Shown: piece after piece, positions 1 through 64,000 of the stretch | Layout: each line of letters begins with the position of its first letter | Numbering within the stretch: position 1 is the first letter of the stretch | NCBI GenBank assembly: GCA_945873105.1 | Contig: CAMCBW010000024.1 | Span: 1-64,000, forward strand | DNA: 64,000 nucleotides | Direction: 5' to 3' | Source: Tangfeifania diversioriginum | GTDB taxonomy: Bacteria > Bacteroidota > Bacteroidia > Bacteroidales > Prolixibacteraceae | The notes under the pieces: model-generated | Databases searched by the model: none | Seen by the model: only the letters and a program-made list of their open reading frames with translations | What the model was told of the DNA's origin: nothing | Program-made: the position numbers and the translations under genes

Positions 1-736
1 TCCCATCGATGGGGAATCCTTCTTTCCTGAACCTGTCGACCATGTTGAAAACAGCAGTTCGTTTGGCACCATTCAGCACCTGGTCGTAATCGTTGTAGAA
101 TAGCTTTACATCCGGATCTGCACTCCTGGCATACTTAAAACACCTGCCATAGAAACCAATCGGGTCTTTGAATGTCTTGTAAACAGTTGCATCCACCCTG
201 AGTGTACCATTGTCGGCAAAGATTTCATTGGCCACATCCCAGCTGACGATCCTTCCCTTGTATTTTGATACTACGGTCTGAATGTATGTTTTAACGCTGT
301 TCTCAAAATTTGTTGAATCATAGGCCGCAGTTTTGAACCATTCGGGAAAGGTTTGGTACCAAAGCAACGTATGGCCATGCACTTTTAGGTTGTTTTGCTG
401 CGCATAATCAACCAGATAGTCCGAATTGCCAAAGGAATAGGTGTTGGCCGAAGTCCAGATGTTTCTCATTTTCATCTCGTATTCAGCCGAAAGTTGGTTG
501 TAATGGTTCTTGAAAGCAGTGGCGAAATCACTCTCCTTCAAGTGTGCCACCGTTACGGCAGCACCAATTGGGAAGAGGGCCTTTTCCTTGAGGCTCTTTG
601 TCACAGTTACGGGTGGATTCACCTGAACTTCTGCTATTTCATCTTCTGCCTTCTCCGATTTGTGGCAATTAACTGCCGAAAGGACAAAAACCAACATCAA
701 AAGTTTATAGATCATCCTTATAAATAGATTTATCAT
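1..736 (-). CDS. GH10 endo-1,4-beta-xylanase, lipoprotein, 3' end cut by window
   Basis: The N-terminal about 245 residues of a family GH10 xylanase; the rest lies beyond the left edge. The start has a short hydrophobic stretch ending in VLSAVNC, a lipoprotein signal with the lipidated Cys. The family fold is recognised from HGHTLLWYQTFPEWF, then VSWDVANEIF, whose Glu matches the GH10 acid/base residue, then LFYNDYDQV, the GH10 strand near the catalytic centre. The nucleophile region is not in the window. Two in-frame ATGs are possible, at 736 and 715; 736 lies four bases past the stop of the upstream DUF1566 gene and would couple the two, while 715 gives a more usual signal peptide length. 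It probably cleaves xylan at the cell surface. Family call is firm; exact start is not. Confidence 0.88.
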   Translation of the reverse strand, partial: MINLFIRMIYKLLMLVFVLSAVNCHKSEKAEDEIAEVQVNPPVTVTKSLKEKALFPIGAAVTVAHLKESDFATAFKNHYNQLSAEYEMKMRNIWTSANTYSFGNSDYLVDYAQQNNLKVHGHTLLWYQTFPEWFKTAAYDSTNFENSVKTYIQTVVSKYKGRIVSWDVANEIFADNGTLRVDATVYKTFKDPIGFYGRCFKYARSADPDVKLFYNDYDQVLNGAKRTAVFNMVDRFRKEGFPIDG

Positions 737-739
737 TGA

Positions 740-1936
740 CTATTTTGTAATATTTCTTACACATCTTGTATAATTATATACAATCAGTGCATCTCCCTGG
801 GGACCAAAAAACTTTGGATAATCGGCCTTGTTACCGGCCTTTGGGTCGCTCCTTGTTGCTCCGGCACCATGCGTATCCAGTAATACCCCGTTCATTTTGC
901 CATAGGCTTTCCCGAAAGGAATATAAAGTGCAGCCAAATAAGGATTAGGTCCATCCATTAAGGTGGTAGATGACCAAAAATAGGGGTAATGACCAGGTTT
1001 CCCTTCAGGATCATTGATTGTGGTGGTTTTGAAGATCGGATCAATGGCCGGACTGTTTGTTGCCGAGGGACTCCGGGTGTAATCGACAATACCCTGCAGT
1101 TCTTTGGCATTTGGAAGCTGCCAATCGTCGTGACCGGCCAGGGTTAGCTGTTCCGCATACGCCAATGCTTCCTGCCAGTTTCTGGCGATTCCGTCATCTG
1201 CCTGTTGCCACATCAGGCCTGTAGCAGCATCAGTAATCGTTCCATCCAGGTTATTTTTAAAATCGTTCATCCCATATTTGCTATTCCCGCGAACCATCCT
1301 GAAATACATGGTTTTTGGAACTGTATTGTGGCTACCAGGCTTGTATTTGGGATAGCCCTTGATTCTGCCATCAATGAAATTAACGCCAAAAACAGTGGAG
1401 TCTCCGTTCATGGTCAATCCAAGGTATTGCGTGGAAGACCAGGTTTGTGCATCAATTTCCCTTTCACCAATTGCGGTATTCCCGATGGGTTGATTAAAAT
1501 AGAGCGTATCAATAAACATTCGGATAGCAATGGGCCCTTTGACCCTCCCTGAATAATTGATCAGTGAAAAAAGTTCCTTTATGTTTGGAACCCGCCAGTC
1601 TGAATAGCCACCCAGCGTCATTGTATCTGCTTTCACAAATGCAGCAATGTAAGAGATTTTTACCCCCATCTGCTTTTGCCACATCAACCCGGTTACCTTG
1701 TCGGAGATGGTACCATTGCCGTTATCGGTGTAGGATGGTTCGTTACTCTGGTAATTTGCATCCTGGCCGTAAAAATCACCACCCATCGATGGGGCAGCGA
1801 TTTTGGCGTAGTTATCGGAAAATTCTTTTACAGCGGTGTCGACTATGGGATAGGTCAAGTGTTGACTGTTTCCTTTGAAATAGCTCAAGGCAACCACGAT
1901 GAGGCAGGCAAATAATCTGAAAACTTGGTTTCCCAT
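740..1936 (-). CDS. Secreted DUF1566 (Lcl C-terminal domain) protein with two repeats
   Basis: A 398-residue exported protein with a signal peptide (residues 1 to about 25). It carries two copies of the DUF1566/Lcl-C domain. The first contains TGLMWQKQM and GGYSDWRVPNIKELFSL, the second TGLMWQQAD and GHDDWQLPNAKELQGIV, each followed by a WSST segment. This fold resembles the C-type-lectin/formylglycine-generating group and is common in secreted surface proteins; no enzymatic activity is established. The gene ends only three bases before the GH10 xylanase start, so the two are very likely cotranscribed, suggesting a surface role linked to polysaccharide handling. That link is inference from position only. 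Confidence 0.75.
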   Translation of the reverse strand: MGNQVFRLFACLIVVALSYFKGNSQHLTYPIVDTAVKEFSDNYAKIAAPSMGGDFYGQDANYQSNEPSYTDNGNGTISDKVTGLMWQKQMGVKISYIAAFVKADTMTLGGYSDWRVPNIKELFSLINYSGRVKGPIAIRMFIDTLYFNQPIGNTAIGEREIDAQTWSSTQYLGLTMNGDSTVFGVNFIDGRIKGYPKYKPGSHNTVPKTMYFRMVRGNSKYGMNDFKNNLDGTITDAATGLMWQQADDGIARNWQEALAYAEQLTLAGHDDWQLPNAKELQGIVDYTRSPSATNSPAIDPIFKTTTINDPEGKPGHYPYFWSSTTLMDGPNPYLAALYIPFGKAYGKMNGVLLDTHGAGATRSDPKAGNKADYPKFFGPQGDALIVYNYTRCVRNITK

Positions 1937-2019
1937 AACAATTAACTATATTGGATTTCCCCGATTTTGCATTACAGCTATTCACATAGGATATGATTAT
2001 TTCCTGTACAATTTCTATT

Positions 2020-2256
2020 TTACTTTTTCCAGTTCTTGGGATTGAGCAGCGATTTGTATTTGTCGAAGAGCTCCTTCCCCATCAGGATTCCTCCCACCCA
2101 GAAGGTAACCTCTGCAAAGATGAACAAAGCTGTGGATACAATGTATTTGACACCTTTCTCCACATTGAGAAATGGAATCACTGGCAACATCAAAAAGGCA
2201 ACGATGGAGATAACCATCAGCACTAATCCTATCTTGAATTTGATTGTTTTCTTCAT
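2020..2256 (-). CDS. Small two-helix membrane protein (transporter-suffix-like)
   Basis: A 78-residue protein with two predicted membrane helices (about 8-28 and 36-60), a basic N-terminus and a basic tail KNWKK. The sequence resembles short proteins annotated as transporter suffix domain proteins, whose function is unknown. It starts ten bases after the stop of the M28 peptidase gene and is probably cotranscribed with it. The ATG at 2256 is the natural start. Confidence 0.6.
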   Translation of the reverse strand: MKKTIKFKIGLVLMVISIVAFLMLPVIPFLNVEKGVKYIVSTALFIFAEVTFWVGGILMGKELFDKYKSLLNPKNWKK

Positions 2257-2265
2257 CTTGATTAC

Positions 2266-3732
2266 CTATTTGTCAGCGGCCAACCCCAATATTCCGAGGT
2301 AGAGGAGTTTGGCTGCATCTTCCATGATTTCAGGGGTTAGTGCCTCTGTATTGTCGAGCGGATGGTGGTAGTAGACCGGCTTTACTGTTCCCGAAGTGTA
2401 GAGGTGCAGTACTTTGTAGCCATCCTTCTCAAAGATGGCTCCATCGGTGCGCGGCCGGCTGAAGCTTACCCGCACCTCAGAGGCATTCATCTCCCTGTGA
2501 AGGTATTTTTCGTTGGCATCGGTGAAATATTTCAAAATGGATGGATGTGTCTTGCCATTGGCCAGGAAGAACCCGGTGCCATTGCCTACCATATCGAGGT
2601 TGATCATGCATACTACCTTTTCCTTTGGCCAGACCGGAGCCTCCACATATTTTTTACTGCCATAAAGGCCGCACTCTTCACCGCCAAAAAAGATAAAAAT
2701 TATGGTGCGTGCCGGTTTGACCTTTGATGCGGCCAAAGCCCTTGCAGTAGCCAGGATATCCACAGAACCAGAGGCGTTGTCGAGCGCTCCCGGAAACAGT
2801 GTACCAGGACTGCCAACTGCATCCAGGTGAGCACCCATTACAATGGCCTCCTCTTTCAATGAAGGATCTGAACCTTCGATCACACCTATTACATTGCAGG
2901 AGCGACTATCTGGAAAATGTTTTGTCTTCGCTTCGATACGGACCCTCTTGTTCAGCAACAAAGAGCTGGGTTTAAGTCCTTTTGTAATTTCAGCCTTCGT
3001 TTCCGTATATTTCTGCCCGGTTCCTTCGAAAAGCTCCCCGGCAACGGCTTCGCTCACATGTGCATAGATGAAATCTTTCAGAAAGGAGGTATTTGGATTG
3101 GCTATTTTACTGACATACAGTAAACCAACAGCTCCCAACTCTTTGGCATGCTGAAATTTGTAGCGGTGGTAGCTGTAAGGTTCCCATTTGAGTTGTATAC
3201 TGTCGTTTTTGCCGTAGGGAACTCCGGTTTCCATCAACAGAATTTTCCCTTTTAGATCCAGGTTACTGTAATCATCGTAACCCAATTCAGGTGCTGAAAT
3301 ACCATAGCCAACATAGACCACCTCACCGGTAACCGTGCCGGAAGCTGAATTCGACCCTGGAAAATAGTCTTCGGGAAAATTGTACCCTTTTTCCTGATTT
3401 TGTTTTCCTTTCAACAAAGTAAGGGATCCGGGTGAAAGTACCTCACTGTAGGCATTCGGAAAATATTGCAGGTAGGTTCCATCACTTAAACCTGGTTTTA
3501 CCCCGGCTTTCTTCAATTCTTCTGCCACCCATTGGGCAGCCTGCAGATAACCCGGAGAACCCGACAGGCGTCCGCCATATTTTGCCGAGGTCAATTCTGC
3601 CGCATCCTTTAGAAGGTCATGACTTGAAATGGAATGAAAAGTGGCGAGAATAGATTTTTCTGCTTCCTGTGAATGGGTATTCGAAGCAATAAATGAAAGT
3701 AGCAGAGCGAACAACAGATGTTTGGCAACCAT
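2266..3732 (-). CDS. Secreted M28-family zinc aminopeptidase with PA domain
   Basis: A 488-residue exported peptidase. The ATG at 3732 is chosen because it gives a signal peptide (MVAKHLLFALLLSFIASNTHS); a longer frame begins 60 bases upstream. A protease-associated insert (about residues 120-250, VVYVGYGISAPELGYDDY) precedes the M28 catalytic domain. Zinc-site motifs are visible in order: GAHLDAVG, GALDNASGS, GGEECGLYGS with the catalytic Glu pair, INLDMVG, and a late HHPLDN histidine. M28 enzymes remove N-terminal residues from peptides with two zinc ions. It probably acts in the periplasm or outside the cell on peptides. It is likely cotranscribed with the small membrane gene downstream. 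Confidence 0.88.
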   Translation of the reverse strand: MVAKHLLFALLLSFIASNTHSQEAEKSILATFHSISSHDLLKDAAELTSAKYGGRLSGSPGYLQAAQWVAEELKKAGVKPGLSDGTYLQYFPNAYSEVLSPGSLTLLKGKQNQEKGYNFPEDYFPGSNSASGTVTGEVVYVGYGISAPELGYDDYSNLDLKGKILLMETGVPYGKNDSIQLKWEPYSYHRYKFQHAKELGAVGLLYVSKIANPNTSFLKDFIYAHVSEAVAGELFEGTGQKYTETKAEITKGLKPSSLLLNKRVRIEAKTKHFPDSRSCNVIGVIEGSDPSLKEEAIVMGAHLDAVGSPGTLFPGALDNASGSVDILATARALAASKVKPARTIIFIFFGGEECGLYGSKKYVEAPVWPKEKVVCMINLDMVGNGTGFFLANGKTHPSILKYFTDANEKYLHREMNASEVRVSFSRPRTDGAIFEKDGYKVLHLYTSGTVKPVYYHHPLDNTEALTPEIMEDAAKLLYLGILGLAADK

Positions 3733-3803
3733 TTTTCCGGATTTATTTTGAGCTAAAAGTAGAAAAATGGCCGGTTCAAATGACACATTCAATAGAAATA
3801 AGC

Positions 3804-4709
3804 CTATTTTTTTACGATAAGGTTGAGATCTGAGGGTGCATTGAGATTGTTGGTCTGAATAAAATCAGGCAGCAAATTGTGTGTTTTGTCCAGCTCTGCT
3901 TTGGAATCGGGTGTCCAGAGTTGCACCAAAAGTCCGTTGGATTGGGCTTTTGCTATTTCTGCAGCCGACAATGTAGACTCAGAGAAGATACAACTAACCC
4001 CGTCGTAACCGAGGGCCAGCGCATCACTTACCTGTTTTGGAAAGGTCACCTCCTTGATCAGGCAGACTTTGATACCCGGAATGAGTTGATGGATTCGTTT
4101 GCAAAAGGTGGCATCGTACACTTCGAGTATGATTTTCCCGGGAGCCTTGACCGAAGGCAGGATTTTGGCAAGGTTGTCGGCCATTTTGGCGAGATAGAGT
4201 GCCTCCCCTCCAATTGCCGGTTTGTTCATGCTGTCTGCAGGAAAATCCAGTTTGATGTGAATGGAGAGGTAGAATGGGTTGGCTGCCTGGTTCCAATAAC
4301 TGAGTATTTCGCTCAGACGCCAAATCCTCTCTTGTGCCTTAGAAGTACAAATCTTTATTTTTGAAATGTCCGCGTCACTGGAGAGGATAATCGTTTTGAA
4401 AGTCATTGGAGAACAGGAGGATGTTGCCATATTGGTATCGTGGAACAACCACAGGGTGCCATCCAGACTCATTTGCAGATCAAGCTCAACCCCTGAGAGG
4501 GTTTCGAGACCCTTTTGAACAGCGGGTAAGGTGTTCTCAATGTAAGCGGGATTTATTGAACTGCTTCCACTGCCTTTGTGCCCCAGGAATTTAACATTGC
4601 TTTCCACGGGTGGTGTCGTTTCAGGGTCTTTCTGGCAACTGAAAAGGAGTGACCAAAGCGCAAGTGTTAAAAAAAGATACCCAAACCGGAAATAAGTAGA
4701 ATGTCTCAT
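3804..4709 (-). CDS. Glycerophosphodiester phosphodiesterase family lipoprotein
   Basis: A 301-residue GDPD-family TIM-barrel protein with a lipoprotein signal ending in WSLLFSC. The first-strand motif is FLGHKGSGSSS rather than the usual HRG; later the family features IENTLPAV, GVELDLQMSLDG and LFHDTNM are clear, giving the His, Glu and Asp cluster that binds the metal and substrate. The C-terminal strand WTPDSKAEL also fits. The family hydrolyses glycerophosphodiesters or related phosphodiesters. The HKG variant occurs in divergent Bacteroidota members, so the exact substrate is open. The ATG at 4709 was preferred to a non-ATG start 18 bases upstream. Confidence 0.78.
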   Translation of the reverse strand: MRHSTYFRFGYLFLTLALWSLLFSCQKDPETTPPVESNVKFLGHKGSGSSSINPAYIENTLPAVQKGLETLSGVELDLQMSLDGTLWLFHDTNMATSSCSPMTFKTIILSSDADISKIKICTSKAQERIWRLSEILSYWNQAANPFYLSIHIKLDFPADSMNKPAIGGEALYLAKMADNLAKILPSVKAPGKIILEVYDATFCKRIHQLIPGIKVCLIKEVTFPKQVSDALALGYDGVSCIFSESTLSAAEIAKAQSNGLLVQLWTPDSKAELDKTHNLLPDFIQTNNLNAPSDLNLIVKK

Positions 4710-4778
4710 AATGTCATGAATTAACAAAAATTTATATTTCAGGTCTGGGTATCAGTGAACTATTCGTAATCACCCATA

Positions 4779-5255
4779 CTATTTACCAAAACAGTACCTG
4801 AAGTTAAGACCAAATTCCCCTGCACTGAAGGTGGTGTTCTGAAGTAAAACGAATACCGGTCTCCAATCCATGGCGAGTGCCAGCGGAGCTTTTTTGAAAC
4901 GGTATTCAATTCCGATCTCACCGGGAACACCCAAACTAAAATTGGAAGAGTTGTCATTTTTGGTGCTTGCTCCAATGAATATAGAGGCGCCTACCCCAGC
5001 GTACCATTGAAATCCCTCTGTTCCAATGGGTTTATAAATAAAATTCCACAATGCTTCTGCACTTACTCCACCCCCAAAGGAGAGGTCAGCATGAATTCTG
5101 CTGAATTGACCTGCACTAAAAACGGCGTCAATAGCTGCATGGTTGCCCCAGTTATTGCCCAATCTGATACCCACCTCCTGCGCATTGGAAGTTACTGTGA
5201 GAAAAAGAACAAGCATTGAAACAATGGTGATTTTCAAGCTTCTGATCAACTTCAT
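4779..5255 (-). CDS. Small outer-membrane beta-barrel protein
   Basis: A 158-residue protein with a signal peptide (cleavage probably after VTSNAQ) and alternating hydrophobic strands rich in Gly and aromatic residues. The C-terminus GLNFRYCFGK resembles the last strand of a small barrel. No enzyme motif is visible. The protein appears to be one of the many porin-like or OmpW/OmpX-size proteins of Bacteroidota. The ATG at 5255 is used; the frame is open for three codons further to a TTG. Function unknown. Confidence 0.6.
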   Translation of the reverse strand: MKLIRSLKITIVSMLVLFLTVTSNAQEVGIRLGNNWGNHAAIDAVFSAGQFSRIHADLSFGGGVSAEALWNFIYKPIGTEGFQWYAGVGASIFIGASTKNDNSSNFSLGVPGEIGIEYRFKKAPLALAMDWRPVFVLLQNTTFSAGEFGLNFRYCFGK

Positions 5256-5334
5256 AATGTTCAATTTTAAAGATTAATATAGAAACACAAAAATCGCTCT
5301 TTTGTTCGAAATTTTTAAGCTTGGGTCAAATAAT

Positions 5335-7341
5335 TTATTCAATCACCACCAAAGAATGAATTTTAAGCATTGGGAGCGAACATTGCAATTTACCTTCCCG
5401 GTAGGTATAGGGCATTGGGATATTGTCCGGTTGAAGCATTACTTTGTTTGGCTTTTTCGTCAATTTCAATTCAATTTGAAGCGGTCCAACCGGAGTAATT
5501 TCATCGAAGGCCATTACCTTTTCGTTGTCGTGCGGACCCGTGGTATTGACCAAATTCAAAACCAATGCCTCCCCTTTTCTGTTTAGTGTAACATCCACAT
5601 AATGAGATCCTGTCACTTTAACCATTGGGTCAGGAAAGATTTCCCTTACGAGTGCAGCCAGGAAATCGCGGTGAACCGGGGCAGAACGGATGGCCGATGC
5701 CTTTCCTAATTCCAGGTGGGTCGCAGCGATGACCCCCTTTCCATAAGGGGTAATAGTGGCTGCAACTTCAGATGGTCCTTCCATGTTGACGGCCTGGTAA
5801 AACTTACCGAAGGATTTGACTCCTTCTCCAGGTATAACTCCTTGTGAAAGAGACATCAACTCGGCAATCCATTGGTTGTATTCCAAACCGTTGATTCTGG
5901 TATCAGGTGCCGATTTCGTTTTATTGTTCAGTTCATTTTTGAAAAGAGCGGCAGAATTTGGTCCGATCAGTAACAATTTGCCTCCCTTGGCTGCATAATT
6001 TAACAATGTCTGTTTGAGTTCTGGGGTGATGGTTTCCCATTCGGGATAGATAAGTACCGGGTATTTGTCTATGGCTGTCAGATGATGCTCTCCGAGGATA
6101 TCCACTACATACTGGGAAGCAAGCAGGTTTTGCATGATCCCTTTGAGGGGAGTCAGTTCCCTGTCGAATCCGCCAAAAAGCCGGTTGGTTTTGGCATACA
6201 AAGCATCTTTGGACAAGATGATACCGATTTGCGGAACGCCTTCCACTTGTTGGCACCAGGGCTGCCTTTCCCGGCAGAATCTGGCAGCATCGGCCAGCAG
6301 CGGAACCATCCAATTGTGGATGGAGCCATCACGCTTTTGCTGAAGATAGATCTGAACCCCACCGCCCAGCGACAATACTGTGGCCAACTCGCGTTCTATT
6401 TGGGGTGCACTCTTTACACACTGTGTTCCGGCTTCGTTGCCCATCCAAGAAAATCCCCAGGCCATCAGGTCCCATGGTTTGCCCTGGTTGCGTATGAAAC
6501 GTGCTTCACTCCTGGCACTGTTCACACTGTTCAATGCAGAGAAATCCCCGGAAATAAAATCAACCGGAATAGAAACAGGTTCCGGTATAAAGGTTGAAAA
6601 AGCCCAGTTGCTGGCAATCTGAAACTTCGGATCAACGGCATGAAGGGCATTGGTGTATTTGGTCACATAAGATTTGAATCCGTCGCGACTGAACTGAAGG
6701 AACTCTTTCCAATTTGGATCGGCGGGTTTTCTTGGAATTTCGGTTAAACCGGTCTTCTGCCTGAACAATTCGAGGGTTTTTGGCGCGTAATCCAGTTGGT
6801 GTGCCCAGCAGTCGCCATCGATCCACATGCCATCTACCCCATATTCTTTTACAATCTCTTTCAATTGCGGAATCAGGAGGGAATCCGCATAATTACCGAA
6901 TACAGAGGTATTGTTCTTCGATGGTGTTCCATCTGCTCCGATGGCGGCCCAATTGGGATGAAGTTCAATGGCACGGGAATCCCAAACTCCTGAGTAATGA
7001 AGGTAGAGGGATACACCCCTTGCCGCAGTTACCTCCCGCCAAATTTTCAACTGATCCCTGACAAAGCCCGGAACAGGATGACCTACTTTGGTAGGGTAAC
7101 TGGTATAACCGGGATGACCTTTGCAATCGACCTGGATGTAGTCTGGTTTGACTCTGTCAATCAGGTTATTGACCATACTTTCGCTGACATTCTTTCCAAC
7201 CTCCTTGCAATCGGGGCCTGCATGAAAATCAAAATGGAGTCCGAAATAGCTGTAGGCCCTGTCCAATCTTGCAGGCATTGTTTTCTGGGCATAAATGTTG
7301 GATACGAAACAGATAAGTAGTAAAATGAGGTTTTTTTTCAT
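5335..7341 (-). CDS. Putative secreted glycoside hydrolase, TIM barrel plus trimerisation-like domain (GHL6/fucosidase-like)
   Basis: A 668-residue exported protein with signal peptide (residues 1-18). Residues 30-340 look like a glycosidase TIM barrel: YFGLHFDFHAG, DYIQVDCKGH, YLHYSGVWD, YGVDGMWIDGDCW and PVDFISGDF, with candidate acidic residues at the WIDGD strand and ISGDF. Residues about 360-560 look like a beta-galactosidase trimerisation (glutamine-amidotransferase-like) domain, with an early IGIILSKDAL strand and VLIYPEWE and LLLIGPN further on. A small beta domain follows. This arrangement is typical of hypothetical glycosyl hydrolase family 6 and of proteins loosely annotated as alpha-L-fucosidase. 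The substrate is not deducible. It is the first gene of the minus-strand block and probably has its own promoter between 7342 and 7440. Confidence 0.62.
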   Translation of the reverse strand: MKKNLILLLICFVSNIYAQKTMPARLDRAYSYFGLHFDFHAGPDCKEVGKNVSESMVNNLIDRVKPDYIQVDCKGHPGYTSYPTKVGHPVPGFVRDQLKIWREVTAARGVSLYLHYSGVWDSRAIELHPNWAAIGADGTPSKNNTSVFGNYADSLLIPQLKEIVKEYGVDGMWIDGDCWAHQLDYAPKTLELFRQKTGLTEIPRKPADPNWKEFLQFSRDGFKSYVTKYTNALHAVDPKFQIASNWAFSTFIPEPVSIPVDFISGDFSALNSVNSARSEARFIRNQGKPWDLMAWGFSWMGNEAGTQCVKSAPQIERELATVLSLGGGVQIYLQQKRDGSIHNWMVPLLADAARFCRERQPWCQQVEGVPQIGIILSKDALYAKTNRLFGGFDRELTPLKGIMQNLLASQYVVDILGEHHLTAIDKYPVLIYPEWETITPELKQTLLNYAAKGGKLLLIGPNSAALFKNELNNKTKSAPDTRINGLEYNQWIAELMSLSQGVIPGEGVKSFGKFYQAVNMEGPSEVAATITPYGKGVIAATHLELGKASAIRSAPVHRDFLAALVREIFPDPMVKVTGSHYVDVTLNRKGEALVLNLVNTTGPHDNEKVMAFDEITPVGPLQIELKLTKKPNKVMLQPDNIPMPYTYREGKLQCSLPMLKIHSLVVIE

Positions 7342-7449
7342 TGGATGATAGTTGTATTCAAGTGTTTGAATTTACAAAAAATCAATTGTCCAATGAACAA
7401 ATCGCAATCATTTTAAAGCAGGATGTACTCAATAGAAGTCAGATCTTTC

Positions 7450-7457
7450 TATCTTTG
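7450..7457 (+). promoter_or_regulatory. Bacteroidota -7 box TATCTTTG for the DUF4056 gene
   Basis: TATCTTTG matches the Bacteroidota -7 consensus TAnnTTTG and ends 21 bases before the ATG at 7479. No good TTG -33 element was found at the expected distance. Confidence 0.5.
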
Positions 7458-7478
7458 CCCGGAAGTTTCAATTGACCT

Positions 7479-8522
7479 ATGCGATTTGTACGTATTTTTC
7501 TCTTCTGTGCTTTCGTTTTTTATGCTAATCTACTGTTAGCCAAAGCCCCCGTGTTTAAAGAAAGGGATTATTACAACCATCCTCCCAGAATAATCAGGAC
7601 CTGTTGCGCATTTGGTACCGATCTCAAGATTTCCATTATACCAGGGGTGAAAAAGACGGATCTCACCAGCATTGAATTGATGGGCCAACACCATTATCTT
7701 GGTCACCACACCGAGAAGAATGGAATTTTGTATACCAGGCGTGGTGGTTTCATTGATTTTGGACACCTTCGTGATTTGGTGGACTGGACCGCCTACATTT
7801 ACAATCTTGCAAAAAAAAGTCAGGAGACGGGTGAAATCTTCTTGCCACTTGGTTTTGAGAGTGGAGAGAAAGCATTGATGATCAAAGTCCCGGCGACAGA
7901 GAAAGAGGAGGATCTTATCAATCTTGCGGGAAGAATAGCCTACGATCTCTCGATATGGCACGAGATTACCTCCTGGTTTGGGGCTTCGGCGGTTCCATTG
8001 CTGAGTGAGAAATTTTCCAGTTTTTCGCTGGAGGACACCTTTTCCAACCTCCTTGGAACCAAAATTGCAGCAGCTGCCATTCTTAGCGATCTTCCCTACG
8101 ACGAGGCAGTAACTGAAGCTATCCATCAAACGCTGTTAGAACTGGAGGCTGTAGCTTCTGTGGAAGAGAGCTACCAGGTTATGGAGTCGGTAAGAGAGAT
8201 CTGGTGGACCCGCAAGGTTCCGCTTCCCAGGAATGGGGTGATGATTCAGCGGAAATTGGGGGCATATTCAACCATGTCGCCCTTATTGGTTCCCGGATGG
8301 GAGAGTAAAAACAAGACTCCATTCCAATTGACCTTGCCGGAGCGCACCTTTGACGGAATACCACTTTCAGAATTCTACACCATATCTGTTGAGACCAACA
8401 ACAAAGTACCAATCAAGAAGATCTTTCCGGAACGGACCGACCGCATGGTGACGCAAAATGATTTTCAGGTGATTATTGATTACATATCCACCTGCATGAT
8501 TAAAACCAACATTCTATTATAA
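7479..8522 (+). CDS. Exported DUF4056 domain protein
   Basis: A 347-residue protein with a signal peptide (MRFVRIFLFCAFVFYANLLLA). The sequence has features of the DUF4056 family: PPRIIRTCCAFGTDL near the N-terminus, a GGFIDFGHLRDLVDWTA segment and YDLSIWHEITSWFG, with several conserved His, Asp and Glu residues suggesting a metal or membrane-associated hydrolase-like site. No biochemical function is known for the family. It is followed after nine bases by maf on the same strand, so they may share a transcript. Confidence 0.62.
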   Translation: MRFVRIFLFCAFVFYANLLLAKAPVFKERDYYNHPPRIIRTCCAFGTDLKISIIPGVKKTDLTSIELMGQHHYLGHHTEKNGILYTRRGGFIDFGHLRDLVDWTAYIYNLAKKSQETGEIFLPLGFESGEKALMIKVPATEKEEDLINLAGRIAYDLSIWHEITSWFGASAVPLLSEKFSSFSLEDTFSNLLGTKIAAAAILSDLPYDEAVTEAIHQTLLELEAVASVEESYQVMESVREIWWTRKVPLPRNGVMIQRKLGAYSTMSPLLVPGWESKNKTPFQLTLPERTFDGIPLSEFYTISVETNNKVPIKKIFPERTDRMVTQNDFQVIIDYISTCMIKTNILL

Positions 8523-8531
8523 AGATCCGGA

Positions 8532-9167
8532 ATGGGCCAAACAAATAGCAACACAAGCCAACAGCCCAATTTGCAGGGAATTAGCGATCTGGCCAGACAC
8601 CTTGAAAAGTATTCCATACTCTTGGGTTCTCAATCACCCAGAAGAAAAGAACTCTTTTCCGGACTCAATCTTCCGTTTTCGGTGGAGGTCAGGGAGGTGG
8701 ATGAACAATTTCCGGATGAAATGAAAGCCACAGATGTGCCTGAATATCTGGCAAAGTTAAAAACTGAACCCTTCCGGCATGATTTCAGATCAAACGGTTT
8801 GTTGATTACGGCAGATACTATCGTGTTGATTGACGGGAAGATTCTGGGTAAACCAATGGATTACGAGCATGCCTTTGACATGCTGAACCAGCTCTCTGGC
8901 AAGAAACATGTGGTAATTACCGGAGTTTGTATCACCTCGGCAGGCCGTCAGGTGACTTTCTCCGACCATACGGATGTCTATTTCAAGACATTGACGGATG
9001 CTGAAATTGATTATTATTTAACGCATTATCAGCCGTATGACAAGGCAGGCTCCTATGGTGTTCAGGAGTGGATCGGTTACATTGCCATTGAAAAAATCGA
9101 AGGATCCTATTTCAATGTGATGGGACTCCCGATTCAAAGATTGTATGAAGAGCTATTGAAATTTTAA
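8532..9167 (+). CDS. maf: Maf-family nucleotide pyrophosphatase
   Basis: A 211-residue Maf/YhdE-type house-cleaning pyrophosphatase. The N-terminal signature LGSQSPRRKELF is the substrate-binding loop, followed by the invariant EVDE region, the LITADTIVLIDG strand with the metal-binding Asp, LGKP, and the late KAGSYGVQEW segment typical of the dTTP/UTP-specific group. The first about 25 residues (GQTNSNTSQQPN) are unusual for Maf and may mean that translation starts later, though no later ATG sits before the signature. Cytoplasmic; removes noncanonical or excess NTPs. Downstream is an independent secreted peptidase gene. Confidence 0.88.
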   Translation: MGQTNSNTSQQPNLQGISDLARHLEKYSILLGSQSPRRKELFSGLNLPFSVEVREVDEQFPDEMKATDVPEYLAKLKTEPFRHDFRSNGLLITADTIVLIDGKILGKPMDYEHAFDMLNQLSGKKHVVITGVCITSAGRQVTFSDHTDVYFKTLTDAEIDYYLTHYQPYDKAGSYGVQEWIGYIAIEKIEGSYFNVMGLPIQRLYEELLKF

Positions 9168-9191
9168 ATATTACTCCCTAATAACAATACT

Positions 9192-11336
9192 ATGAGAAAA
9201 TTGCTTGCATCGCTGCTTCTCCTTTTGACTGTCACTTCAAGCTATGCCGTCGAAGGAATGTGGATTCCTACTTTGCTGAAACGATACAACATCGAAGAGA
9301 TGCAAAAAATGGGGTTTAAACTTACGGCAGAGGATATTTACGACATCAATCATGCGAGCATGAAGGATGCAGTGGTTCTTTTTGGGTCGGGTTGTACAGG
9401 CGAGGTAATATCCGGAGAAGGGCTCCTGATCACCAACCACCATTGTGGTTTCGGACAGATTCAGAAACACAGTTCCGTAGCGCATGACTATCTCACCAAT
9501 GGCTTTTGGGCAAAAAACAAGGCAGAAGAGTTGGCAAACCCGGGGCTTTCCGTGCAGTTTCTTGTGAAGATGGAAGAGGTTACCGCATCCATTTTAAAGG
9601 GTGTCTCTCCGGAGATGAGCAACGACAGTACCCGTAAAGTGATCGTTGCCAACATAGAGGCTGTAAAAAAGAGTTACCAGGATAAAAACAAATACCAGGT
9701 TGATGTTAAACCACTTTTCTATGGAAATCAGTACTTTGCCTATGTTTATGAAGTTTTCAGGGATGTAAGACTGGTAGGTGCTCCACCTGTTTCGATTGGC
9801 AAATTTGGCGGAGACACTGACAATTGGGTTTGGCCGCGTCATACCGGAGATTTTTCGTTGTTTAGAATTTATGCAGGCAAGGACAACAAACCTGCCAGCT
9901 ATTCGCCCAACAATGTTCCCTATCACCCTAAAAAATTCTTCCCAATCAACATGAAAGGTATCAGGGAGGGGGATTTTACCATGGTATTTGGCTTCCCGGG
10001 TTCTACGCAGGAGTACATTCCCTCCCCTGCCATCCGGCTCATCATTGAAAAAAGTAATCCAAACAAGGTAGATGCCCGCACCATCAAATTGGGAATCCTG
10101 GAAAAGCAGATGGCAAAGGATCCGAAGGTGATGATCCAATATGCCTCAAAGTATGCCGGAACCTCGAATGCATGGAAAAAATGGCAGGGTGAAACAAAGG
10201 GTTTGATCCGGTTGCATGCCATCGAAAGAAAACAAAAAGAGGAGCAGGCATTTGCATCCTGGGTGAATCAGGATGGAAGCAGAATTCAAAAATATGGCAC
10301 CATCCTGGGTGATTTCAACAAATTATACTCCGAACTATCAGATATACAGATTGCCTATGACTTGTACAATGAATCCGTAGCCCGGGGATCCGATATCTTC
10401 GGCTTGATTTCAAGGTTCGATCTGATGGTACAGTCTATCAGCGACACTGCAAAGTTCAACAAGCTCAAGCCTGCTTTGGAAGCCTGGTTGCCCGGTTATC
10501 TCAAAGATTACGACCAAGCAACGGACCAATTGGTATTGCCGGCTTTGCTAAAAATCTATGTAGAAAGAGTGGATCCCAAACACCTGCCGGGAAGGTTGAA
10601 CTCCCTAAAATCTGACCTGATGAATCCCAATTTCCTCCAGTCGGCCTATCAAAAATCAATATTCTCAGATAGCTTGAAAATCAAATCATTGATAGCTGGA
10701 TTTGATGCAAAAGCAGCCAGAAAATTAAAAAAGGATGGGCTGTACGAGCTCTACACCACCATTTCCGGTCATTATGCCAAGAACATTGAACCCAAATACC
10801 TGAAGTTGACCCAGGATATTTTAAAGGTTCAAAAGTTGTATATGGCAGCGATACTTGAAATGAAGGCTGATCAACGGCTCATGGCGGATGCCAATCTGAC
10901 CCTCCGGGTTGCCTATGGAAAGGTTGAAGGATTTGAACCAATGGATGGAGCTTATTACGAATACTTTACCACCCTCAAAGGAATCATGGAAAAGGAAGAT
11001 CCAAAAATTGCAGATTATTATGTTCCTGAAGGGCTGAAGCGCTTGTACCTGAGCAAAGATTATGGACCCTATGCCAACTCAACCGGCGAGGTGCCCGTAG
11101 CATTTTGTGCCTCCAACCACACCACCGGAGGTAATTCCGGCAGTCCGGTACTCAATGCCAACGGAGAGTTAATTGGCGTCAATTTTGACAGGTGCTGGGA
11201 AGGAACCATGAGTGACATCCTGTTTGATCCGGAACGTTGCAGAAACATTGCGCTGGATATCCGCTATGCCTTGTTTATCATCGACAAGTTTGCCGGAGCC
11301 GGCTATTTGCTGAAGGAGATGAACCTCATACAATGA
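9192..11336 (+). CDS. dpp11: S46 dipeptidyl peptidase, DPP11-type (Asp/Glu specific)
   Basis: A 714-residue secreted serine exopeptidase of family S46, full length, with signal peptide (residues 1 to about 19). The triad is visible as His84 in ITNHHCGF, Asp220 in WPRHTGDFS and Ser649 in GGNSGSPV. The S1-site residue is Arg667 in FDRCWEG; in Porphyromonas gingivalis DPP11 the equivalent Arg673 gives preference for Asp/Glu at P1, whereas DPP7 has Gly there. The enzyme should therefore release dipeptides ending in acidic residues in the periplasm. The gene ends inside a heptamer repeat that forms one arm of an inverted repeat with the end of the facing NUDIX gene. Confidence 0.92.
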   Translation: MRKLLASLLLLLTVTSSYAVEGMWIPTLLKRYNIEEMQKMGFKLTAEDIYDINHASMKDAVVLFGSGCTGEVISGEGLLITNHHCGFGQIQKHSSVAHDYLTNGFWAKNKAEELANPGLSVQFLVKMEEVTASILKGVSPEMSNDSTRKVIVANIEAVKKSYQDKNKYQVDVKPLFYGNQYFAYVYEVFRDVRLVGAPPVSIGKFGGDTDNWVWPRHTGDFSLFRIYAGKDNKPASYSPNNVPYHPKKFFPINMKGIREGDFTMVFGFPGSTQEYIPSPAIRLIIEKSNPNKVDARTIKLGILEKQMAKDPKVMIQYASKYAGTSNAWKKWQGETKGLIRLHAIERKQKEEQAFASWVNQDGSRIQKYGTILGDFNKLYSELSDIQIAYDLYNESVARGSDIFGLISRFDLMVQSISDTAKFNKLKPALEAWLPGYLKDYDQATDQLVLPALLKIYVERVDPKHLPGRLNSLKSDLMNPNFLQSAYQKSIFSDSLKIKSLIAGFDAKAARKLKKDGLYELYTTISGHYAKNIEPKYLKLTQDILKVQKLYMAAILEMKADQRLMADANLTLRVAYGKVEGFEPMDGAYYEYFTTLKGIMEKEDPKIADYYVPEGLKRLYLSKDYGPYANSTGEVPVAFCASNHTTGGNSGSPVLNANGELIGVNFDRCWEGTMSDILFDPERCRNIALDIRYALFIIDKFAGAGYLLKEMNLIQ

Positions 11337-11481
11337 TTTTTGATTTTGGATTTTCGATTTTCGATTTTGGATTGCGGTTCCATTAAGTAACTTTCAAAAA
11401 TTTTGAAGGAATATCACCTTTTGTTCAGAAAGTAGTTTCGATTTTACGCCATTCCAAAATCGAAAATCCAAAATCGAAAAT
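11335..11481. repeat. Inverted pair of period-7 repeats between convergent genes (GATTTTN word)
   Basis: The left arm has five full heptamers and a part of a sixth (GATTTTT, GATTTTG, GATTTTC, GATTTTC, GATTTTG) at 11335-11373. The right arm at 11454-11481 has four heptamers of the complement (CCAAAAT, CGAAAAT, CCAAAAT, CGAAAAT). Both arms touch the stop codons of the flanking convergent genes, so transcripts from either side can fold on a long hairpin; a bidirectional terminator role is likely. Confidence 0.7.
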
Positions 11482-12548
11482 TATTTTAGAATACCTGTTT
11501 TCTTCAGCAGATGGTATTCATGCTCAAAATTGGGGGTGAAAACTGCCTTTCCAAGATTTTCTTCGATCTCTTTGAATTTCCAGTATCTGCCTTCTGAAAT
11601 CTCCTCTGAGCTTAAGGCTGCAGGAGTTCCCTGTCGTGCAATAAAGCAGTAGACCAGTTCTGATTCAATGGCTGAGTCCCAGCGGTATTTAAGGGCTGGA
11701 ACTGCCTCAAAATCGGCAAGTCCGATCTCTTCCAGTGCCTCCCGCTTCAAGGAATCCTCAATGTTTTCGCCATAAGCCAGGTGTCCTCCAACAGCGGTAT
11801 CCCATTTGCCGGGCTGTACCAATTTTGTAATGGCTCTTTTCTGGAGGAAGATCGAATGATCCGGGCCCAGTAAATGCAAATGTACCACCGGATGAAGCGT
11901 TCTCGACCCATTGTGGCAATAGGAACGGAGTGCTTTACCCAGGATCCTCCCCTCTTCATCGACCATCGGAAGCCACTCTTCGTGGTCGGAGTAGACCGGC
12001 TTATTTCTGGTTTTAATTTTTTGGCGCAACAGTACAAATCCAAAATAGCCCCCCATCATGATAAAGAGCAAAAAAGTGCTGACAAAAGCCCAAACCTCCT
12101 TGCTCATGAAGAAGGCTGCCCAAAGCACCAAGATGATGTGGACCAGCAGCAGCCAAAACATCAGCCACAAATTCTTTCTGAAAAGAATCTTCTGGTGATC
12201 ATTTAAAGCTACTCCTTTTAAGTATCTCTGCGACATTGCCCCCAGTGGATCAATGCGAGTAAAGAGTGAAAGGGAGAGGATGAAAACCATTACCATGTCG
12301 ATCATGGCAGGCTTTACTTTGAAAAAAATATCATTCTCGAACAGGAAGGACAAGGAGGAGAGGGCAAAAAGAAGAAGGATATCCAACAGTACAAATCGGT
12401 CCAGTCTCTTTTCCCTGAGGTAGGTTACCAATAATTCGATTACAGCAATTGATACGGCAACCGCCAGACCAACTTTCATTCCCCACAATTCATCTGCCAG
12501 AATATAGGCCAGCAGGGGGATTAATCCCGGTATCAGTTTTTTTAGCAA
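11481..12548 (-). CDS. NUDIX hydrolase fused to an N-terminal multi-helix membrane domain
   Basis: A 355-residue protein. Residues 1-175 contain about five or six membrane helices and resemble intracellular septation protein A/VC0807-type membrane proteins. Residues 190-355 are a NUDIX domain: the box reads G-x5-E-x7-REALEEIGL, the exact G-x5-E-x7-REUxEExGU pattern, preceded by HPVVHLHLLG and GKWDTAVGGHL. The NUDIX part resembles isopentenyl-diphosphate isomerase-like or general NUDIX hydrolases. The only start near the natural N-terminus is a TTG at 12548, ten bases after the FKBP stop; the first ATG is at residue 24 and would cut the first helix. Substrate unknown. Confidence 0.75.
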   Translation of the reverse strand: MLKKLIPGLIPLLAYILADELWGMKVGLAVAVSIAVIELLVTYLREKRLDRFVLLDILLLFALSSLSFLFENDIFFKVKPAMIDMVMVFILSLSLFTRIDPLGAMSQRYLKGVALNDHQKILFRKNLWLMFWLLLVHIILVLWAAFFMSKEVWAFVSTFLLFIMMGGYFGFVLLRQKIKTRNKPVYSDHEEWLPMVDEEGRILGKALRSYCHNGSRTLHPVVHLHLLGPDHSIFLQKRAITKLVQPGKWDTAVGGHLAYGENIEDSLKREALEEIGLADFEAVPALKYRWDSAIESELVYCFIARQGTPAALSSEEISEGRYWKFKEIEENLGKAVFTPNFEHEYHLLKKTGILK

Positions 12549-12558
12549 GGCAGAAATT

Positions 12559-13125
12559 TCAATGCGACAGAATATCCAGTTCTTTTGGTAATTTTTGAAT
12601 TACTTTGAAAGTGTCGGTGGACTTGTATATTTTCACCAGTGTCACGTAAAAGACCAGGTTGGAATAGGCAGGGATTGTGCTTTGAGGATTGCCTCCATAG
12701 GCAAGATTGGATGGCAGTATCCATTTGGCTTCACCACCTTGTTTCATCAGGGTAATGGCCTCTTCCCAGCCTGCAACTACAGAACCGGCACCCGATGTAA
12801 AGCCAAAGGGCTCATAATTTCCAGAAGCATCAAACAAGTATCCATCCTGAATACCTACCGTATCGTTGTCTTCAATCAGGTAGCCGCGGTAGAAAACCTT
12901 GACATAATTGCCTGTAACGACTGAGTCGCCAACACCTTTCTTTGTCTCGATGTAATACAATCCTGATGCGGTTGGATAGGCACCCTTGTGGTATTTTTTG
13001 ATGTATTTGCTCAACAAATCCCTCTCCGCATCACGCATTTCCTGACTGGTTGTTTTGCCGCAAGACGCGAATCCAATGACCAAAAAAGCGACAAAAACCA
13101 GATAAATATATTTTCCCAACTTCAT
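12559..13125 (-). CDS. FKBP-type peptidyl-prolyl isomerase lipoprotein
   Basis: A 188-residue lipoprotein: the signal ends in FLVIGFASC. The C-terminal FKBP domain contains GNYVKVFYRGYL, the GAGSVVAGWEEAI stretch matching the FKBP VIxGWxxAL core, GGEAKWILPSNLAYGG and FYVTLVKI. It catalyses proline isomerisation of exported proteins in the periplasm, or is a chaperone. The ATG at 13125 is chosen; a longer frame starts 30 bases upstream without a signal. It lies just upstream of the NUDIX fusion gene, possibly in one transcript. Confidence 0.88.
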   Translation of the reverse strand: MKLGKYIYLVFVAFLVIGFASCGKTTSQEMRDAERDLLSKYIKKYHKGAYPTASGLYYIETKKGVGDSVVTGNYVKVFYRGYLIEDNDTVGIQDGYLFDASGNYEPFGFTSGAGSVVAGWEEAITLMKQGGEAKWILPSNLAYGGNPQSTIPAYSNLVFYVTLVKIYKSTDTFKVIQKLPKELDILSH

Positions 13126-13279
13126 TACTAACCTTATTATTTCGAGTAAACACAATTGCAGTCACAATGGTACTAAATGTTCACGACCTTCTCAACTATT
13201 TGCCGTACCCCGCAGGTTGAACTCCGCAAAATTAACCAAATTTAACCCTAAGCCAACGCTGAAAATATAAAAATCACCT

Positions 13280-14317
13280 TTATTGCTGACTTTCTTTCTT
13301 TAGATCAGCCAAATATTGGGGCAACAATGCAACCCATTTGTCAACCGCCTCCTTCAGGGATTGCCGGGATTCTCCTCCGGCGGCATTGTGATGGCCTCCT
13401 CCGCCAAAGTGTTGAGCGGAAAATTCGTTGGCAGCAAAACTGCCGGTTGAACGAAAGGAGATCTTGATCTTATCCTCATTTTCCATGAAAAATGTTGAAA
13501 AGACAATACCTTCAATGGAGAGCGGATAGTTGACAAATCCCTCAGTATCTCCAATTTTGAAATTGAACCTTTTTAATTCTTCCCTGGTCAGAGAGATATA
13601 GGCAGCATGGTACTCCGGAAATATCACCATCTTCTCCGACAAAGCAAAACCCAGGAGCCTCAGTCGATCTGCACTGTTGGTGTTGAACAGGGATTTCTGA
13701 ATTTTCAGCTGGTCAGCTCCCTTGGCGATTAACTCAGAAACAGCCCTGTAGAGCTCAGATCGTTTGGCATTGTGGCTAAAGGAGGCTGTATCTGCTATGA
13801 TTCCGGTTAGCAGTGCAGTTGCACCGGCCTGATCCAGCATAGCTCCCCATCCCATTTTGACCACAAAATCGTATACCAGTTCAGCCGTAGAACTGACCTG
13901 GGTGTCTGAAAAAAGGAACGGCGTATCAATGATCGGCAGCGGATGATGATCGATCAGTACTACCATTTTCTTCAGCTGGTCCAGCTTCTTTTTGACCTTT
14001 CCAACTCGCTTCGGGTCATTGAAATCGAGGTAAAACAGCAGATCAGACTCCTCCATGATCTTATTAGCTGCCGCCTCATTCTGCTCATAAACCATCCAAT
14101 CCCTGTAATCTTTCATTCCCGGCACCAAATGCGGAAACTCTGTCGGATAGATCACGGTAGATTGAAACCCCGCATGCTGCAAAACTACATGAAGTCCCAG
14201 GGAAGATCCAAGCGCATCACCATCCGGATTGGCATGTGTCAGCACGACTACTTTTTGGACATGATCTGTCATCCATGCTAAGAGGGATTTACAGGATTCA
14301 ACATTGATATTGGTCAT
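13280..14317 (-). CDS. nrnA: DHH/DHHA1 phosphoesterase, NrnA-like oligoribonuclease/pAp phosphatase
   Basis: A 345-residue cytoplasmic DHH-family protein. Motifs are in the family order: THANPDGDALGSSLG, the LDFNDPKR strand, VLIDHHPLP (DHH), SFSHNAKRSE, and the DHHA1 GGGGHHNAAGG loop near the C-terminus. Such proteins degrade short RNA oligomers (nanoRNA) and dephosphorylate 3'-phosphoadenosine 5'-phosphate. Length matches the family. The neighbours do not suggest a special role. Confidence 0.88.
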   Translation of the reverse strand: MTNINVESCKSLLAWMTDHVQKVVVLTHANPDGDALGSSLGLHVVLQHAGFQSTVIYPTEFPHLVPGMKDYRDWMVYEQNEAAANKIMEESDLLFYLDFNDPKRVGKVKKKLDQLKKMVVLIDHHPLPIIDTPFLFSDTQVSSTAELVYDFVVKMGWGAMLDQAGATALLTGIIADTASFSHNAKRSELYRAVSELIAKGADQLKIQKSLFNTNSADRLRLLGFALSEKMVIFPEYHAAYISLTREELKRFNFKIGDTEGFVNYPLSIEGIVFSTFFMENEDKIKISFRSTGSFAANEFSAQHFGGGGHHNAAGGESRQSLKEAVDKWVALLPQYLADLKKESQQ

Positions 14318-14524
14318 GAAGATATATTTTTAACCTCGCTGCAAAATTAATCTATTCTTGCACAAACCTCTTCCTCCGGTTAAAATGAATTTGAGACTGT
14401 ATAATTTGTTAACACAGAGAATAATTTTCTTTTCACCGAAGAATAAAGATCTTTAGCTAATGTCTTCCCCCAGGCATATTGCCGCAAACATACCCTCAAC
14501 CCTTCCCTTCTGCTGAAATATTGC

Positions 14525-14532
14525 TATTTTTG
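14525..14532 (+). promoter_or_regulatory. Bacteroidota -7 box TATTTTTG for ndk
   Basis: TATTTTTG fits TAnnTTTG and lies 34 bases before the ndk ATG. The gap 14318-14566 between the divergent nrnA and ndk genes holds no other recognised element. Confidence 0.5.
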
Positions 14533-14566
14533 ACAAATCATTCACCAAACAGATAAAAAAAACAAA

Positions 14567-14986
14567 ATGGCACAAAATCTTACCTTCACCATGATCAAAC
14601 CATGTGCTGTGCGCAATCAACACATAGGTGCAATTCTTAAAATGATTACGGAACATGGCTTTCGGATCAAAGCAATGAAACTTACCAGGATGACCCGCGA
14701 GAATGCGGAGGCATTCTATGGAATCCATGCTGGGAAACCTTTCTTTGAGGGATTGGTCAGCTTCATGTCCTCCGGTCCAATTGTGGCTGCCATCCTTGAA
14801 AAAGAGAATGCCATTGCCGATTACAGGGAATTGATCGGTGCTACAAATCCTGCCAATGCTGCACCAGGCACCATCCGTCAGCTTTATGCCGAATCATTTA
14901 CCGCCAATGCCGTTCATGGTTCTGACAGCGATGAAAATGCCATTGTAGAAGGATCATTCTTCTTTTCACAGATGGAGCAGTTTTAA
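14567..14986 (+). CDS. ndk: Nucleoside-diphosphate kinase
   Basis: A 139-residue Ndk of usual length. The N-terminus [12 protein letters not shown] is the family start, and the phosphohistidine motif reads NAVHGSDS, exactly the active-site signature. It transfers the gamma phosphate between nucleoside triphosphates and diphosphates in the cytoplasm. A 98-base heptamer repeat lies directly downstream. Confidence 0.97.
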
Positions 14987-14988
14987 AG

Positions 14989-15086
14989 GGGGAGCAGAGA
15001 GCAGAGGGCATGGAGCAGAGGGCATGGAGCAGAGGACAGAGAGCAGAGGGCATGGAGCATAGGGCAGAGAGGAGGAGACAGGGAGG
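14989..15086. repeat. Fourteen uninterrupted heptamers (AGAGGGC/ATGGAGC words)
   Basis: Reading in steps of seven from 14989 gives GGGGAGC, AGAGAGC, AGAGGGC, ATGGAGC, AGAGGGC, ATGGAGC, AGAGGAC, AGAGAGC, AGAGGGC, ATGGAGC, ATAGGGC, AGAGAGG, AGGAGAC, AGGGAGG without a single indel. It is purine-rich on the plus strand, starts two bases after the ndk stop and precedes tpx. Minus-strand open frames across it are repeat artefacts. No complementary arm is visible in this gap. Confidence 0.85.
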
Positions 15087-15211
15087 TTGGAAGGAGAAAA
15101 GAAATTCCAACTGGTGAACCTCTTTTATTGGGATTTCGTATAATCGGGTTTAGAAAAAGATTCCGAGATTGTTTTCGCAATCATATTCACATTGATTTTA
15201 AATAATTAGAA

Positions 15212-15721
15212 ATGAAAGAAAATTCAGTAAAAATTACATTTGGAGGAAATCCATTGACCTTGTTGGGAGATGAGATCAAAGTGGGTGATAAAGCTCCTGA
15301 GTTTGCAGCAGTTGGCGCCGGTTTGGCACCATTCAAGCTATCGGATGTTGCAGGTAAGACAGTCGTGGTAGCGGTATATCCTTCCATTGATACCGGCGTT
15401 TGCGCTGCGCAAAACAGAAGATTCAATTCAGAGGCCAATCAGTTGAACGATGTCGTCGTGTTGTCCATCTCCTGTGATCTGCCTTTTGCCCAAAGTCGTT
15501 TCTGTGCGGCAGAAGGTCTTGCCAACATCAAAACCATATCCGACCACAAAGATCTGGAGTTTGGTCAAAAATATGGTTTCTGGATCAAAGAGTTACGTCT
15601 TCTTGGACGTGGTACAGTGGTTATCGACAAGTCGGGTATCGTAAGGTATGTCGAATATGTTTCCGAAGTGACCCATGAACCCAATTATGAAGCTGCTCTG
15701 GCTGTTGTCAAGAGTCTTTGA
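15212..15721 (+). CDS. tpx: Thiol peroxidase (Tpx-type peroxiredoxin)
   Basis: A 169-residue atypical 2-Cys peroxiredoxin. The peroxidatic Cys lies in YPSIDTGVCAAQNRRFN, the Tpx version of the TxxC motif (usually TPVC; here Gly replaces Pro). The resolving Cys is in SRFCAAEGL. The N-terminal GGNPLTLLGDEIKVG strand pair is typical. It reduces hydrogen and alkyl peroxides using thioredoxin. The preceding 120 bases contain the heptamer repeat; a convergent hairpin follows. Confidence 0.95.
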   Translation: MKENSVKITFGGNPLTLLGDEIKVGDKAPEFAAVGAGLAPFKLSDVAGKTVVVAVYPSIDTGVCAAQNRRFNSEANQLNDVVVLSISCDLPFAQSRFCAAEGLANIKTISDHKDLEFGQKYGFWIKELRLLGRGTVVIDKSGIVRYVEYVSEVTHEPNYEAALAVVKSL

Positions 15722-15771
15722 TCGTCACTTAACCTGGCAGTTTATTGCCAATGTATTGAAATTACAAGCAG

Positions 15772-15807
15772 AACCCTGGAAAAGAGCCAACTATCTTTTT
15801 CAGGGTT
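15772..15807. terminator. Bidirectional hairpin terminator between tpx and the facing esterase gene
   Basis: AACCCTGGAAAAGA pairs with TCTTTTTCAGGGTT across an 8-base loop, one G-T wobble in 14 pairs, followed by a T run on the plus strand. It sits between convergent genes and overlaps the last codons of the esterase. Confidence 0.75.
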
Positions 15808-16660
15808 TTTGCATCAAAGTCAGCTGCTTTAACCATATCTCAGCCAGTTTGGGCCAGGTTTCTGCCGCTACATTTCCCGGACGCAAACCATAACCATGTC
15901 CGCCATTGGCCATGAAGTGCAGCTCCACCGGAATTTTATGGTCCCTCAGTGCTGCTGCCATGACGAGTGCACTGTTTCCATGGGTATCGTCCGCTGTTGC
16001 GAAGATAAACATGGGTGGGGTATCGCTGCCAATGGTCAACTCTGGTGTGAGGCTTCTGTTGTCTCCCTTGTCGAGATAGGCAGGATAAATCAGCAAGGCA
16101 AAATCGGGACGGCAAGAGAGAGCGTCAAGAACATCTTCTCCCGGATACGATTTGACAGTGAACCGGGTACTGGCACGTGCACTCAAACTTCCACCTGCAG
16201 AGAACCCCATCACCCCCAATTTGTTGGTATTCAATCCCCATTGAGAGGCTTTGCTCCGGATGATGCGCATCGCACGCTGAACATCGTACAACGCTTCTGT
16301 TTGCTTGTTTGGTACCCGGTACTGCAAGACAAAGGCTGTAAACCCCAATTTATTGAGCCATTCTGCTACTTCATACCCCTCCTTGTCAATGGCAAGTATG
16401 TTGTAACCACCACCAGGACAAACAATTACACCTCCCCCATTGCCAATTTTTGCTTCTGGTTTGAAGACAACAAATGCAGGATTGGTTACATCCGTCAGTC
16501 GGATAACATCTCCACTGGTATTAGGAGTCTTAACTGGTACATGTTTTACGCCGGGTTCTCCTGGAACTTTACCTGGCCATAAGCGAATGGTATCCCTGCT
16601 CTGGGCAATGCCCAAAATAGAAAATGAAAAGAACAAAAAAACGGTCAAAGCTATTCTCAT
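15800..16660 (-). CDS. Secreted alpha/beta hydrolase, acetyl-xylan-esterase (AxeA/BD-FAE)-like
   Basis: A 286-residue exported alpha/beta hydrolase with a signal peptide (MRIALTVFLFFSFSILGIAQ). The oxyanion segment IVCPGGGYNILA, the nucleophile elbow VMGFSAGGSLS and the late Asp (FATADDTHGN) and His (NGGHGYG) form the expected triad. Similar proteins deacetylate xylo-oligosaccharides or other acylated glycans. ATG 16660 is preferred to one 39 bases upstream. Position next to a lactonase and the GH78/GH43 pair supports a role in plant or algal polysaccharide breakdown, by inference. Confidence 0.82.
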   Translation of the reverse strand: MRIALTVFLFFSFSILGIAQSRDTIRLWPGKVPGEPGVKHVPVKTPNTSGDVIRLTDVTNPAFVVFKPEAKIGNGGGVIVCPGGGYNILAIDKEGYEVAEWLNKLGFTAFVLQYRVPNKQTEALYDVQRAMRIIRSKASQWGLNTNKLGVMGFSAGGSLSARASTRFTVKSYPGEDVLDALSCRPDFALLIYPAYLDKGDNRSLTPELTIGSDTPPMFIFATADDTHGNSALVMAAALRDHKIPVELHFMANGGHGYGLRPGNVAAETWPKLAEIWLKQLTLMQKP

Positions 16661-16791
16661 GTTTAAGCTGATTTTATCGTTTGTTGTGAAACGCTGCATT
16701 GAAGAACACTTAAGCCAAAGTTCATTTGAATGTATGCAAGTGAAATAAAAAAATTTCGGGATATTTTCCAGTCCAGAGCAAAATTCATCTC

Positions 16792-17922
16792 TTATTTGAA
16801 AAGCAAACAGACAGGCTTAAAAGCATTGATTTGATGTGTAAAGGTCAGCAGACCAGTTACGGCATCCCGCCTGAATGCCACAATGTTGTCTGTATTTTGG
16901 TTGGCTACCAGCAAATAATCACCGGTAGGTGTCAATGTGAAATTGCGGGGCATCTCCCCTTTCGTCTCCTCATGACCAATCAATTTGATTTTTTGCTCCT
17001 TCTCCTGAACTGCAAAAATGGCGATACTGTTCATGCCCCGGTTTGAAACATAGAGAAAATTTCCGTCCGGAGATAGATGAATATCGGCACATGTGTTGGG
17101 CTTTGTAAAATCAGCGGGCAAGGTAGAAACTGTTTCTACGATCTTAAAACTCCCATCTTTCAAGAACTGAACAACCGAAACACTACTGCTCAACTCATTG
17201 GCCACAAAGAGTAATTTCCCGTTTGGATGCAGCGCCATGTGACGCGGACCGCTTCCCGGTATCATTTTAATTTCAGGGTACTTGTTTGGTTTTAAGGTAA
17301 AAGTCTTCTCGTCTATGGTATAAACTTTTATCCTGTCAATTCCAAGGTCTGCAACAAAAATTCTCTTTCCATGGGGTTCGAAAAGTGCACTGTGTACATG
17401 AGGTTTATCCTGACGTTTTGGGTCAAATCCCTGACCTGTGTGCTGGATAACAGAGGTTGCCTGGGATAACTCCCCGGTTGAATCAATCTGCATCAAGGCG
17501 ACATTCCCACCCGTATAATTGGAGGCTACAATTGCCCCATGTTCATTGACCGTAACATGACAGGTATGTGCACCGCCACTCGAGACCATGTTGACAGAAG
17601 AAAGATTCCCAGCGTCATCCACATTGAACAGCTCAATGTAACCCGTGTTTTGATTGCTTTCGTCCCGTGTCTCCCTGACTGCCAACAAGTATTTTCCATC
17701 CTTGCTCAAGGCGAGGTAAGATGGGTTCTCAGACAAGGCTGCCAACCCATTGCTGTGCAATTTACCGGTGGTCTGGTCCAGTCCGAACTTGTATATCCCT
17801 TCACTTTCGGTATCCGTATAGGTCCCGACATAAAAATGGAGTACACTGGCCTTCTCCTGCGGCTGTGCCCAGATTGTTAGTGAACAAACCAAAAGCATAA
17901 GCAGTATTGGTATTTTTTTCAT
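16792..17922 (-). CDS. Exported lactonase-family seven-bladed beta-propeller (6-phosphogluconolactonase-like)
   Basis: A 376-residue protein with a signal peptide (residues 1-19), followed by regular propeller repeats, each with a strand similar to SPDGNFLYVSNRGMNSIAIF or HPNGKLLFVANE. Residues such as HVHSALFEPHG and GSGPRHMALHP are typical of the Pgl/lactonase family (YbhE type). Known cytoplasmic members hydrolyse 6-phosphogluconolactone; exported homologues in Bacteroidota act on unknown sugar lactones. It lies between an esterase and a rhamnosidase gene, so a role in uronate or aldonolactone handling is plausible. Confidence 0.85.
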   Translation of the reverse strand: MKKIPILLMLLVCSLTIWAQPQEKASVLHFYVGTYTDTESEGIYKFGLDQTTGKLHSNGLAALSENPSYLALSKDGKYLLAVRETRDESNQNTGYIELFNVDDAGNLSSVNMVSSGGAHTCHVTVNEHGAIVASNYTGGNVALMQIDSTGELSQATSVIQHTGQGFDPKRQDKPHVHSALFEPHGKRIFVADLGIDRIKVYTIDEKTFTLKPNKYPEIKMIPGSGPRHMALHPNGKLLFVANELSSSVSVVQFLKDGSFKIVETVSTLPADFTKPNTCADIHLSPDGNFLYVSNRGMNSIAIFAVQEKEQKIKLIGHEETKGEMPRNFTLTPTGDYLLVANQNTDNIVAFRRDAVTGLLTFTHQINAFKPVCLLFK

Positions 17923-17960
17923 AATGAATGCATTATTTTGTTGTTATTACTTACCAGTAT

Positions 17961-17968
17961 CAAATTTA
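17961..17968 (-). promoter_or_regulatory. Candidate -7 box TAAATTTG for the lactonase gene
   Basis: On the minus strand TAAATTTG matches TAnnTTTG, 39 bases before the ATG at 17922. It overlaps the last bases of the GH78 gene, so the lactonase may be transcribed both alone and by read-through. Confidence 0.35.
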
Positions 17969-20731
17969 ATCATTCATGCTGAAAGTATAACTTCCCGAGC
18001 CAACTTTGCAGGAATACTTTCCATCAGCCGACAAGGTTAGCTTAACCGGCTTTCCATTTTCAAGAACCGTGTTTGAATATCTACCAGGGAAGAAGATGGT
18101 TGCATTGGTATTGGCAGGAATTTCGACCTTCATAACCAACGCATTGGACTCTTTTTTCCATTCACTTCGGATGGGACCATAGCTAGATTGGTAACTGGCC
18201 TTGAGATGGGTCAGATCACCCACAATTTCAGGTCTGATGATGATATTTTTGAAGGCAGAACTGCCCGTCTCCTGCTTGATGCCGCCAAGTCCGGTATAAA
18301 ACCATTCCATCAGGTGCCCAAGCATCAGGTGGTTGTTGGAAACCTCCTCAAGAGCTGGCCAGGATTCGGTGAGGGCTGTGGCTCCTTTTTTTAGTTGGAA
18401 ACCGTACCCGGGAAGGTCATTCCGGAAATTCATCTCATAAAGAAGCTGAGATCCGCCATACTCCTCCAATGCTTTTACCAGGAAGTGGAAGCCAATATCA
18501 CCGGCTGTCAGGGCATTTCCAGAATGGACGATGGAATCGGTCATATTTTTAAATACCTGTGCCTTATCAGCCTCATCCACCAATCCAACACACAAAGGCA
18601 TTGCCAAGGCAGTCTGACTACCCGTCGAGTAAACCCTGGTAACGGGATTGAAAAAATGGGCGGTGAAAGATGCTTTTACTTTGGCAGCCAGAATAGCCGT
18701 CCTTTCTGCATCCTTTGGCCTGTTGCAAAGTTTCAGCATCTGGGTAAGTAACTGCAAATCATAAAAATATATGGCCGTAGCAGTCAGGGATTTCGGTGTC
18801 AACTGTGCCTCTCCGGGTCTTTTGGGTCCATAGTCAAACCAATCGCCCAGACCATGTGAAAGAATATGATCGGTTGCTTTTGTACCCAGATAATCCACAT
18901 ATTTTTGCATCATAAGAATGGCTTCCTCAACGATCGCCTTGTCGCCATACCATTCCCACAAAATCCATGGAAGGATAACCGCTGCGCTTCCCCACTCCGG
19001 TGAATCCCTGAAACCACCCATGAACTGCGTGTATTCCGGTGCAATATCCGGCACCAACCCTTCCGGAGTCTGGGCATCCATCATGTCTCTTATAGCTTTC
19101 CTGTAAAGGGGATAAAGGTCATAGTTGTAATGCAGGGAAGCACCCATCAGGTAGGTTTGTTCCAACCAACCCAGTTTTTCACGGTGGGGGCAGTCGGTGA
19201 CAACACTTTGCAAGTTGCTTCGTACTGCCCAGTCGATCAACGTATAAATCTGGTTAAATAGCTGATTGGAACAGGCAAATTCCCCGCTTTTTGGCGAAGA
19301 GTTGCAGGTATGAAGCATCTTTAATCCCAAAATTTCCGGAAGCTCTGTCTGTGGTTCCTCACCCTCTGGTTTGGCCCCTTCAACTTTAAGGTACCTGAAG
19401 CCATAGTATGAAAATTTGGGTCTCCATGTCTCAATGCCCTCCCCTTTCAGGGTATAGGAAAAGTAGTAAGGAGAACCTGATGCCTTCTGGTTGATCTCCT
19501 TGTCTTTGGTTATTAACTCCCCGGGAATCAGCTTCACCACCTCTCCCATTTTACCTTTGACTTTAATTTCAACGATGCCAGAACCATTCTGTCCAAAATC
19601 ATACAGGTAGTTACCCATCCCTTTTTTCACCACACTTTTAACGCCAATGATTTGGTTTACAGTAACAGGATAATCAGACTCTGCCGTCAGTTTTCCTTGC
19701 GGAACTGATGCAAGGGTGGCACTTTTCCATGCTGTATCATCAAACCCCGGCAGATCCCAGCCGGCTTGTTCCAGGGTAGCATTGTAATCCTCCCCGCCAT
19801 AAATACTGGAGTATTCGATGGGTGATGGGGCACATTTCCAATCGCTTCCTGAGACGATAGCGTCAGAAGTGCCATCCTGGTAATCAATTTTCAGCTTGCT
19901 GATCATTTTGGGGTAGCCGTAGGCAATGACCAGTTTCCGGTATCTTTCGCGGTTGATGTTGTAAAAACCATTGCCAACAATGACTCCCAAAAGATTTTTT
20001 CCATTTTTGACCAGTTTGGTGACATCGTAACTGTTGTAAAGGCAGGCTTTGTCATAATCGGTCCAACCGGGAGCAAGAAAACTCATTCCGGTTTTTATCC
20101 CGTTGATGGTTGCCTCGTAATGACCTAATCCACTGATATAAAGCGTTGCGCTCCTGATTTTCTTATCGACAGAAAACTCCTTTCTGAACATGGGAATCCT
20201 GCTTCTGGTCAATCCCTTGCGACCCAATTCGTTCCCAAAACCATGTATTCCCGGAACGATCTTCATGGAATCTTCCAGATTTTCATAGGCAATCCAGGAA
20301 GCGTTGCTCCAATCCTGGTTTGTCAGCAGTCCCATTCTAAACCAGGCAGTTTCACTCCAGGCAGATTCGTTGCCAAACTGGTCCCTGATTTTTACTTTCC
20401 AGAAATACTTCTTGCCGGCTTCCAATTCATCACCGGCATATGGAATTTGAATTGAGGCTTCAGCCTTGATGGTCTTGGAATTCCATATTAGCGGCGCTCC
20501 TTTCTGGAGACTTTCTTCAGATGCTGCCACCATGATGTGGTAGCTCTGTTGCCTGGTATTTCTCCTGTCAGCATTGAGCCACCAACTGAAGTGAGGTTTT
20601 TTTTCGCTAATCCCCATGGGGTTAACCATGGATTCACAACGAAGGTTACCAACACTCAAGCCGTTCTGTCCAAAGAGTGAGATGCCTATTTGTAAAAACA
20701 GGATGGTAAGTAAAAAGTGACACAGTTTCAT
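17966..20731 (-). CDS. Secreted GH78 alpha-L-rhamnosidase
   Basis: A 921-residue protein with signal peptide (cleaved near ISLFGQ). Domain order follows family GH78: an Fn3-like N-terminal region starting LRCESMVNPMGI and containing PHFSWWL, the Bac_rhamnosid_N domain (YISGLGHYEATINGIKTG), a second beta domain (YDFGQNGSGIVEIKVKG), then the six-hairpin catalytic domain with VVTDCPHREKLGWLEQ and GLGDWFDYGP, and a C-terminal beta domain. The acidic residues of DCPHREKLGW are in the catalytic region. It should release terminal alpha-L-rhamnose, for example from rhamnogalacturonan or ulvan-like glycans. Its ATG overlaps the stop of the GH43 gene (ATGA), so the two are translationally coupled. Confidence 0.92.
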   Translation of the reverse strand: MKLCHFLLTILFLQIGISLFGQNGLSVGNLRCESMVNPMGISEKKPHFSWWLNADRRNTRQQSYHIMVAASEESLQKGAPLIWNSKTIKAEASIQIPYAGDELEAGKKYFWKVKIRDQFGNESAWSETAWFRMGLLTNQDWSNASWIAYENLEDSMKIVPGIHGFGNELGRKGLTRSRIPMFRKEFSVDKKIRSATLYISGLGHYEATINGIKTGMSFLAPGWTDYDKACLYNSYDVTKLVKNGKNLLGVIVGNGFYNINRERYRKLVIAYGYPKMISKLKIDYQDGTSDAIVSGSDWKCAPSPIEYSSIYGGEDYNATLEQAGWDLPGFDDTAWKSATLASVPQGKLTAESDYPVTVNQIIGVKSVVKKGMGNYLYDFGQNGSGIVEIKVKGKMGEVVKLIPGELITKDKEINQKASGSPYYFSYTLKGEGIETWRPKFSYYGFRYLKVEGAKPEGEEPQTELPEILGLKMLHTCNSSPKSGEFACSNQLFNQIYTLIDWAVRSNLQSVVTDCPHREKLGWLEQTYLMGASLHYNYDLYPLYRKAIRDMMDAQTPEGLVPDIAPEYTQFMGGFRDSPEWGSAAVILPWILWEWYGDKAIVEEAILMMQKYVDYLGTKATDHILSHGLGDWFDYGPKRPGEAQLTPKSLTATAIYFYDLQLLTQMLKLCNRPKDAERTAILAAKVKASFTAHFFNPVTRVYSTGSQTALAMPLCVGLVDEADKAQVFKNMTDSIVHSGNALTAGDIGFHFLVKALEEYGGSQLLYEMNFRNDLPGYGFQLKKGATALTESWPALEEVSNNHLMLGHLMEWFYTGLGGIKQETGSSAFKNIIIRPEIVGDLTHLKASYQSSYGPIRSEWKKESNALVMKVEIPANTNATIFFPGRYSNTVLENGKPVKLTLSADGKYSCKVGSGSYTFSMND

Positions 20732-21657
20732 GGCAGTTGGATTAAATTGTCATACACCTCTTTCGAAACCTTAAAGGCACTTCCATGTCTTACTCCCTTC
20801 GGAAAGACCAACTTGTCGGATAGATCTTCCCAGTCTTTCATATTTGCTGACCGGATTGCTCCATATTTGTGTTCGGTGTATTTGTCGAAATAGATGTATA
20901 CAAACTTTCCGATCTCCAGAGTGGATGGCCCTTCTGCCCAGTATTTCCCCGTTATGGGAGCCGATACCTCCAGGTTGTATGGACCGGAAACCGCCTTGGC
21001 GGTTGTTATGCGAATGTTCTTCTCCGGGGGATTAGGGTTCTCGTTTTTTAGGAACATATAGGCCATCTTACCCTTCTGCAAGATGGTTGCATCTATTACG
21101 CTGAAATTTGGGTTAAAAAATAGTGTGGTAGGGGAAAAATGAACAAAATCGGTGGTTGTAGTACAATACATTCTGTGGTTCAATCCTTTTTCACGCTCAG
21201 AGGAGGCTACATCTGCATGTCTTCCGGGGATGGTTGTCGCCCAGAATATCAGATAGTTTTGATTCTTCTTGTCATACACCATCTCGGGAGCCCAGCAGTT
21301 TTTCGCAGTTGGTTCATGGGCCATCACCGGAATCGACTTTTGTTCGCTCCAGTTTATTAAATCCCTGGAGGAGGCATAGCCAATCTGCCGCTCTTTCCAG
21401 CTACAGGTCCAGACCATGTGAAAGAGCCCATCCGGTCCCTGCAGGATAAATGGATCCCGCATCAATTTATCCTCTCCAGCCGTGGGTTTCAGAAAAGATT
21501 TTCCTCCATTTAACTCCTTCCAGATCAATCCGTCTTTGCTGTAGGCCAGGTGCAATCCATCCTGCCCATTGTCGGTAAAGTAAGAAAAGATAAAGTGGTT
21601 TTCCCTACCCTTTAAAAGGGTTGCTGAAAAAACAAGAAGTAAAAAAAGGTATCTCAT
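20728..21657 (-). CDS. Secreted GH43-like five-bladed propeller glycosidase
   Basis: A 309-residue exported protein, signal peptide residues 1 to about 17. The fold is GH43/DUF377-type: HLAYSKDGLIW, LMRDPFILQGPDG with the base-like Asp, APEMVYDKKNQNYLIFWA with Glu, VIDATILQKG and YWAEGPSTLEIG with a Glu suitable as the general acid. Members remove arabinose, xylose or galactose from side chains. The last bases overlap the GH78 start, so the product probably acts with the rhamnosidase on the same glycan. Confidence 0.8.
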   Translation of the reverse strand: MRYLFLLLVFSATLLKGRENHFIFSYFTDNGQDGLHLAYSKDGLIWKELNGGKSFLKPTAGEDKLMRDPFILQGPDGLFHMVWTCSWKERQIGYASSRDLINWSEQKSIPVMAHEPTAKNCWAPEMVYDKKNQNYLIFWATTIPGRHADVASSEREKGLNHRMYCTTTTDFVHFSPTTLFFNPNFSVIDATILQKGKMAYMFLKNENPNPPEKNIRITTAKAVSGPYNLEVSAPITGKYWAEGPSTLEIGKFVYIYFDKYTEHKYGAIRSANMKDWEDLSDKLVFPKGVRHGSAFKVSKEVYDNLIQLP

Positions 21658-21697
21658 GGTGAACAGTTTGGTTGTTTATGAATTGGGTTAATTTCCC

Positions 21698-21705
21698 TAT
21701 TTTTG
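21698..21705 (+). promoter_or_regulatory. Candidate -7 box TATTTTTG upstream of the M3-like peptidase gene
   Basis: TATTTTTG on the plus strand matches the Bacteroidota -7 consensus, about 100 bases before the ATG at 21807. It lies opposite a minus-strand box at 21729-21736, so transcripts from the two would start facing each other. Confidence 0.4.
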
Positions 21706-21728
21706 TTCGCGTGATGGTCACTTCTGTA

Positions 21729-21736
21729 CAAATATA
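21729..21736 (-). promoter_or_regulatory. Candidate -7 box TATATTTG for the GH43-GH78 operon
   Basis: On the minus strand TATATTTG matches TAnnTTTG, 72 bases before the GH43 ATG at 21657. Confidence 0.42.
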
Positions 21737-21806
21737 AGCAGCATACCATCAACCCGTGCCATGAATTCGCCATTTTCTGCCCGATTGAAGCAAAAACTAA
21801 AAATAA

Positions 21807-23852
21807 ATGAAGATGAGATTTTTGATTCTGTTATCTGTCATTTCTTTGGGCGCATGTACCACAGCAGTGAAAAACGAAACTACTACGATGACTCCGCTCC
21901 ATCCCTCTGAAAAAAGCATTCAGGCGGCAATTGATTCGCTCCTCCTGAAGCATGGTCCTTCTGCTGCCCAATTGGTAGAAAAGGGTGTCAAGCATGTGGC
22001 AGCACTTTGGACTGGCGCTGATGGAAGTGACAAAGATTTCACAGAATTTTGCCAGTCCAGCTACATCGGTGATCCTGCCAAAAAAAGCTTGTTGCTGAAA
22101 AAGCTATCCGACTACTTTGAATCTATTGGTGGGCATCTCAACAAGATATCCCTGGATCTGAGAAAGAATGTTGATCTCAACAACGGTGAATTGCTGGAGA
22201 TTGACAAGATCTTCAGTGGATTTTCTGTTGGAGCTCATCTTCAGGATGACCTTTATACCAACAAAATTGCTTTCATCGTTGCCCTTAACTTTCCATTCTA
22301 TGGTCTGGATGAAAAAGAACGTGACGGAAAAGGTTGGAGCCGGGAAGAGTGGGCTGCAGTCAGGATGGGAGACCAATTTGTATCCCGTGTGCCGGCAAGT
22401 GTGAAACAAGCCGTTGCAAAAGCCGAAGCCGACGCAGATCTATACATTTCTGAATACAACATTCAAATGGGATCCCTGCGTACAGAGGATGGGAAACAAC
22501 TATTTCCGGATAAGATGTCCTTGTTGTCGCACTGGAATCTAAGGGATGAGATCAAGTCCAACTATGCCGAAAAAGAGCAAGGGCTGGCAAAGCAACAAAT
22601 GATCTACCAGGTGATGTTGCACATCATCAACCAGGAGATTCCTGCGAAGGTCATCAACAATCCTGACTACCTTTGGAGACCATTTTCAAATCAGGTCTTT
22701 GAAAACAACCAGGTTATGGCTGCTTCTGCAGAACCCAACACCAGGTACCAGCAGATACTGAATAATTTTCATGCCCAACAGGCGGTTGATCCATTTGAGC
22801 CAGCAATGAATACGCTGATCAAACGAAAGTTCTCAGGTGAAATGGAGATTCGGGTGGAAGAGGTAGAGGAACTCTTTAAAACTTACCTTAAATCACCTGA
22901 ATTGGCTAAGGTGGGACAGATCATTGCAGAAAGATTGGGCCACAAACTTGAGGCATATGATATTTGGTACGATGGCTTTAAAGCCCGAAGTGAGTACCCC
23001 CAGGATAAACTAAATGGCCTTACAACAACGAAATACCCTGATCCAAAAGCATTTGAGAAGGATATGCCCAATATGTTGGTCAAATTGGGATGGAAAAAGG
23101 AGCGAGCTGACTATTTGTCTGACAAGATTGTTGTGGATCCGGCCCGAGGATCAGGGCATGCATGGGGAGCGGCGATGAAAGGTGAGAAAGCCCACCTCCG
23201 TACCCGGATTGCACCGACAGGAATGGATTACAAGGGATACAACATTGCCGTGCATGAATTTGGTCACAATGTAGAGCAAACGATCTCACTTTACGATGTG
23301 GATTATTTTATGCTGAACGGTGTTCCAAATACCGCTTTTACAGAGGCACTTGCCTTTATTTTTCAGAGCCGTGATCTAAAATTGCTGGGTCTGGCAGGTG
23401 CCAGCAAAGATCAAAAACGACTGGATACCCTGGATGCTTCCTGGACTTTGATGGAGATCATGGGGGTCGGACTGGTTGATATAGCTACCTGGAGATGGTT
23501 GTACGACCACCCACAAGCGACATCCGGAGAGCTTAAAGATGCAGTTGTTCAAATCTCCAAAGAGGTTTGGAACAGCTATTTTACCCCTATTTTCGGTGTC
23601 AGGGATCAACCAATCCTGGCCATCTATTCGCACATGATTTCAAATCCCTTGTACCTGGCAGCCTACTCCTATGGTCAGATCATCGAATTCCAAATCGAAG
23701 ATTTTCTGAAAGGGAAAGAGTTTCCGGTAGAGATTGACCGGATCTACAAGCAGGGCCGGTTGATACCGCAGATTTGGATGCACAATGCTGTGGGCAACAA
23801 AATTTCTACAGATCCAATTCTGAAGCAGCTGAATGAAGTTCTTGCAAATTAA
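21807..23852 (+). CDS. Lipoprotein zinc metallopeptidase, M3-like (HEFGH plus Glu)
   Basis: A 681-residue lipoprotein (signal ends LGAC at residue 17). A zinc-binding HEFGH sits at residues 483-487, and a Glu follows at residue 513 in TAFTEALAF, the spacing seen in M3 oligopeptidases and related gluzincins. The rest is helical, with YGQIIEFQIEDFL near the C-terminus recalling the late helices of M3/M2 enzymes. The first 400 residues show no domain I recognise. It probably cleaves short peptides at the outer membrane or in the periplasm. Family assignment below the gluzincin level is uncertain; no neighbour shares a peptide pathway. Confidence 0.65.
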   Translation: MKMRFLILLSVISLGACTTAVKNETTTMTPLHPSEKSIQAAIDSLLLKHGPSAAQLVEKGVKHVAALWTGADGSDKDFTEFCQSSYIGDPAKKSLLLKKLSDYFESIGGHLNKISLDLRKNVDLNNGELLEIDKIFSGFSVGAHLQDDLYTNKIAFIVALNFPFYGLDEKERDGKGWSREEWAAVRMGDQFVSRVPASVKQAVAKAEADADLYISEYNIQMGSLRTEDGKQLFPDKMSLLSHWNLRDEIKSNYAEKEQGLAKQQMIYQVMLHIINQEIPAKVINNPDYLWRPFSNQVFENNQVMAASAEPNTRYQQILNNFHAQQAVDPFEPAMNTLIKRKFSGEMEIRVEEVEELFKTYLKSPELAKVGQIIAERLGHKLEAYDIWYDGFKARSEYPQDKLNGLTTTKYPDPKAFEKDMPNMLVKLGWKKERADYLSDKIVVDPARGSGHAWGAAMKGEKAHLRTRIAPTGMDYKGYNIAVHEFGHNVEQTISLYDVDYFMLNGVPNTAFTEALAFIFQSRDLKLLGLAGASKDQKRLDTLDASWTLMEIMGVGLVDIATWRWLYDHPQATSGELKDAVVQISKEVWNSYFTPIFGVRDQPILAIYSHMISNPLYLAAYSYGQIIEFQIEDFLKGKEFPVEIDRIYKQGRLIPQIWMHNAVGNKISTDPILKQLNEVLAN

Positions 23853-23854
23853 AA

Positions 23855-23920
23855 AGTTATGAGTTATAGGTTATAAATTATCGCCCCTGCGTATAACTCA
23901 TAACTCATAACTCATAACTA
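23855..23920. repeat. Inverted pair of period-7 repeats (AGTTATN word) between convergent genes
   Basis: Left arm: AGTTATG, AGTTATA, GGTTATA and a decayed fourth copy. Right arm: ATAACTC three times, then ATAACTA, which runs into the stop codon of the thioredoxin gene. A ten-base GC-richer loop lies between. It fills the whole convergent gap and can form a hairpin in both transcripts. Confidence 0.75.
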
Positions 23921-24370
23921 CTTCAGCAGTATCTCTTTGATCATCTTTTCAAACATGGCTTTGGTCTCTTCCTTGCTGGATGCTATACCGCTGCTCATGG
24001 TTGGTTTTCCACTTTTCGGAATCCATAAAAAGGCAGGGATTCCCTGGATATTAAAGGCTCTGGCCAACTCTTTTTCATTGTCTGTGTTTACTTTGTAAAC
24101 AACTATCTGCCCCTTGTATTTTTGGGCCAGCTCTTCCAGAATCGGGGAGGCAGTGCGGCATGGACCACACCAGTCAGCGTAAAAATCAACGATGCAGGGA
24201 AGATTTCCACTGTATTTCCATTCGGTCGGATTTTTTTCCAAATTCATGATTTTCTGGTAAAAATCGGCCTTGGTTAGCTTTTGAATGGCTGCATCTTCCG
24301 GGGTGACAGCAAAGAGGCTGGAATAGGAGATTAACAGTGCGAGTAAGAATACCACTTTTAATTTATTCAT
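23918..24370 (-). CDS. Exported thioredoxin-like protein
   Basis: A 150-residue thioredoxin-fold protein with a signal peptide (cleaved near LFA). The active site is DFYADWCGPC, the standard thioredoxin WCGPC, and the cis-Pro is in IQGIPAFLW. A 30-residue lead (DAAIQKLTKADFYQKIM) precedes the domain. It acts in the periplasm as a thiol reductant or oxidant. Its stop codon lies inside the right arm of the heptamer repeat. Confidence 0.9.
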   Translation of the reverse strand: MNKLKVVFLLALLISYSSLFAVTPEDAAIQKLTKADFYQKIMNLEKNPTEWKYSGNLPCIVDFYADWCGPCRTASPILEELAQKYKGQIVVYKVNTDNEKELARAFNIQGIPAFLWIPKSGKPTMSSGIASSKEETKAMFEKMIKEILLK

Positions 24371-24577
24371 GATCTATTTTTTTGTTGTTAAAATTTGCAA
24401 TTGACCTTTCTACAAGGAACCAACTTTCCTGATGACAAACATATCTAATATTCTTCATACATAAAAGTAATCCAGTGTATTAAGCAGTGCAAAGATTTGC
24501 TATTTTTAAGCAGAAATAAAAATAAATCTCAAACGTCCCCTTCCTGCTACTTAAACTATCGTTGCATCAGACATACA

Positions 24578-25672
24578 ATGAGAAACAAAAGCAAATTCAA
24601 GAAGATAGATGTCCGTAAGTTTGTACCCAAAGCTTCACGGAAAAACTCTCCCCCCGGAACCGTTCAGTACATTGGCAAACCCCGACAAGATCACGCCAGA
24701 ATTGAGTTGACGGAATACGATGAATTTGAAGTTGCGGAATATACGCTGGATCATCCTGATCAAATTATTCCTTTTCTAAAGTCAGAGAAAATCAAATGGT
24801 TTCGGATCATCGGGGTTCATGACGATGAATTGGTTGCCAGGATTGGCGAGATTTTCCAAATCAACCAGCTTGAATTGGAAGAGATCACCAACACCACCCA
24901 ACGCCCCCATATTGAGGAGCGGGATGATTACATCTTCATGGTATTTAAAGCATTGCTGATTAATCCGGAGGATAAGGAGGTGACCATCGAACAGGTAAGT
25001 CTACTGCTTGGCGAAAAGTACGTGATCTCTTTTCATGAAACCGAACCCAAATTGTTTGAAGCATTCAGGACCAGGATACTCAACAGCAAAGGAAAAGTCA
25101 GGAAATTGCAAAGTGATTACCTGGTTTTCTTGCTGGCAGATGTACTGATTGATCAGTATTTTTATATTTTGGAGGACATAGGTGATACAATTGAAGAGAT
25201 TGAAAGTGAGATAATTATTAATACCAGCAATACCAATCAGGAGGCCATTTACCGGATGAAGCGAAGATTGGTGTATGTGGGAAGAACGGTGTGGCCGGTC
25301 AGGGAACTCATCAATAAAATTGAGCGGTCGGATCATCCGCTGATTCAGGACCAAAGCAGGATCTATTTCAGAAATATTTACGATCATACCGTTCACATCA
25401 TTGAAACTCTCGACAGTCTTCGCGATCTGACAGCAGGAATCATGGATTTGTATCTCTCCAGGGTAAGTTTGAAGTTGAATGAGATCATGAAGGTTCTAAC
25501 CATATTTTCGGCTCTTTTCATTCCATTGACCTTTTTCGCCGGTGTTTATGGAATGAATTTTGATTTCTTTCCGGAACTGAAGTGGCATTATGGTTATGCC
25601 ATGTTCTGGATCATTAGTATCATTGCCTCCATTTTCATGCTGATTTATTTCAAAAGAAAAAAATGGATGTAG
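24578..25672 (+). CDS. corA: CorA-family magnesium/cobalt channel
   Basis: A 364-residue CorA. The long cytoplasmic N-terminal domain is followed by the extended helix and two C-terminal membrane helices; the selectivity motif YGMNFDFFPEL between them contains the invariant GMN. The basic end KRKKWM is typical. The ATG at 24578 is chosen: the frame is open 81 bases upstream, but this part (rich in Arg, Asn, Cys) is not CorA-like. The upstream gap 24371-24577 shows no recognisable Mg riboswitch. A heptamer array follows the stop. Confidence 0.93.
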   Translation: MRNKSKFKKIDVRKFVPKASRKNSPPGTVQYIGKPRQDHARIELTEYDEFEVAEYTLDHPDQIIPFLKSEKIKWFRIIGVHDDELVARIGEIFQINQLELEEITNTTQRPHIEERDDYIFMVFKALLINPEDKEVTIEQVSLLLGEKYVISFHETEPKLFEAFRTRILNSKGKVRKLQSDYLVFLLADVLIDQYFYILEDIGDTIEEIESEIIINTSNTNQEAIYRMKRRLVYVGRTVWPVRELINKIERSDHPLIQDQSRIYFRNIYDHTVHIIETLDSLRDLTAGIMDLYLSRVSLKLNEIMKVLTIFSALFIPLTFFAGVYGMNFDFFPELKWHYGYAMFWIISIIASIFMLIYFKRKKWM

Positions 25673-25678
25673 GGAATA

Positions 25679-25720
25679 GGTTATGAGTTATGAGTTATAG
25701 GTTATAGGTTATTAGTTATA
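25679..25720. repeat. Six period-7 repeats (RGTTATN word) after corA
   Basis: GGTTATG, AGTTATG, AGTTATA, GGTTATA, GGTTATT, AGTTATA in perfect seven-base phase, starting four bases after the corA stop. The word is the same as at 23855 and 62695. No complementary arm is seen before the next gene. Confidence 0.75.
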
Positions 25721-25771
25721 ATTTAGGTGTAATCGTTGCATGATGAACTTATGCGAGAAAGCCGGAACTTC

Positions 25772-25798
25772 AGGCACTTTAGTCACTTTAGTCACTTT
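25772..25798. repeat. Three period-9 repeats (AGTCACTTT) directly before a Gfo/Idh gene
   Basis: AGGCACTTT, AGTCACTTT, AGTCACTTT end 13 bases before the ATG at 25812. The same word family, in the same orientation relative to the gene, precedes the second Gfo/Idh gene and prfA. Confidence 0.65.
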
Positions 25799-25811
25799 TA
25801 AATTTTTTTAA

Positions 25812-26858
25812 ATGAAACCCATTGTTACAGCGCTCTGTTCTTTTGGTATGTCCGGGCAGGTATTTCACGGTCCATCCTTAAAGGTATTACCACAGTTTAA
25901 AATTGAAAAGATACTGGAAAGAAACCTCCGAATATCGGAAGTTCACTATCCGCAAGCTACCATCGTGAAGGAATTCGACAAAATCATAGCCGACGCTACC
26001 ATCGAGCTGGTAATTGTCAATACGCCTGATTATTATCACTTTGAAATGGCAAAACTGGCCATGGAAGCCGGCAAGCACGTCGTTGTGGAGAAACCTTTTG
26101 TCAAGGAGAGCAAGGATGCTGTTCAGTTGATGGAGATCGCCAGAAGGAACAATGTATTGTTGACAGTCTACCAGAACCGCAGGTTGGACGGAGGGTTTCT
26201 TACTGTTCAGAAAGTATTGGAAAACGGGCTTCTCGGGCGGGTGGTAGAGTATGAATGCCATTACGACCGTTACCGGAACTTTATCCAGGAGGGATCCTGG
26301 AAAGAGGATGGTGATGAAAGGACCGGGGTTCTTTTCAACCTTGGACCCCATATCGTAGATCAGGCACTGGTGCTTTTCGGAAAACCGAAGGCAGTGACTG
26401 CTCATCTCTCAGTTCTAAGAACAGGAGGAAGGACGACAGATCAGTTTGATATTAAGCTGCATTACGGGGCATTTGATGCTACCTTGCGTTGCTCTTACCT
26501 CGTCAGGGAGATGGGGCCACAGTTTATCATTCATGGCACCGAAGGTTCCTTTCTAAAAATGGCCACGGATCCCCAGGAGGAGCTCTTGAAAATTCACAGG
26601 TTGCCGGATGAACCATCCTGGGGAAAAGAACCTCCAGGTGATTGGGGGAAACTCAACAGTTCGGTAAATGGACTCCACTTTGAAGGAAAAATTGAAACCA
26701 TTCCCGGAAATTATGCCCGTTTCTATACCAATTTGTATGAGTCAATTCGTGAAGGAGCGGAACTTATGGTAAAACCGGAGGAGGCACTGATGACCATCCA
26801 AATACTGGAAGCCTGCCTGTTAAGTAACCGGGAGCAAAGAACTGTTGACTTCCTTTGA
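25812..26858 (+). CDS. Gfo/Idh/MocA-family oxidoreductase
   Basis: A 348-residue cytoplasmic NAD(P)-dependent sugar or inositol dehydrogenase-type protein. The N-terminal Rossmann domain has a glycine-poor start, then LVIVNTPDYYHFEMAKLAM and the signature EKPFVKESKDA with the conserved Lys. The C-terminal domain contains NLGPHIVDQALVLFG, where His is the usual catalytic partner. It may oxidise or epimerise a sugar derivative; the substrate is unknown. No transporter or kinase lies alongside. Confidence 0.88.
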   Translation: MKPIVTALCSFGMSGQVFHGPSLKVLPQFKIEKILERNLRISEVHYPQATIVKEFDKIIADATIELVIVNTPDYYHFEMAKLAMEAGKHVVVEKPFVKESKDAVQLMEIARRNNVLLTVYQNRRLDGGFLTVQKVLENGLLGRVVEYECHYDRYRNFIQEGSWKEDGDERTGVLFNLGPHIVDQALVLFGKPKAVTAHLSVLRTGGRTTDQFDIKLHYGAFDATLRCSYLVREMGPQFIIHGTEGSFLKMATDPQEELLKIHRLPDEPSWGKEPPGDWGKLNSSVNGLHFEGKIETIPGNYARFYTNLYESIREGAELMVKPEEALMTIQILEACLLSNREQRTVDFL

Positions 26859-26992
26859 AGTTGAAATTTGATCCGGCGGGTACCCAAGGCTCCATATGGA
26901 ATGCCTTGACAAATGCTGGTATTTTACCAATTAACTGGTTGTTTGTTGTTTACAGGGTTTACAGGACTGCTAAATTTGCACCAATTGAATGA

Positions 26993-27643
26993 ATGGCTGA
27001 TTCCTACATAAATATACATACACACGGGCAATCCTCTTCGCATGAGGTGATATCGGTTTACAACCTGATGTTGAATGAACAGCGAGTTCCAATTCTGCAG
27101 CTGTTCTCTGCAGGATTGCACCCCTGGTTTGCAGATCAGGCTCCCGAGGATCTTTTGTTACAGCTCTCCCAACTTGCTGAGCAGCCGAATTTCTTTGCCT
27201 ACGGTGAGACAGGATTGGACAAGCATTGCTCCGTCCCTTTTCAGCATCAGCAGGATATTTTCAAATTGCACCTGGAGAAGGCGATTGAAATAAATAAGCC
27301 TGTCATCCTGCATTGCGTCAAAGCCTGGGATGAAATGATAGAAATGGCCGCTGGTTACCCGCTTCCCAGGATACTCCACGGTTACAATGGAAGTCTTTCA
27401 CTAACCAAGCGCCTGGTAGACAAGGGATTTTACTTTTCAATTGGCAAAGCAATTACAAATCCAGCATCCAAATTGCACCATTCGTTGCCTGCAATTCCAC
27501 TCGATCAGCTTTTTTGTGAGACAGATGACGCTACAATTTCTATTCAAGCTATTTACGAAGGTGTTGGGGCCGTTTTGCAGCTAAAAAGCGAAGCATTGAG
27601 AGCGATAATTTTAACAAATTTTGCCAAAATAAGAAGTGCCTAA
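26993..27643 (+). CDS. TatD-like metal-dependent hydrolase, short form
   Basis: A 216-residue amidohydrolase-fold protein, shorter than typical TatD (about 260). The usual N-terminal DxHxH is represented by NIHTHG, and later features FAYGETGLDKH, VILHCVKAWDEM, ILHGYNGSL and FCETDDA match the TatD metal ligands in order. Several Bacteroidota have this compact version. TatD proteins are DNases or phosphodiesterases in DNA quality control; activity of the short form is not known. Its ATG at 26993 lies after a 130-base gap without recognised elements. Confidence 0.8.
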   Translation: MADSYINIHTHGQSSSHEVISVYNLMLNEQRVPILQLFSAGLHPWFADQAPEDLLLQLSQLAEQPNFFAYGETGLDKHCSVPFQHQQDIFKLHLEKAIEINKPVILHCVKAWDEMIEMAAGYPLPRILHGYNGSLSLTKRLVDKGFYFSIGKAITNPASKLHHSLPAIPLDQLFCETDDATISIQAIYEGVGAVLQLKSEALRAIILTNFAKIRSA

Positions 27644-27725
27644 AATGAACTAAAGTGCCTAAAATGCCTAAAGTACTTAAGCTATAAACATGACTTTCAA
27701 GAAGTACAAAACTTTAGGCACTTTC
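27640..27725. repeat. Period-9 repeats with complementary arm between convergent genes
   Basis: CTAAAATGA, ACTAAAGTG, CCTAAAATG, CCTAAAGTA start at the TatD stop. ACTTTAGGCACTTT at 27711 is the complement and runs through the stop of the facing sensor kinase gene. The arms can pair and may end both transcripts. Confidence 0.65.
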
Positions 27726-29468
27726 CCCAGGAAGTTTGATGAAAAAGGTGCTACCCTCCCCTACCGTGCTTTCTACCCAAATTGAACCTTTGTGCCTGTT
27801 GACGTATTCCTTACACAACAGCAATCCCAGCCCGCTGCTCAATTCTCCATTTGTACCCTTTCTGGAGGTATTTGCATCAATTTTAAAGAGCAATGGAAGC
27901 ATCTCACTGGCAATGCCAATGCCTGTATCCTGCACAGTGATCAGACAACCGTGATCAGCACAATTCCTGGCATCAAGCGTAATTGAACCCCCGTTTTGGG
28001 TAAATTTAATGCCATTCGAAAGCAGGTTACGCATCAGCGAATGCAGCATATTTTGATCGGCATAAACCTCTATCTCTGGTGAGAGTAGGTTGTTGATGGA
28101 GATGTTCTTTTTCTGTCCAACCTCAGAAAAGTTTTTGATGCATTCATTTACCTCTCTGGATAAAGCAACTTTGACAGGTTCAAAACTGGTTATTCCCTGT
28201 TTGACCAACGACCATTCCAGGAGATTATTTAACAGACTGAATAGGTTTCTGGCAGAATCCCTCATTTTGGCAGCAAGTTTGATCACTTCAGAAATTGGCA
28301 GTTTCGGTATCTCCTCTGCCATGATTTCAGTCAATCCAAGGAAGCTGCTAAACGGGCCCTTTAGATCATGGGCTACAATTGAGAAGAACTTATCCTTCTC
28401 ATTGTTGATTTTCTTCAACTCAATGTTTTGATTAACAATCTCTTTCTCTCTTATTTTACGTTCGGTGATGTTACGCACAATGCTAATAATATGGGGCTCC
28501 CCATTCAACATGATCAATCTTCCAGACAAAAGACCGATTATAATATCCTTCTCCTTGTTACTAAATTCAAACTCGTAATCAAAAAAACTACCATCCTTTC
28601 CAAGTCTTGCTGTATAGTAATTCCGATCCTCCTCATTCAACCAAATATTTAGCTCATAGGTTGTCTTCCCAAGGGCCTCAGCAGTTGTATAACCTGTCAA
28701 CTCAAAAAATCTATCATTTACCGAAGTAATTGTTCCATCTGATAATTTTGTTATTAAAATGGCATCCGGAGTAGTATTGAAAATAACTTCAAAATGATCT
28801 TTGGCAATTTTCATTTCTGAAGTCAGTCTTTGATTTAGCATGATTATCAAAGAATAGGTCCAGAAAATAGAGACTCCCAACAATTCCAGGTAGGTCGAAG
28901 TATTGATAAGGTCTTGCGAATAAAGATGGTCAATTCTGAAGTGCGTAAGCAAAAGCAATACTTTGGAAAAGGAGAATATCGAATGGACCAGAAAAACGAG
29001 AATACAAATGTTCAAGGCAGAGACTGCCCGGTTTTTGCGGTAAATATAGAGGTCATATGTGGCAAAACTGCACAATATACCGATAGTCATCCAGATGATG
29101 ATGGTTCGATTGTGTATGCTGTCAACGATATAAACGTAATAGAAAAAGGGACCAATGAAAGCAAGAAACAAAAATATCAACAACCTGGTTCTGATCTTGC
29201 CACCAATAAATTTTACAATACCTATGTACAAGAACATGACGGCTAGAATGTGCATTACATTCTGAGCGAGAATCGATAAGTATTCAATGGAACTGATCCT
29301 CCTGGTGACCATAAATACAAAACCCAGCACGGCAACTGAACTCCAAAGTAACCACCATCCGGGACCGCTGTATTCTTTGTGGTAATTATACTCCAGCAGG
29401 AAAATCACGAACTGTATGGAATATATTATTCCAAGTACAATGGCAAAAGTGTTGATATCGATGATCAC
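27714..29468 (-). CDS. Membrane PAS-domain sensor histidine kinase
   Basis: A 584-residue kinase. Residues 1-212 hold about seven membrane helices, a 7TM-type sensor module. A PAS domain follows (about 225-340: FEVIFNTTPDAILI, SVNDRFFELTGY, YEFEFSNKEKDII). The kinase core has the H box FFSIVAHDLKGPFS with His367, the N box LLSNGIKFTQNGG and G boxes DTGIGIA and GLGLLLCKEYV. Translation probably starts at a GTG (29468), because a stop codon lies immediately before it and the next ATG is past the second helix. No response regulator gene is adjacent, so it is an orphan kinase. The signal is unknown. Confidence 0.88.
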   Translation of the reverse strand: MIIDINTFAIVLGIIYSIQFVIFLLEYNYHKEYSGPGWWLLWSSVAVLGFVFMVTRRISSIEYLSILAQNVMHILAVMFLYIGIVKFIGGKIRTRLLIFLFLAFIGPFFYYVYIVDSIHNRTIIIWMTIGILCSFATYDLYIYRKNRAVSALNICILVFLVHSIFSFSKVLLLLTHFRIDHLYSQDLINTSTYLELLGVSIFWTYSLIIMLNQRLTSEMKIAKDHFEVIFNTTPDAILITKLSDGTITSVNDRFFELTGYTTAEALGKTTYELNIWLNEEDRNYYTARLGKDGSFFDYEFEFSNKEKDIIIGLLSGRLIMLNGEPHIISIVRNITERKIREKEIVNQNIELKKINNEKDKFFSIVAHDLKGPFSSFLGLTEIMAEEIPKLPISEVIKLAAKMRDSARNLFSLLNNLLEWSLVKQGITSFEPVKVALSREVNECIKNFSEVGQKKNISINNLLSPEIEVYADQNMLHSLMRNLLSNGIKFTQNGGSITLDARNCADHGCLITVQDTGIGIASEMLPLLFKIDANTSRKGTNGELSSGLGLLLCKEYVNRHKGSIWVESTVGEGSTFFIKLPGESA

Positions 29469-29632
29469 TAGCAGTTATGTTTCTCAGGATAAAAACAGTT
29501 CATTCGTTAAAATGTTTACCAATCAGCAGGAAATAATGTTCTTCCAATCACTAAAAGAGTAAATATTTACAATTTTTTGTGTGGCGCCCCATTTTCTTAA
29601 TTTTTGGAACCTATTTTAGTTTTAATCGGCTA

Positions 29633-30727
29633 CTAGAGTTTGATAAAAATCTTCTTCCTGAAGAGTATAAATGCAGGTATAAAATTTATCCCAACAAAGA
29701 GCAGGGAGTATACCATTCCCCAAAATTCCGGCGATGGGGCTACGTTTGTGAAGGCAGACATGAAATGTTCATTCAATGAAAATCCACCAAATTTAAACCT
29801 GAAGAAAAGGAGTCCCCAAATATCTGCCAAAAAATAGACTGCTATGGCATTTGCGCCAAAAATTAAGCCAGGTTTGGTAAACCCTGTATAACCCACCATG
29901 TCAATCAGATAATAACAAGTACCCAGGATTAGGGCCGCTACGCCGGAGGTAATGAGGACAAAAGAGCTGCTCCAGATGTTTTCATTGCAAGGGAAATGGA
30001 GGTTCCACCAATATCCGGCAATCATAGCTACAAAGCCTCCTACCATAAGGATGATGACCTTTTCTCTTTTGTCGAGATTGCTCAGCAGTAATCTTCCTGC
30101 CAGCATGCCGGTTATTCCAGTTACAAACGATGGGAATGTACTGAGAATACCTTCCGGATCCCATGTCTTTTGCCACATGGTTCCGGGAAGAAATTTTGTA
30201 TCGAACCAGGCTGCAAGATTTATTCCGGGTTCCAGCATGGGTCTGTCAAAGCCGGGAGTTGGCACAAACAGCATTGCCAACCAATAGGCAACCAGAATTC
30301 CCGCGCCGATCCATGCCTGCCTTTTCCAGTTGGTATTTAAAAATAGTACAGCACAGAATAGAAAAACCAGGGCTATTCGTGGCAAAGTGCCAGTATAGCG
30401 AAGATCTGCAAAATTAAAATCAGGCAATAGATTTAATAGTATCCCAACCAGGTAGATTTTAACCGATCGCATCCCTATTTTTTTGTACATTTCTGCTTTG
30501 GGCAGACCCATTTCCAATCTTTTGGTATAAGCAAAAGCAATAGAAACGCCCACTACAAATAGAAAAACAGGTGCAATCAGGTCGGTTGGAGAGAGGCCAT
30601 TCCACTTGGAATGGTTCAATGGCGCATAGGAGAAAAGTTCGCTGCCCGGAAAATTAACCAGGATCATGGCTGCCACTGTGAAGCCACGCATGACATCCAG
30701 CGAAATTAGTCTTTTTGATTCTGTCAT
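29633..30727 (-). CDS. Multi-helix membrane acyltransferase, HGSNAT/DUF5009-like
   Basis: A 364-residue protein with about ten membrane helices. It begins SKRLISLDVMRGFTVAAMI, the RxxSLDxxRGxxV start of the heparan-alpha-glucosaminide N-acetyltransferase-like group, and then LSPTDLIAPVFLFVVG, its second signature. Such proteins move acetyl groups across the membrane to sugars, for example to glucosamine. It is divergent from a GH20 beta-N-acetylhexosaminidase gene, which suggests a shared amino-sugar role. The gap 30728-30996 between them has no promoter I can name. Confidence 0.8.
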   Translation of the reverse strand: MTESKRLISLDVMRGFTVAAMILVNFPGSELFSYAPLNHSKWNGLSPTDLIAPVFLFVVGVSIAFAYTKRLEMGLPKAEMYKKIGMRSVKIYLVGILLNLLPDFNFADLRYTGTLPRIALVFLFCAVLFLNTNWKRQAWIGAGILVAYWLAMLFVPTPGFDRPMLEPGINLAAWFDTKFLPGTMWQKTWDPEGILSTFPSFVTGITGMLAGRLLLSNLDKREKVIILMVGGFVAMIAGYWWNLHFPCNENIWSSSFVLITSGVAALILGTCYYLIDMVGYTGFTKPGLIFGANAIAVYFLADIWGLLFFRFKFGGFSLNEHFMSAFTNVAPSPEFWGMVYSLLFVGINFIPAFILFRKKIFIKL

Positions 30728-30996
30728 TGTGAATAGAACTGTTTGGCCAGCATTCCCATCATTGAAATTGCCAGTGAATTAGTAGTTGATTTTTAATAGA
30801 TTAAGTACACAATCAGCAATTGTATCCTCTGGAAGGGTTCTTCCATAGGATTTGTTAAATTTAAAAAGGAAAACAGCGTTGATTTGGTCCTAAAGTTAAT
30901 CATCCATTCGATTCCTGGCACCAGATGAACTGAAATTGATACTACCATTTCTTGTCCTATTAAACAATACAATTACAACTTGTTAACGCTACTGCA

Positions 30997-33597
30997 ATGT
31001 CAAAATTATTCAATTGGATGCTTCTCTTCTGTGTACCACTTCTATGGATCAATTGTACGCAGGAGGCTAACTCCAAGCTGCCAAAATCCGCAGAACTTGA
31101 AGTCAAATGGGAACTTTTGACCAATTTGTACCAGGGAAAGAACCAGGCCCTTGCCTCTTTTACCGTTTACAATCACAGCAAGTACACCTTTGAAGCAAAA
31201 GGTTGGGAAATGTATTTTTCACAAATGCCTCCAATTCCGATCGTCGAAGATTCTGTCAGGACGGCCAGGGTGGAACATATCAACGGAGATTGGTTCAAAC
31301 TGGTGCCAAATGCGAATTTTCGTCTCCTCCCAGGAGATTCCATTCGAATAAACTACTGTGGGACAGGCTTCATGATTAAAAATACGGATGCGGCCATGGG
31401 AATGTACTTTGTCTTTTATGACCATCACGGCAATGAAATTGCAATTGTACCTGTGGGAAAGAGCAAAGTCGGTGAGTTTAGGCGGCCGGAACAACTCAAA
31501 CGCACGGTTACAGATGAGTTGGCTGTTCCGACACCAGAGAGCAGGTATCTTGCGAATCTGTCTCATCATTTGCTACCTGAAAATGAACTACAGCCGATTA
31601 TTCCCACTCCGGTTTCCATTCAAGGTGGAGCAGATTCCCTTTTGATCGATCCCAAATGGCCCATATACTATGGAGAAGGGCTGGAAATGGAGGCCCTTTA
31701 TCTGGCAAAAAAATTTAAGGCGTTCACTGGCGAAGATTTTGTTCTTGTGAGCGGCAAACCGACCAAGACACCCGCAATTTCTTTGGAGTTGGGTTTAACC
31801 CAGTTGGAAAAATCCGAAGCTTACCATTTAATCCAGGATACCAGGCAAGGCATCTCCATTTGCGGAAAAGATGGAGCAGGAGTGTTTTACGGCATTCAAA
31901 GCCTGTTGGCATCACTTCCCTCTGAAAGTTTTGTTCAACCGGGAACTCCCATCAAAGTTCCTGCCCTTCAGATTACCGATGAACCAAGATTCTCCTACCG
32001 GGGATTGCAATTTGATATGGCACGAAATTTCCAGACGAGGGAGACCATCATGAAGATGCTGGATATCATGTCTTTTTACAAGCTAAACCGCTTCCTCTTC
32101 TATTTTATGGAAGATGAAGGATGGAGGGTTGAGATTCCCGGGTTACCCGAACTTACGGAGATTGGTAGTCAGCGGAAACACGGCAAGGTTACTGATCCAA
32201 TGCTTCATCCCTCCTATGGGAGTGGTCCATTCGCAGGGGCAAAGGGTGGTTATGGCAGCGGATACTTTACAAAGGACGAATTCGTGGAGATGCTGAAATA
32301 TGCGAAAGAGCGGCATATAACCGTCATCCCCTGCATCAATTTCCCGGCGCATGTTCGTTCGGCGATAAAAGCCATGGAGTTCCGCTACCAAAGGTTTATG
32401 AAGGAGGGAAAAGTAGTAGAAGCCAATGAATTCAGGTTGATTGATCCGGAAGATACCTCTGTGTATACCTCCGCACAAGGATACCACGACAATGTTGTCT
32501 GTGTAGGCCGCGAGTCGGTGTACCATTTTTATGATACTGCAGTGAAGGGAATCAAGCAGCTCTATGATCAGGCAGGAGTCTCCATGGAGACTTTTCATAC
32601 CGGGGGTGATGAAGTTGCGCAAGGTTGTTGGAGTGGTTCGCCGCTGGTAAAAAAATTATTGGCAGACCATCCGGAGCTAAAGTCAGACGAAAAGAGTTTG
32701 CAGGCATACTGTTTTCGAAGAATATCAGCCATCTTAAAGAAAAATGGGGTGAAGGAAATTGGTGGTTGGGAAGAGGCAGCCCTGCTGTCGGATGAAAATG
32801 GAAAGCCAGTTCCCAATTTTGAATTTGTGGGGAAAGGACTCCTACCCTACCTCTGGAACAATACAGAAGGAGCCGAAGATCTGGGATACAAGCTGGCCAA
32901 TGCCGGATACAGGGTGGTACTTTGTAATGTTTCCAATTTCTACCTGGATTTTCCTTACGACAAAGACCCTGTTGAACCTGGAAATTACTGGGCAGGATTC
33001 CTTGAAACCAAACAATTTTATGCATTTGCGCCTTACGATCTGTTCAAAACAACGACCAGAACGGCCATGGGAGGAACCATCCATCCAGATTTGGCGTACG
33101 GATCAAAAGTAAGGCTAAAACCGGATGCGCGCAATAATATCCTGGGAGTTCAGGCACAAATCTGGAGTGAAACAATCAAAGGGGAGGCGATGCTGGAGTA
33201 TTACTACCTGCCAAGGTTGATCGCCTTTTCAGAGACTGCCTGGTCGGCTGAAAGGAAATGGGAAACCACCGAAAACGAGGCAGAGCGGGAAAAACAGCTT
33301 GCTGCAGGTTGGAACGTTCTTGCCAATCGTTTGGCAAGGAGGGAATTGCCACGGCTTACCGCATTGAATGGAGGTTACAATTTCCGCATCCCCCTACCCG
33401 GAGCCATTGTCAAGGATGGGATGCTCTATGCCAACGTAGAGTTTCCAGGGCTGGAAATAAGGTATACCACCGACGGATCTGAACCAAACATCTTGAGTCA
33501 GCTCTATTCAGAGCCAGTGAAGGTTGCTGGAAGCGTGATGCTGAAGAGTTTTGTTAAGGGTGGAAGGTACAGCAGAACGACTGTTTTGAAGCGTTAA
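30997..33597 (+). CDS. GH20 beta-N-acetylhexosaminidase lipoprotein
   Basis: An 866-residue lipoprotein (signal ends LLWINC). N-terminal residues 30-170 are a CHB_HEX-type beta domain; then a GH20 domain 2 (about 200-320, ending GVFYGIQSLLASL), and the catalytic barrel starting PRFSYRGLQFDMARNFQ. The catalytic Asp-Glu pair lies in FHTGGDEVAQGCW. The end of the barrel carries QAQIWSETIKGEAMLEYYYLPR. A C-terminal chitobiase-like domain (GLEIRYTTDGSEPN) follows. It removes terminal GlcNAc or GalNAc from chito-oligosaccharides or glycoproteins on the cell surface. Confidence 0.93.
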   Translation: MSKLFNWMLLFCVPLLWINCTQEANSKLPKSAELEVKWELLTNLYQGKNQALASFTVYNHSKYTFEAKGWEMYFSQMPPIPIVEDSVRTARVEHINGDWFKLVPNANFRLLPGDSIRINYCGTGFMIKNTDAAMGMYFVFYDHHGNEIAIVPVGKSKVGEFRRPEQLKRTVTDELAVPTPESRYLANLSHHLLPENELQPIIPTPVSIQGGADSLLIDPKWPIYYGEGLEMEALYLAKKFKAFTGEDFVLVSGKPTKTPAISLELGLTQLEKSEAYHLIQDTRQGISICGKDGAGVFYGIQSLLASLPSESFVQPGTPIKVPALQITDEPRFSYRGLQFDMARNFQTRETIMKMLDIMSFYKLNRFLFYFMEDEGWRVEIPGLPELTEIGSQRKHGKVTDPMLHPSYGSGPFAGAKGGYGSGYFTKDEFVEMLKYAKERHITVIPCINFPAHVRSAIKAMEFRYQRFMKEGKVVEANEFRLIDPEDTSVYTSAQGYHDNVVCVGRESVYHFYDTAVKGIKQLYDQAGVSMETFHTGGDEVAQGCWSGSPLVKKLLADHPELKSDEKSLQAYCFRRISAILKKNGVKEIGGWEEAALLSDENGKPVPNFEFVGKGLLPYLWNNTEGAEDLGYKLANAGYRVVLCNVSNFYLDFPYDKDPVEPGNYWAGFLETKQFYAFAPYDLFKTTTRTAMGGTIHPDLAYGSKVRLKPDARNNILGVQAQIWSETIKGEAMLEYYYLPRLIAFSETAWSAERKWETTENEAEREKQLAAGWNVLANRLARRELPRLTALNGGYNFRIPLPGAIVKDGMLYANVEFPGLEIRYTTDGSEPNILSQLYSEPVKVAGSVMLKSFVKGGRYSRTTVLKR

Positions 33598-33763
33598 CAG
33601 TCAATAAATTAGGGTTAAATTGAATTTACCGTGTACACGACAATGGCTAGCTATCATCTCGTCGTCTGACAGGCTGCTTATACTTTATTTTGCTTCAGGC
33701 TGTGATTTTTTAAACCCATTTGCGAATAATTTGGTGTAACGTTTTAATCCTTGTACAGAACAG

Positions 33764-34270
33764 ATGAACGAGCAACAACAAAGAGCGCAATTTCAAATTG
33801 TAATTGAGCAGCACAAAGGTATTTTACACAAGGTCGCCCGCACATATTGTCAGAACGATGATGATAGGAATGACCTCATTCAGGAAATGATGGTACATGT
33901 TTGGCAATCTTTGCCTCGTTACAACAAGCAATCCAATATTTCTACCTGGTTGTACCGGATTTCACTCAACGTTGCCATCTCTTTTTACCGAAGAAACGTA
34001 GCAAGAGCTACGAAATATACGCTATTGAATGAACAGAAGGTACAAATGCCCACAGAAGAGTTAACAGATCATGAAACACAACTGAATTTACTGGAACAGT
34101 ATATCAGTGAACTCAAGGAGTTAGACAAAGCTCTGATGATCTTGTATCTGGATGATCAAAGTCATGCTAAAATTGCAGAGATACTGGGAATGTCCATCAG
34201 CAATGTCGGAACAAGAATCGGACGTATCAAGGATAATTTAAAAACAAGATTTAATCAATTAAAACCATAA
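33764..34270 (+). CDS. ECF-type RNA polymerase sigma factor
   Basis: A 168-residue sigma-70 family factor with region 2 (DDRNDLIQEMMVHVWQSLPRY, preceded by KVARTYCQ) and region 4 at residues about 115-165 (LMILYLDDQSHAKIAEILGMSISNVGTRIGR, including the helix-turn-helix). Region 3 is absent, as in ECF factors. The next gene starts four bases after the stop and encodes a two-part membrane protein that is likely its partner. No FecR-type anti-sigma or SusC gene is nearby, so it is not a PUL-type sigma factor here. Confidence 0.9.
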   Translation: MNEQQQRAQFQIVIEQHKGILHKVARTYCQNDDDRNDLIQEMMVHVWQSLPRYNKQSNISTWLYRISLNVAISFYRRNVARATKYTLLNEQKVQMPTEELTDHETQLNLLEQYISELKELDKALMILYLDDQSHAKIAEILGMSISNVGTRIGRIKDNLKTRFNQLKP

Positions 34271-34274
34271 TACC

Positions 34275-34961
34275 ATGAACGAATTGGAATTAAAAGAGCT
34301 TTGGAAAACAACCAACGAGAAATTGGAGAAAGCAATGGTGGTTAACAGGGATCATGCCAAAGAAATCACTCGTTTTAAACTATTCTACGCTATTTCATCC
34401 ATGAAACCCCTCAAGATTTTCACCCTATTTGCAGGCATCATTTGGGTAGGATTGGGGACATTCTTATTGAGTCATTCCTACCTAAACGCCTATTCAGCAG
34501 TCAATAAGTATTTCTTCTATTCAGCTTCTTTCCAAGTTGGTCTGACTGCCATTGCGTTGTTCATTTATCTCTACCAAATCATTGCAATTTCCAGGATAGA
34601 CATCTCCGATCCGATTCTAACAACTCAGAAAAAGATAACCAGCCTGAAAATAACAACACTATGGGTGACGCGCGTTCTATTTCTTCAACTTCCCGTTTGG
34701 ACCACCTTTTGGTGGAATGAGGTGATGTTTCAAGATTGGAACATCTTGCAATGGTCCATAGCTGGTAGTGTCACGCTTGCATTTACATTCACCTCGCTTT
34801 GGTTGTTCTTTCACATCAAGTTCGAGAATAGGGATAAAAAATGGTTTAAGCTTATTTTCAATGGAAAAGAGTGGACACCCTTGATGAAGTCGATGCAATT
34901 GTTGGATCAGCTAAATGAGTATATGGCTGACAATAAACCAGAAACAAACACCACTGCCTGA
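34275..34961 (+). CDS. Membrane protein cotranscribed with the ECF sigma factor (possible anti-sigma)
   Basis: A 228-residue protein with a cytoplasmic N-terminus of about 45 residues (ELELKELWKTTNEKLEKAM, predicted helix) and four membrane helices (about 45-70, 78-105, 120-145, 160-185), then a cytoplasmic tail. There is no zinc motif of the classical anti-sigma domain. The four-base gap to the sigma gene and the helical N-terminal segment suggest that it holds the sigma factor at the membrane; this is inference. Its stop lies only two bases from the stop of the convergent DUF5916 gene. Confidence 0.6.
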   Translation: MNELELKELWKTTNEKLEKAMVVNRDHAKEITRFKLFYAISSMKPLKIFTLFAGIIWVGLGTFLLSHSYLNAYSAVNKYFFYSASFQVGLTAIALFIYLYQIIAISRIDISDPILTTQKKITSLKITTLWVTRVLFLQLPVWTTFWWNEVMFQDWNILQWSIAGSVTLAFTFTSLWLFFHIKFENRDKKWFKLIFNGKEWTPLMKSMQLLDQLNEYMADNKPETNTTA

Positions 34962-34963
34962 CT

Positions 34964-37108
34964 TTAGAATCGAATATTGTACTTTAGCTTGAACCTAAGC
35001 GCGCTTTCATCCATCACATATCGTTCAAGCGGTTGGGAAAGTTTGGTGGTCCAAACCAGCATGATCACATTGCCTGGTTTTACAATCCACTGGAACCTTG
35101 ACTGTACTCCGACACTTTTTGAACTGTTGTCGTATTGAAGGTAATTGTTCAGGGTGATATCCGGACTGAACAAGACATTGACATTCATCTGGTAAATTCT
35201 GGTGGTAAAACTGCCTCCGGGAAGTTGAACCTCATTTTGCTTGTACTTGACACCCAAAAATAGGGGTACTGCAACCTTGTAGTTGACTCCGACCGTCCAA
35301 TCCTGCCGAGTACCATTGTAGAAGTCGCCCCAGGTGTAGGAAAGATCGCCTGCAAGATTTCTGCTGCCAGCCGTCAAAATGCTCAGTGTTTGTCTCAAGT
35401 ACCGGTATTTGCCCGTCGGAATCACATAATTGGAATAGATCTTGAAATCCTTCTCCAGGTACTCGTAAATATCGCTGAGTCCATAGGTAAACTCTTCTCC
35501 TGATTTAAACCTGATTTTTAGCGGATTGTAATTAACCTGCCGGGATTCCAGTACATCTGCATAGTTGACAATGTGGTTGAAACCAATGCCTGTAAGTACC
35601 TGCAACACCCCTTTGATCTTTGGACGCGGTCCAATCAGAACATTACCATAGGTGTCCTTGATATTGGTGCGGGGAACGAATCCCATTCCGGCTACAAAGT
35701 TTTTGCCTATTTCGTAATGGCCGAGACTAAATGAGAGGAAATCATTGGGGTAAGAGATGTTTCCTCCCCAAGATACATCATTGTCATTCAGGTTTTCGGT
35801 GGTTGATTTTAGTCCGAAAAGGATGAGCGATAAGTTTTTGTCCCCACGAAACTTGGAAGTTGCCAGTTTCAGGTCCACACCTCCCACATAGTTCTGAGGC
35901 ACTGTGACAGCATTTCCATAGGTTCCGATGACGCCAACAGAAGACTCTGTGCCGATACTTCTGGAGATTCGGGCTACCGAAAAATTGGTATTTCCGTTGG
36001 GATGGTCATCGTTCACCTGCATCAACCCGATGTTCCATTTGTTGATCATTCCGGTTAATTTGGCAGCAAAGTTAATCTGTATGGGCAATCCATTGGTATC
36101 GAGACCCATTCTGCGGGAAAAAAATGGAATGATGTTCTTCCCGTAAGGATTGGCATCATCCCCCTGAATTCCAAAGGAGAAGAGGCTGGATCCATCCAGG
36201 AAGAAGTCTCTCTTTTCCGGAAAAAGCAGGCTGAAGCGGGTAAGATTGATCTGACGATCGTCCACCTCCGTTTCGGCAAAATCGGTATTGACAGAGAGGG
36301 CTGACTTTAATCCGGGGGTGATCTGGTAGAAGAGGTCTACTCCTGCTTTGGCCGAGTATTTGTTATCCGTACCCTTTTTCGTATTCATACCCCCCGATAC
36401 ATAAGGCGAAATATCCAACCCAATTCCCTGGGTAATGTTCTTCATTCCAATCAGCAAACCCGCATCCGATACCTGAAATTTAAAGCTGTTGATATTTGCG
36501 GTTGGCCAATAGGAGCTTTCCAGTTTTCGTTTGATGTGACGGATGAATTTGATGCCCCAGTTGGGATTGAATTTGTCAAATCCCATGGTTTTGAAAGGAA
36601 TGGCCATTTCGGCCTCCCAGCCATCGGCAACGATTCGGGCCTTCCCTTCCCATAGACCGTTCCATTCCTTGTTGAAAACTGCCCCGTTTTCACTTACAGT
36701 GGCATCCCCGATCGAACCGCGCGGACCAATCTGGAACCAATAACCATTCCGGTGATCCAGGTAGGTATCCAGAATGACTTGTATCCGGTCGTCATTACCC
36801 AGACTGACGTCGCGGGCTTTCTCCTTCGCAGTGATCTTCTTTGGATCATCGAAACACTTTACACCGACATACAAAAAGTTGGCATCGTAGCAGATAAAAA
36901 AATTGGTCTTTTCAGACACAGGCTGACCGGGATTGGGTTCACGTTGCAGGAGCTGGTCAACTTTGGCTGACTGTGACCAAACCTCATCGTTCAGGCGGCC
37001 ATCAATCACAGGTGGTTTTGAAACAGAAACCGCTTCAATGGAAGGCTGAGCAACAGATTTAATGGAAATTACCAGCAAAAGCAATAGTAACCGGGAAAAA
37101 CTATTCAT
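34964..37108 (-). CDS. DUF5916 outer-membrane protein with CBM9-like N-terminal domain
   Basis: A 714-residue exported protein with signal peptide. Residues 25-210 form a carbohydrate-binding family 9-like domain (PPVIDGRLNDEVWSQSA, LYVGVKCFDDP, WEAEMAIPFKTMGF). The rest is the DUF5916 beta-barrel region (SLLFPEKRDFFLDGSSLF, GIGFNHIVNY and alternating strands) ending in FKLKYNIRF, a typical last strand with terminal Phe. DUF5916 proteins are Bacteroidota outer-membrane proteins of unknown function, often coregulated with carbohydrate or peptide uptake. No partner gene is adjacent. Confidence 0.82.
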   Translation of the reverse strand: MNSFSRLLLLLLVISIKSVAQPSIEAVSVSKPPVIDGRLNDEVWSQSAKVDQLLQREPNPGQPVSEKTNFFICYDANFLYVGVKCFDDPKKITAKEKARDVSLGNDDRIQVILDTYLDHRNGYWFQIGPRGSIGDATVSENGAVFNKEWNGLWEGKARIVADGWEAEMAIPFKTMGFDKFNPNWGIKFIRHIKRKLESSYWPTANINSFKFQVSDAGLLIGMKNITQGIGLDISPYVSGGMNTKKGTDNKYSAKAGVDLFYQITPGLKSALSVNTDFAETEVDDRQINLTRFSLLFPEKRDFFLDGSSLFSFGIQGDDANPYGKNIIPFFSRRMGLDTNGLPIQINFAAKLTGMINKWNIGLMQVNDDHPNGNTNFSVARISRSIGTESSVGVIGTYGNAVTVPQNYVGGVDLKLATSKFRGDKNLSLILFGLKSTTENLNDNDVSWGGNISYPNDFLSFSLGHYEIGKNFVAGMGFVPRTNIKDTYGNVLIGPRPKIKGVLQVLTGIGFNHIVNYADVLESRQVNYNPLKIRFKSGEEFTYGLSDIYEYLEKDFKIYSNYVIPTGKYRYLRQTLSILTAGSRNLAGDLSYTWGDFYNGTRQDWTVGVNYKVAVPLFLGVKYKQNEVQLPGGSFTTRIYQMNVNVLFSPDITLNNYLQYDNSSKSVGVQSRFQWIVKPGNVIMLVWTTKLSQPLERYVMDESALRFKLKYNIRF

Positions 37109-37244
37109 AGAGATTCAGAAAAATTTATCTGCCGATCACCAATAATCTACCCTTTACCTTCCGGTAAAGCAAGGATTCTACCTCAATTATTTGCTGGATA
37201 TCGTATTCAGATGATTAAATAAGAGGCTGAAAATAGTAAAAAAA

Positions 37245-37652
37245 TCAATCGCCTGTTTCCCGCCTGGTGGCTTTGATTGAACCACGTACCCTTTTGGATT
37301 CAAGCCTTTTTTCTACAGAAGCGCGGGTAGGTCTCGTACTGACTCTTTTCTTTCGTGGCGTTAAAGCCTGCTTCAGCAAGGAATAAAATTTCTCTATGAC
37401 CTTCTCTTTGTTTTTCAGCTGCGACCGGTCGGTTTGGGCAACCAAAACAATCTCATCTTCCTTGTTGATCTTGTTGAAGAGCTTCTCCGATAGGATTGCC
37501 TTTTCAGCTTCGCTCAGGAGCAAGGAGTTCCGGTAGTTGAACCGAAGTTCAACTTTGGAACTGACCTTGTTTACATTTTGGCCTCCCGGACCACTGCTCC
37601 GGGTAGCCTGAAAGATCCATTCAGGGGTAAAGTCTCGATCAGAAATGTCCAT
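37245..37652 (-). CDS. arfB: ArfB-type peptidyl-tRNA hydrolase (ribosome rescue)
   Basis: A 135-residue class-I release-factor-domain protein. It contains RSSGPGGQNVNKVSSK, the GGQ loop that enters the peptidyl transferase centre, and ends in a basic tail (KRLESKRVRGSIKATRR) that occupies the mRNA channel in stalled ribosomes. ATG 37652 (MDISDRDFTPEW) is chosen because it matches the family start; the frame is open 57 bases further. It releases nascent chains from stalled ribosomes. The release factors RF1 and RF3 are encoded 3-9 kb away, but not in one operon. Confidence 0.9.
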   Translation of the reverse strand: MDISDRDFTPEWIFQATRSSGPGGQNVNKVSSKVELRFNYRNSLLLSEAEKAILSEKLFNKINKEDEIVLVAQTDRSQLKNKEKVIEKFYSLLKQALTPRKKRVSTRPTRASVEKRLESKRVRGSIKATRRETGD

Positions 37653-37838
37653 CTTAATTTTAGCAGGATACCTGTTTGGTACTATTTCTACTGCCAAACA
37701 AAAATACACAAAAAGAAAGAGTGTGAATTCTCAATGCCTTTTTCATTCATGGTCAATCAAGGTTGTTTTGGCAACAACCACACCTTTGAGAATTCATCCT
37801 CAATGGAGGGAAGTAAAATATACTGTCAAACAGCTATT

Positions 37839-38819
37839 CTACTGGTAGTTAATACCGGCAATTTTTCGGATTTGATCCAAACAATCAGACAACAATAGTG
37901 AGCTTTGGTGACTCATGACGGCACTCTCCAGTCGATTTTCCCCCAGACATTTCATGACCTCCGCTGCCTCCATTTTTAATCCACACGAAGATTGCTCATA
38001 GTGGATTGTTTTGACTGGTTCTCCGGGGAGCAGAATCTCCAGCCATTGGTCAAGGGTGCTCGTTCGTCTGAGTCTCAGGGCCCCTTTTTCACAATAAATA
38101 TCAGTTCCAACTCCGACGGCCGAGAAAAATGAGGCAAAGATTGTCGCGGTCTTACCACCATTGAATAGCATCGATGCAGTAACAGACTGATCGATGCCCA
38201 AATCGGTAAGGTCTGCAAAAGCCTCTGTCTGTATTGGTTCTCCCATGAACCAAAGTGCATCAAACAAAGGATACAATCCAATATCCAGTAAAGCTCCGCC
38301 TCCAAGTTTCGGATTGAAAAGTCTTCTGCTCACATCATAAGGCGACCTGTTGAAACCAAACCAGCCATGCAGGTGCCTGATCTCGCCCAACAGGCCAGAT
38401 TCGATGATTCTACGGGCTTCCTGGTAAGAGGGCTGATGGGGAGTCATAAATGCTTCCATAAGAAATACCTTCTCGACCCTTGCCGTTTCAACCATATCTG
38501 CTACCTCTAAACTGCTCATACCAAAAGCTTTTTCACACAAAACCGCCTTCTTGTGCCTCAGGCAAAGTTTGGTATGCTCGGCATGAAAAACATGGGGTGA
38601 CGCGATGTAGATGACATCGATATCAGGATCCAACACCAGGGCCTCATAACTACCATAGGAGCGTTCTATGCCATGTGTTTCGGCAAAGGCAGCAGCCCTT
38701 GGCAGATCTCTTGAACCCACGGCCATTACCCTGGCTGTTTCAAGATCTTTAAGTTCTGTTACGAATTTTCCTGCTATATTCCCTGGTGCAAGGATACCCC
38801 AGTTGTAGATTTTGGCCAT
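37839..38819 (-). CDS. Gfo/Idh/MocA-family oxidoreductase, second copy
   Basis: A 326-residue NAD(P)-dependent oxidoreductase of the dihydrodiol dehydrogenase-like branch. The N-terminus NWGILAPGNIAGKF is the dinucleotide loop; VIYIASPHVFHAEH and LCEKAFGMS (in place of the usual EKP) follow, then GGGALLDIGLYPLFDALWF. The sugar substrate is unknown. ATG 38819 is chosen; the open frame continues 81 bases through an AAAGTGACT-type repeat and is not family-like. It differs strongly from the Gfo/Idh protein at 25.8 kb, so this is not a recent duplication. Confidence 0.88.
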   Translation of the reverse strand: MAKIYNWGILAPGNIAGKFVTELKDLETARVMAVGSRDLPRAAAFAETHGIERSYGSYEALVLDPDIDVIYIASPHVFHAEHTKLCLRHKKAVLCEKAFGMSSLEVADMVETARVEKVFLMEAFMTPHQPSYQEARRIIESGLLGEIRHLHGWFGFNRSPYDVSRRLFNPKLGGGALLDIGLYPLFDALWFMGEPIQTEAFADLTDLGIDQSVTASMLFNGGKTATIFASFFSAVGVGTDIYCEKGALRLRRTSTLDQWLEILLPGEPVKTIHYEQSSCGLKMEAAEVMKCLGENRLESAVMSHQSSLLLSDCLDQIRKIAGINYQ

Positions 38820-38825
38820 GGTGGA

Positions 38826-38868
38826 AAGTAATAAAAGTGAACTAAAGTGACTAAAGTTAATAAAGTTA
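38826..38868. repeat. Period-9 repeats (AAAGTGACT family) before the second Gfo/Idh gene
   Basis: The plus strand reads AAAGTAATA, AAAGTGAACT, AAAGTGACT, AAAGTTAAT, AAAGTTAGG, beginning seven bases before the ATG at 38819. On the coding (minus) strand this is AGTCACTTT, the same orientation as before the gene at 25812. Confidence 0.6.
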
Positions 38869-38881
38869 GGGACTCCAAAAT

Positions 38882-38926
38882 AAAATGACCAGAGTGTCAA
38901 CCTATTTTCGTCACTCTGGTCATTTT
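38882..38926 (-). terminator. Perfect 15-bp hairpin downstream of the secreted esterase gene
   Basis: AAAATGACCAGAGTG and CACTCTGGTCATTTT pair without mismatch across a 15-base loop. On the minus strand the second arm ends in ATTTTATTTTGG, a short T-rich tail. It lies 16 bases after the esterase stop (38942) and should end that transcript. Confidence 0.75.
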
Positions 38927-38941
38927 GGTTCTTTTTAAGCC

Positions 38942-39850
38942 CTATTTAAGGGAGGACTGTTCAAACGGCTTTGGTTTGAACAAGTTGTACAAGAATGTTT
39001 TAGCTGTAACGGTTTGTGCAGGTCTCTTCACGACAAATTTCTCCGCAAAGTTTGATTGCTTGACCTCCTTGATCAGTTCATTCCGTTTCTGGGTGATGAT
39101 CGAGTCTGTTTTGGGAATCCAGAAATTCATGCTTACAAATCTTTCGTAAACATTTTTGTGCTGGGCAAGTAACCATTCATAAACATTTTGTTCAGAATAG
39201 ACATGGTGTATATCGTGACCCTCCCCTTTCAATACTGAAAATTTGGGTCGTGAACCCATCTCCTGCATTGCCTCAACCATCTCGGTCGATCTGTTCAGTT
39301 TTACCTTACGGTCTTTGTCACCATGAAATACCCAGGTGGGGACATCCTTGATCGTTTCCGCCATGTCAGGTTTTCCGCCCCCGCACAATGGCATAATGGC
39401 AGCGAAATACTGGGGATACCTTGAAGCAAGGCTCCAGGTACCGAAACCACCAAGACTCATTCCTGTGAGGTAAACACGGGAAGGATCCACGTTATATTTT
39501 TCAAGGATCTCCTTGTAAAAAGACTCGAACCAGTCGCCATACACCCAGTTCCTGTTGGAAGGACATTGGGGAGAGATCACGATGGCATCCACCTGCATGC
39601 CACGATCCAAATAAAAGGGTGGACCATATTTTTTCAGACGATCCAAATTATTTCCCTTGCAAGAACTACCGTGAAGGTAAATAATTACAGGCCAATCCTT
39701 TCCAATCGATTCCTTGTACCCATTGGGAAGATAAGCCAAATAGGGATAGGTTTTTGATTTCTCCTTTACCTGTTGTGGGTTTGCTCCAAAGGCATTAACT
39801 TCCAGCAGAAGTATACACCCAAGAATCAAAGTCAACATTTTACCAACCAT
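38942..39850 (-). CDS. Secreted alpha/beta hydrolase (PHB-depolymerase/feruloyl-esterase-like)
   Basis: A 302-residue exported hydrolase with signal peptide (cleaved after NAFGA). The oxyanion hole HGSS (IYLHGSSCKG), the nucleophile LTGMSLGGFGTW, an Asp in WVFHGDKDRKV and a His in LKGEGHDIHHVY form the Ser-Asp-His site. The family includes CE1 esterases and PHB depolymerase-like enzymes. A basic C-terminal region of about 60 residues (residues 240-302) follows the domain and has no recognised function. Substrate unknown, possibly an acylated glycan. Confidence 0.82.
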   Translation of the reverse strand: MVGKMLTLILGCILLLEVNAFGANPQQVKEKSKTYPYLAYLPNGYKESIGKDWPVIIYLHGSSCKGNNLDRLKKYGPPFYLDRGMQVDAIVISPQCPSNRNWVYGDWFESFYKEILEKYNVDPSRVYLTGMSLGGFGTWSLASRYPQYFAAIMPLCGGGKPDMAETIKDVPTWVFHGDKDRKVKLNRSTEMVEAMQEMGSRPKFSVLKGEGHDIHHVYSEQNVYEWLLAQHKNVYERFVSMNFWIPKTDSIITQKRNELIKEVKQSNFAEKFVVKRPAQTVTAKTFLYNLFKPKPFEQSSLK

Positions 39851-39877
39851 ACTATCCGTTTTAATTCAAAATCTATA

Positions 39878-39885
39878 CAAAAATA
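39878..39885 (-). promoter_or_regulatory. Candidate -7 box TATTTTTG for the secreted esterase gene
   Basis: The minus strand reads TATTTTTG 28 bases before the ATG at 39850, fitting TAnnTTTG. The rest of the gap 39851-40024 contains only AT-rich sequence with two CGTTTTGTAACGTTTTAA-like stretches. Confidence 0.42.
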
Positions 39886-40024
39886 GTTTTTCTCCCTAAA
39901 AAATCGGGACTTAAACACTTTTTAACGTTTTGTAACGTTTTAATTTTAACCAGATTAATGAAATTTCAGTTTTTTGCGTGCTATAATCAACTGATTTTGA
40001 ACCAGTGTTAACCAACTCAATCCA

Positions 40025-40855
40025 CTAAATCAATCCGCTTTCCTGCAACAAGGTTTTCATTTCCAACTGGACTTCCAATGCCGCTTCTCCGGCTTTTTCT
40101 GCAAAGTCAGCGGCAGCGGATGCATAGAGAATTGCCCTGGAAGAGTTCACCAACAGTCCACACTGCTTGTTCATCCCATACCTTGCAACCTCACTCAAAC
40201 TGCCACCCTGGGCTCCAACACCAGGTACCAACAGGAAGTGCTCCGGAACAATTTTCCTTATTCCTTCCAGTGCTTCAGCTTTTGTTGCACCCACAACGTA
40301 CATCATGTTTTCGGAATTGGCCCATTTTTGGGAGGTACGAAGAACTTTTTCAAAGAGTTTTTCCCCTTGCTGGTCTTCCACAAATTGAAAGTCAAAGGCC
40401 CCTTTGTTGGAGGTCAATGCCAGCAGAATCACCCATTTGCCGGAGTATCCCAAAAACGGGGTGACAGAGTCTTCCCCCATATAGGGAGCAATAGTGACCG
40501 CATCGAAATGATAAGTTTCGAAAAAAGTACGGGCATACATGGCTGAAGTATTGCCGATATCACCTCGTTTGGCATCGGCTATGATGAAAATTTCAGGATA
40601 ACGTTCACGAAGGTACTGAACTGTTTTTTCCAGACTGTTCCATCCATTCAATCCGTTTGACTCATAAAAGGCAAGATTGGGTTTGTAGGCGACCGTGTAT
40701 GGTGCGGTTGCATCAATGATCTTCTGGTTAAAGTAGAAGATAGGGTCTGAAGTGTCCTTTAAAAATTCAGGAATTTTTTGGATGTCTGAATCCAGTCCTA
40801 CACAGAGAAAGGACTGTTTTAGCTTGATTTGTTCGAATAGCTGGGACTTGTTCAT
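40025..40855 (-). CDS. pyrF: Orotidine 5'-phosphate decarboxylase (type 2)
   Basis: A 276-residue PyrF of the longer type-2 branch. Active-site residues lie in [22 protein letters not shown] and [14 protein letters not shown], the latter with the Asp-Lys-x-x-Asp catalytic array. It makes UMP from OMP in pyrimidine synthesis, cytoplasmic. ATG 40855 is the start; the frame extends two codons to a TTG. A heptamer array begins five bases upstream of the ATG, so any promoter must lie within or beyond the repeat, or pyrF is read from prfA. Confidence 0.95.
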
Positions 40856-40859
40856 AATC

Positions 40860-40916
40860 AATTACGAATTACGAATTACGAATTACGATGCCGAATCACC
40901 ATCGTCATTCGTAATT
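40860..40916. repeat. Period-7 repeats (AATTACG) with complementary arm between prfA and pyrF
   Basis: AATTACG four times in a row (40860-40887), then a 19-base spacer and ATTCGTAATT (40907-40916), complementary to the array. It fills the gap between two minus-strand genes and could act as an RNA hairpin after prfA. Confidence 0.75.
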
Positions 40917-40922
40917 TTTATA

Positions 40923-42008
40923 TTATAGTTCTGTTTCCTTCAATCGTTCTACATTTTCCTCGTACCGCAACTTCTCAATGATTTCAATGATGTCACCATC
41001 CATAATTGCGGGCAGGTTGTACATGGTCAAACCTATCCTATGGTCAGTCATGCGGCCTTGCGGATAGTTGTAGGTGCGGATCTTGGCCGAACGGTCGCCG
41101 GTGGAGACCATCGTTTTGCGTTTGGAAGCGATCTCATCGAGGTATTTCTGGTGTTCCATGTTGTAGATCCTGGTTCGTAGTTCGGACATGGCCTTGGCCA
41201 GGTTCTTGATCTGTGATTTTTCATCCTGACAGGTTACGACAATCCCGGTAGGGATATGGGTCAAACGAATGGCCGAATAGGTGGTATTGACACTCTGGCC
41301 ACCCGGACCAGAGGAACAATAGGTATCCTTGCGGATATCACTCTCCCTCAAGTCGATGTCAAACTCTTCTGCTTCGGGCAAAACTGCCACAGTAGAGGCC
41401 GAAGTATGAATTCTTCCCTGGGTTTCGGTCTGAGGAACCCGTTGAACCCGGTGGACACCAGATTCATACTTGAGAATACCATAGACATCCTTCCCCGAAA
41501 TTTTCGCCACAAGCTCCTTGTATCCTCCCGAAGTTCCCTCCGAGGTATTGGTGACCTCAAGTTTCCATCCCATTCTATCGCAGAATTTGGAATACATACG
41601 GAATAGATCACCGGCAAAAATGGCAGCTTCATCTCCCCCTGTGCCACCCCTGATCTCCAGGATGGCATTCTTACTATCTTCAGGATCAGCCGGAACCAGC
41701 AGCATTTTGATCTCATCTTCAAAGGCGGTCACTTTTTGTGATCCCTCCTCCAGCTCTTCCCTGGCCATGTCGCGCAAATCTTCATCTGTTTCATTTTCCA
41801 GAATCTCCTTTGCATCTGCAATGTTTTGAAGATAGTTCCTGTAGCGTGTAAATGATTGAACCAAAGCATCCAGTTGTTTGTACTCCTGGTTAAGTTTGAC
41901 ATACCGCTTCATGTCTTTCATGACATCCGGATCAGAAATTTGCTGGCCAACTTCATCAAACCGTATTTTGATTCCTTCGTATTTGTCTAGAAGTGAGTTA
42001 TCTGACAT
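40923..42008 (-). CDS. prfA: Peptide chain release factor 1
   Basis: A 361-residue RF1. The stop-codon recognition tripeptide region is PQTETQGRIHTS and the hydrolysis loop is CSSGPGGQSVNTTYS. The length matches the usual 355-360. It terminates translation at UAA and UAG. The gene is followed by pyrF after a repeat and preceded by purM; the order suggests a housekeeping run transcribed together but interrupted by repeats. Confidence 0.97.
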   Translation of the reverse strand: MSDNSLLDKYEGIKIRFDEVGQQISDPDVMKDMKRYVKLNQEYKQLDALVQSFTRYRNYLQNIADAKEILENETDEDLRDMAREELEEGSQKVTAFEDEIKMLLVPADPEDSKNAILEIRGGTGGDEAAIFAGDLFRMYSKFCDRMGWKLEVTNTSEGTSGGYKELVAKISGKDVYGILKYESGVHRVQRVPQTETQGRIHTSASTVAVLPEAEEFDIDLRESDIRKDTYCSSGPGGQSVNTTYSAIRLTHIPTGIVVTCQDEKSQIKNLAKAMSELRTRIYNMEHQKYLDEIASKRKTMVSTGDRSAKIRTYNYPQGRMTDHRIGLTMYNLPAIMDGDIIEIIEKLRYEENVERLKETEL

Positions 42009-42039
42009 ATAAATATTTTAAAATTAATTTTTGTGGGTA

Positions 42040-42082
42040 AAAGTGACTAAAGTGAACTAAAGTGCCTAAAATGCCTAAAGTT
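42040..42082. repeat. Period-9 repeats (AAAGTGACT family) between purM and prfA
   Basis: AAAGTGACT, AAAGTGAACT, AAAGTGCCT, AAAATGCCT and a final AAAGTT run up to nearly the purM stop at 42090. The word equals that at 27640 and 38826. Confidence 0.65.
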
Positions 42083-42089
42083 AAAGGAG

Positions 42090-43259
42090 CTAATATTCGA
42101 AGGTGCCGAAAGGACTCTGGATGGTGACTTTTTTGCCATTGAACGGTTCGACATGACCAATGATCCTTGCTTCGATTCCGAAAGAGCGGGAAACAGCCAG
42201 GATGCTATCTGCCACTGATTGATCGACATAGAGTTCAAAACGATGGCCCATGTTGAACACCTTGTACATTTCGTGCCAGTCGGTTCCGCTTTGCTCCTGT
42301 ATAACCCTGAAAAGTTCGGGAATTTCGAACATGTTGTTTTTAACTATATGTACATCTTCAACAAAATGAAGCACTTTGGTCTGTGCACCCCCTGAACAAT
42401 GTATCATCCCGTAGAGATTGCCCCGAAAACTATCCAATACTTTTTTGACGATTGGTGCATAGGTACGTGTTGGGGCAAGGACCATTTTGCCGGCATCTAT
42501 TCCGATGGGCGCCACCAGATCTGTCAGCTTAAGTTTACCCGAATAAACAAGCTCTTCTGGCAAGGAGTTGTCATAACTTTCAGGGTATTTTGCTGCCAGA
42601 TATTTTGAGAAGACATCATGTCTGGCAGAAGTAAGTCCGTTGCTTCCCATACCGCCATTGTAAGCAGATTCATAGGTTGATTGACCGGAGGATGCAAGGC
42701 CAATGATCACATTGCCAGGGCTAATCCGATCAGCACTAATCACCTCTGCGCGTTTCATACGACAGGTCACCGTTGAGTCAACAATAATGGTACGGACCAG
42801 ATCTCCCACATCAGCGGTTTCACCACCGGTTGGATAGATCGAGATGCCCAGCGCGCGCATCTCACTGCAAAAATCTTCAGTACCCTGAATGATCGCGGAG
42901 AGAACATCCCCAGGGATCAGTTGTTTGTTTCGTCCAATGGTAGAGGAGAGCAGGATATTTTCAGTAGCACCCACACAAATCAAATCATCCAGGTTCATAA
43001 CAACTGCATCCTGAGCGATGCCCTTCCACACGGAAAGATCGCCGGTCTCCTTCCAATAGAGGTAGGCCAGGGCGGATTTGGTGCCGGCCCCATCGGCGTG
43101 CATTACATTGCAGAAATGGGGATCTCCACCTAGGATATCTGGCACAATTTTGCAAAAAGCTTTGGGAAAAAGGCCTTTGTCAATGTTTCTGATTGCCTGG
43201 TGTACATCTTCCTTCGATGCCGAAACACCTCTGCGTAGGTATCTTTGGTTGCTATCCAT
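42090..43259 (-). CDS. purM: Phosphoribosylformylglycinamidine cyclo-ligase
   Basis: A 389-residue PurM (AIR synthetase) of the Bacteroidota length. The ATP site is in MHADGAGTKSALAYLYW, then VMNLDDLICVGA, YPTGGETADVGD and, late, the GLASSGQSTYESAYNGG loop. The protein makes aminoimidazole ribotide in purine synthesis. ATG 43259 is the family start (MDSNQRYLRRGVSA); the frame runs 51 bases further. It is upstream of prfA, separated by a repeat. Confidence 0.95.
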   Translation of the reverse strand: MDSNQRYLRRGVSASKEDVHQAIRNIDKGLFPKAFCKIVPDILGGDPHFCNVMHADGAGTKSALAYLYWKETGDLSVWKGIAQDAVVMNLDDLICVGATENILLSSTIGRNKQLIPGDVLSAIIQGTEDFCSEMRALGISIYPTGGETADVGDLVRTIIVDSTVTCRMKRAEVISADRISPGNVIIGLASSGQSTYESAYNGGMGSNGLTSARHDVFSKYLAAKYPESYDNSLPEELVYSGKLKLTDLVAPIGIDAGKMVLAPTRTYAPIVKKVLDSFRGNLYGMIHCSGGAQTKVLHFVEDVHIVKNNMFEIPELFRVIQEQSGTDWHEMYKVFNMGHRFELYVDQSVADSILAVSRSFGIEARIIGHVEPFNGKKVTIQSPFGTFEY

Positions 43260-43306
43260 AACGGGTGCAAAAGTACAAATTTTTCCCTTGCGGGAAAAAC
43301 ACAAGG

Positions 43307-43505
43307 GCAAAGGTTAAAGGATAAAGGATAAAGTATAAAGGTTAAAGTTGAGAGCGCTCTAATCTTGAAAACTTTAATTGGTCAATGCTTTGTTTAGACT
43401 TACCGCAATCCTCCTCCCGCCATTCCTACTTTATCAATTATACTTTATCCTTTATACTTTAACCTTTATCCTTTATCCTTTATCCTTTATCCTTTATCCT
43501 TTGCC
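43307..43505. repeat. Inverted pair of period-7 repeats (ATAAAGG word) between porE-like gene and purM
   Basis: Left array: GCAAAGG, TTAAAGG, ATAAAGG, ATAAAGT, ATAAAGG, TTAAAGT (43307-43348). Right array: CTTTATC, CTTTATA, CTTTAAC, then CTTTATC five times and CTTTGCC (43443-43505). The two are complementary across a 94-base spacer. The right array ends 12 bases before the stop of the OmpA gene. Confidence 0.82.
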
Positions 43506-43516
43506 CTTATAACTTC

Positions 43517-45508
43517 TCATTCCTTAAACTTCTCCCTGTACTCTGATGAAGTAACCTTGAACTCGGTGCGTCTGTTGTACTGGTGACATATTTCGCGTTC
43601 CTCCTCCTTTTTCAAAGCCTCAATGAACTGGCAGGAAAGAACTTGACCTTTTTGAAGAAATGAGCTAATCTTTACCATTTTGACATCAACTGTTTTTGGT
43701 GCTTTCTCCCCATAACCTTTGGCCGTCAACCTACCCTGCTGAATCCCCCTGGAAATCAGGTAATCCACCACAGATTGCGCCCGCTTCTGGGATAAGACAA
43801 TGTTGTCCTGATCATTGCCCCTGCAATCGGTATGTGCCATCAACTCAATGGCTACTGTAGGATTTTCTTTCAGGAGGTAAACCAGGGTATCCAGGGATGC
43901 AATGGACTGTGGCAGGAGGTCCCACTTTCCAAGTTCATAAAAGATGTTATCCACAGTAATTGGCTGGTCAACAGGAGTTAATTCCATTCTCACCGTAAAG
44001 GCCTTGCCCTGTTCCAAACCGATGGTTGAGATCGATGCCTTGGCATTGAGAAAGCCTTTTTTAAAAGCTGTGACCAGGTATTCAACACCAGACTTTAACT
44101 GAAACCGAAAGGAGGCATTTTCGGCTTTCATTCTAAGCATGGTACCATCCGTACCGATCAGCCTGACAGAGGCCCCTTCAATCTGCTCTGCTGTCTCCTT
44201 GTTGTATAGTTTCCCTTCTACCCCAAAATTTTTGGGTGGAAGTAAGAAGGAGTAGATATCATCTCCCTTGCTTCCTTCGCGAAAGCTTGAAAATAGACCT
44301 TTCTCTTCCCCAGGATAAAAAAATATGGCAAAATCATCCCCCTCAGAATTGATGGGAACTCCCATGTTGTCAATGGTCCATTTTTTATCACCGTCCGGTT
44401 TGGCTCTGAAAATATCCAAACCACCTAATCCAACATGGGAATCGGAGGAGAAATATAGCTCACCATTGTCGCGAATAAAGGGAAACATCTCATTTCCGGC
44501 AGTATTGATTTCCGGCCCAAGATTCACTGGCTCACTCCACTGGTTCTCTCCGCTCTTTTTTGCCATCCAGATATCATTTCCACCAAATCCACCTCGTCTG
44601 TTGGATGCGAAATACAAGGTCTCGCTATCCATTGAAAGAGAAGGATGGGCAGTTAGCAAGCTATCCTTTCCGATGTTAACGACCGCTGCTTTGCTCCAGG
44701 TTCCGCTGAGTAGTGTTGATTCATATACAGCAACTTTCGCATTCACACCCTTTTCGGACATGGTGCGGGTAAAAAAAATGGTATTGCCACTTTTATCGAA
44801 GCAGGATGCACCCTCCTCATCAATGGTATTAACCATCATTGTCTCGTCCAATCGCTTGGGTAAATCCCACTTCTTCTTCTCCGCATTGAATACCGAACGG
44901 TAGATATCGGCATTGTACTCACCTGTCACTTGATTCTTCTTTTTCCCCGTGGCATCTTCCCTGGACGATGTAAAGACCAGCTCAGTTTCAATTAAGCCGG
45001 GATAGGTACCGGCATAGTCTGACCAGCGGGAATTGATCTCTTTCAGGTTCTCTATTTTGTAGAATGATATTTTTTTAAGCAATTCCTGAGCAGTCTGACA
45101 GGAGCTAATACCATTGGTTGCACGCTCATCTTTTGGATTGACAGCAAGAAATTTTTGGTAATTTTTAATTGCCTCATCATATTTTGCGTTGGCTCTCAGT
45201 ACTTCTGCATACCGAAGAAGAATACTATGGTCGGAGGGATCCTTGTAAATTGCACTCTTGAAATAACTCTCAGCCTGGCGGTATTGACCCAGCTTGTAAA
45301 ATGCCTCGGCAATCTTCAATTGGATCGCAGCCTTCTCTTCGCGTCCCTTTGTTTTGACATAAACTTTGCGATAAGCTGCGATGCTCTTGAAATATTCTCC
45401 ATTGTCGAAGGTGGTGGCGGCCATCCGTGTTTGTCGGGACACAGTACATCCATCGCTTAGCACAAGCAATAGAACCAGGGTCAAAATATTTCCAAAACTG
45501 CGGAGCAT
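43517..45508 (-). CDS. OmpA-family lipoprotein with TPR, beta-propeller and CRD domains (PorE-like)
   Basis: A 663-residue lipoprotein (signal ends LSDGC at residue 21). In order: TPR-type repeats (about 25-150, YRQAESYFKSAIYKDPSDHS), a PD40-like propeller (about 160-430, with repeated FASNRRGGFGGNDIW-type strands), a carboxypeptidase-regulatory-like beta sandwich (about 430-520), and a C-terminal OmpA domain with MAHTDCRGNDQDNIVLSQKR that binds peptidoglycan. This architecture is that of PorE, a Type 9 secretion component tethering the machine to the cell wall; paralogues of other function exist. No other T9SS genes are in the window. Divergent from the cyclophilin gene. Confidence 0.78.
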   Translation of the reverse strand: MLRSFGNILTLVLLLVLSDGCTVSRQTRMAATTFDNGEYFKSIAAYRKVYVKTKGREEKAAIQLKIAEAFYKLGQYRQAESYFKSAIYKDPSDHSILLRYAEVLRANAKYDEAIKNYQKFLAVNPKDERATNGISSCQTAQELLKKISFYKIENLKEINSRWSDYAGTYPGLIETELVFTSSREDATGKKKNQVTGEYNADIYRSVFNAEKKKWDLPKRLDETMMVNTIDEEGASCFDKSGNTIFFTRTMSEKGVNAKVAVYESTLLSGTWSKAAVVNIGKDSLLTAHPSLSMDSETLYFASNRRGGFGGNDIWMAKKSGENQWSEPVNLGPEINTAGNEMFPFIRDNGELYFSSDSHVGLGGLDIFRAKPDGDKKWTIDNMGVPINSEGDDFAIFFYPGEEKGLFSSFREGSKGDDIYSFLLPPKNFGVEGKLYNKETAEQIEGASVRLIGTDGTMLRMKAENASFRFQLKSGVEYLVTAFKKGFLNAKASISTIGLEQGKAFTVRMELTPVDQPITVDNIFYELGKWDLLPQSIASLDTLVYLLKENPTVAIELMAHTDCRGNDQDNIVLSQKRAQSVVDYLISRGIQQGRLTAKGYGEKAPKTVDVKMVKISSFLQKGQVLSCQFIEALKKEEEREICHQYNRRTEFKVTSSEYREKFKE

Positions 45509-45587
45509 CCTGCTAAAAATGATCAGTTATTACCTAAAATGGTCTCCTGCTTTGCAATATTAGGTTGCTATCAGCAAGAATATCCGA

Positions 45588-45595
45588 CAAATATA
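45588..45595 (-). promoter_or_regulatory. Candidate -7 box TATATTTG for the PorE-like gene
   Basis: The minus strand reads TATATTTG 80 bases before the ATG at 45508; it fits TAnnTTTG. Confidence 0.42.
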
Positions 45596-45628
45596 GAGTA
45601 AAAGGCAGAAAATTCCTGCGGAAAGCGG

Positions 45629-45636
45629 TATCTTTG
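45629..45636 (+). promoter_or_regulatory. Bacteroidota -7 box TATCTTTG for the cyclophilin gene
   Basis: TATCTTTG lies 21 bases before the ATG at 45657, the same spacing and word as the box before 7479. Confidence 0.52.
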
Positions 45637-45656
45637 CAAAAACAAAAAATCAAATT

Positions 45657-46094
45657 ATGTTACAAGCAGAGATTCATACAGCTAAGGGGGTAATGAAAGT
45701 AAATTTCTACGAAGAGGATGCTCCTGGAACAGTGGCAAATTTTGTCAAACTTTCCAAAATGGGTTTTTATGATGGTCTTACCTTTCACAGGGTGATCCCG
45801 GATTTTGTGATACAGGGTGGTTGTCCAAAAGGTACAGGTGCTGGTGGACCAGGTTACACCATCAAATGTGAACTTGATGGCGAAAATCAGTACCACGACC
45901 GCGGTGTTTTGTCGATGGCCCATGCCGGCAGAAATACGGGCGGTTCTCAATTTTTTATCTGCCACAGCAGAAAAAACACCGCACACCTCGACCGTAACCA
46001 TACCTGTTTTGGTAAAGTATACGAAGGAGTTGAAGTGATCGATGCCATTCGTGGAGGAGACAAAATTGAAAAGATTGTGATTATTGGGGAATAA
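45657..46094 (+). CDS. Cyclophilin-type peptidyl-prolyl isomerase
   Basis: A 145-residue minimal cyclophilin. Catalytic features are present: [42 protein letters not shown] and [12 protein letters not shown]. No signal peptide, so it acts in the cytoplasm. It precedes prfC by 30 bases and probably shares its transcript. Confidence 0.93.
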
Positions 46095-46123
46095 GCCTCA
46101 AATTTGCTCGCTAATTTGATACA

Positions 46124-47698
46124 ATGGGTTTAAAAGAAGAGATCTTGCGCCGGAGGACATTTGGGATTGTTAGTCATCCGGATGCAGGCAAAACGACACT
46201 GACAGAAAAATTGCTCCTTTTTGGCGGAGCCATCCATGTTGCAGGAGCAGTCAAGAGCAATAAAATCAAGAAAGGGGCAACTTCTGACTTCATGGAGATT
46301 GAGAGGCAACGGGGGATCTCAGTTGCCACTTCGGTCATGGGGTTTGAATACAGCGGATACAAAATCAACATCCTGGATACACCCGGCCACCAGGATTTCC
46401 AGGAAGATACCTTTCGCACACTTACTGCTGTTGACAGTGTCATCATTGTCATAGATGCAGCCAAGGGTGTTGAACCGCAAACGGAGAAATTGATGAGTGT
46501 CTGCAGGATGCGTAAAACACCTGTTATTGTATTTATCAACAAGATGGACCGCCCCTCCAGTGATACTTTTGATCTGCTGGATGACATTGAAAAACAGTTG
46601 ATGATCAAAGTCAGGCCTTTGAGCTGGCCCATCAACAACGGACCTGAATTCAAAGGTGTTTACAATATATTCGACAGCAGTCTCAGCCTTTTTAACCCTA
46701 GTATCACTGACATTGAAAAAGGAATAAGGTTCGAAAACCTGGATGATCCCCAATTGGACCAGTTGATTGGTAATGATGCTGTTGTGCTGCGGGAGGATCT
46801 GGAGATGGTAGAGGGGATCTATCCGGAATTTGACCATCATGCCTACCTGGCCGGGGAACTGGCACCCGTGTTCTTCGGAAGTGCCCTCTACAATTTTGGC
46901 GTCAGAGAATTGCTAGACACTTTTGTAAGACTTGCGCCTTCCCCACGGCCCAAGAAATCTGAAGAAAGAGTAGTAAACCCGGAGGAGGAGACATTTACAG
47001 GTTTTGTCTTTAAAATCCATGCCAACATCGATCCCAATCACCGAAGCAGAATTGCATTTGTCAAAATATGCTCTGGCATGTTTGAGCGCAATAAGAATTA
47101 CAGGCACATCCGGCTGGCAAAAAACTTCAAATATTCGAGTCCTACCGCCTTCATGGCCGACAAGAAAGAGGTCATCGAGAGTGCCTTCCCGGGCGATATC
47201 ATCGGCCTTCCGGATACCGGTAATTTTGTAATTGGGGATACCGTTACGGAAGGAGAAATCTTGCATTACAAGGGAATTCCCTCCTTTTCACCGGAGATTT
47301 TCAGGTACATTGAAAATGCCGATCCCATGCGATCCAAACAGCTGGCCAAAGGGGTTGATCAGCTAATGGATGAAGGAGTTGCCCAGCTTTTTACCAGCCA
47401 GCTGAACGGCCGAAAAATCATTGGAACAGTTGGGGCACTTCAGTTTGAAGTGATCGAATACCGACTGGAACATGAATACAATGCCAAATGCCGCTGGGAA
47501 TCCATTTCGCTTCACAAGGCATGTTGGATTGAAAGTGATGACAAGGCTGTATTGGATGATTTCAAGAAAAGGAAATACAACAAAATGGCAACCGATAAGC
47601 AAGGACGAGACGTTTTCCTTGCTGATTCATCGTTTATTCTGGATATGGCTCAAAGAGATTTTCCGAAGATCAAGTTCCATTTTACTTCGGAATTTTAG
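46124..47698 (+). CDS. prfC: Peptide chain release factor 3
   Basis: A 524-residue translational GTPase of RF3 type. The P loop is [16 protein letters not shown], then [10 protein letters not shown], and VFINKMDR as the guanine-specific loop; the C-terminal RF3 domain follows ([16 protein letters not shown]). RF3 recycles RF1/RF2 from ribosomes. The next gene begins 110 bases after the stop. Confidence 0.96.
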
Positions 47699-47810
47699 AG
47701 GCAATGAATATTTCAGGGAATTGAACTGTGGGGTCACTGCATTACGGAGGGATAAGACTTCGACCTCATTTATTTCGATACTTTTTGTATTTTCCGACAA
47801 ACTACTGACC

Positions 47811-48734
47811 ATGAGAAAAATAATAGTCACAATCCTTCTTTCCCTCTTGTTGGTGCCTGCCTTTTCCCAAACCAGGGAGAATGCCATCGGTTCGTCTGAA
47901 GAGGTAATCTATGGCAGAAAACATGGCATGGCTTTGACCATGAATGTTCTGACCCCAAAAGCAAAATCAAACAACAGGGGTATTATCCTGGCCATAAGTG
48001 CAGGAATGCGGTCCAATTATGAGATGGCACTGGAATGGTCGGCTTCCGTAGCCCAGCCTTACCTGATGAAGGGGTATACCGTGTTTGAAGTATGTCATGG
48101 CTCGGCTCCCAAGTACAACAACCTGGAGATTGTTTCAGACCTTCACCGGGCTGTCAGGTTTGTACGTTTTAATGCCTCAAAATACAACATTGAGCCAAAC
48201 AAGCTTGGTATGACCGGTGCCTCCTCCGGGGGCTATCTTTCGTTGATGATGGGGACATCTGGTTTCGACACTGATTTGAAGGCCAAAGATCCTGTGGACA
48301 GGGTTTCCGGGAATGTACAGGCAGTCGCCTGTTTTTTCCCGCCAACCGATTTTCTTAACTTCGGTCAGGCAGGCTTGGTATCAATGGGGACGGGTCAATT
48401 GGCAGAATTTCGTGCAGCCTTTGAATTCAGTGACTGGAACAATCAGATCAGACGATTTGAACCTATCACAGATCAGAAAAGGTTACTTGAAATAGGTCGG
48501 CAGATTTCTCCCATTTACCATGTAACAGCCCAAACAGCCCCTACCCTCATCGCGCACGGCGACATGGATGAGCTGATTCCGCTTCAACAATCTCAGTCCT
48601 TCATCCAGAAATTGAGAGCGTTGAATGTTCCAGGTGAGTTGATGATCAAACAGGGAGGAACGCACAAAGCATGGCCCGATATGGTCAACTATCTGGTCGC
48701 CTTTTCAGATTGGTTTGACAAGTATCTAAAGTGA
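47811..48734 (+). CDS. Secreted alpha/beta hydrolase, esterase-like
   Basis: A 307-residue exported hydrolase; signal peptide MRKIIVTILLSLLLVPAFSQ fixes the start at 47811, although an open frame continues upstream inside prfC. The nucleophile elbow is GMTGASSGGYLS, the acid is in HGDMDELIPL and the His in QGGTHKAWP. The oxyanion area (AISAGMRSNYEMAL) is unusual for the BD-FAE group. Substrate unknown; the next gene encodes a polysaccharide-linked esterase fusion, so they may form an unlinked functional pair. Confidence 0.75.
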   Translation: MRKIIVTILLSLLLVPAFSQTRENAIGSSEEVIYGRKHGMALTMNVLTPKAKSNNRGIILAISAGMRSNYEMALEWSASVAQPYLMKGYTVFEVCHGSAPKYNNLEIVSDLHRAVRFVRFNASKYNIEPNKLGMTGASSGGYLSLMMGTSGFDTDLKAKDPVDRVSGNVQAVACFFPPTDFLNFGQAGLVSMGTGQLAEFRAAFEFSDWNNQIRRFEPITDQKRLLEIGRQISPIYHVTAQTAPTLIAHGDMDELIPLQQSQSFIQKLRALNVPGELMIKQGGTHKAWPDMVNYLVAFSDWFDKYLK

Positions 48735-48857
48735 AGGGTTAAGATAGAGGGAGTTGATTGGCAGGAATTGGAAGACGAAAAATGCCAATGATAAGGAGGT
48801 ATCATACAAACACTTCGATAAAACTAACACAACATATAAATTCAAATTGCCTGATCA

Positions 48858-51698
48858 ATGAAAAAAGTAAAACTGCTCCTCTTTTTCGCTTTGCTCTTTG
48901 GTATAGCAGGATTCACTCCTGTCGAAAACAAAATCACCATCTTTACCATTGGTGACTCGACCATGGCCAACAAGGACACGACAAAAAACAATCCTGAACG
49001 GGGATGGTGTCAGATTTTGCCCCTGTTTTTTGACGAAAATCGATTGGTCATCGACAACCATGCAAAAAATGGCAGAAGCTCGAAAAGCTTTTTGGAGGAG
49101 GGATTGTGGAAAAACGTTCTGGATCAGCTGCAACAAGGGGATTATGTTTTCATCCAATTCGGTCACAATGATTCCAAACCGGATGTAGCAAGGAAAACTG
49201 AACCTCAGACTACCTACCGTGAAAACCTCCTCAAATATGTTAGGGAGAGCAGGGAAAAAGGAGCCATCCCGGTCCTATTTACCTCCATCGTGCGACGTTC
49301 CTTCGATAGGGATGGAAAGGCTATCAATACCCTTGGTGATTATCCGGCTGTAACCCGCGAGGTTGGCAAGGAATTCAATGTACCCGTCATTGATCTCAAT
49401 GCATCCACCGAAAAATTATTGACAGAGTTGGGAATAGAAGGATCCAAAGCCTTGTTTATGCACATCGAACCCGGCATCAGTCTGCGTGAACCGAACGGAC
49501 GGAGTGATAATACCCATCTCAATCCGCTTGGGGCATACAAAGTGGCTGAATTGGCTGTCAACGAAATGAGCGTTAAAAAATTGCCATTTACCAAATTCAG
49601 GAAGAAGAACGTCAGGTACAACACCAATTTTCGTGGAAGCATTGACAGGGAGTCCCTGGTTAACCGACACAACGTAAAGGTGGAAAAAACAGATACGCTT
49701 GCCTCCTTGACAGTGGGCAATGGTAACTTTGCCTTTACCACCGATGCTACCGGATTGCAATCCTTTCCAAATGACTACGAAAGAGGTATTCCTTTGGGTA
49801 CACAGGCTCAATGGGGTTGGCATGATTTTCCCAACATCGCCGGGTATAAACCGGAAGAGAGTCTCAAAGAATACAATTTTCACGGTCATCCCGAACCCTA
49901 TTCTGTCGTGCTAAAGAGTTCGAAAAGAGCCGAAGATGCCGGCAATTACTTGCGGGAAAATGCACACAGACTCCATTTGGGGATCATTGGCCTGGAAATC
50001 AGGAAAAAGAATGGATCCCTATTTGCTATGCATGACATCACGGAACTCCGGCAAGAGCTAAATCTATGGAAAGGACAAATTCACAGTACCTTTAAAGTGG
50101 AGGGAGTTGCCGTTGAAGTCACTACCATTTGCCATCCCGACAAGGATATGATCTCTTCCAGGATCACCTCCCCGCTCATCGAAGCAGGAAGATTGAAAGT
50201 AAAATTTGATTTCCCCTATCCATCGGGGAATTTTGCTGACGGTGGCTGTGATTGGGAAAAACCTGAAAAACATCAAACGACCAGCATGGCATTCACTGTC
50301 AACTCTACCACTTTGAAACGAACTTTGGATGCAACCACCTATTATTCAAAAATTGACTGGAGCGGGATAGCCAATATGGAAGAGAAAGATTCCCACCATT
50401 TTCGACTCTTTCCAAAGGGGAAAAGCATTGAATTCAGTTGCATCTTCTCAAGGGAACAGAAAACACAAGTATTGCCGGATTTTGATCAGACCAGCCAATG
50501 CAGTGAAGCCAAATGGAGCTACTTCTGGAACCGGGGCGGTGCCGTCGATTTTTCAGGTAGCACTGATCCGCGTGCCCTTGAACTGGAGAAAAGAGTGGTA
50601 CTCTCACAATATTTGATGGCAGTTCAATGTGCCGGAGATTACCCACCCCAGGAAACCGGACTCACCTACAACAGTTGGTATGGCAAATTTCACCTTGAGA
50701 TGCATTGGTGGCATGCTGCCCATTTTGCCCTCTGGAACCGGATTGATCTGCTCGAGAAGAGTCTTGGCTGGTACCGGGATGTTTTGCCTGTTGCGCAGCA
50801 AATTGCAAAGCGACAGGGTTTCAAAGGTGCACGCTGGATGAAGATGACTGATACCACCGGGATGGAAGCCCCATCGGGGGTCGGATCGTTCCTGATTTGG
50901 CAGCAACCCCACATCATCTATTTTGCCGAACTTTGTTACCGCAACTACAAAACCAACGATCAACTCGAAAAATACAAGGAGCTGGTATTCCAGACTGCCG
51001 ATTTCATGGCTTCTTTTCCCACCTGGGATCCGGACAGAAACAGGTTTAACCTGGTCGGGATCATTCCGGCACAGGAGAGTATGAAGCCGGAAGAGACCTT
51101 TAACTCGCCCTACGAACTGGCCTATTGGCACTGGGGACTGATGGTGGCCCAACAGTGGCGCGTAAGGCTTGGAATGAGCCGTAACAGGCAATGGGACGAC
51201 CTCATGGAAAAACTGGCTGTTGTAGCGCAGAAAAATGGCATCTATCTCTCCGCAGAAAGTGCGCAAGATTCCTATACAAATTTGCCTTACTATTCCGACC
51301 ATCCTGCCGTGATGGGTGCACTTGGGGTTATGCCCGAATCGCGGGTCGTGAATAAAAAGATCATGAATACCACCTTCGATTACGTTTGGGATCACTGGAA
51401 CTGGAAAAAGACCTGGGGTTGGGATTTCCCGATGGTTGCCATGACTGCCACCCGTTTGGGGAGACCAGACAAGGCCATTGATGCGTTGTTTATGAATATC
51501 CAAACCAATACCTATCTGGCAAACGGCCACAATTACCAGGATCAGCGCTTGAGACTTTACCTGCCAGGAAATGGCGGGGTGCTGGCTGCTGTGGCCATGA
51601 TGTGCGCTGGCTATGACGGTTGTGAAACTGAGAATCCGGGGATTCCCAAGGATGGTAGCTGGAAGGTCAGGTGGGAGGGTTTGAGTAAAATGCCGTGA
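48858..51698 (+). CDS. Two-domain protein: CE12-like SGNH acetylesterase plus C-terminal (alpha/alpha)6-type domain
   Basis: A 946-residue exported protein with signal peptide (about residues 1-19). Residues 27-240 are an SGNH domain of the rhamnogalacturonan-acetylesterase (CE12) type: FTIGDSTMANKD with nucleophile Ser34, NHAKNGRSSKSF, IQFGHNDSKPD and DNTHLNP with Asp217 and His220. Residues about 270-480 look like the N-terminal beta sandwich of GH65/GH95-type enzymes (LTVGNGNFAFTTDATGLQ). Residues about 490-940 are helical with LTYNSWYGKFHLEMHWWHAA, WDWDFP-like aromatic segments and GHNYQDQRLRLYLPGNGG, as in (alpha/alpha)6 glycosidases. Acidic candidates are visible, but I cannot assign a CAZy family. 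The protein may deacetylate and then cleave pectin-type oligosaccharides. Confidence 0.72.
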   Translation: MKKVKLLLFFALLFGIAGFTPVENKITIFTIGDSTMANKDTTKNNPERGWCQILPLFFDENRLVIDNHAKNGRSSKSFLEEGLWKNVLDQLQQGDYVFIQFGHNDSKPDVARKTEPQTTYRENLLKYVRESREKGAIPVLFTSIVRRSFDRDGKAINTLGDYPAVTREVGKEFNVPVIDLNASTEKLLTELGIEGSKALFMHIEPGISLREPNGRSDNTHLNPLGAYKVAELAVNEMSVKKLPFTKFRKKNVRYNTNFRGSIDRESLVNRHNVKVEKTDTLASLTVGNGNFAFTTDATGLQSFPNDYERGIPLGTQAQWGWHDFPNIAGYKPEESLKEYNFHGHPEPYSVVLKSSKRAEDAGNYLRENAHRLHLGIIGLEIRKKNGSLFAMHDITELRQELNLWKGQIHSTFKVEGVAVEVTTICHPDKDMISSRITSPLIEAGRLKVKFDFPYPSGNFADGGCDWEKPEKHQTTSMAFTVNSTTLKRTLDATTYYSKIDWSGIANMEEKDSHHFRLFPKGKSIEFSCIFSREQKTQVLPDFDQTSQCSEAKWSYFWNRGGAVDFSGSTDPRALELEKRVVLSQYLMAVQCAGDYPPQETGLTYNSWYGKFHLEMHWWHAAHFALWNRIDLLEKSLGWYRDVLPVAQQIAKRQGFKGARWMKMTDTTGMEAPSGVGSFLIWQQPHIIYFAELCYRNYKTNDQLEKYKELVFQTADFMASFPTWDPDRNRFNLVGIIPAQESMKPEETFNSPYELAYWHWGLMVAQQWRVRLGMSRNRQWDDLMEKLAVVAQKNGIYLSAESAQDSYTNLPYYSDHPAVMGALGVMPESRVVNKKIMNTTFDYVWDHWNWKKTWGWDFPMVAMTATRLGRPDKAIDALFMNIQTNTYLANGHNYQDQRLRLYLPGNGGVLAAVAMMCAGYDGCETENPGIPKDGSWKVRWEGLSKMP

Positions 51699-51705
51699 TT
51701 TTTGT

Positions 51706-51734
51706 ACCCGACAAGTCTTCAAGACTTGCTGGGT
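51706..51734. repeat. Imperfect palindrome between convergent genes
   Basis: ACCCGACAAGTCTT, one base, then AAGACTTGCTGGGT: 12 of 14 pairs match. It sits between the CE12-like gene and the convergent SGNH gene and probably terminates both. Palindromes of this wording recur in Bacteroidota genomes as far as I recall; no search was done. Confidence 0.6.
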
Positions 51735-51748
51735 ATGAATGTCATTTT

Positions 51749-52516
51749 TTAGAATTTCAATCTCTTTTCAACCTGTTTGATCCACTTACGGGCCATCAGT
51801 TCATGTCCGGCGACAGTTGGATGGACACCATCCCACATCCAGTAATCTGCTGCAGCGTTTTCAGTGGCTTTGTCAAAAACTTCCTGAAAAGCGACAAATA
51901 CCGTATTGTATTGTTGGGAGAGTTTTAAAACTACCGCTTGTCGCTTCACCATATCGGCATGATAGGCCTCCCAGTTGTCTTTTACTTTTCCTACTTTAAG
52001 GATAAACGGTTCGCAAAGCACGAGAAGTATATCCGGAAACATCTGCAAAGTTTGTTCAATCAATGATTTGTACTCAGCTTCATACCTTTCGGCTGAAATT
52101 ACCGGTTCACGTTGAAATACAACAGAAGCTGCATCATTAACCCCTACCAGGATACTCAATACACTTGGATTCAAATCCAGGGTATCTGCCTTCCATCTTT
52201 TGGCAAGGTCATTCACTTTGTTACCACTGATACCCCTGTTGAAAAAGGCAATCTTCTTTTCGGGGAAATCAGCACCCCAGCGGCTGGCAACACTGAAGGC
52301 GTAACCATGACCCATGATATGGTTGGGATCAGCCGTCCTGCCCCTGTTGCCATCGGTGATGGAATCACCCTGAAAAAGGATAACACTGCCATCCGCCAAT
52401 GCTAATTTCCGTTTTTTGGCGAGGGCATTGTATGGCTCCATTGCTGTCAAACAAATTGTTGCAACACCAGAAAGCGCGATGCTGTTGATAAAATTTCTTC
52501 GGGAGGTGTATTTCAT
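51749..52516 (-). CDS. Tat-exported SGNH/GDSL hydrolase
   Basis: A 255-residue SGNH hydrolase. The N-terminus SRRNFINSIALSG is a twin-arginine signal. Blocks are clear: ILFQGDSITDGN (nucleophile Ser), NRGISGNKV, LVGVNDAAS and DGVHPTVAGHELMA with the catalytic Asp-His pair. Such enzymes are lipases, acyl or acetyl esterases; xylan or pectin deacetylation is plausible here given the neighbouring CE12-like gene. It is convergent with that gene. Upstream (52517-52638) no promoter was recognised. Confidence 0.82.
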   Translation of the reverse strand: MKYTSRRNFINSIALSGVATICLTAMEPYNALAKKRKLALADGSVILFQGDSITDGNRGRTADPNHIMGHGYAFSVASRWGADFPEKKIAFFNRGISGNKVNDLAKRWKADTLDLNPSVLSILVGVNDAASVVFQREPVISAERYEAEYKSLIEQTLQMFPDILLVLCEPFILKVGKVKDNWEAYHADMVKRQAVVLKLSQQYNTVFVAFQEVFDKATENAAADYWMWDGVHPTVAGHELMARKWIKQVEKRLKF

Positions 52517-52638
52517 ACGTAAATAACAGTATTAATTTGTTGAATTTCAGAGCGTACGTATGGAACTCGCAAATTGATTTACATAGCCTTTTGTTGACTT
52601 AGTCCATGCTCGTTTCATGTGGCAATGTTTTTATCCCT

Positions 52639-52677
52639 CCAAAACCTGAAAGGTCTTTGAGACCTTTCAGGTTTTGG
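52639..52677. repeat. Perfect 18-bp palindrome overlapping the archaemetzincin stop
   Basis: CCAAAACCTGAAAGGTCT and its exact complement are separated by TTG. The palindrome covers the last codons and the TGA of the archaemetzincin gene and can serve as a terminator in the minus direction. Confidence 0.75.
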
Positions 52678-53200
52678 TGAGCTGCTCCCTGCACTTGTGG
52701 CAAAGCTGGTGATTCTTTTGATCAATGTCTTCAACATAAGTACTTGATCTCATAACACAAGTTGGATCAAAACAATGTATGAGGCCAAAAGTGTGCCCCA
52801 ATTCATGAATGACCTCCTTTCGAAAGCGGTTGATCAATACCTTCTCGTCTTTGAAGATACCGTATCGTTCGTTTCTGAGTCTGTAGATGGAGGCGATTCC
52901 GGCTTTGCCATTCAGGTATGCCTGACCGAATATATAGGTTAAAATTGGAATGAAGAGGTCTACATTGAAGAGTCCAAGCGTCTTGTTCTGTTCTTTAGCA
53001 TAGGAGTTGGTGATCTCCTTCAACAGTCTGTTCCCATCGTACTGCCTTCTGGAAGGGTCATAGAAAAGGCTGAGATCCAGATGCCCCTCTTTGGTTTTCA
53101 CCGGAAGCTGAAACTCCTGCTCAACATCCTTGACGATCTTTTCAAGAAGGCTCTTCTCGAAATACCCAAATGAAATTAGTTTAATTTTTTCCAGATGCAT
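52667..53200 (-). CDS. Archaemetzincin-type zinc metalloprotease
   Basis: A 177-residue protein with the archaemetzincin motif EVIHELGHTFGLIHC (residues about 129-143: HExxHxxxGxxHC) followed by the structural cysteine pattern CVMRSS and CHKCREQ that binds a second zinc. The N-terminal half (VDLFIPILTYIFGQAYLNG) matches the family. Archaemetzincins are cytoplasmic peptidases of unknown substrate. The gene follows the sigma-54 regulator by 56 bases on the same strand, so it might be cotranscribed with the two-component system. Confidence 0.88.
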   Translation of the reverse strand: MHLEKIKLISFGYFEKSLLEKIVKDVEQEFQLPVKTKEGHLDLSLFYDPSRRQYDGNRLLKEITNSYAKEQNKTLGLFNVDLFIPILTYIFGQAYLNGKAGIASIYRLRNERYGIFKDEKVLINRFRKEVIHELGHTFGLIHCFDPTCVMRSSTYVEDIDQKNHQLCHKCREQLTKT

Positions 53201-53256
53201 GCAATCATTGCTAAGAATGGAAAACTATTGGAAAATGCCCAGGGTAACTGGAGTAT

Positions 53257-54600
53257 TTATTGTTTGGGTTGAGTTAAACCATATTTCTTAATTTTGTTGT
53301 AGAGGGTAACCCTGTCAAGTTTCAGTGCCTTGGCTGAAACTGTGATATTCCAGCCATACTTATTAAGAATAGCGAGAATGTGCTTCTTCCCCAGATCATC
53401 CAGACTCTCAAATGAGGTACTCATCCTCTCTTTTACCATTGGAAGGTCTTTTAGCATGATCTTCTTTCCATTCCCAACCACAATGGCACGTTCAACCATA
53501 TTTTCAAGTTCCCTTATATTTCCGGGATAGGCATACTCTTCCATTCGTTTCAGCGCAGCAGGCTCAATCGGGAGGATGGGCCTGTTCATGGAGTTGCAGC
53601 ATTTCTTGATAAAGTAATCAATCAGCAGGGGAATATCTTCTATTCTGTTCCTGAGAGGTGGCACATTGATATTCACCACATTGAGCCGATAATAGAGATC
53701 TTCCCGGAACAATCCCTTGTCAACCATACTCTTCAAATCCCTGTTTGTGGCACAAAGCACCCTGAAATCGGAACTAATCTCCTTGTTCCCTCCTACCCTT
53801 ACAAAACTCTTCGTTTCAAGCACGCGAAGCAATTCGACCTGCATCTTTGGAGATATAGTAGCGATTTCGTCCAGGAAAATGGTCCCACTGTCTGCCATTT
53901 CAAACCTTCCCTTACGGTTGTATACAGCCCCTGTAAAGGCTCCCTTCTCGTGGCCAAACAGTTCACTCTCCAACAGACTCTCGGTCAGGGCTCCGCAATG
54001 CACACTCACCATAGGGAAGAATTTGCGAGACGAATTTGCATGTATTGCTTTGGCTACGAGCTCTTTGCCGGTTCCGCTTTCGCCTGTTATGATCACGGAG
54101 GCATTGGATTGGGCAACACTCTCAATTTGTTTGAAAACTTCCTGCATGGCCTCACTTTGGCCTATCATATCTTCAACATTTTCAAGGAGGGTTACTTTGT
54201 CCTTAAGAATTTCATTCTCCTCGGTAAGGGTAATCTGTTTGGAAGCATTTCTGATCAGATGCGATAGATCGTCAGGATCGAAAGGTTTGGTTACATAATC
54301 GAAAGCCCCGTCTTTTAAGGCCTGTACTGCCGTATCCACCGTAGCAAAAGCTGTCATAATGATGACAATGGCATCACTCTTCAAGGATTTGATCCGCTTT
54401 AACATTTCAAGACCATCCATTCCAGGCATTTTGATGTCGGCCAATATAATATGAAAGCTTTCAGATTGAAGCATCGAAAGAGCTTTTTTGGCATCTTCCG
54501 CACATTCCACGTGATAACCGTCTTCTATAAACCAGTTGTACAACGAGTCCCTCACAGATTCTTCGTCATCAACAATCAAAATTGAAATTTTTTTAGCCAT
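53257..54600 (-). CDS. Sigma-54-dependent response regulator, NtrC/AtoC family
   Basis: A 447-residue regulator: receiver domain with phospho-acceptor Asp55 in ILADIKMPGMDG, a central AAA+ domain with VIITGESGTGKE, the sigma-54 contact loop KGAFTGAVY, GTIFLDEI and RVLETKSFVRVGG, then a Fis-type helix-turn-helix (VSAKALKLDRVTLYNKIKK). ATG 54600 is used; a TTG lies nine bases upstream. It starts 10 bases after the sensor kinase stop and is its evident partner. An intact GAFTGA loop means it can activate sigma-54 promoters; a candidate target lies upstream of 61245. Confidence 0.95.
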   Translation of the reverse strand: MAKKISILIVDDEESVRDSLYNWFIEDGYHVECAEDAKKALSMLQSESFHIILADIKMPGMDGLEMLKRIKSLKSDAIVIIMTAFATVDTAVQALKDGAFDYVTKPFDPDDLSHLIRNASKQITLTEENEILKDKVTLLENVEDMIGQSEAMQEVFKQIESVAQSNASVIITGESGTGKELVAKAIHANSSRKFFPMVSVHCGALTESLLESELFGHEKGAFTGAVYNRKGRFEMADSGTIFLDEIATISPKMQVELLRVLETKSFVRVGGNKEISSDFRVLCATNRDLKSMVDKGLFREDLYYRLNVVNINVPPLRNRIEDIPLLIDYFIKKCCNSMNRPILPIEPAALKRMEEYAYPGNIRELENMVERAIVVGNGKKIMLKDLPMVKERMSTSFESLDDLGKKHILAILNKYGWNITVSAKALKLDRVTLYNKIKKYGLTQPKQ

Positions 54601-54610
54601 TTTATTCAAG

Positions 54611-56281
54611 TTAATTCTTAATCAGTGGTAAAGTGATCGACAAGGTGGTACCCTTTCCCCGCTCTGATCTGACATCGGCCTTCCCCTTGTGATTCTGGAC
54701 AATGCCATGTACAATTGCCAAACCAAGTCCAATCCCGCTGGTTCCCTCCTTGGTAGAAAAGAAGGGTTCGAAGATATGTGACAAATCTTCAGGATTGATT
54801 CCTACCCCATTGTCGGTTATTTCAATGCAGATATGATCCGGATCCGGATTGAAAGTTCTGAAGATTACCTCCCCATTCTCGCCTACAGCTTCTGAAGCAT
54901 TTACCAGGATACCAATACATGCCTGTTTGAGCTGGTTGGGGCTTCCATAAACAAGGTCACTTCTTGCCGAAAAATCGGCAATAAAATGTACATTGGCAAT
55001 CTTCATGGGATGAGACATCAGTTCAAAAGTTTCATGCAGCACTTCATGCAAGTGCTTTTGTTCAAATCCATCCTGATTCTTCCTGGAAAAATCCAGCAGC
55101 CCTTTGACAATATCCCCACATCTTTTGGTCTCGTTTTCTATCAGTTTCAGATGTTTGAGCATCGACTCCTTCTTTATCGGATCAATTTCTTGGTTACCAA
55201 GCTGTTTGTACACCAATTTGGCATAGATGAGTATACCTGAGAGTGGATTGTTGATTTCATGCGCTACCGACAAGGACAATTTACCCAGGGAGGCTATTCT
55301 TTCAACATTGATAAGTTCATTCTGTGCTTGTCCCAACTCCTCTGTCTTCTTTTGCACCTTGTATTCAAGTTGTTGAGACCAGTTTTGCAGTTCATTGGTG
55401 GCGCTCTGCAAATTGTCCAACATCTCATTGAAAGCCAGCGAAACCATTCTCATGTCGGATAACTGGTGTGGCTTTACCTCAAGCCTGGTACTTCGGTCTC
55501 CATTTGCCACATCCAGACTTGCCTTGATAATGTCATTCAACGGATTCTTAATTTTCTTTCTGGTAAAAAATATTAAAAAGATGATTAAAAAGGCTGTTAA
55601 AAGGGCTGCCAACAAAAAGTAGTCGGTGGTGGATTTCTCCAGAGCAGCATCGAGGCCACCCAGGGGCATTTTTATGATCAGCGACCCCAATACCTTATCC
55701 CGTTCATTGTGTGCATGGCATGAACTGGTATAACAGGAGCGGTCATTGAGTATGGGTGATTTTATGATAAGATGCCGGATATTGTTGTTGTTGTGGTTCA
55801 TGCTACATTCACTGTCGATTCCGATGATCTTGTATGATTTCTCCGTAGCAGAAAACATGGTAGGGAAATTCTTGTGGCAGGAGATACAATCCGGATCGCT
55901 GTGGTTGGTTGTATCATTGGAAATAGAAGAGTAAACCAGGTTGTTCTCGATATCATACATGTTGACATCGTCTATCCCAGACATGGTATTGATAATATCC
56001 AATGTTCCCTGCAGCGCGGTACGGTCATTTTCAAGCATGGAGCGATACAACGCTCCCTGTACCAAGAAACCAATGTTGTTCCCGTTTTCACTGATGACAG
56101 ACTTCATGTAGCTCTCATTGACGGATCTGAAGATGATCCCAAAAGAGAGAAAAAGAAAAAATGAGGAAATCGTAATGATTAAGACAACCCTACCGTAAAT
56201 GGATGACCTGAAATTGACATAGCTTTTCACCAATGGCGATCCGACATTGTTTACCTCAGATATTTTTTTAATCCAACTCAT
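54611..56281 (-). CDS. Sensor histidine kinase with periplasmic c-type heme motifs
   Basis: A 556-residue kinase. A membrane helix (about 31-52) precedes a periplasmic domain of about 165 residues with CISCH at 132-136 and CYTSSCH (Cys183 to His189), i.e. CX2CH and CX4CH heme-attachment-like motifs. A second helix (about 220-240), HAMP (about 242-295) and coiled coil follow. The kinase core has VAHEINNPLSG with His341, then LVNASEAVGENG, ITDNGVGINPEDL and SGIGLGLAIVHGIV. It probably senses redox state or a heme ligand. The heme count and the unusual CX4CH motif need proof. It is coupled to the sigma-54 regulator downstream. The gap 56282-56585 upstream carries the terminator of the preceding operon and no clear promoter. 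Confidence 0.85.
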   Translation of the reverse strand: MSWIKKISEVNNVGSPLVKSYVNFRSSIYGRVVLIITISSFFLFLSFGIIFRSVNESYMKSVISENGNNIGFLVQGALYRSMLENDRTALQGTLDIINTMSGIDDVNMYDIENNLVYSSISNDTTNHSDPDCISCHKNFPTMFSATEKSYKIIGIDSECSMNHNNNNIRHLIIKSPILNDRSCYTSSCHAHNERDKVLGSLIIKMPLGGLDAALEKSTTDYFLLAALLTAFLIIFLIFFTRKKIKNPLNDIIKASLDVANGDRSTRLEVKPHQLSDMRMVSLAFNEMLDNLQSATNELQNWSQQLEYKVQKKTEELGQAQNELINVERIASLGKLSLSVAHEINNPLSGILIYAKLVYKQLGNQEIDPIKKESMLKHLKLIENETKRCGDIVKGLLDFSRKNQDGFEQKHLHEVLHETFELMSHPMKIANVHFIADFSARSDLVYGSPNQLKQACIGILVNASEAVGENGEVIFRTFNPDPDHICIEITDNGVGINPEDLSHIFEPFFSTKEGTSGIGLGLAIVHGIVQNHKGKADVRSERGKGTTLSITLPLIKN

Positions 56282-56499
56282 TGTAATTAAATATGTTTAC
56301 TTGTTTTGTGATGAATCAATTGAGTCAAAGAATAGGACCTGTACAACCCAAAGGGTAAGGAGGCGTAACTCCCCGGATGAGCCAAACTTGCTGATTGCTA
56401 AGTTAATCTCAAATATTTAAAATATGGTTCAACTATTCAAATTTATGGAATAAAAATTCGATCCCCGAAAGTCTCCCTTTTCCAGGACTGCTTCCAAAA

Positions 56500-56532
56500 A
56501 ATGAAGCGATATGTCAAACACACCGCTTCATT
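56500..56532 (-). terminator. Hairpin terminator ending the redox operon
   Basis: On the minus strand AATGAAGCG pairs with CGCTTCATT over a 15-base loop, followed by TTTTTT. It lies 54 bases after the stop of the second GcvH-like gene and separates this operon from the sensor kinase gene. Confidence 0.8.
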
Positions 56533-56585
56533 GCTAAAATAATATAAATTAAATACTTAGGCTAATTTTTCTAAAACAATGCTTC

Positions 56586-57359
56586 TCAATCATACTCCAA
56601 TTTATACGGACCTCTCTCCAAACCTCTGAAATGAGGATATTTGGATTTTGTTCCCAAGAAATTACGTTGGAAATCTTGCCATACCTCCTCCGGCAGGTGG
56701 GCCAACGGTTGATCAATAAGTTCCCCCCCATCCTGGAGAACGACCTGAGAAGGATCTTCCGTATATCTCTCGACTGAAGCAGCCAGAAAATCCTTGAATC
56801 GCTCAAGTTCCCTGGAAGACCAATTGGAGGCCTCTTCTGCCAGAAAAAATGAGTTGGTCTCCACTACCCAACGGGTAGGTTTGATTTTGTAGATCCAACC
56901 TTTGACATATGGATCCTCATTGAACAATCCCGGATCCTCCATCAACAAGGGATTCACAGCGATGATTTCACCAGAAATTGGTGAGACAATGCTTAGACGC
57001 TTTCCTTCATGGGTGACATCGACCAGCACATCCTCCTTGCTGAGTGTCTCCCCCGGATTTCTAAGTTTTGTAAACTTCAACTCCCCGGTGAGGTGCAGCA
57101 ACAGGTCGTCCATTCCAACTTTGGCAATACCCTTGCTATCAAGATGTGCCCAGGTATGATTCTTGTTGAAGAAAATTCCTTGTGGAACCCTTAAGGCATT
57201 GGCTGTTAGAATACCAAGCCTCTTTCTAAGTTGTTTAGTTTCCTTAACTTGCCTGTTAAGGATCATCCAGAAAGGAACCAAAATAGCAAAGAATGCAATA
57301 ATAGCCACATATTCGATCCCTTTTGTTTCGAAGATGTTGTGGTAAGTAAATCCGTCCAT
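56586..57359 (-). CDS. Membrane-anchored GcvH-like domain protein
   Basis: A 257-residue protein with one N-terminal membrane helix (about 16-35) and a GcvH-like biotinyl/lipoyl-type domain (about 58-162): IFFNKNHTWAHLD, KVGMDDLLLHLTGEL, VSPISGEIIAVN and YVKGWIYKIKP align well with glycine cleavage protein H. At the lipoyl-lysine position there is Gly119, with a Lys one residue later (EGKRLSIV), so normal lipoylation is doubtful. Residues 165-257 are an extra C-terminal region with VVLQDGGEL (206-214) and VWQDFQ, shared with the fusion protein at 59548-61245. The domain should face the cytoplasm. Function unknown; encoded last in the NrfD/HybA operon, 52 bases after nrfD. Confidence 0.82.
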   Translation of the reverse strand: MDGFTYHNIFETKGIEYVAIIAFFAILVPFWMILNRQVKETKQLRKRLGILTANALRVPQGIFFNKNHTWAHLDSKGIAKVGMDDLLLHLTGELKFTKLRNPGETLSKEDVLVDVTHEGKRLSIVSPISGEIIAVNPLLMEDPGLFNEDPYVKGWIYKIKPTRWVVETNSFFLAEEASNWSSRELERFKDFLAASVERYTEDPSQVVLQDGGELIDQPLAHLPEEVWQDFQRNFLGTKSKYPHFRGLERGPYKLEYD

Positions 57360-57411
57360 AATAAAATATTTAAAGGTTAAAAATTATGCTGTAAATATCC
57401 ATTCAACTAAC

Positions 57412-58641
57412 TTAATGGTCCTCTTTGGCCCAGGCAGGTGATTCTCTCAATACTGGCATCCGGTTTACAATCCACCTGAATATCAATATCTCCGTAAAAA
57501 TTACCGTCAGGGTAACCACAATTTCCATCCAGGAGGGATAATAATGAGTCGGTGCATCCCATTTGAAGCTGATCACCGTAACATTTAACCTGTTCAAAAT
57601 GACCCCCAGCATGGTTACGATGGCCGCCAAACGAATCAGGAAAACATTCCGGGTTCGGTAACTGTAAAGGTATAAAAACATCGGAAGCAGGACAAAACCC
57701 AACATTTCAAGCAGATACCAGTATCCCCATTTGGTATTTAATAGTGTCCAGTTTTTCTGATGGATAAATACCAGGAGTTGCAAAAAGAAATAGGCAAACA
57801 GTGCACCTGCACATATCTTAGCCAAACCTTGCAAAATACCTGTCTGTGCCTTGTGATTTTTTTCACTGATCTGATCGAAAAAGACTTTGTGACTGATGGA
57901 CCCCTCAAAAATCACCATGGATAATCCAGCAAATACACTGGAAACCAGAAACATGATTGGAATGAATTCGGAGTACCACAATGGATGAATTTTGTCTTTG
58001 GCCATCAGGAAAAGTGCTCCCAAGCCTGATTGATGGAGTGTCGAAAGAGTAATTCCAAAAATTACAGCGCCTATGGTCAGACCTGAAAGTATTTTTCTGG
58101 CTCTTCTGGCTCCCAACCATTCTGCAATGGCTGGTGAGAATTCAATCAGCTCTGCAAGCATGTAAAGCATAAAATGCCAGGCAACCAAAAACAAGACAGA
58201 ACTCGTTCCGAAACTGTTGCCAATAATAGGATTGATAACGTTCCAGGGCCTTCCTAGATCAAGTAAAAGAGCTCCTGCATAAAAGAGGTAGGCAAGAAAA
58301 CCATTCAATACAGTAACCCTGACAATCGAATGGTATTTATCCATCTTCAGGATATAGACCATGAAAGTAAGCACATAGGCACCCCCCGCAAAGGCAACAC
58401 CGGTTACAACATCAAAGCCGATCCAAAGGCCCCATGGGGTATCCTGGTTCAGATTGGTGATGGAGCCTATTCCATTCATAAAACGCAAAACAATCAATAC
58501 TATTCCAACCACAATGACTGGAAAGGCGATGATGTTGAAGGGCGTCAATATTTTGCCCTTGGGCTTAAGTTCACTTAAAACAAATCGAACAATGGATTGT
58601 CCATCATTGTCTTTGGCAATAGGTTGGACTTGATTATTCAT
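57412..58641 (-). CDS. NrfD/HybB-family quinone-reactive membrane subunit
   Basis: A 409-residue polytopic protein with about ten membrane helices. It begins after an N-terminal cytoplasmic segment; TPWGLWIGFDVVTGVAFAGG is the NrfD first-helix pattern and TLHQSGLGALFLMA with HPLWYSEFIPIMFL is close to HybB of hydrogenase-2-type complexes. Such subunits exchange electrons with (mena)quinone and can move protons. ATG 58641 overlaps the end of the hybA-like gene by eight bases (ATGAATAA), showing translational coupling. No hydrogenase or molybdoenzyme large subunit is encoded nearby. Confidence 0.9.
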   Translation of the reverse strand: MNNQVQPIAKDNDGQSIVRFVLSELKPKGKILTPFNIIAFPVIVVGIVLIVLRFMNGIGSITNLNQDTPWGLWIGFDVVTGVAFAGGAYVLTFMVYILKMDKYHSIVRVTVLNGFLAYLFYAGALLLDLGRPWNVINPIIGNSFGTSSVLFLVAWHFMLYMLAELIEFSPAIAEWLGARRARKILSGLTIGAVIFGITLSTLHQSGLGALFLMAKDKIHPLWYSEFIPIMFLVSSVFAGLSMVIFEGSISHKVFFDQISEKNHKAQTGILQGLAKICAGALFAYFFLQLLVFIHQKNWTLLNTKWGYWYLLEMLGFVLLPMFLYLYSYRTRNVFLIRLAAIVTMLGVILNRLNVTVISFKWDAPTHYYPSWMEIVVTLTVIFTEILIFRWIVNRMPVLRESPAWAKEDH

Positions 58642-59503
58642 TTTCTTCTGAGTTAGTGTTTTTATTTCGTTTGGTTGCTTCATGAATACCAAGCAAAAGT
58701 GGTGGTACCAGTACAAAAACGGAAGGTACGGTGTATAGAAATCCCTTTGACAATTCCGGATATGAAGAGTTTTGCATCTTGGTGTTAAACCCTACTTCTT
58801 TGAATGGAGCAGGGGACAAATAGAGCCAACCAGTACCCCCTGCAACCTCTTCGCCCCAAATTTGATTTTCATAGTCCTTTGGGTTTTCAAAAATGCGCTT
58901 TCTTGCTTCTTCGATCAATTCCCTTCTGGTACCAAAGGTTAATGCATCTCCAGGACATGCTTCCGCGCAAGCAGGAATTTTCCCCTCCTTAATCCTATCA
59001 TAGCACATGTCACATTTTTCAATTTTCGGATTGGCACTGTAGTACTCAAACTTGGGAACATCAAATGGACATGAAACCATACAATACCTGCAACCCATGC
59101 ATTTGTCACCTCTCCAGACCACCGGTCCTTCCTTTGTCTTGTACATCGCCATCGTCAGGCAAGCAGCGGCACAAGCAGGCTCATTGCAGTGCATACATTG
59201 ATTCTTTACAAATACTTCCCCTTTGGATGTATTGTAATTGTTGATAGCGGTTCGCTGGTTTTCGCTGGTCTTTCTGATTACACCTACTTCTGGCTTCACT
59301 TTCTTGGGTTCAGGCAGGCTATGTGCTTTCGCGCAGACTCTTTCACACGCCAAACAACCGATACATCTTGTTGCATCGTAAAGTACGCCCTGAAACTCCA
59401 CCGTTTGCTCTTCTGAATTAGCAGCTCCGAAACTGTTTCCCACTGCCAGTGTAGCCCCTGCCACACACATGGTCTTGAAAAAATTGCGGCGGTTAAAACT
59501 CAT
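58634..59503 (-). CDS. Tat-exported four-cluster ferredoxin subunit, HybA-like
   Basis: A 289-residue iron-sulfur protein. SFNRRNFFKTMCVAG is a twin-arginine signal, so it is folded before export. Four cysteine groups are present: CIGCLACERVC, CMHCNEPACAAAC, CMGCRYCMVSC, and CDMCYDR with CAEACPG, giving four [4Fe-4S] clusters. A C-terminal membrane helix (about 255-275) anchors it to the membrane beside the NrfD subunit. It should carry electrons between a periplasmic donor or acceptor and the quinone pool. The gene overlaps nrfD and follows the fusion gene by 44 bases. Confidence 0.93.
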   Translation of the reverse strand: MSFNRRNFFKTMCVAGATLAVGNSFGAANSEEQTVEFQGVLYDATRCIGCLACERVCAKAHSLPEPKKVKPEVGVIRKTSENQRTAINNYNTSKGEVFVKNQCMHCNEPACAAACLTMAMYKTKEGPVVWRGDKCMGCRYCMVSCPFDVPKFEYYSANPKIEKCDMCYDRIKEGKIPACAEACPGDALTFGTRRELIEEARKRIFENPKDYENQIWGEEVAGGTGWLYLSPAPFKEVGFNTKMQNSSYPELSKGFLYTVPSVFVLVPPLLLGIHEATKRNKNTNSEENE

Positions 59504-59547
59504 AAAATTAAGTTTAATATATTAATAGTTAATAAGTTAGTTTGAAA

Positions 59548-61245
59548 TTACCTGGAAGTATCAATAAACTGGGTTTGAAAATCTTCCCATACTTTTGGTT
59601 CCAAACTTGCTAAAACATTGTCGGATAGTTCTCCGCCATCCTGAAGAACAACGTGCGAATAAGCCATTTCATTCGTTTTAACCGAGTTTGTAATGAAATC
59701 TTTAAGTCTGGTAAATTCGTCTCTCAACCACTCCCTGTATGTTTCTCCCATCAACATAAACTGAGTTTCTCTTAGCCAGTTGGTAGGTTCAATCTGATAG
59801 ACCCAACCCTTGAAGAATGGAGAGGTATTTAGAAGAGAGGAGTCTCTGTTAAGTAATTCATTTTGAGCCATAATCTTTCCTGAGATTGGGGCATAAAGGT
59901 TGAGTTGTTTTCCATCTTGAATGATAGACATGATTGTTTCTCCCTTTCTTACCTTCTCACCTGTTTCTTTCATTTTAATTTTGGTCAGTTTTCCGGTGAT
60001 GTGCTGCAGGAAGTCGTCAATTCCAATCCTTACATTTCCATCCTGTTCCATAAAAGCCCAGGTGTGGGTTTTGTCAAAATAGAGCCCATTGGGAACGTTC
60101 ACCGATTTCTCAATTAAGCGCGGAGCAATTTCGATCTGCTGGTTAGGTTGGGTTGATTCGACTCTTTTCCTGCTGTAAAAGAAAACTGCAATGAACAGGC
60201 CGATAAAGGCTGTAATGGTCAATAAAATGGGCCAGGACTGCGGAGCTTCTGCAACATCGACCAGTGCCTTGTCGTTCGCTTCTATGCCCGTCAATGAAGC
60301 CAGACTGCTTTGTTTCTCCATAGATGTCAGCTCGCAAAAACCATTTGGATTCATATATTGCTGACCACCTGCTACCAGCCATGTTAGAAATGCCAATTCA
60401 TGCGCTGCCTCAGGCTTAACAGGCGCTACCGCATAAACATTTAAAGTCAGTGATTTTGGATATTTTCCAACCCAAACACCGTGTACAAATTCCTCCAGAT
60501 TGGCAAAGATGTCCTCGAAATTATCCAATCTTCCATTGCCATTTTTATCAATTGGAAGTATGGCTACTGCAACCGGAACTGTAGAAGTATTGGGGGTCTG
60601 CAGATCACTTAATCGACAGAAACCAATGGCGAATTGATCAGATTTGACCGCTTCAATTACAGCGGCAGGTGATTCAAAAACCTGATAGTCTTCCTCTTTC
60701 AGCTTTGTTTGAGCAAATTTCTCTACAGCACCCAAAATACTGGCCTGACTGGACATATACAAACGAACCTGGTTAGGTGCTCCATTTTCCAACAATGCGG
60801 ACCATAATTTTTTGGAGGGATCTTCAAGCATCCTGGAAAATTCAGCGGCTGAAATTCCTCTCTTTTGTAACTGCTGATACATCGGATTCCCCGGGTTGAT
60901 AATTGGAACGATTACCTCTCGTGCCACAGCAATTCGCCAGTTTGTTGAATTGGTAAGAACAGGTGAATCTTCGTTCGAAATCAAAGTAAGATTTCCCAGG
61001 CTACTGGCAGTTTCCTCCAATACCCCTATTTTCTCAAATTTCATAGCAGGGTGTTGTAAAGCGAAATCCTTTATCAAATCCTGAGTGAGGGCGAGGATTT
61101 CTGGTGAACTGGAAATTCTTAAGCTGCTGGTTTCTGACAGAATTCCAGCTGGTTCATTTTGATTGTCGGACCTGCTTTCGGCGAAGGTTATTTGATGAAA
61201 AATCAAAATTGACAATCCGGCTAAGAGAAGTGACATGTTTTTCAT
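59548..61245 (-). CDS. Fusion of a PstS-like periplasmic binding domain and a cytoplasmic GcvH-like domain
   Basis: A 565-residue protein, first gene of the operon. It has a signal peptide (1-22), a periplasmic binding domain of phosphate-binding (PstS-like) type (about 40-320) including an EF-hand-like loop DKNGNGRLDNFE (233-244), a membrane helix (about 339-357), and then a GcvH-like domain (about 380-488: LYFDKTHTWAFM, RIGIDDFLQHITGKL, YAPISGKIMAQN, FKGWVYQIEP). The lipoyl-lysine position is Gly445 with Lys446 next to it, as in the paralogue at 56586. The C-terminus carries the same HVVLQDGGEL (531-540) and VWEDFQ signature. The layout suggests that a periplasmic ligand is signalled to, or tethered next to, a cytoplasmic carrier-type domain. 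No homologous activity is known to me. Confidence 0.8.
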   Translation of the reverse strand: MKNMSLLLAGLSILIFHQITFAESRSDNQNEPAGILSETSSLRISSSPEILALTQDLIKDFALQHPAMKFEKIGVLEETASSLGNLTLISNEDSPVLTNSTNWRIAVAREVIVPIINPGNPMYQQLQKRGISAAEFSRMLEDPSKKLWSALLENGAPNQVRLYMSSQASILGAVEKFAQTKLKEEDYQVFESPAAVIEAVKSDQFAIGFCRLSDLQTPNTSTVPVAVAILPIDKNGNGRLDNFEDIFANLEEFVHGVWVGKYPKSLTLNVYAVAPVKPEAAHELAFLTWLVAGGQQYMNPNGFCELTSMEKQSSLASLTGIEANDKALVDVAEAPQSWPILLTITAFIGLFIAVFFYSRKRVESTQPNQQIEIAPRLIEKSVNVPNGLYFDKTHTWAFMEQDGNVRIGIDDFLQHITGKLTKIKMKETGEKVRKGETIMSIIQDGKQLNLYAPISGKIMAQNELLNRDSSLLNTSPFFKGWVYQIEPTNWLRETQFMLMGETYREWLRDEFTRLKDFITNSVKTNEMAYSHVVLQDGGELSDNVLASLEPKVWEDFQTQFIDTSR

Positions 61246-61315
61246 GGCAGAATGTATGGATGTTTGTTAATTCCTTTGCACGTTCAGCAATGTATTGAAC
61301 TGCTGACATTCTTGA

Positions 61316-61331
61316 TTCAACAACCATGCCA
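61316..61331 (-). promoter_or_regulatory. Candidate sigma-54 (-24/-12) promoter of the redox operon
   Basis: The minus strand reads TGGCATGGTTGTTGAA; the sigma-54 consensus is TGGCAC-N5-TTGCW. The GG is correctly placed and the -12 TTG present, but the C of GC is A. It lies 71 bases before the ATG at 61245 and close to genes for a sigma-54 activator. Inference, not proven. Confidence 0.5.
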
Positions 61332-61406
61332 TGAATTATCTGCATACATAAACATCTGATTATATGATCATTAAAAATATATTGTAAAAATTCTAATCAG
61401 GCGTAA

Positions 61407-61423
61407 TGTTGCAATTCTCAACA
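61407..61423. promoter_or_regulatory. Candidate activator site 1 (TGTTGCA...CAACA)
   Basis: TGTTGCAATTCTCAACA is an imperfect palindrome (TGTTG-N7-CAACA), 76 bases upstream of the putative -24 element. It resembles site 2 at 61494 in 12 of 17 positions. NtrC-type regulators bind such repeats upstream of sigma-54 promoters. Confidence 0.35.
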
Positions 61424-61493
61424 CTCAAATCATGAAAATGGTGTATATGATTGATATACAGATATATAAATACATTGTTGAATTTATATACAG

Positions 61494-61510
61494 TGTTGCA
61501 TAATTAAACA
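61494..61510. promoter_or_regulatory. Candidate activator site 2 (TGTTGCA...AAACA)
   Basis: TGTTGCATAATTAAACA lies 87 bases from site 1, about eight helical turns, and shares its first seven bases and its last ACA. The intervening DNA is very AT-rich, as expected for bendable enhancer regions. Confidence 0.3.
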
Positions 61511-61704
61511 CGCTATTTTTATATATTTGATTAGTAGTATCTTATACATTTATTATTTAAATTCAAGCAATGATTTATTGCCGCAAACTTGAAATAGCTC
61601 CCTTTAGGCAGACTCCCTTAATCCTCAAAACTTGTTCATGGCTAACGGTAAAATAAGCTTGCCGGAAAAATTGGGACATAAAATTCAGGTCATTCCAGCA
61701 AAAA

Positions 61705-61738
61705 AAGATGCCTGGCATTATAATTTGCCAGGCATCTT
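61705..61738 (-). terminator. Intrinsic terminator of lgt
   Basis: AAGATGCCTGGCA pairs perfectly with TGCCAGGCATCTT (13 bp, 8-base loop), followed on the minus strand by TTTTTTT. It is 66 bases after the lgt stop. Confidence 0.88.
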
Positions 61739-61804
61739 GGGTATTTCTTTAGGCCATTAGCCTTTTACAAAGATAATTCACCGATGTGCTTTACACTATT
61801 CAAA

Positions 61805-62656
61805 CTAGTTTTTGTAGTGTATGGGGGGATTGGATAATGCCCTGTACATCAGGTATATTCCTCCCAATATAAATGGAATACTCAAAATTTGTCCCATGTT
61901 CAGGGCCATTCCGGCTTCAAATGCTTCCTGGTCTTCCTTGATAAACTCAACCAGAAATCGGACCAAAAACATGAATGTAAATCCATAGCCAATGATAAAA
62001 CCCTGGCGGTCTTTGAGATCCTTACTTTTGAAGAAAATCCACAAGGCAGATACAAAGAGCATCAAATAACCAAGGGCTTCATAAATCTGGGTCGGGTGTT
62101 TGGCGATGGTTTCATGGTTGCGATCGAAAATAAAACCCCAGGGAAGGTTGGTGGCTACACCATAAATTTCTGAATTCATCAGGTTACCGGTGCGTATCAT
62201 GGCCCCAACCAGGGCTGTTGGAATGATCAGCCGGTCAAGGGTCCATAGCATGGATCTTTTCGTTACCTTTTTGGAATAGAAATAGATCGCCAATACGATA
62301 CCAATGCCACCGCCATGACTCGCCAACCCCTGAAAACCAACAAATTTATAACTGTCTCCTACCTTGGCTATGGGAAGCACTATTTCAAGCAAATTGTGTG
62401 AATAATAACTCCATCCGTAAAAAAACACATGTCCGAGCCTGGCTCCTATGATAGTTGCCAGTATGGTGTAAATAAAAAGGGAATCCAGCCACTCCGTATT
62501 GGATTTTTCAAATTTGAACATCTTAAACATGATCTGGTAACCCGCCAGAAAACCCAATGCAAACATCAGTCCATACCAACGAACCGAAATAGGTCCGAGA
62601 CTAAAAAGCTCTGGGTCTGCGTTCCAGTGAATGGACATTAAAGTGCTCAATATCAT
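61805..62656 (-). CDS. lgt: Prolipoprotein diacylglyceryl transferase
   Basis: A 283-residue membrane enzyme with seven helices. The signature GAMIRTGNLMNSEIYG is diagnostic, as are RWYGLMFALGFLAGY and the HPTQIYEALGYL segment. It attaches diacylglycerol to the lipobox Cys of prolipoproteins, needed for the many lipoproteins in this window. Two ATGs are possible (62656 and 62638, the second giving MSIHWNADPELF). Confidence 0.95.
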   Translation of the reverse strand: MILSTLMSIHWNADPELFSLGPISVRWYGLMFALGFLAGYQIMFKMFKFEKSNTEWLDSLFIYTILATIIGARLGHVFFYGWSYYSHNLLEIVLPIAKVGDSYKFVGFQGLASHGGGIGIVLAIYFYSKKVTKRSMLWTLDRLIIPTALVGAMIRTGNLMNSEIYGVATNLPWGFIFDRNHETIAKHPTQIYEALGYLMLFVSALWIFFKSKDLKDRQGFIIGYGFTFMFLVRFLVEFIKEDQEAFEAGMALNMGQILSIPFILGGIYLMYRALSNPPIHYKN

Positions 62657-62694
62657 GCTTTGTAATGTTTAATAGTTTGGTACTGCTTTCAGTA

Positions 62695-62795
62695 AGTTAT
62701 GAGTTATGAATTATGAGTTAGGAGTGAAGTTATTTCTGTTTAAAGACATTCGATCCTTGAAGGTTAATTCCAAAACTCATAATTCATAACTCAAT
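62695..62795. repeat. Inverted pair of period-7 repeats (AGTTATG word) between secA and lgt
   Basis: AGTTATG, AGTTATG, AATTATG, AGTTAGG (62695-62722), then 52 bases, then ACTCATA, ATTCATA, ACTCAAT (62775-62795), complementary to the first. The word is shared with the arrays at 23855 and 25679. Confidence 0.72.
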
Positions 62796-64000
62796 CTATT
62801 CGTGACCGTGACAGTTTTTAAATTTCTTCCCGCTTCCACATGGGCATGGTTCGTTTCTGCCCACTTTTGGGGCATGACGAATTGGCTGTGGAGCCTTCGG
62901 TTCCTCCCTGTGTTCACCCGAGTGACCAGTGGCATCCATCTTCTCCTCTCGGTATTGAGAACGATCCTGTGACCGTTTAGCCACCGGTGCCTCCTTTACC
63001 TCATCAGCCTCACTGATTGGAATTTGGCCCTTCATCAGGGTGGAGACTACTCCCCTATTGATCTGCTCCATCATCGATTTGAAAAGATTGAATGATTCAA
63101 GTTTGTAGATGAGAAGCGGGTCCTTTTGCTCATATGAGGCATTTTGTACGGAAGTTCTCAACTCATCGAGTTCCCTTAGGTTCTCTTTCCAATGCTCATC
63201 GATCGTGGCGAGTATGACCTGCTTTTCATAGGACTTGACGAGATCCAAACCTTGTGTTTTGTAAGCCTTCTCGAGGTTCGTGACGATGTTGAACAACCGG
63301 TGACCGTCCGTGATAGGAACAACTATATTGTTGTAAATGTGAGATTTAGTTTCGTAAACGTTTTTGACTACCGGCCATGCCTGACGGGAAATTGCCTGGG
63401 ATTTGCGGGTGAAATTATCGATGGAAGCATGATATACCTTGTCGGTCAGCTGGTCGACATTCATTTTGGAGAACTCTTCATCATTGACCGGGGAATCCAG
63501 CGAAAGCGCTTTTATCAGGTCGAGCCTGAAATCTTCAAATCCTTCATGACCATTTGGATGATGTTCATTCGAGAGCATCTCACCCATGTCGAAAATCATG
63601 TTCAGAATGTCTACTTCAATCCTCTCTCCGAAAAGGGCATGACGCCTCTTCTTGTAAATAACCTCACGCTGGGAGTTCATGACATCATCGTATTCCAGCA
63701 ATCGCTTGCGAATACCAAAGTTGTTCTCCTCCACTTTCTTCTGTGCCCTTTCAATGGACTTGGAGATCATTGAGTGCTGAATTACCTCCCCCTCCTTTAA
63801 TCCCAGGCGGTCCATGATACCAACAATCCGATCGGACGAGAAGAGCCGCATTAGGTCATCTTCCAGTGACACGAAAAACTGGGAGGAGCCGGGATCACCC
63901 TGCCTACCTGCCCGACCACGCAACTGTCGGTCGACACGCCGGGAATCGTGTCTTTCAGTGCCTATAATTGCCAATCCTCCCAGGGCTCGCGTCTCAGGAG
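62796..64000 (-). CDS. secA: SecA C-terminal part, 5' end cut by window
   Basis: The C-terminal about 401 residues of the preprotein translocase ATPase; the frame is open to the right edge and continues beyond it ([20 protein letters not shown]). It holds the last part of nucleotide-binding domain 2 ([17 protein letters not shown]), the helical scaffold and wing, and the C-terminal zinc segment [14 protein letters not shown]. SecA drives Sec-dependent export. The apparent start near 63974 is an internal TTG, not the real one. Confidence 0.96.

Follow-up and report, generated by a model that had tools for sequence, protein, structure and literature searches.

In the window, by which we mean the whole analysed stretch of 64,000 nucleotides of Tangfeifania diversioriginum (contig CAMCBW010000024.1), four co-oriented genes on the minus strand encode a PstS-TM-GcvH protein, a ferredoxin, an NrfD membrane subunit and a membrane-anchored GcvH-like protein, GcvH2 (Table 1). 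These open reading frames lie where a sequence-only reading had placed them, and the gaps of 44 and 52 bases, the overlap of the ferredoxin and NrfD genes (8 bases if the ATG at 58641 is the NrfD start) and the terminator at 56500-56532, a hairpin followed by a T-run, were all recovered. The hairpin (56532-56500) has a loop of 11 and is absent from one hairpin scan whose loop limit was 8. That reading took the four genes for one unit; the genes and their order are real, but the unit is larger, as genes for a histidine kinase, a response regulator and an archaemetzincin continue it and a promoter and dyad region precedes it. Pfam finds GCV_H in PstS-GcvH and GcvH2 (74.4 and 83.1 bits, cut-off 22.2), NrfD in the membrane subunit (57.6 bits, cut-off 25.8) and Fer4 dicluster domains in the ferredoxin, which has a twin-arginine start, a C-terminal hydrophobic anchor and 16 cysteines beyond the signal peptide. 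The topology proposed earlier agrees with the hydrophobicity and the positive charges that follow: a predicted periplasmic iron-sulfur arm, a quinone-type part in the membrane and GcvH domains that probably face the cytoplasm.

Table 1. Features of the operon and its upstream region, in order of transcription
Feature	Coordinates	Strand	Remarks
Distal enhancer-like dyad	61493..61511	(-)	12/14 matches to GTGTTGA-N5-TCAACAC
Middle dyad	61475..61493	(-)	weaker, 10/14 matches (7.6% of shuffled regions score so)
Proximal enhancer-like dyad	61406..61424	(-)	12/14 matches
Sigma-54-type promoter	61317..61331	(-)	TGGCATGGTTGTTGA (GG-N10-GA), 86 nt before first ATG
PstS-TM-GcvH gene	59548..61245	(-)	first gene of operon; signal sequence, periplasmic PstS-like domain about 39-321, TM about 336-359, cytoplasmic GcvH about 382-510
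Ferredoxin, four [4Fe-4S]	58634..59503	(-)	HmcB/HybA-like, Tat-exported, C-tail-anchored
NrfD membrane subunit	57412..58641	(-)	HmcC/HybB-like; quinone-site and N-side residues mostly kept
GcvH2	56586..57359	(-)	TM-anchored GcvH-like protein, no lysine at lipoyl position
Hairpin, then T-run	56500..56532	(-)	between GcvH2 and kinase genes
Histidine kinase	54611..56281	(-)	periplasmic sensor, HAMP, HisKA, HATPase; c-haem-type motifs C132xxC135H136 and C183x4C188H189 in sensor
NtrC-type sigma-54 response regulator	53257..54609	(-)	receiver, AAA+ with GAFTGA, Fis HTH
Archaemetzincin metalloprotease	52667..53200	(-)	HExxHxxGxxHCx4CxM intact

The genes beyond the hairpin are those of a two-component system and a protease. 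The regulator is of the NtrC type by all three of its features, the receiver, the GAFTGA sigma-54 interaction domain and the Fis-type HTH. The archaemetzincin scores 163.3 bits against NF033823 (cut-off 145), and the zinc motif is found in the window protein and in 60 of 64 relatives. Both haem motifs of the kinase occur together in 78 of 84 kinase ORFs, and the CXXCH of the sensor is invariant in 16/16 relatives, 9 of which give weak matches to PF21563 (sCache_heme), three to dCache_1 and one to sCache_4; the kinase of the window has no PF21563 match. In its structure model the sensor part is of low confidence, and VIA fold matches fall mainly on residues 343-556, outside the sensor. The accessible part of one report describes sCache_heme as a Cache-type periplasmic sensor with a covalent c-haem motif, fused to signalling modules and with NO-sensor-like properties (PMC12889525). 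The window kinase likewise puts a putative covalent c-haem motif in the periplasmic sensor of a signalling protein, and differs from that description in having two motifs, the second of them Cx4CH (PMC12889525).

Upstream, the first gene carries what by pattern is a sigma-54-type promoter, preceded by repeated palindromes. In a strict first scan 7 of 31 regions had GG-N10-GC and 2 of 31 matched well, the canonical -12 GC being rare. A relaxed pattern, GG-N10-G[ACG], was chosen after reading the upstream sequences and then tested against other ORFs; it precedes 30 of 32 first genes, two loci with fewer than 120 bases upstream being left out, versus 2 of 173 other ORFs of the same loci, these controls being mechanical six-frame ORFs of at least 200 residues and not curated genes. 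Since in loci without PstS it precedes the first ferredoxin or GcvH gene in only 18 of 74, only the PstS group shows the promoter clearly, where "group" here and below denotes a set of loci and not a tested clade. A dyad with at least 11 of 14 matches is present in 34/34 upstream regions versus 0.8% of shuffles, the consensus having been derived from the same regions on which it is scored and the set being 34 of 39 regions (L087, L089, L105 and L177 have no promoter match; L120 is also missing). The dyad spacings repeat near -84/-94, -153/-164 and -172/-183. Exact-core dyads occur at 20 sites in the genome of the window, versus 7 for the reversed pattern; among the 16 that were scanned for a promoter (15 in L184-L198 and one in L174) only the operon's own pair lies outside a gene, and three others have promoter-like neighbours, each inside an ORF. 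A gapped search of 26 genomes gave 57 matches, versus 29 for the reversed-pattern control, and recovered the operon in only 9 of the 26. Within the 16 scanned sites and these 9 operon matches, no regulon outside the operon came to light.

GcvH folds are usually described as lipoyl carriers. In the model of PstS-GcvH the GcvH domain matches 1htp with a VIA Z of 19.4 (rmsd 1.3 over 131 residues), and both window domains, at 61.6 and 70.3 bits, miss the equivalog cut-off of TIGR00527 (115.85 bits). In alignments the lipoyl position of both is a glycine, and a lysine stands in that column in 7 of 206 operon GcvH domains (one has a gap), versus 10 of 10 reference H-proteins. The sequence-only reading had called these domains carrier-like; the GcvH fold and the predicted cytoplasmic location stand, and the carrier role is open to doubt, given the lack of the lipoyl lysine. 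A role as lipoyl carrier is thus disfavoured. PstS-GcvH always has a lysine adjacent to the lipoyl position (33/33 with a residue there), and modification of this shifted lysine is formally conceivable. Recruitment of a GcvH-like protein beyond glycine cleavage is described, in the accessible part of the source, for LbpA of sulfur oxidation, which the operon domains resemble in this respect; LbpA, in contrast, strictly keeps the lipoyl lysine (PMC6067878). Elsewhere GcvH domains are fused to receivers, in 33 ORFs of 17 loci; as 40 regions were taken mostly from the best search matches, counts of fusion types do not represent a random sample. Two fused proteins were confirmed by Pfam, and all 32 complete receivers are canonical.

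In the window protein, the first half of PstS-GcvH has no Pfam match by itself. Its PstS-like identity is supported by the family profile, whose matches in the PDB are PstS chains (4gd5 the best, E 4.5e-9), by PBP_like_2 matches in 20 of 33 PstS-GcvH members, and by the predicted fold (VIA Z 20.3 to 4exl, rmsd 2.6 over 239 residues, and 19.7 to 4gd5). Phosphate-loop patterns occur in 0 of 33 members, the patterns being simple and uncalibrated on known PstS.

Relatives of several phyla conserve the GcvH-like neighbours with the ferredoxin/NrfD pair, so that a HybA/NrfD-type pair free of a catalytic subunit and linked to GcvH-like proteins, as first described from the sequence, is a real and conserved arrangement. 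Among the loci of the 80 best of at least 584 confirmed NrfD relatives, a ferredoxin is found in 76, GcvH in 69, the kinase sensor in 56, archaemetzincin in 49, PstS in 33 and a multihaem ORF in 15; we place no weight on the response regulator count in these loci, for which the threshold was loose. Most loci come from MAGs and are related, so the counts, and the Fisher value given below, are not independent. In a single draw of 198 genomes from the order (Bacteroidales), 25 have the kinase sensor. All 25 also have the membrane GcvH (a set that leaves out G301, where only the PstS part is matched) and a strong archaemetzincin match above 170 bits; this threshold was set once the list was known and keeps 26 of the 32 genomes found at E 1e-8. 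NrfD accompanies the kinase in 21 of the 25; the four carriers without the ferredoxin/NrfD pair (L175-L178) have a compact operon of the form (PstS-)GcvH-HK-RR-AMZ. G300, with the compact form, and G418, a full carrier, belong to the same genus, and are 76% identical in their kinases and only 40% in PstS-GcvH. Three NrfD carriers lack the kinase: in L182 the contig ends inside the operon, and L180 and L181 hold a different, molybdopterin-linked pair. G419 has GcvH and archaemetzincin and no kinase-sensor match.

Are the GcvH-like proteins, as the sequence-only reading held, substitutes for the missing enzyme? They would then be structural or carrier subunits of a stable membrane electron-transfer complex, and the two-component genes local regulators. 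GcvH lies within 3 kb of NrfD in 30 of 34 full-flank loci (those of the best 80 of at least 584 with at least 4 kb upstream and at least 6 kb downstream), and the gene just downstream of NrfD commonly encodes a GcvH protein. Yet GcvH stays with the kinase, regulator and archaemetzincin when the pair is gone (4 of 25 kinase carriers), which leaves the substitution unsupported, and the receiver fusions and the scarcity of the lipoyl lysine also count against it; we regard it as unlikely. The alternatives weighed here partly overlap, and their odds are not meant to sum to 1. Another would make the pair a sensor arm and not an output, NrfD and ferredoxin reporting the menaquinol pool to the kinase haems. 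Of the 30 full-flank loci that contain GcvH (again from the best 80 of at least 584), 29 have a haem kinase nearby, and no ORF of at least 80 residues in the window has two or more CxxCH motifs that would mark a multihaem cytochrome. This is nonetheless improbable: the kinase occurs without the pair in four genomes, the pair sits behind the sigma-54-type promoter and upstream of the hairpin, and other loci supply it with a 5- or 13-haem cytochrome.

CISM modules that oxidise quinol generally figure in descriptions together with a fixed catalytic subunit; none is encoded beside the pair in this operon. The closest named families are HmcB for the ferredoxin (312.8 bits, cut-off 420) and HmcC for NrfD (417.9 bits, cut-off 550), the best NCBIfam matches, both below cut-off. 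As in hmc, a C-tail-anchored ferredoxin adjoins a HybB-like protein, and hmc too is linked to regulators, rrf1/rrf2, in the accessible part of the source (PMC10924467). Unlike Hmc, the window has no 16-haem HmcA, no HmcD, E or F match among those listed for the nine window proteins scanned, and GcvH-like, haem-kinase, sigma-54 regulator and archaemetzincin partners. A reduced Hmc-type respiratory complex with its multihaem cytochrome encoded elsewhere, and with functionally unimportant GcvH neighbours, would agree with the presence, on further contigs of the genome, of ORFs with as many as 20 CxxCH motifs (PF14522 gives 9 matches there at E 1e-3; at E 1e-6 it finds 8 of 198 genomes, too strict to inform on cytochrome co-occurrence). 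In 15 of the best 80 loci of at least 584 relatives, 7 of them full-flank, an ORF with at least four CxxCH is no more than 4 kb from NrfD, and 13-haem ORFs adjoin NrfD in others. However, the cut-offs are missed and few members are as constant as the GcvH proteins, and we hold this explanation to be quite improbable. GcvH is lacking in 3 of the 7 full-flank loci with a cytochrome versus 1 of the 27 others (Fisher 0.02), an anti-association that is suggestive only.

A pair without a catalytic subunit is not new in itself. The accessible parts of the sources describe an NrfC/NrfD pair of this kind in Melioribacter roseus (Mros1572/Mros1571; PMC3534657), ferredoxin/NrfD pairs with multihaem cytochromes in the MBNT15 bacterium SHF-111 (PMC9386147), and tail-anchored ferredoxin and HybB-like pairs with octahaem cytochromes (PMC10924467). 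Those of M. roseus and SHF-111, like ours, lack a molybdopterin subunit; they are proposed to feed multihaem cytochromes, and the parts available mention no GcvH-like or receiver-GcvH neighbours (PMC3534657, PMC9386147). The sequence-only reading knew of no described complex of this composition. This does not hold for the pair and does hold, in the literature found, for its combination with GcvH: among the papers listed by a search covering few subscription papers, none describes a GcvH-NrfD or receiver-GcvH combination. With HybA/HybB of E. coli hydrogenase-2 the pair shares the two-subunit architecture and key HybB residues; in contrast, it has no adjoining HybC/HybO. The quinone site of NrfD-like subunits has a conserved Ser and Asp, HybB S129 and D109 (PMC8076601); these correspond to S148 and D128 of the window NrfD and are kept in 115/115 and 114/115 relatives. 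HybB D58, D109, S129, R89, Y99, Y141, E148 and H184, of the quinone site and N-side, are conserved or nearly so in 115 relatives, and HybB E133 and E268 are replaced by L and V in the window NrfD. That the locus is merely a hydrogenase or molybdoenzyme operon which lost its catalytic subunit, as the HybA/HybB resemblance and the molybdopterin-linked relative pair in two genomes of the order might suggest, is very improbable and is rejected, since relatives keep the arrangement as uninterrupted ORFs across many families and several phyla, functional residues are kept, and the genome has no match to the [NiFe] hydrogenase large subunit (PF00374) at E 1e-3.

Given the compact operons without the pair, the receiver fusions and the general absence of the lipoyl lysine, we take the GcvH-like proteins to be, most plausibly, signalling parts, and the electron-transfer pair to be a module that can come away from them. 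We therefore favour, with a probability of roughly 0.6, a redox-signalling cassette that regulates itself and carries a quinol-oxidising module as a detachable part. Judged by gene content, its stable core consists of the membrane GcvH-like protein, the kinase with two c-haem motifs, the sigma-54 regulator and the archaemetzincin; the HmcB-like ferredoxin, HmcC-like NrfD and second TM-GcvH occur in most copies and are missing from others. In such a cassette the kinase would sense, at its haems, either redox state or bound NO, and the phosphorylated regulator would act at the palindromes to switch on its own operon. NrfD and ferredoxin may pass menaquinol electrons to an acceptor in the periplasm whose gene lies elsewhere; in some relatives this would be a multihaem cytochrome. 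The GcvH domains, at the inner membrane face, would serve as docking or output parts linking the phospho-signal to the membrane module, and in Bacteroidota may also tie the PstS-like periplasmic ligand sensor to it; that archaemetzincin provides proteolytic shut-off is a guess. A circuit controlling only itself would leave the four-gene form without a clear output.

A haem-based two-component system is linked, in Bacteroidota and several other phyla, to both a CISM module and the GcvH fold; in the PstS group the arrangement of enhancer and promoter is strongly conserved as well. The natural four-gene and seven-gene forms in one genus make the signalling question testable. Encoded in anaerobic bacteria, these GcvH-like proteins without the key lysine point to an unrecorded bacterial signalling role for the fold. 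Tentatively, we suggest that the GcvH fold without lipoyl lysine may be a widespread bacterial output or adaptor domain that gates the quinol-oxidising ferredoxin/NrfD module upon a signal from the haem kinase; GcvH would then be what receiver domains, membrane anchors and periplasmic binding-protein domains carry at their cytoplasmic end. If true, two-component systems would have a new class of output, one that acts directly on a respiratory complex in the membrane, and with GcvH as a receiver-driven output phosphorylation could act on a membrane redox module without transcription.

We find that the four genes named by the sequence-only reading, a ferredoxin/NrfD pair between two GcvH-like proteins, exist as it described, all on the minus strand, and that past a hairpin the same strand carries three additional genes, encoding a histidine kinase, a sigma-54 response regulator and an archaemetzincin. 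The nearest named families of the ferredoxin and of NrfD are HmcB and HmcC of the Hmc complex of sulfate respiration, at 312.8 bits (under the cut-off of 420) and 417.9 bits (under the cut-off of 550), respectively. Ferredoxin/NrfD pairs free of a catalytic subunit have already been described (PMC3534657, PMC9386147 and PMC10924467); a literature search, with most subscription journals outside its reach, found no description of a GcvH-NrfD or receiver-GcvH combination. No multihaem open frame was found within the window. On another contig of the same genome (G000:C62, in locus L170), neighbouring ORFs with 18 and 20 CxxCH motifs are possible candidates for periplasmic electron acceptors. The window also holds, at 43517-45508, an ORF that scores 637.1 bits against the NCBIfam model of a PorE-family type IX secretion protein, over its cut-off of 600.

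Features of the four-gene set in the window
Feature	Coordinates	Strand	Position
PstS-TM-GcvH	59548-61245	minus	1st in transcription order
Ferredoxin, four-cluster, Tat-exported, C-tail-anchored	58634-59503	minus	2nd in transcription order
NrfD	57412-58641	minus	3rd in transcription order
TM-GcvH	56586-57359	minus	4th in transcription order
Hairpin	56532-56500	minus	between the four-gene set and three further genes

An NrfD alignment was scanned against the genome collection and the best 80 of at least 584 confirmed relatives were used. Bacteroidota MAGs (Bacteroidales, Prolixibacteraceae, Marinilabiliales and others) account, judged by record titles, for 41 of these 80; the remainder include Acidobacteriota, Gemmatimonadota, Deltaproteobacteria and Syntrophaceae, Krumholzibacteriia, Chlorobiota, Lentisphaerae, Phycisphaerae and Neomarinimicrobiota. 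Of the best 80 loci, 34 have adequate flanks: 33 of these have the ferredoxin next to NrfD, 30 a GcvH-like ORF at up to 3 kb, 30 a kinase sensor at up to 7 kb, 28 an archaemetzincin at up to 9 kb, 20 a PstS domain and 7 an ORF with at least four CxxCH motifs at up to 4 kb. Gene order varies, the kinase block being upstream of the PstS-GcvH gene in locus L096 and on the opposite strand in L134 and L144, and the parts nonetheless stay together. The operon of pair and GcvH is real and conserved across relatives. That it is a broken one is largely ruled out, given this conserved arrangement and the lack of any [NiFe] hydrogenase match in the window's genome. Across 33 PstS loci, NrfD is 65-89% identical to that of the window whereas the PstS domain is only 25-46% identical, and the periplasmic domain is therefore the fast-evolving part. 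A loose pattern finds an EF-hand-like loop of the DxNxNGxxDxxE type (about residues 231-244 of P0002, the window's PstS-TM-GcvH protein) in 31 of the 33 PstS-GcvH proteins and a stricter one finds it in 29, which suggests a calcium site in this domain. On contigs G446:C199 and G301:C9, relatives of the PstS-like domain align with P0002 over its PstS part alone (residues 13-311 and 78-313, respectively).

The electron-transfer pair does not form the core of the locus. Across a single draw of 198 genomes from the order, NrfD is carried by 24, the kinase sensor by 25, the archaemetzincin by 26 (strong matches) and PstS-GcvH by 27 (GcvH part matched). All 25 kinase carriers have GcvH, all 25 have the archaemetzincin, and 21 have NrfD. 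Compact operons, (PstS-)GcvH-kinase-regulator-archaemetzincin, occur in genomes G300, G334, G397 and G428 (loci L175-L178) and are devoid of ferredoxin, NrfD and second GcvH. G300 and G418, a carrier of the full seven-gene set, are of one genus; identity between the two is 76% for the kinases, 82% for the regulators, 69% for the archaemetzincins and 40% for the PstS-GcvH proteins. Three genomes carry NrfD with no kinase: in one the contig stops within the operon (L182), and in two (L180, L181) a separate pair adjoins a molybdopterin oxidoreductase. In G419, GcvH and archaemetzincin are present and the kinase sensor gave no match; at its locus (L179:6404-7549) one in-frame ORF joins the ferredoxin to the ATPase end of the kinase, a fusion that apparently arose by internal deletion of NrfD, the second GcvH and the kinase sensor. 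Given that kinase, GcvH and archaemetzincin keep together and NrfD can be absent, the pair is a module that can be removed from a signalling cassette.

The GcvH-like domains have the H-protein fold (structure comparison to 1htp, Z 19.4, rmsd 1.3 over 131 residues), yet the lipoyl-lysine column holds lysine in 7 of 206 operon domains, versus 10 of 10 reference H-proteins; 97 of the 206 have glycine and one a gap. Both window domains read GK at this site, the lysine being shifted one place later, as in 33/33 PstS-GcvH and 29/32 second GcvH proteins; elsewhere arginine or other residues are frequent. Over 218 ORFs from fetched loci, reference H-proteins included, the contexts are TM-GcvH, PstS-TM-GcvH, receiver-GcvH, TM-receiver-GcvH and a soluble form whose N-terminus bears a four-cysteine motif. 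The latter, CxW..AG...Y.LC....Y.C..C (22 aligned domains; L036:6536-7402, L041:11902-12636 and others), has metal- or cluster-type cysteine spacing. L121:5427-7664 encodes a 745-residue protein with an uncharacterised N-terminal domain of about 490 residues, a TM segment and a GcvH-like end, and L129:11276-12532, adjoining a ferredoxin/NrfD pair, encodes two GcvH-like domains in one protein. Receiver-GcvH fusions number 33 ORFs in 17 loci, and all 32 complete receivers are canonical. NrfD is present in all 17 loci, the haem kinase in 15 and an ORF with at least five haem motifs in 16. Only one (L051, which additionally holds a plain-GcvH operon) has a sigma-54 regulator with a score like that of the window's, and the fusions are therefore candidate kinase partners in most; the GcvH domain is accordingly likely to be an output domain. 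The proposal that GcvH-like proteins replace a missing enzyme is set aside, in view of these fusions and of the cassette persisting without the pair in 4 of 25 kinase carriers.

Of 84 kinase ORFs, 78 carry both haem motifs, CxxCH and Cx4CH, and an alignment of 16 shows the two without variation in every sequence; the haem sensor PF21563 matches 9 of 16 kinase relatives weakly. Haem-Cache domains fused to signalling modules have NO-sensor-like properties, according to a 2026 preprint (PMC12889525). Upstream of the PstS-GcvH gene, 30 of 32 loci carry TGG[CT][ACT]-N6-TTG[ACG], whose GG-N10-GN layout resembles sigma-54 promoters; this pattern, picked after a stricter scan yielded few matches, precedes 2 of 173 other ORFs of the same loci and turns up in less than 1% of shuffles. 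Further upstream, 19 of 34 regions hold a TGTTG-N7-CAACA dyad, against a mean of 0 for shuffles, dyad scoring having taken only the promoter-matched regions, 34 of 39. The consensus GTGTTGA-N5-TCAACAC, built from the very regions scored, matches at 11 or more of 14 positions in 34/34 and in 0.8% of shuffles, which preserve base composition only. Dyads recur about 83-95, 150-165 and 171-189 bases ahead of the promoter, with two or three in many of the regions. Promoter and dyad are both present in three of the four compact operons; in the fourth, L177, the promoter pattern was not matched. This arrangement fits an NtrC-type regulator turning on its own operon; no second target was found among 16 exact-core dyad sites of the window's genome scanned for the promoter.

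Residues of HybB (E. coli hydrogenase-2) that PMC8076601 connects with quinone binding and with the ion path on the N side are retained in NrfD, so the pair probably carries out quinol chemistry. The E133 equivalent is leucine in 79 of the best 80 loci and glutamate in 34 of 35 phylum-draw sequences; the E268 equivalent is valine or isoleucine in 33/33 PstS loci and 32/47 others, and acidic in 34 of the 35. With both positions changed, coupling is perhaps altered. The sequence analysis shows the composition of the cassette, the co-occurrence of its parts and its control region; the sensing, the gating and the electron acceptor we infer. We favour the reading that the locus is a haem-kinase signalling cassette, its GcvH domains devoid of the lipoyl lysine, to which a quinol-oxidising module is detachably joined.
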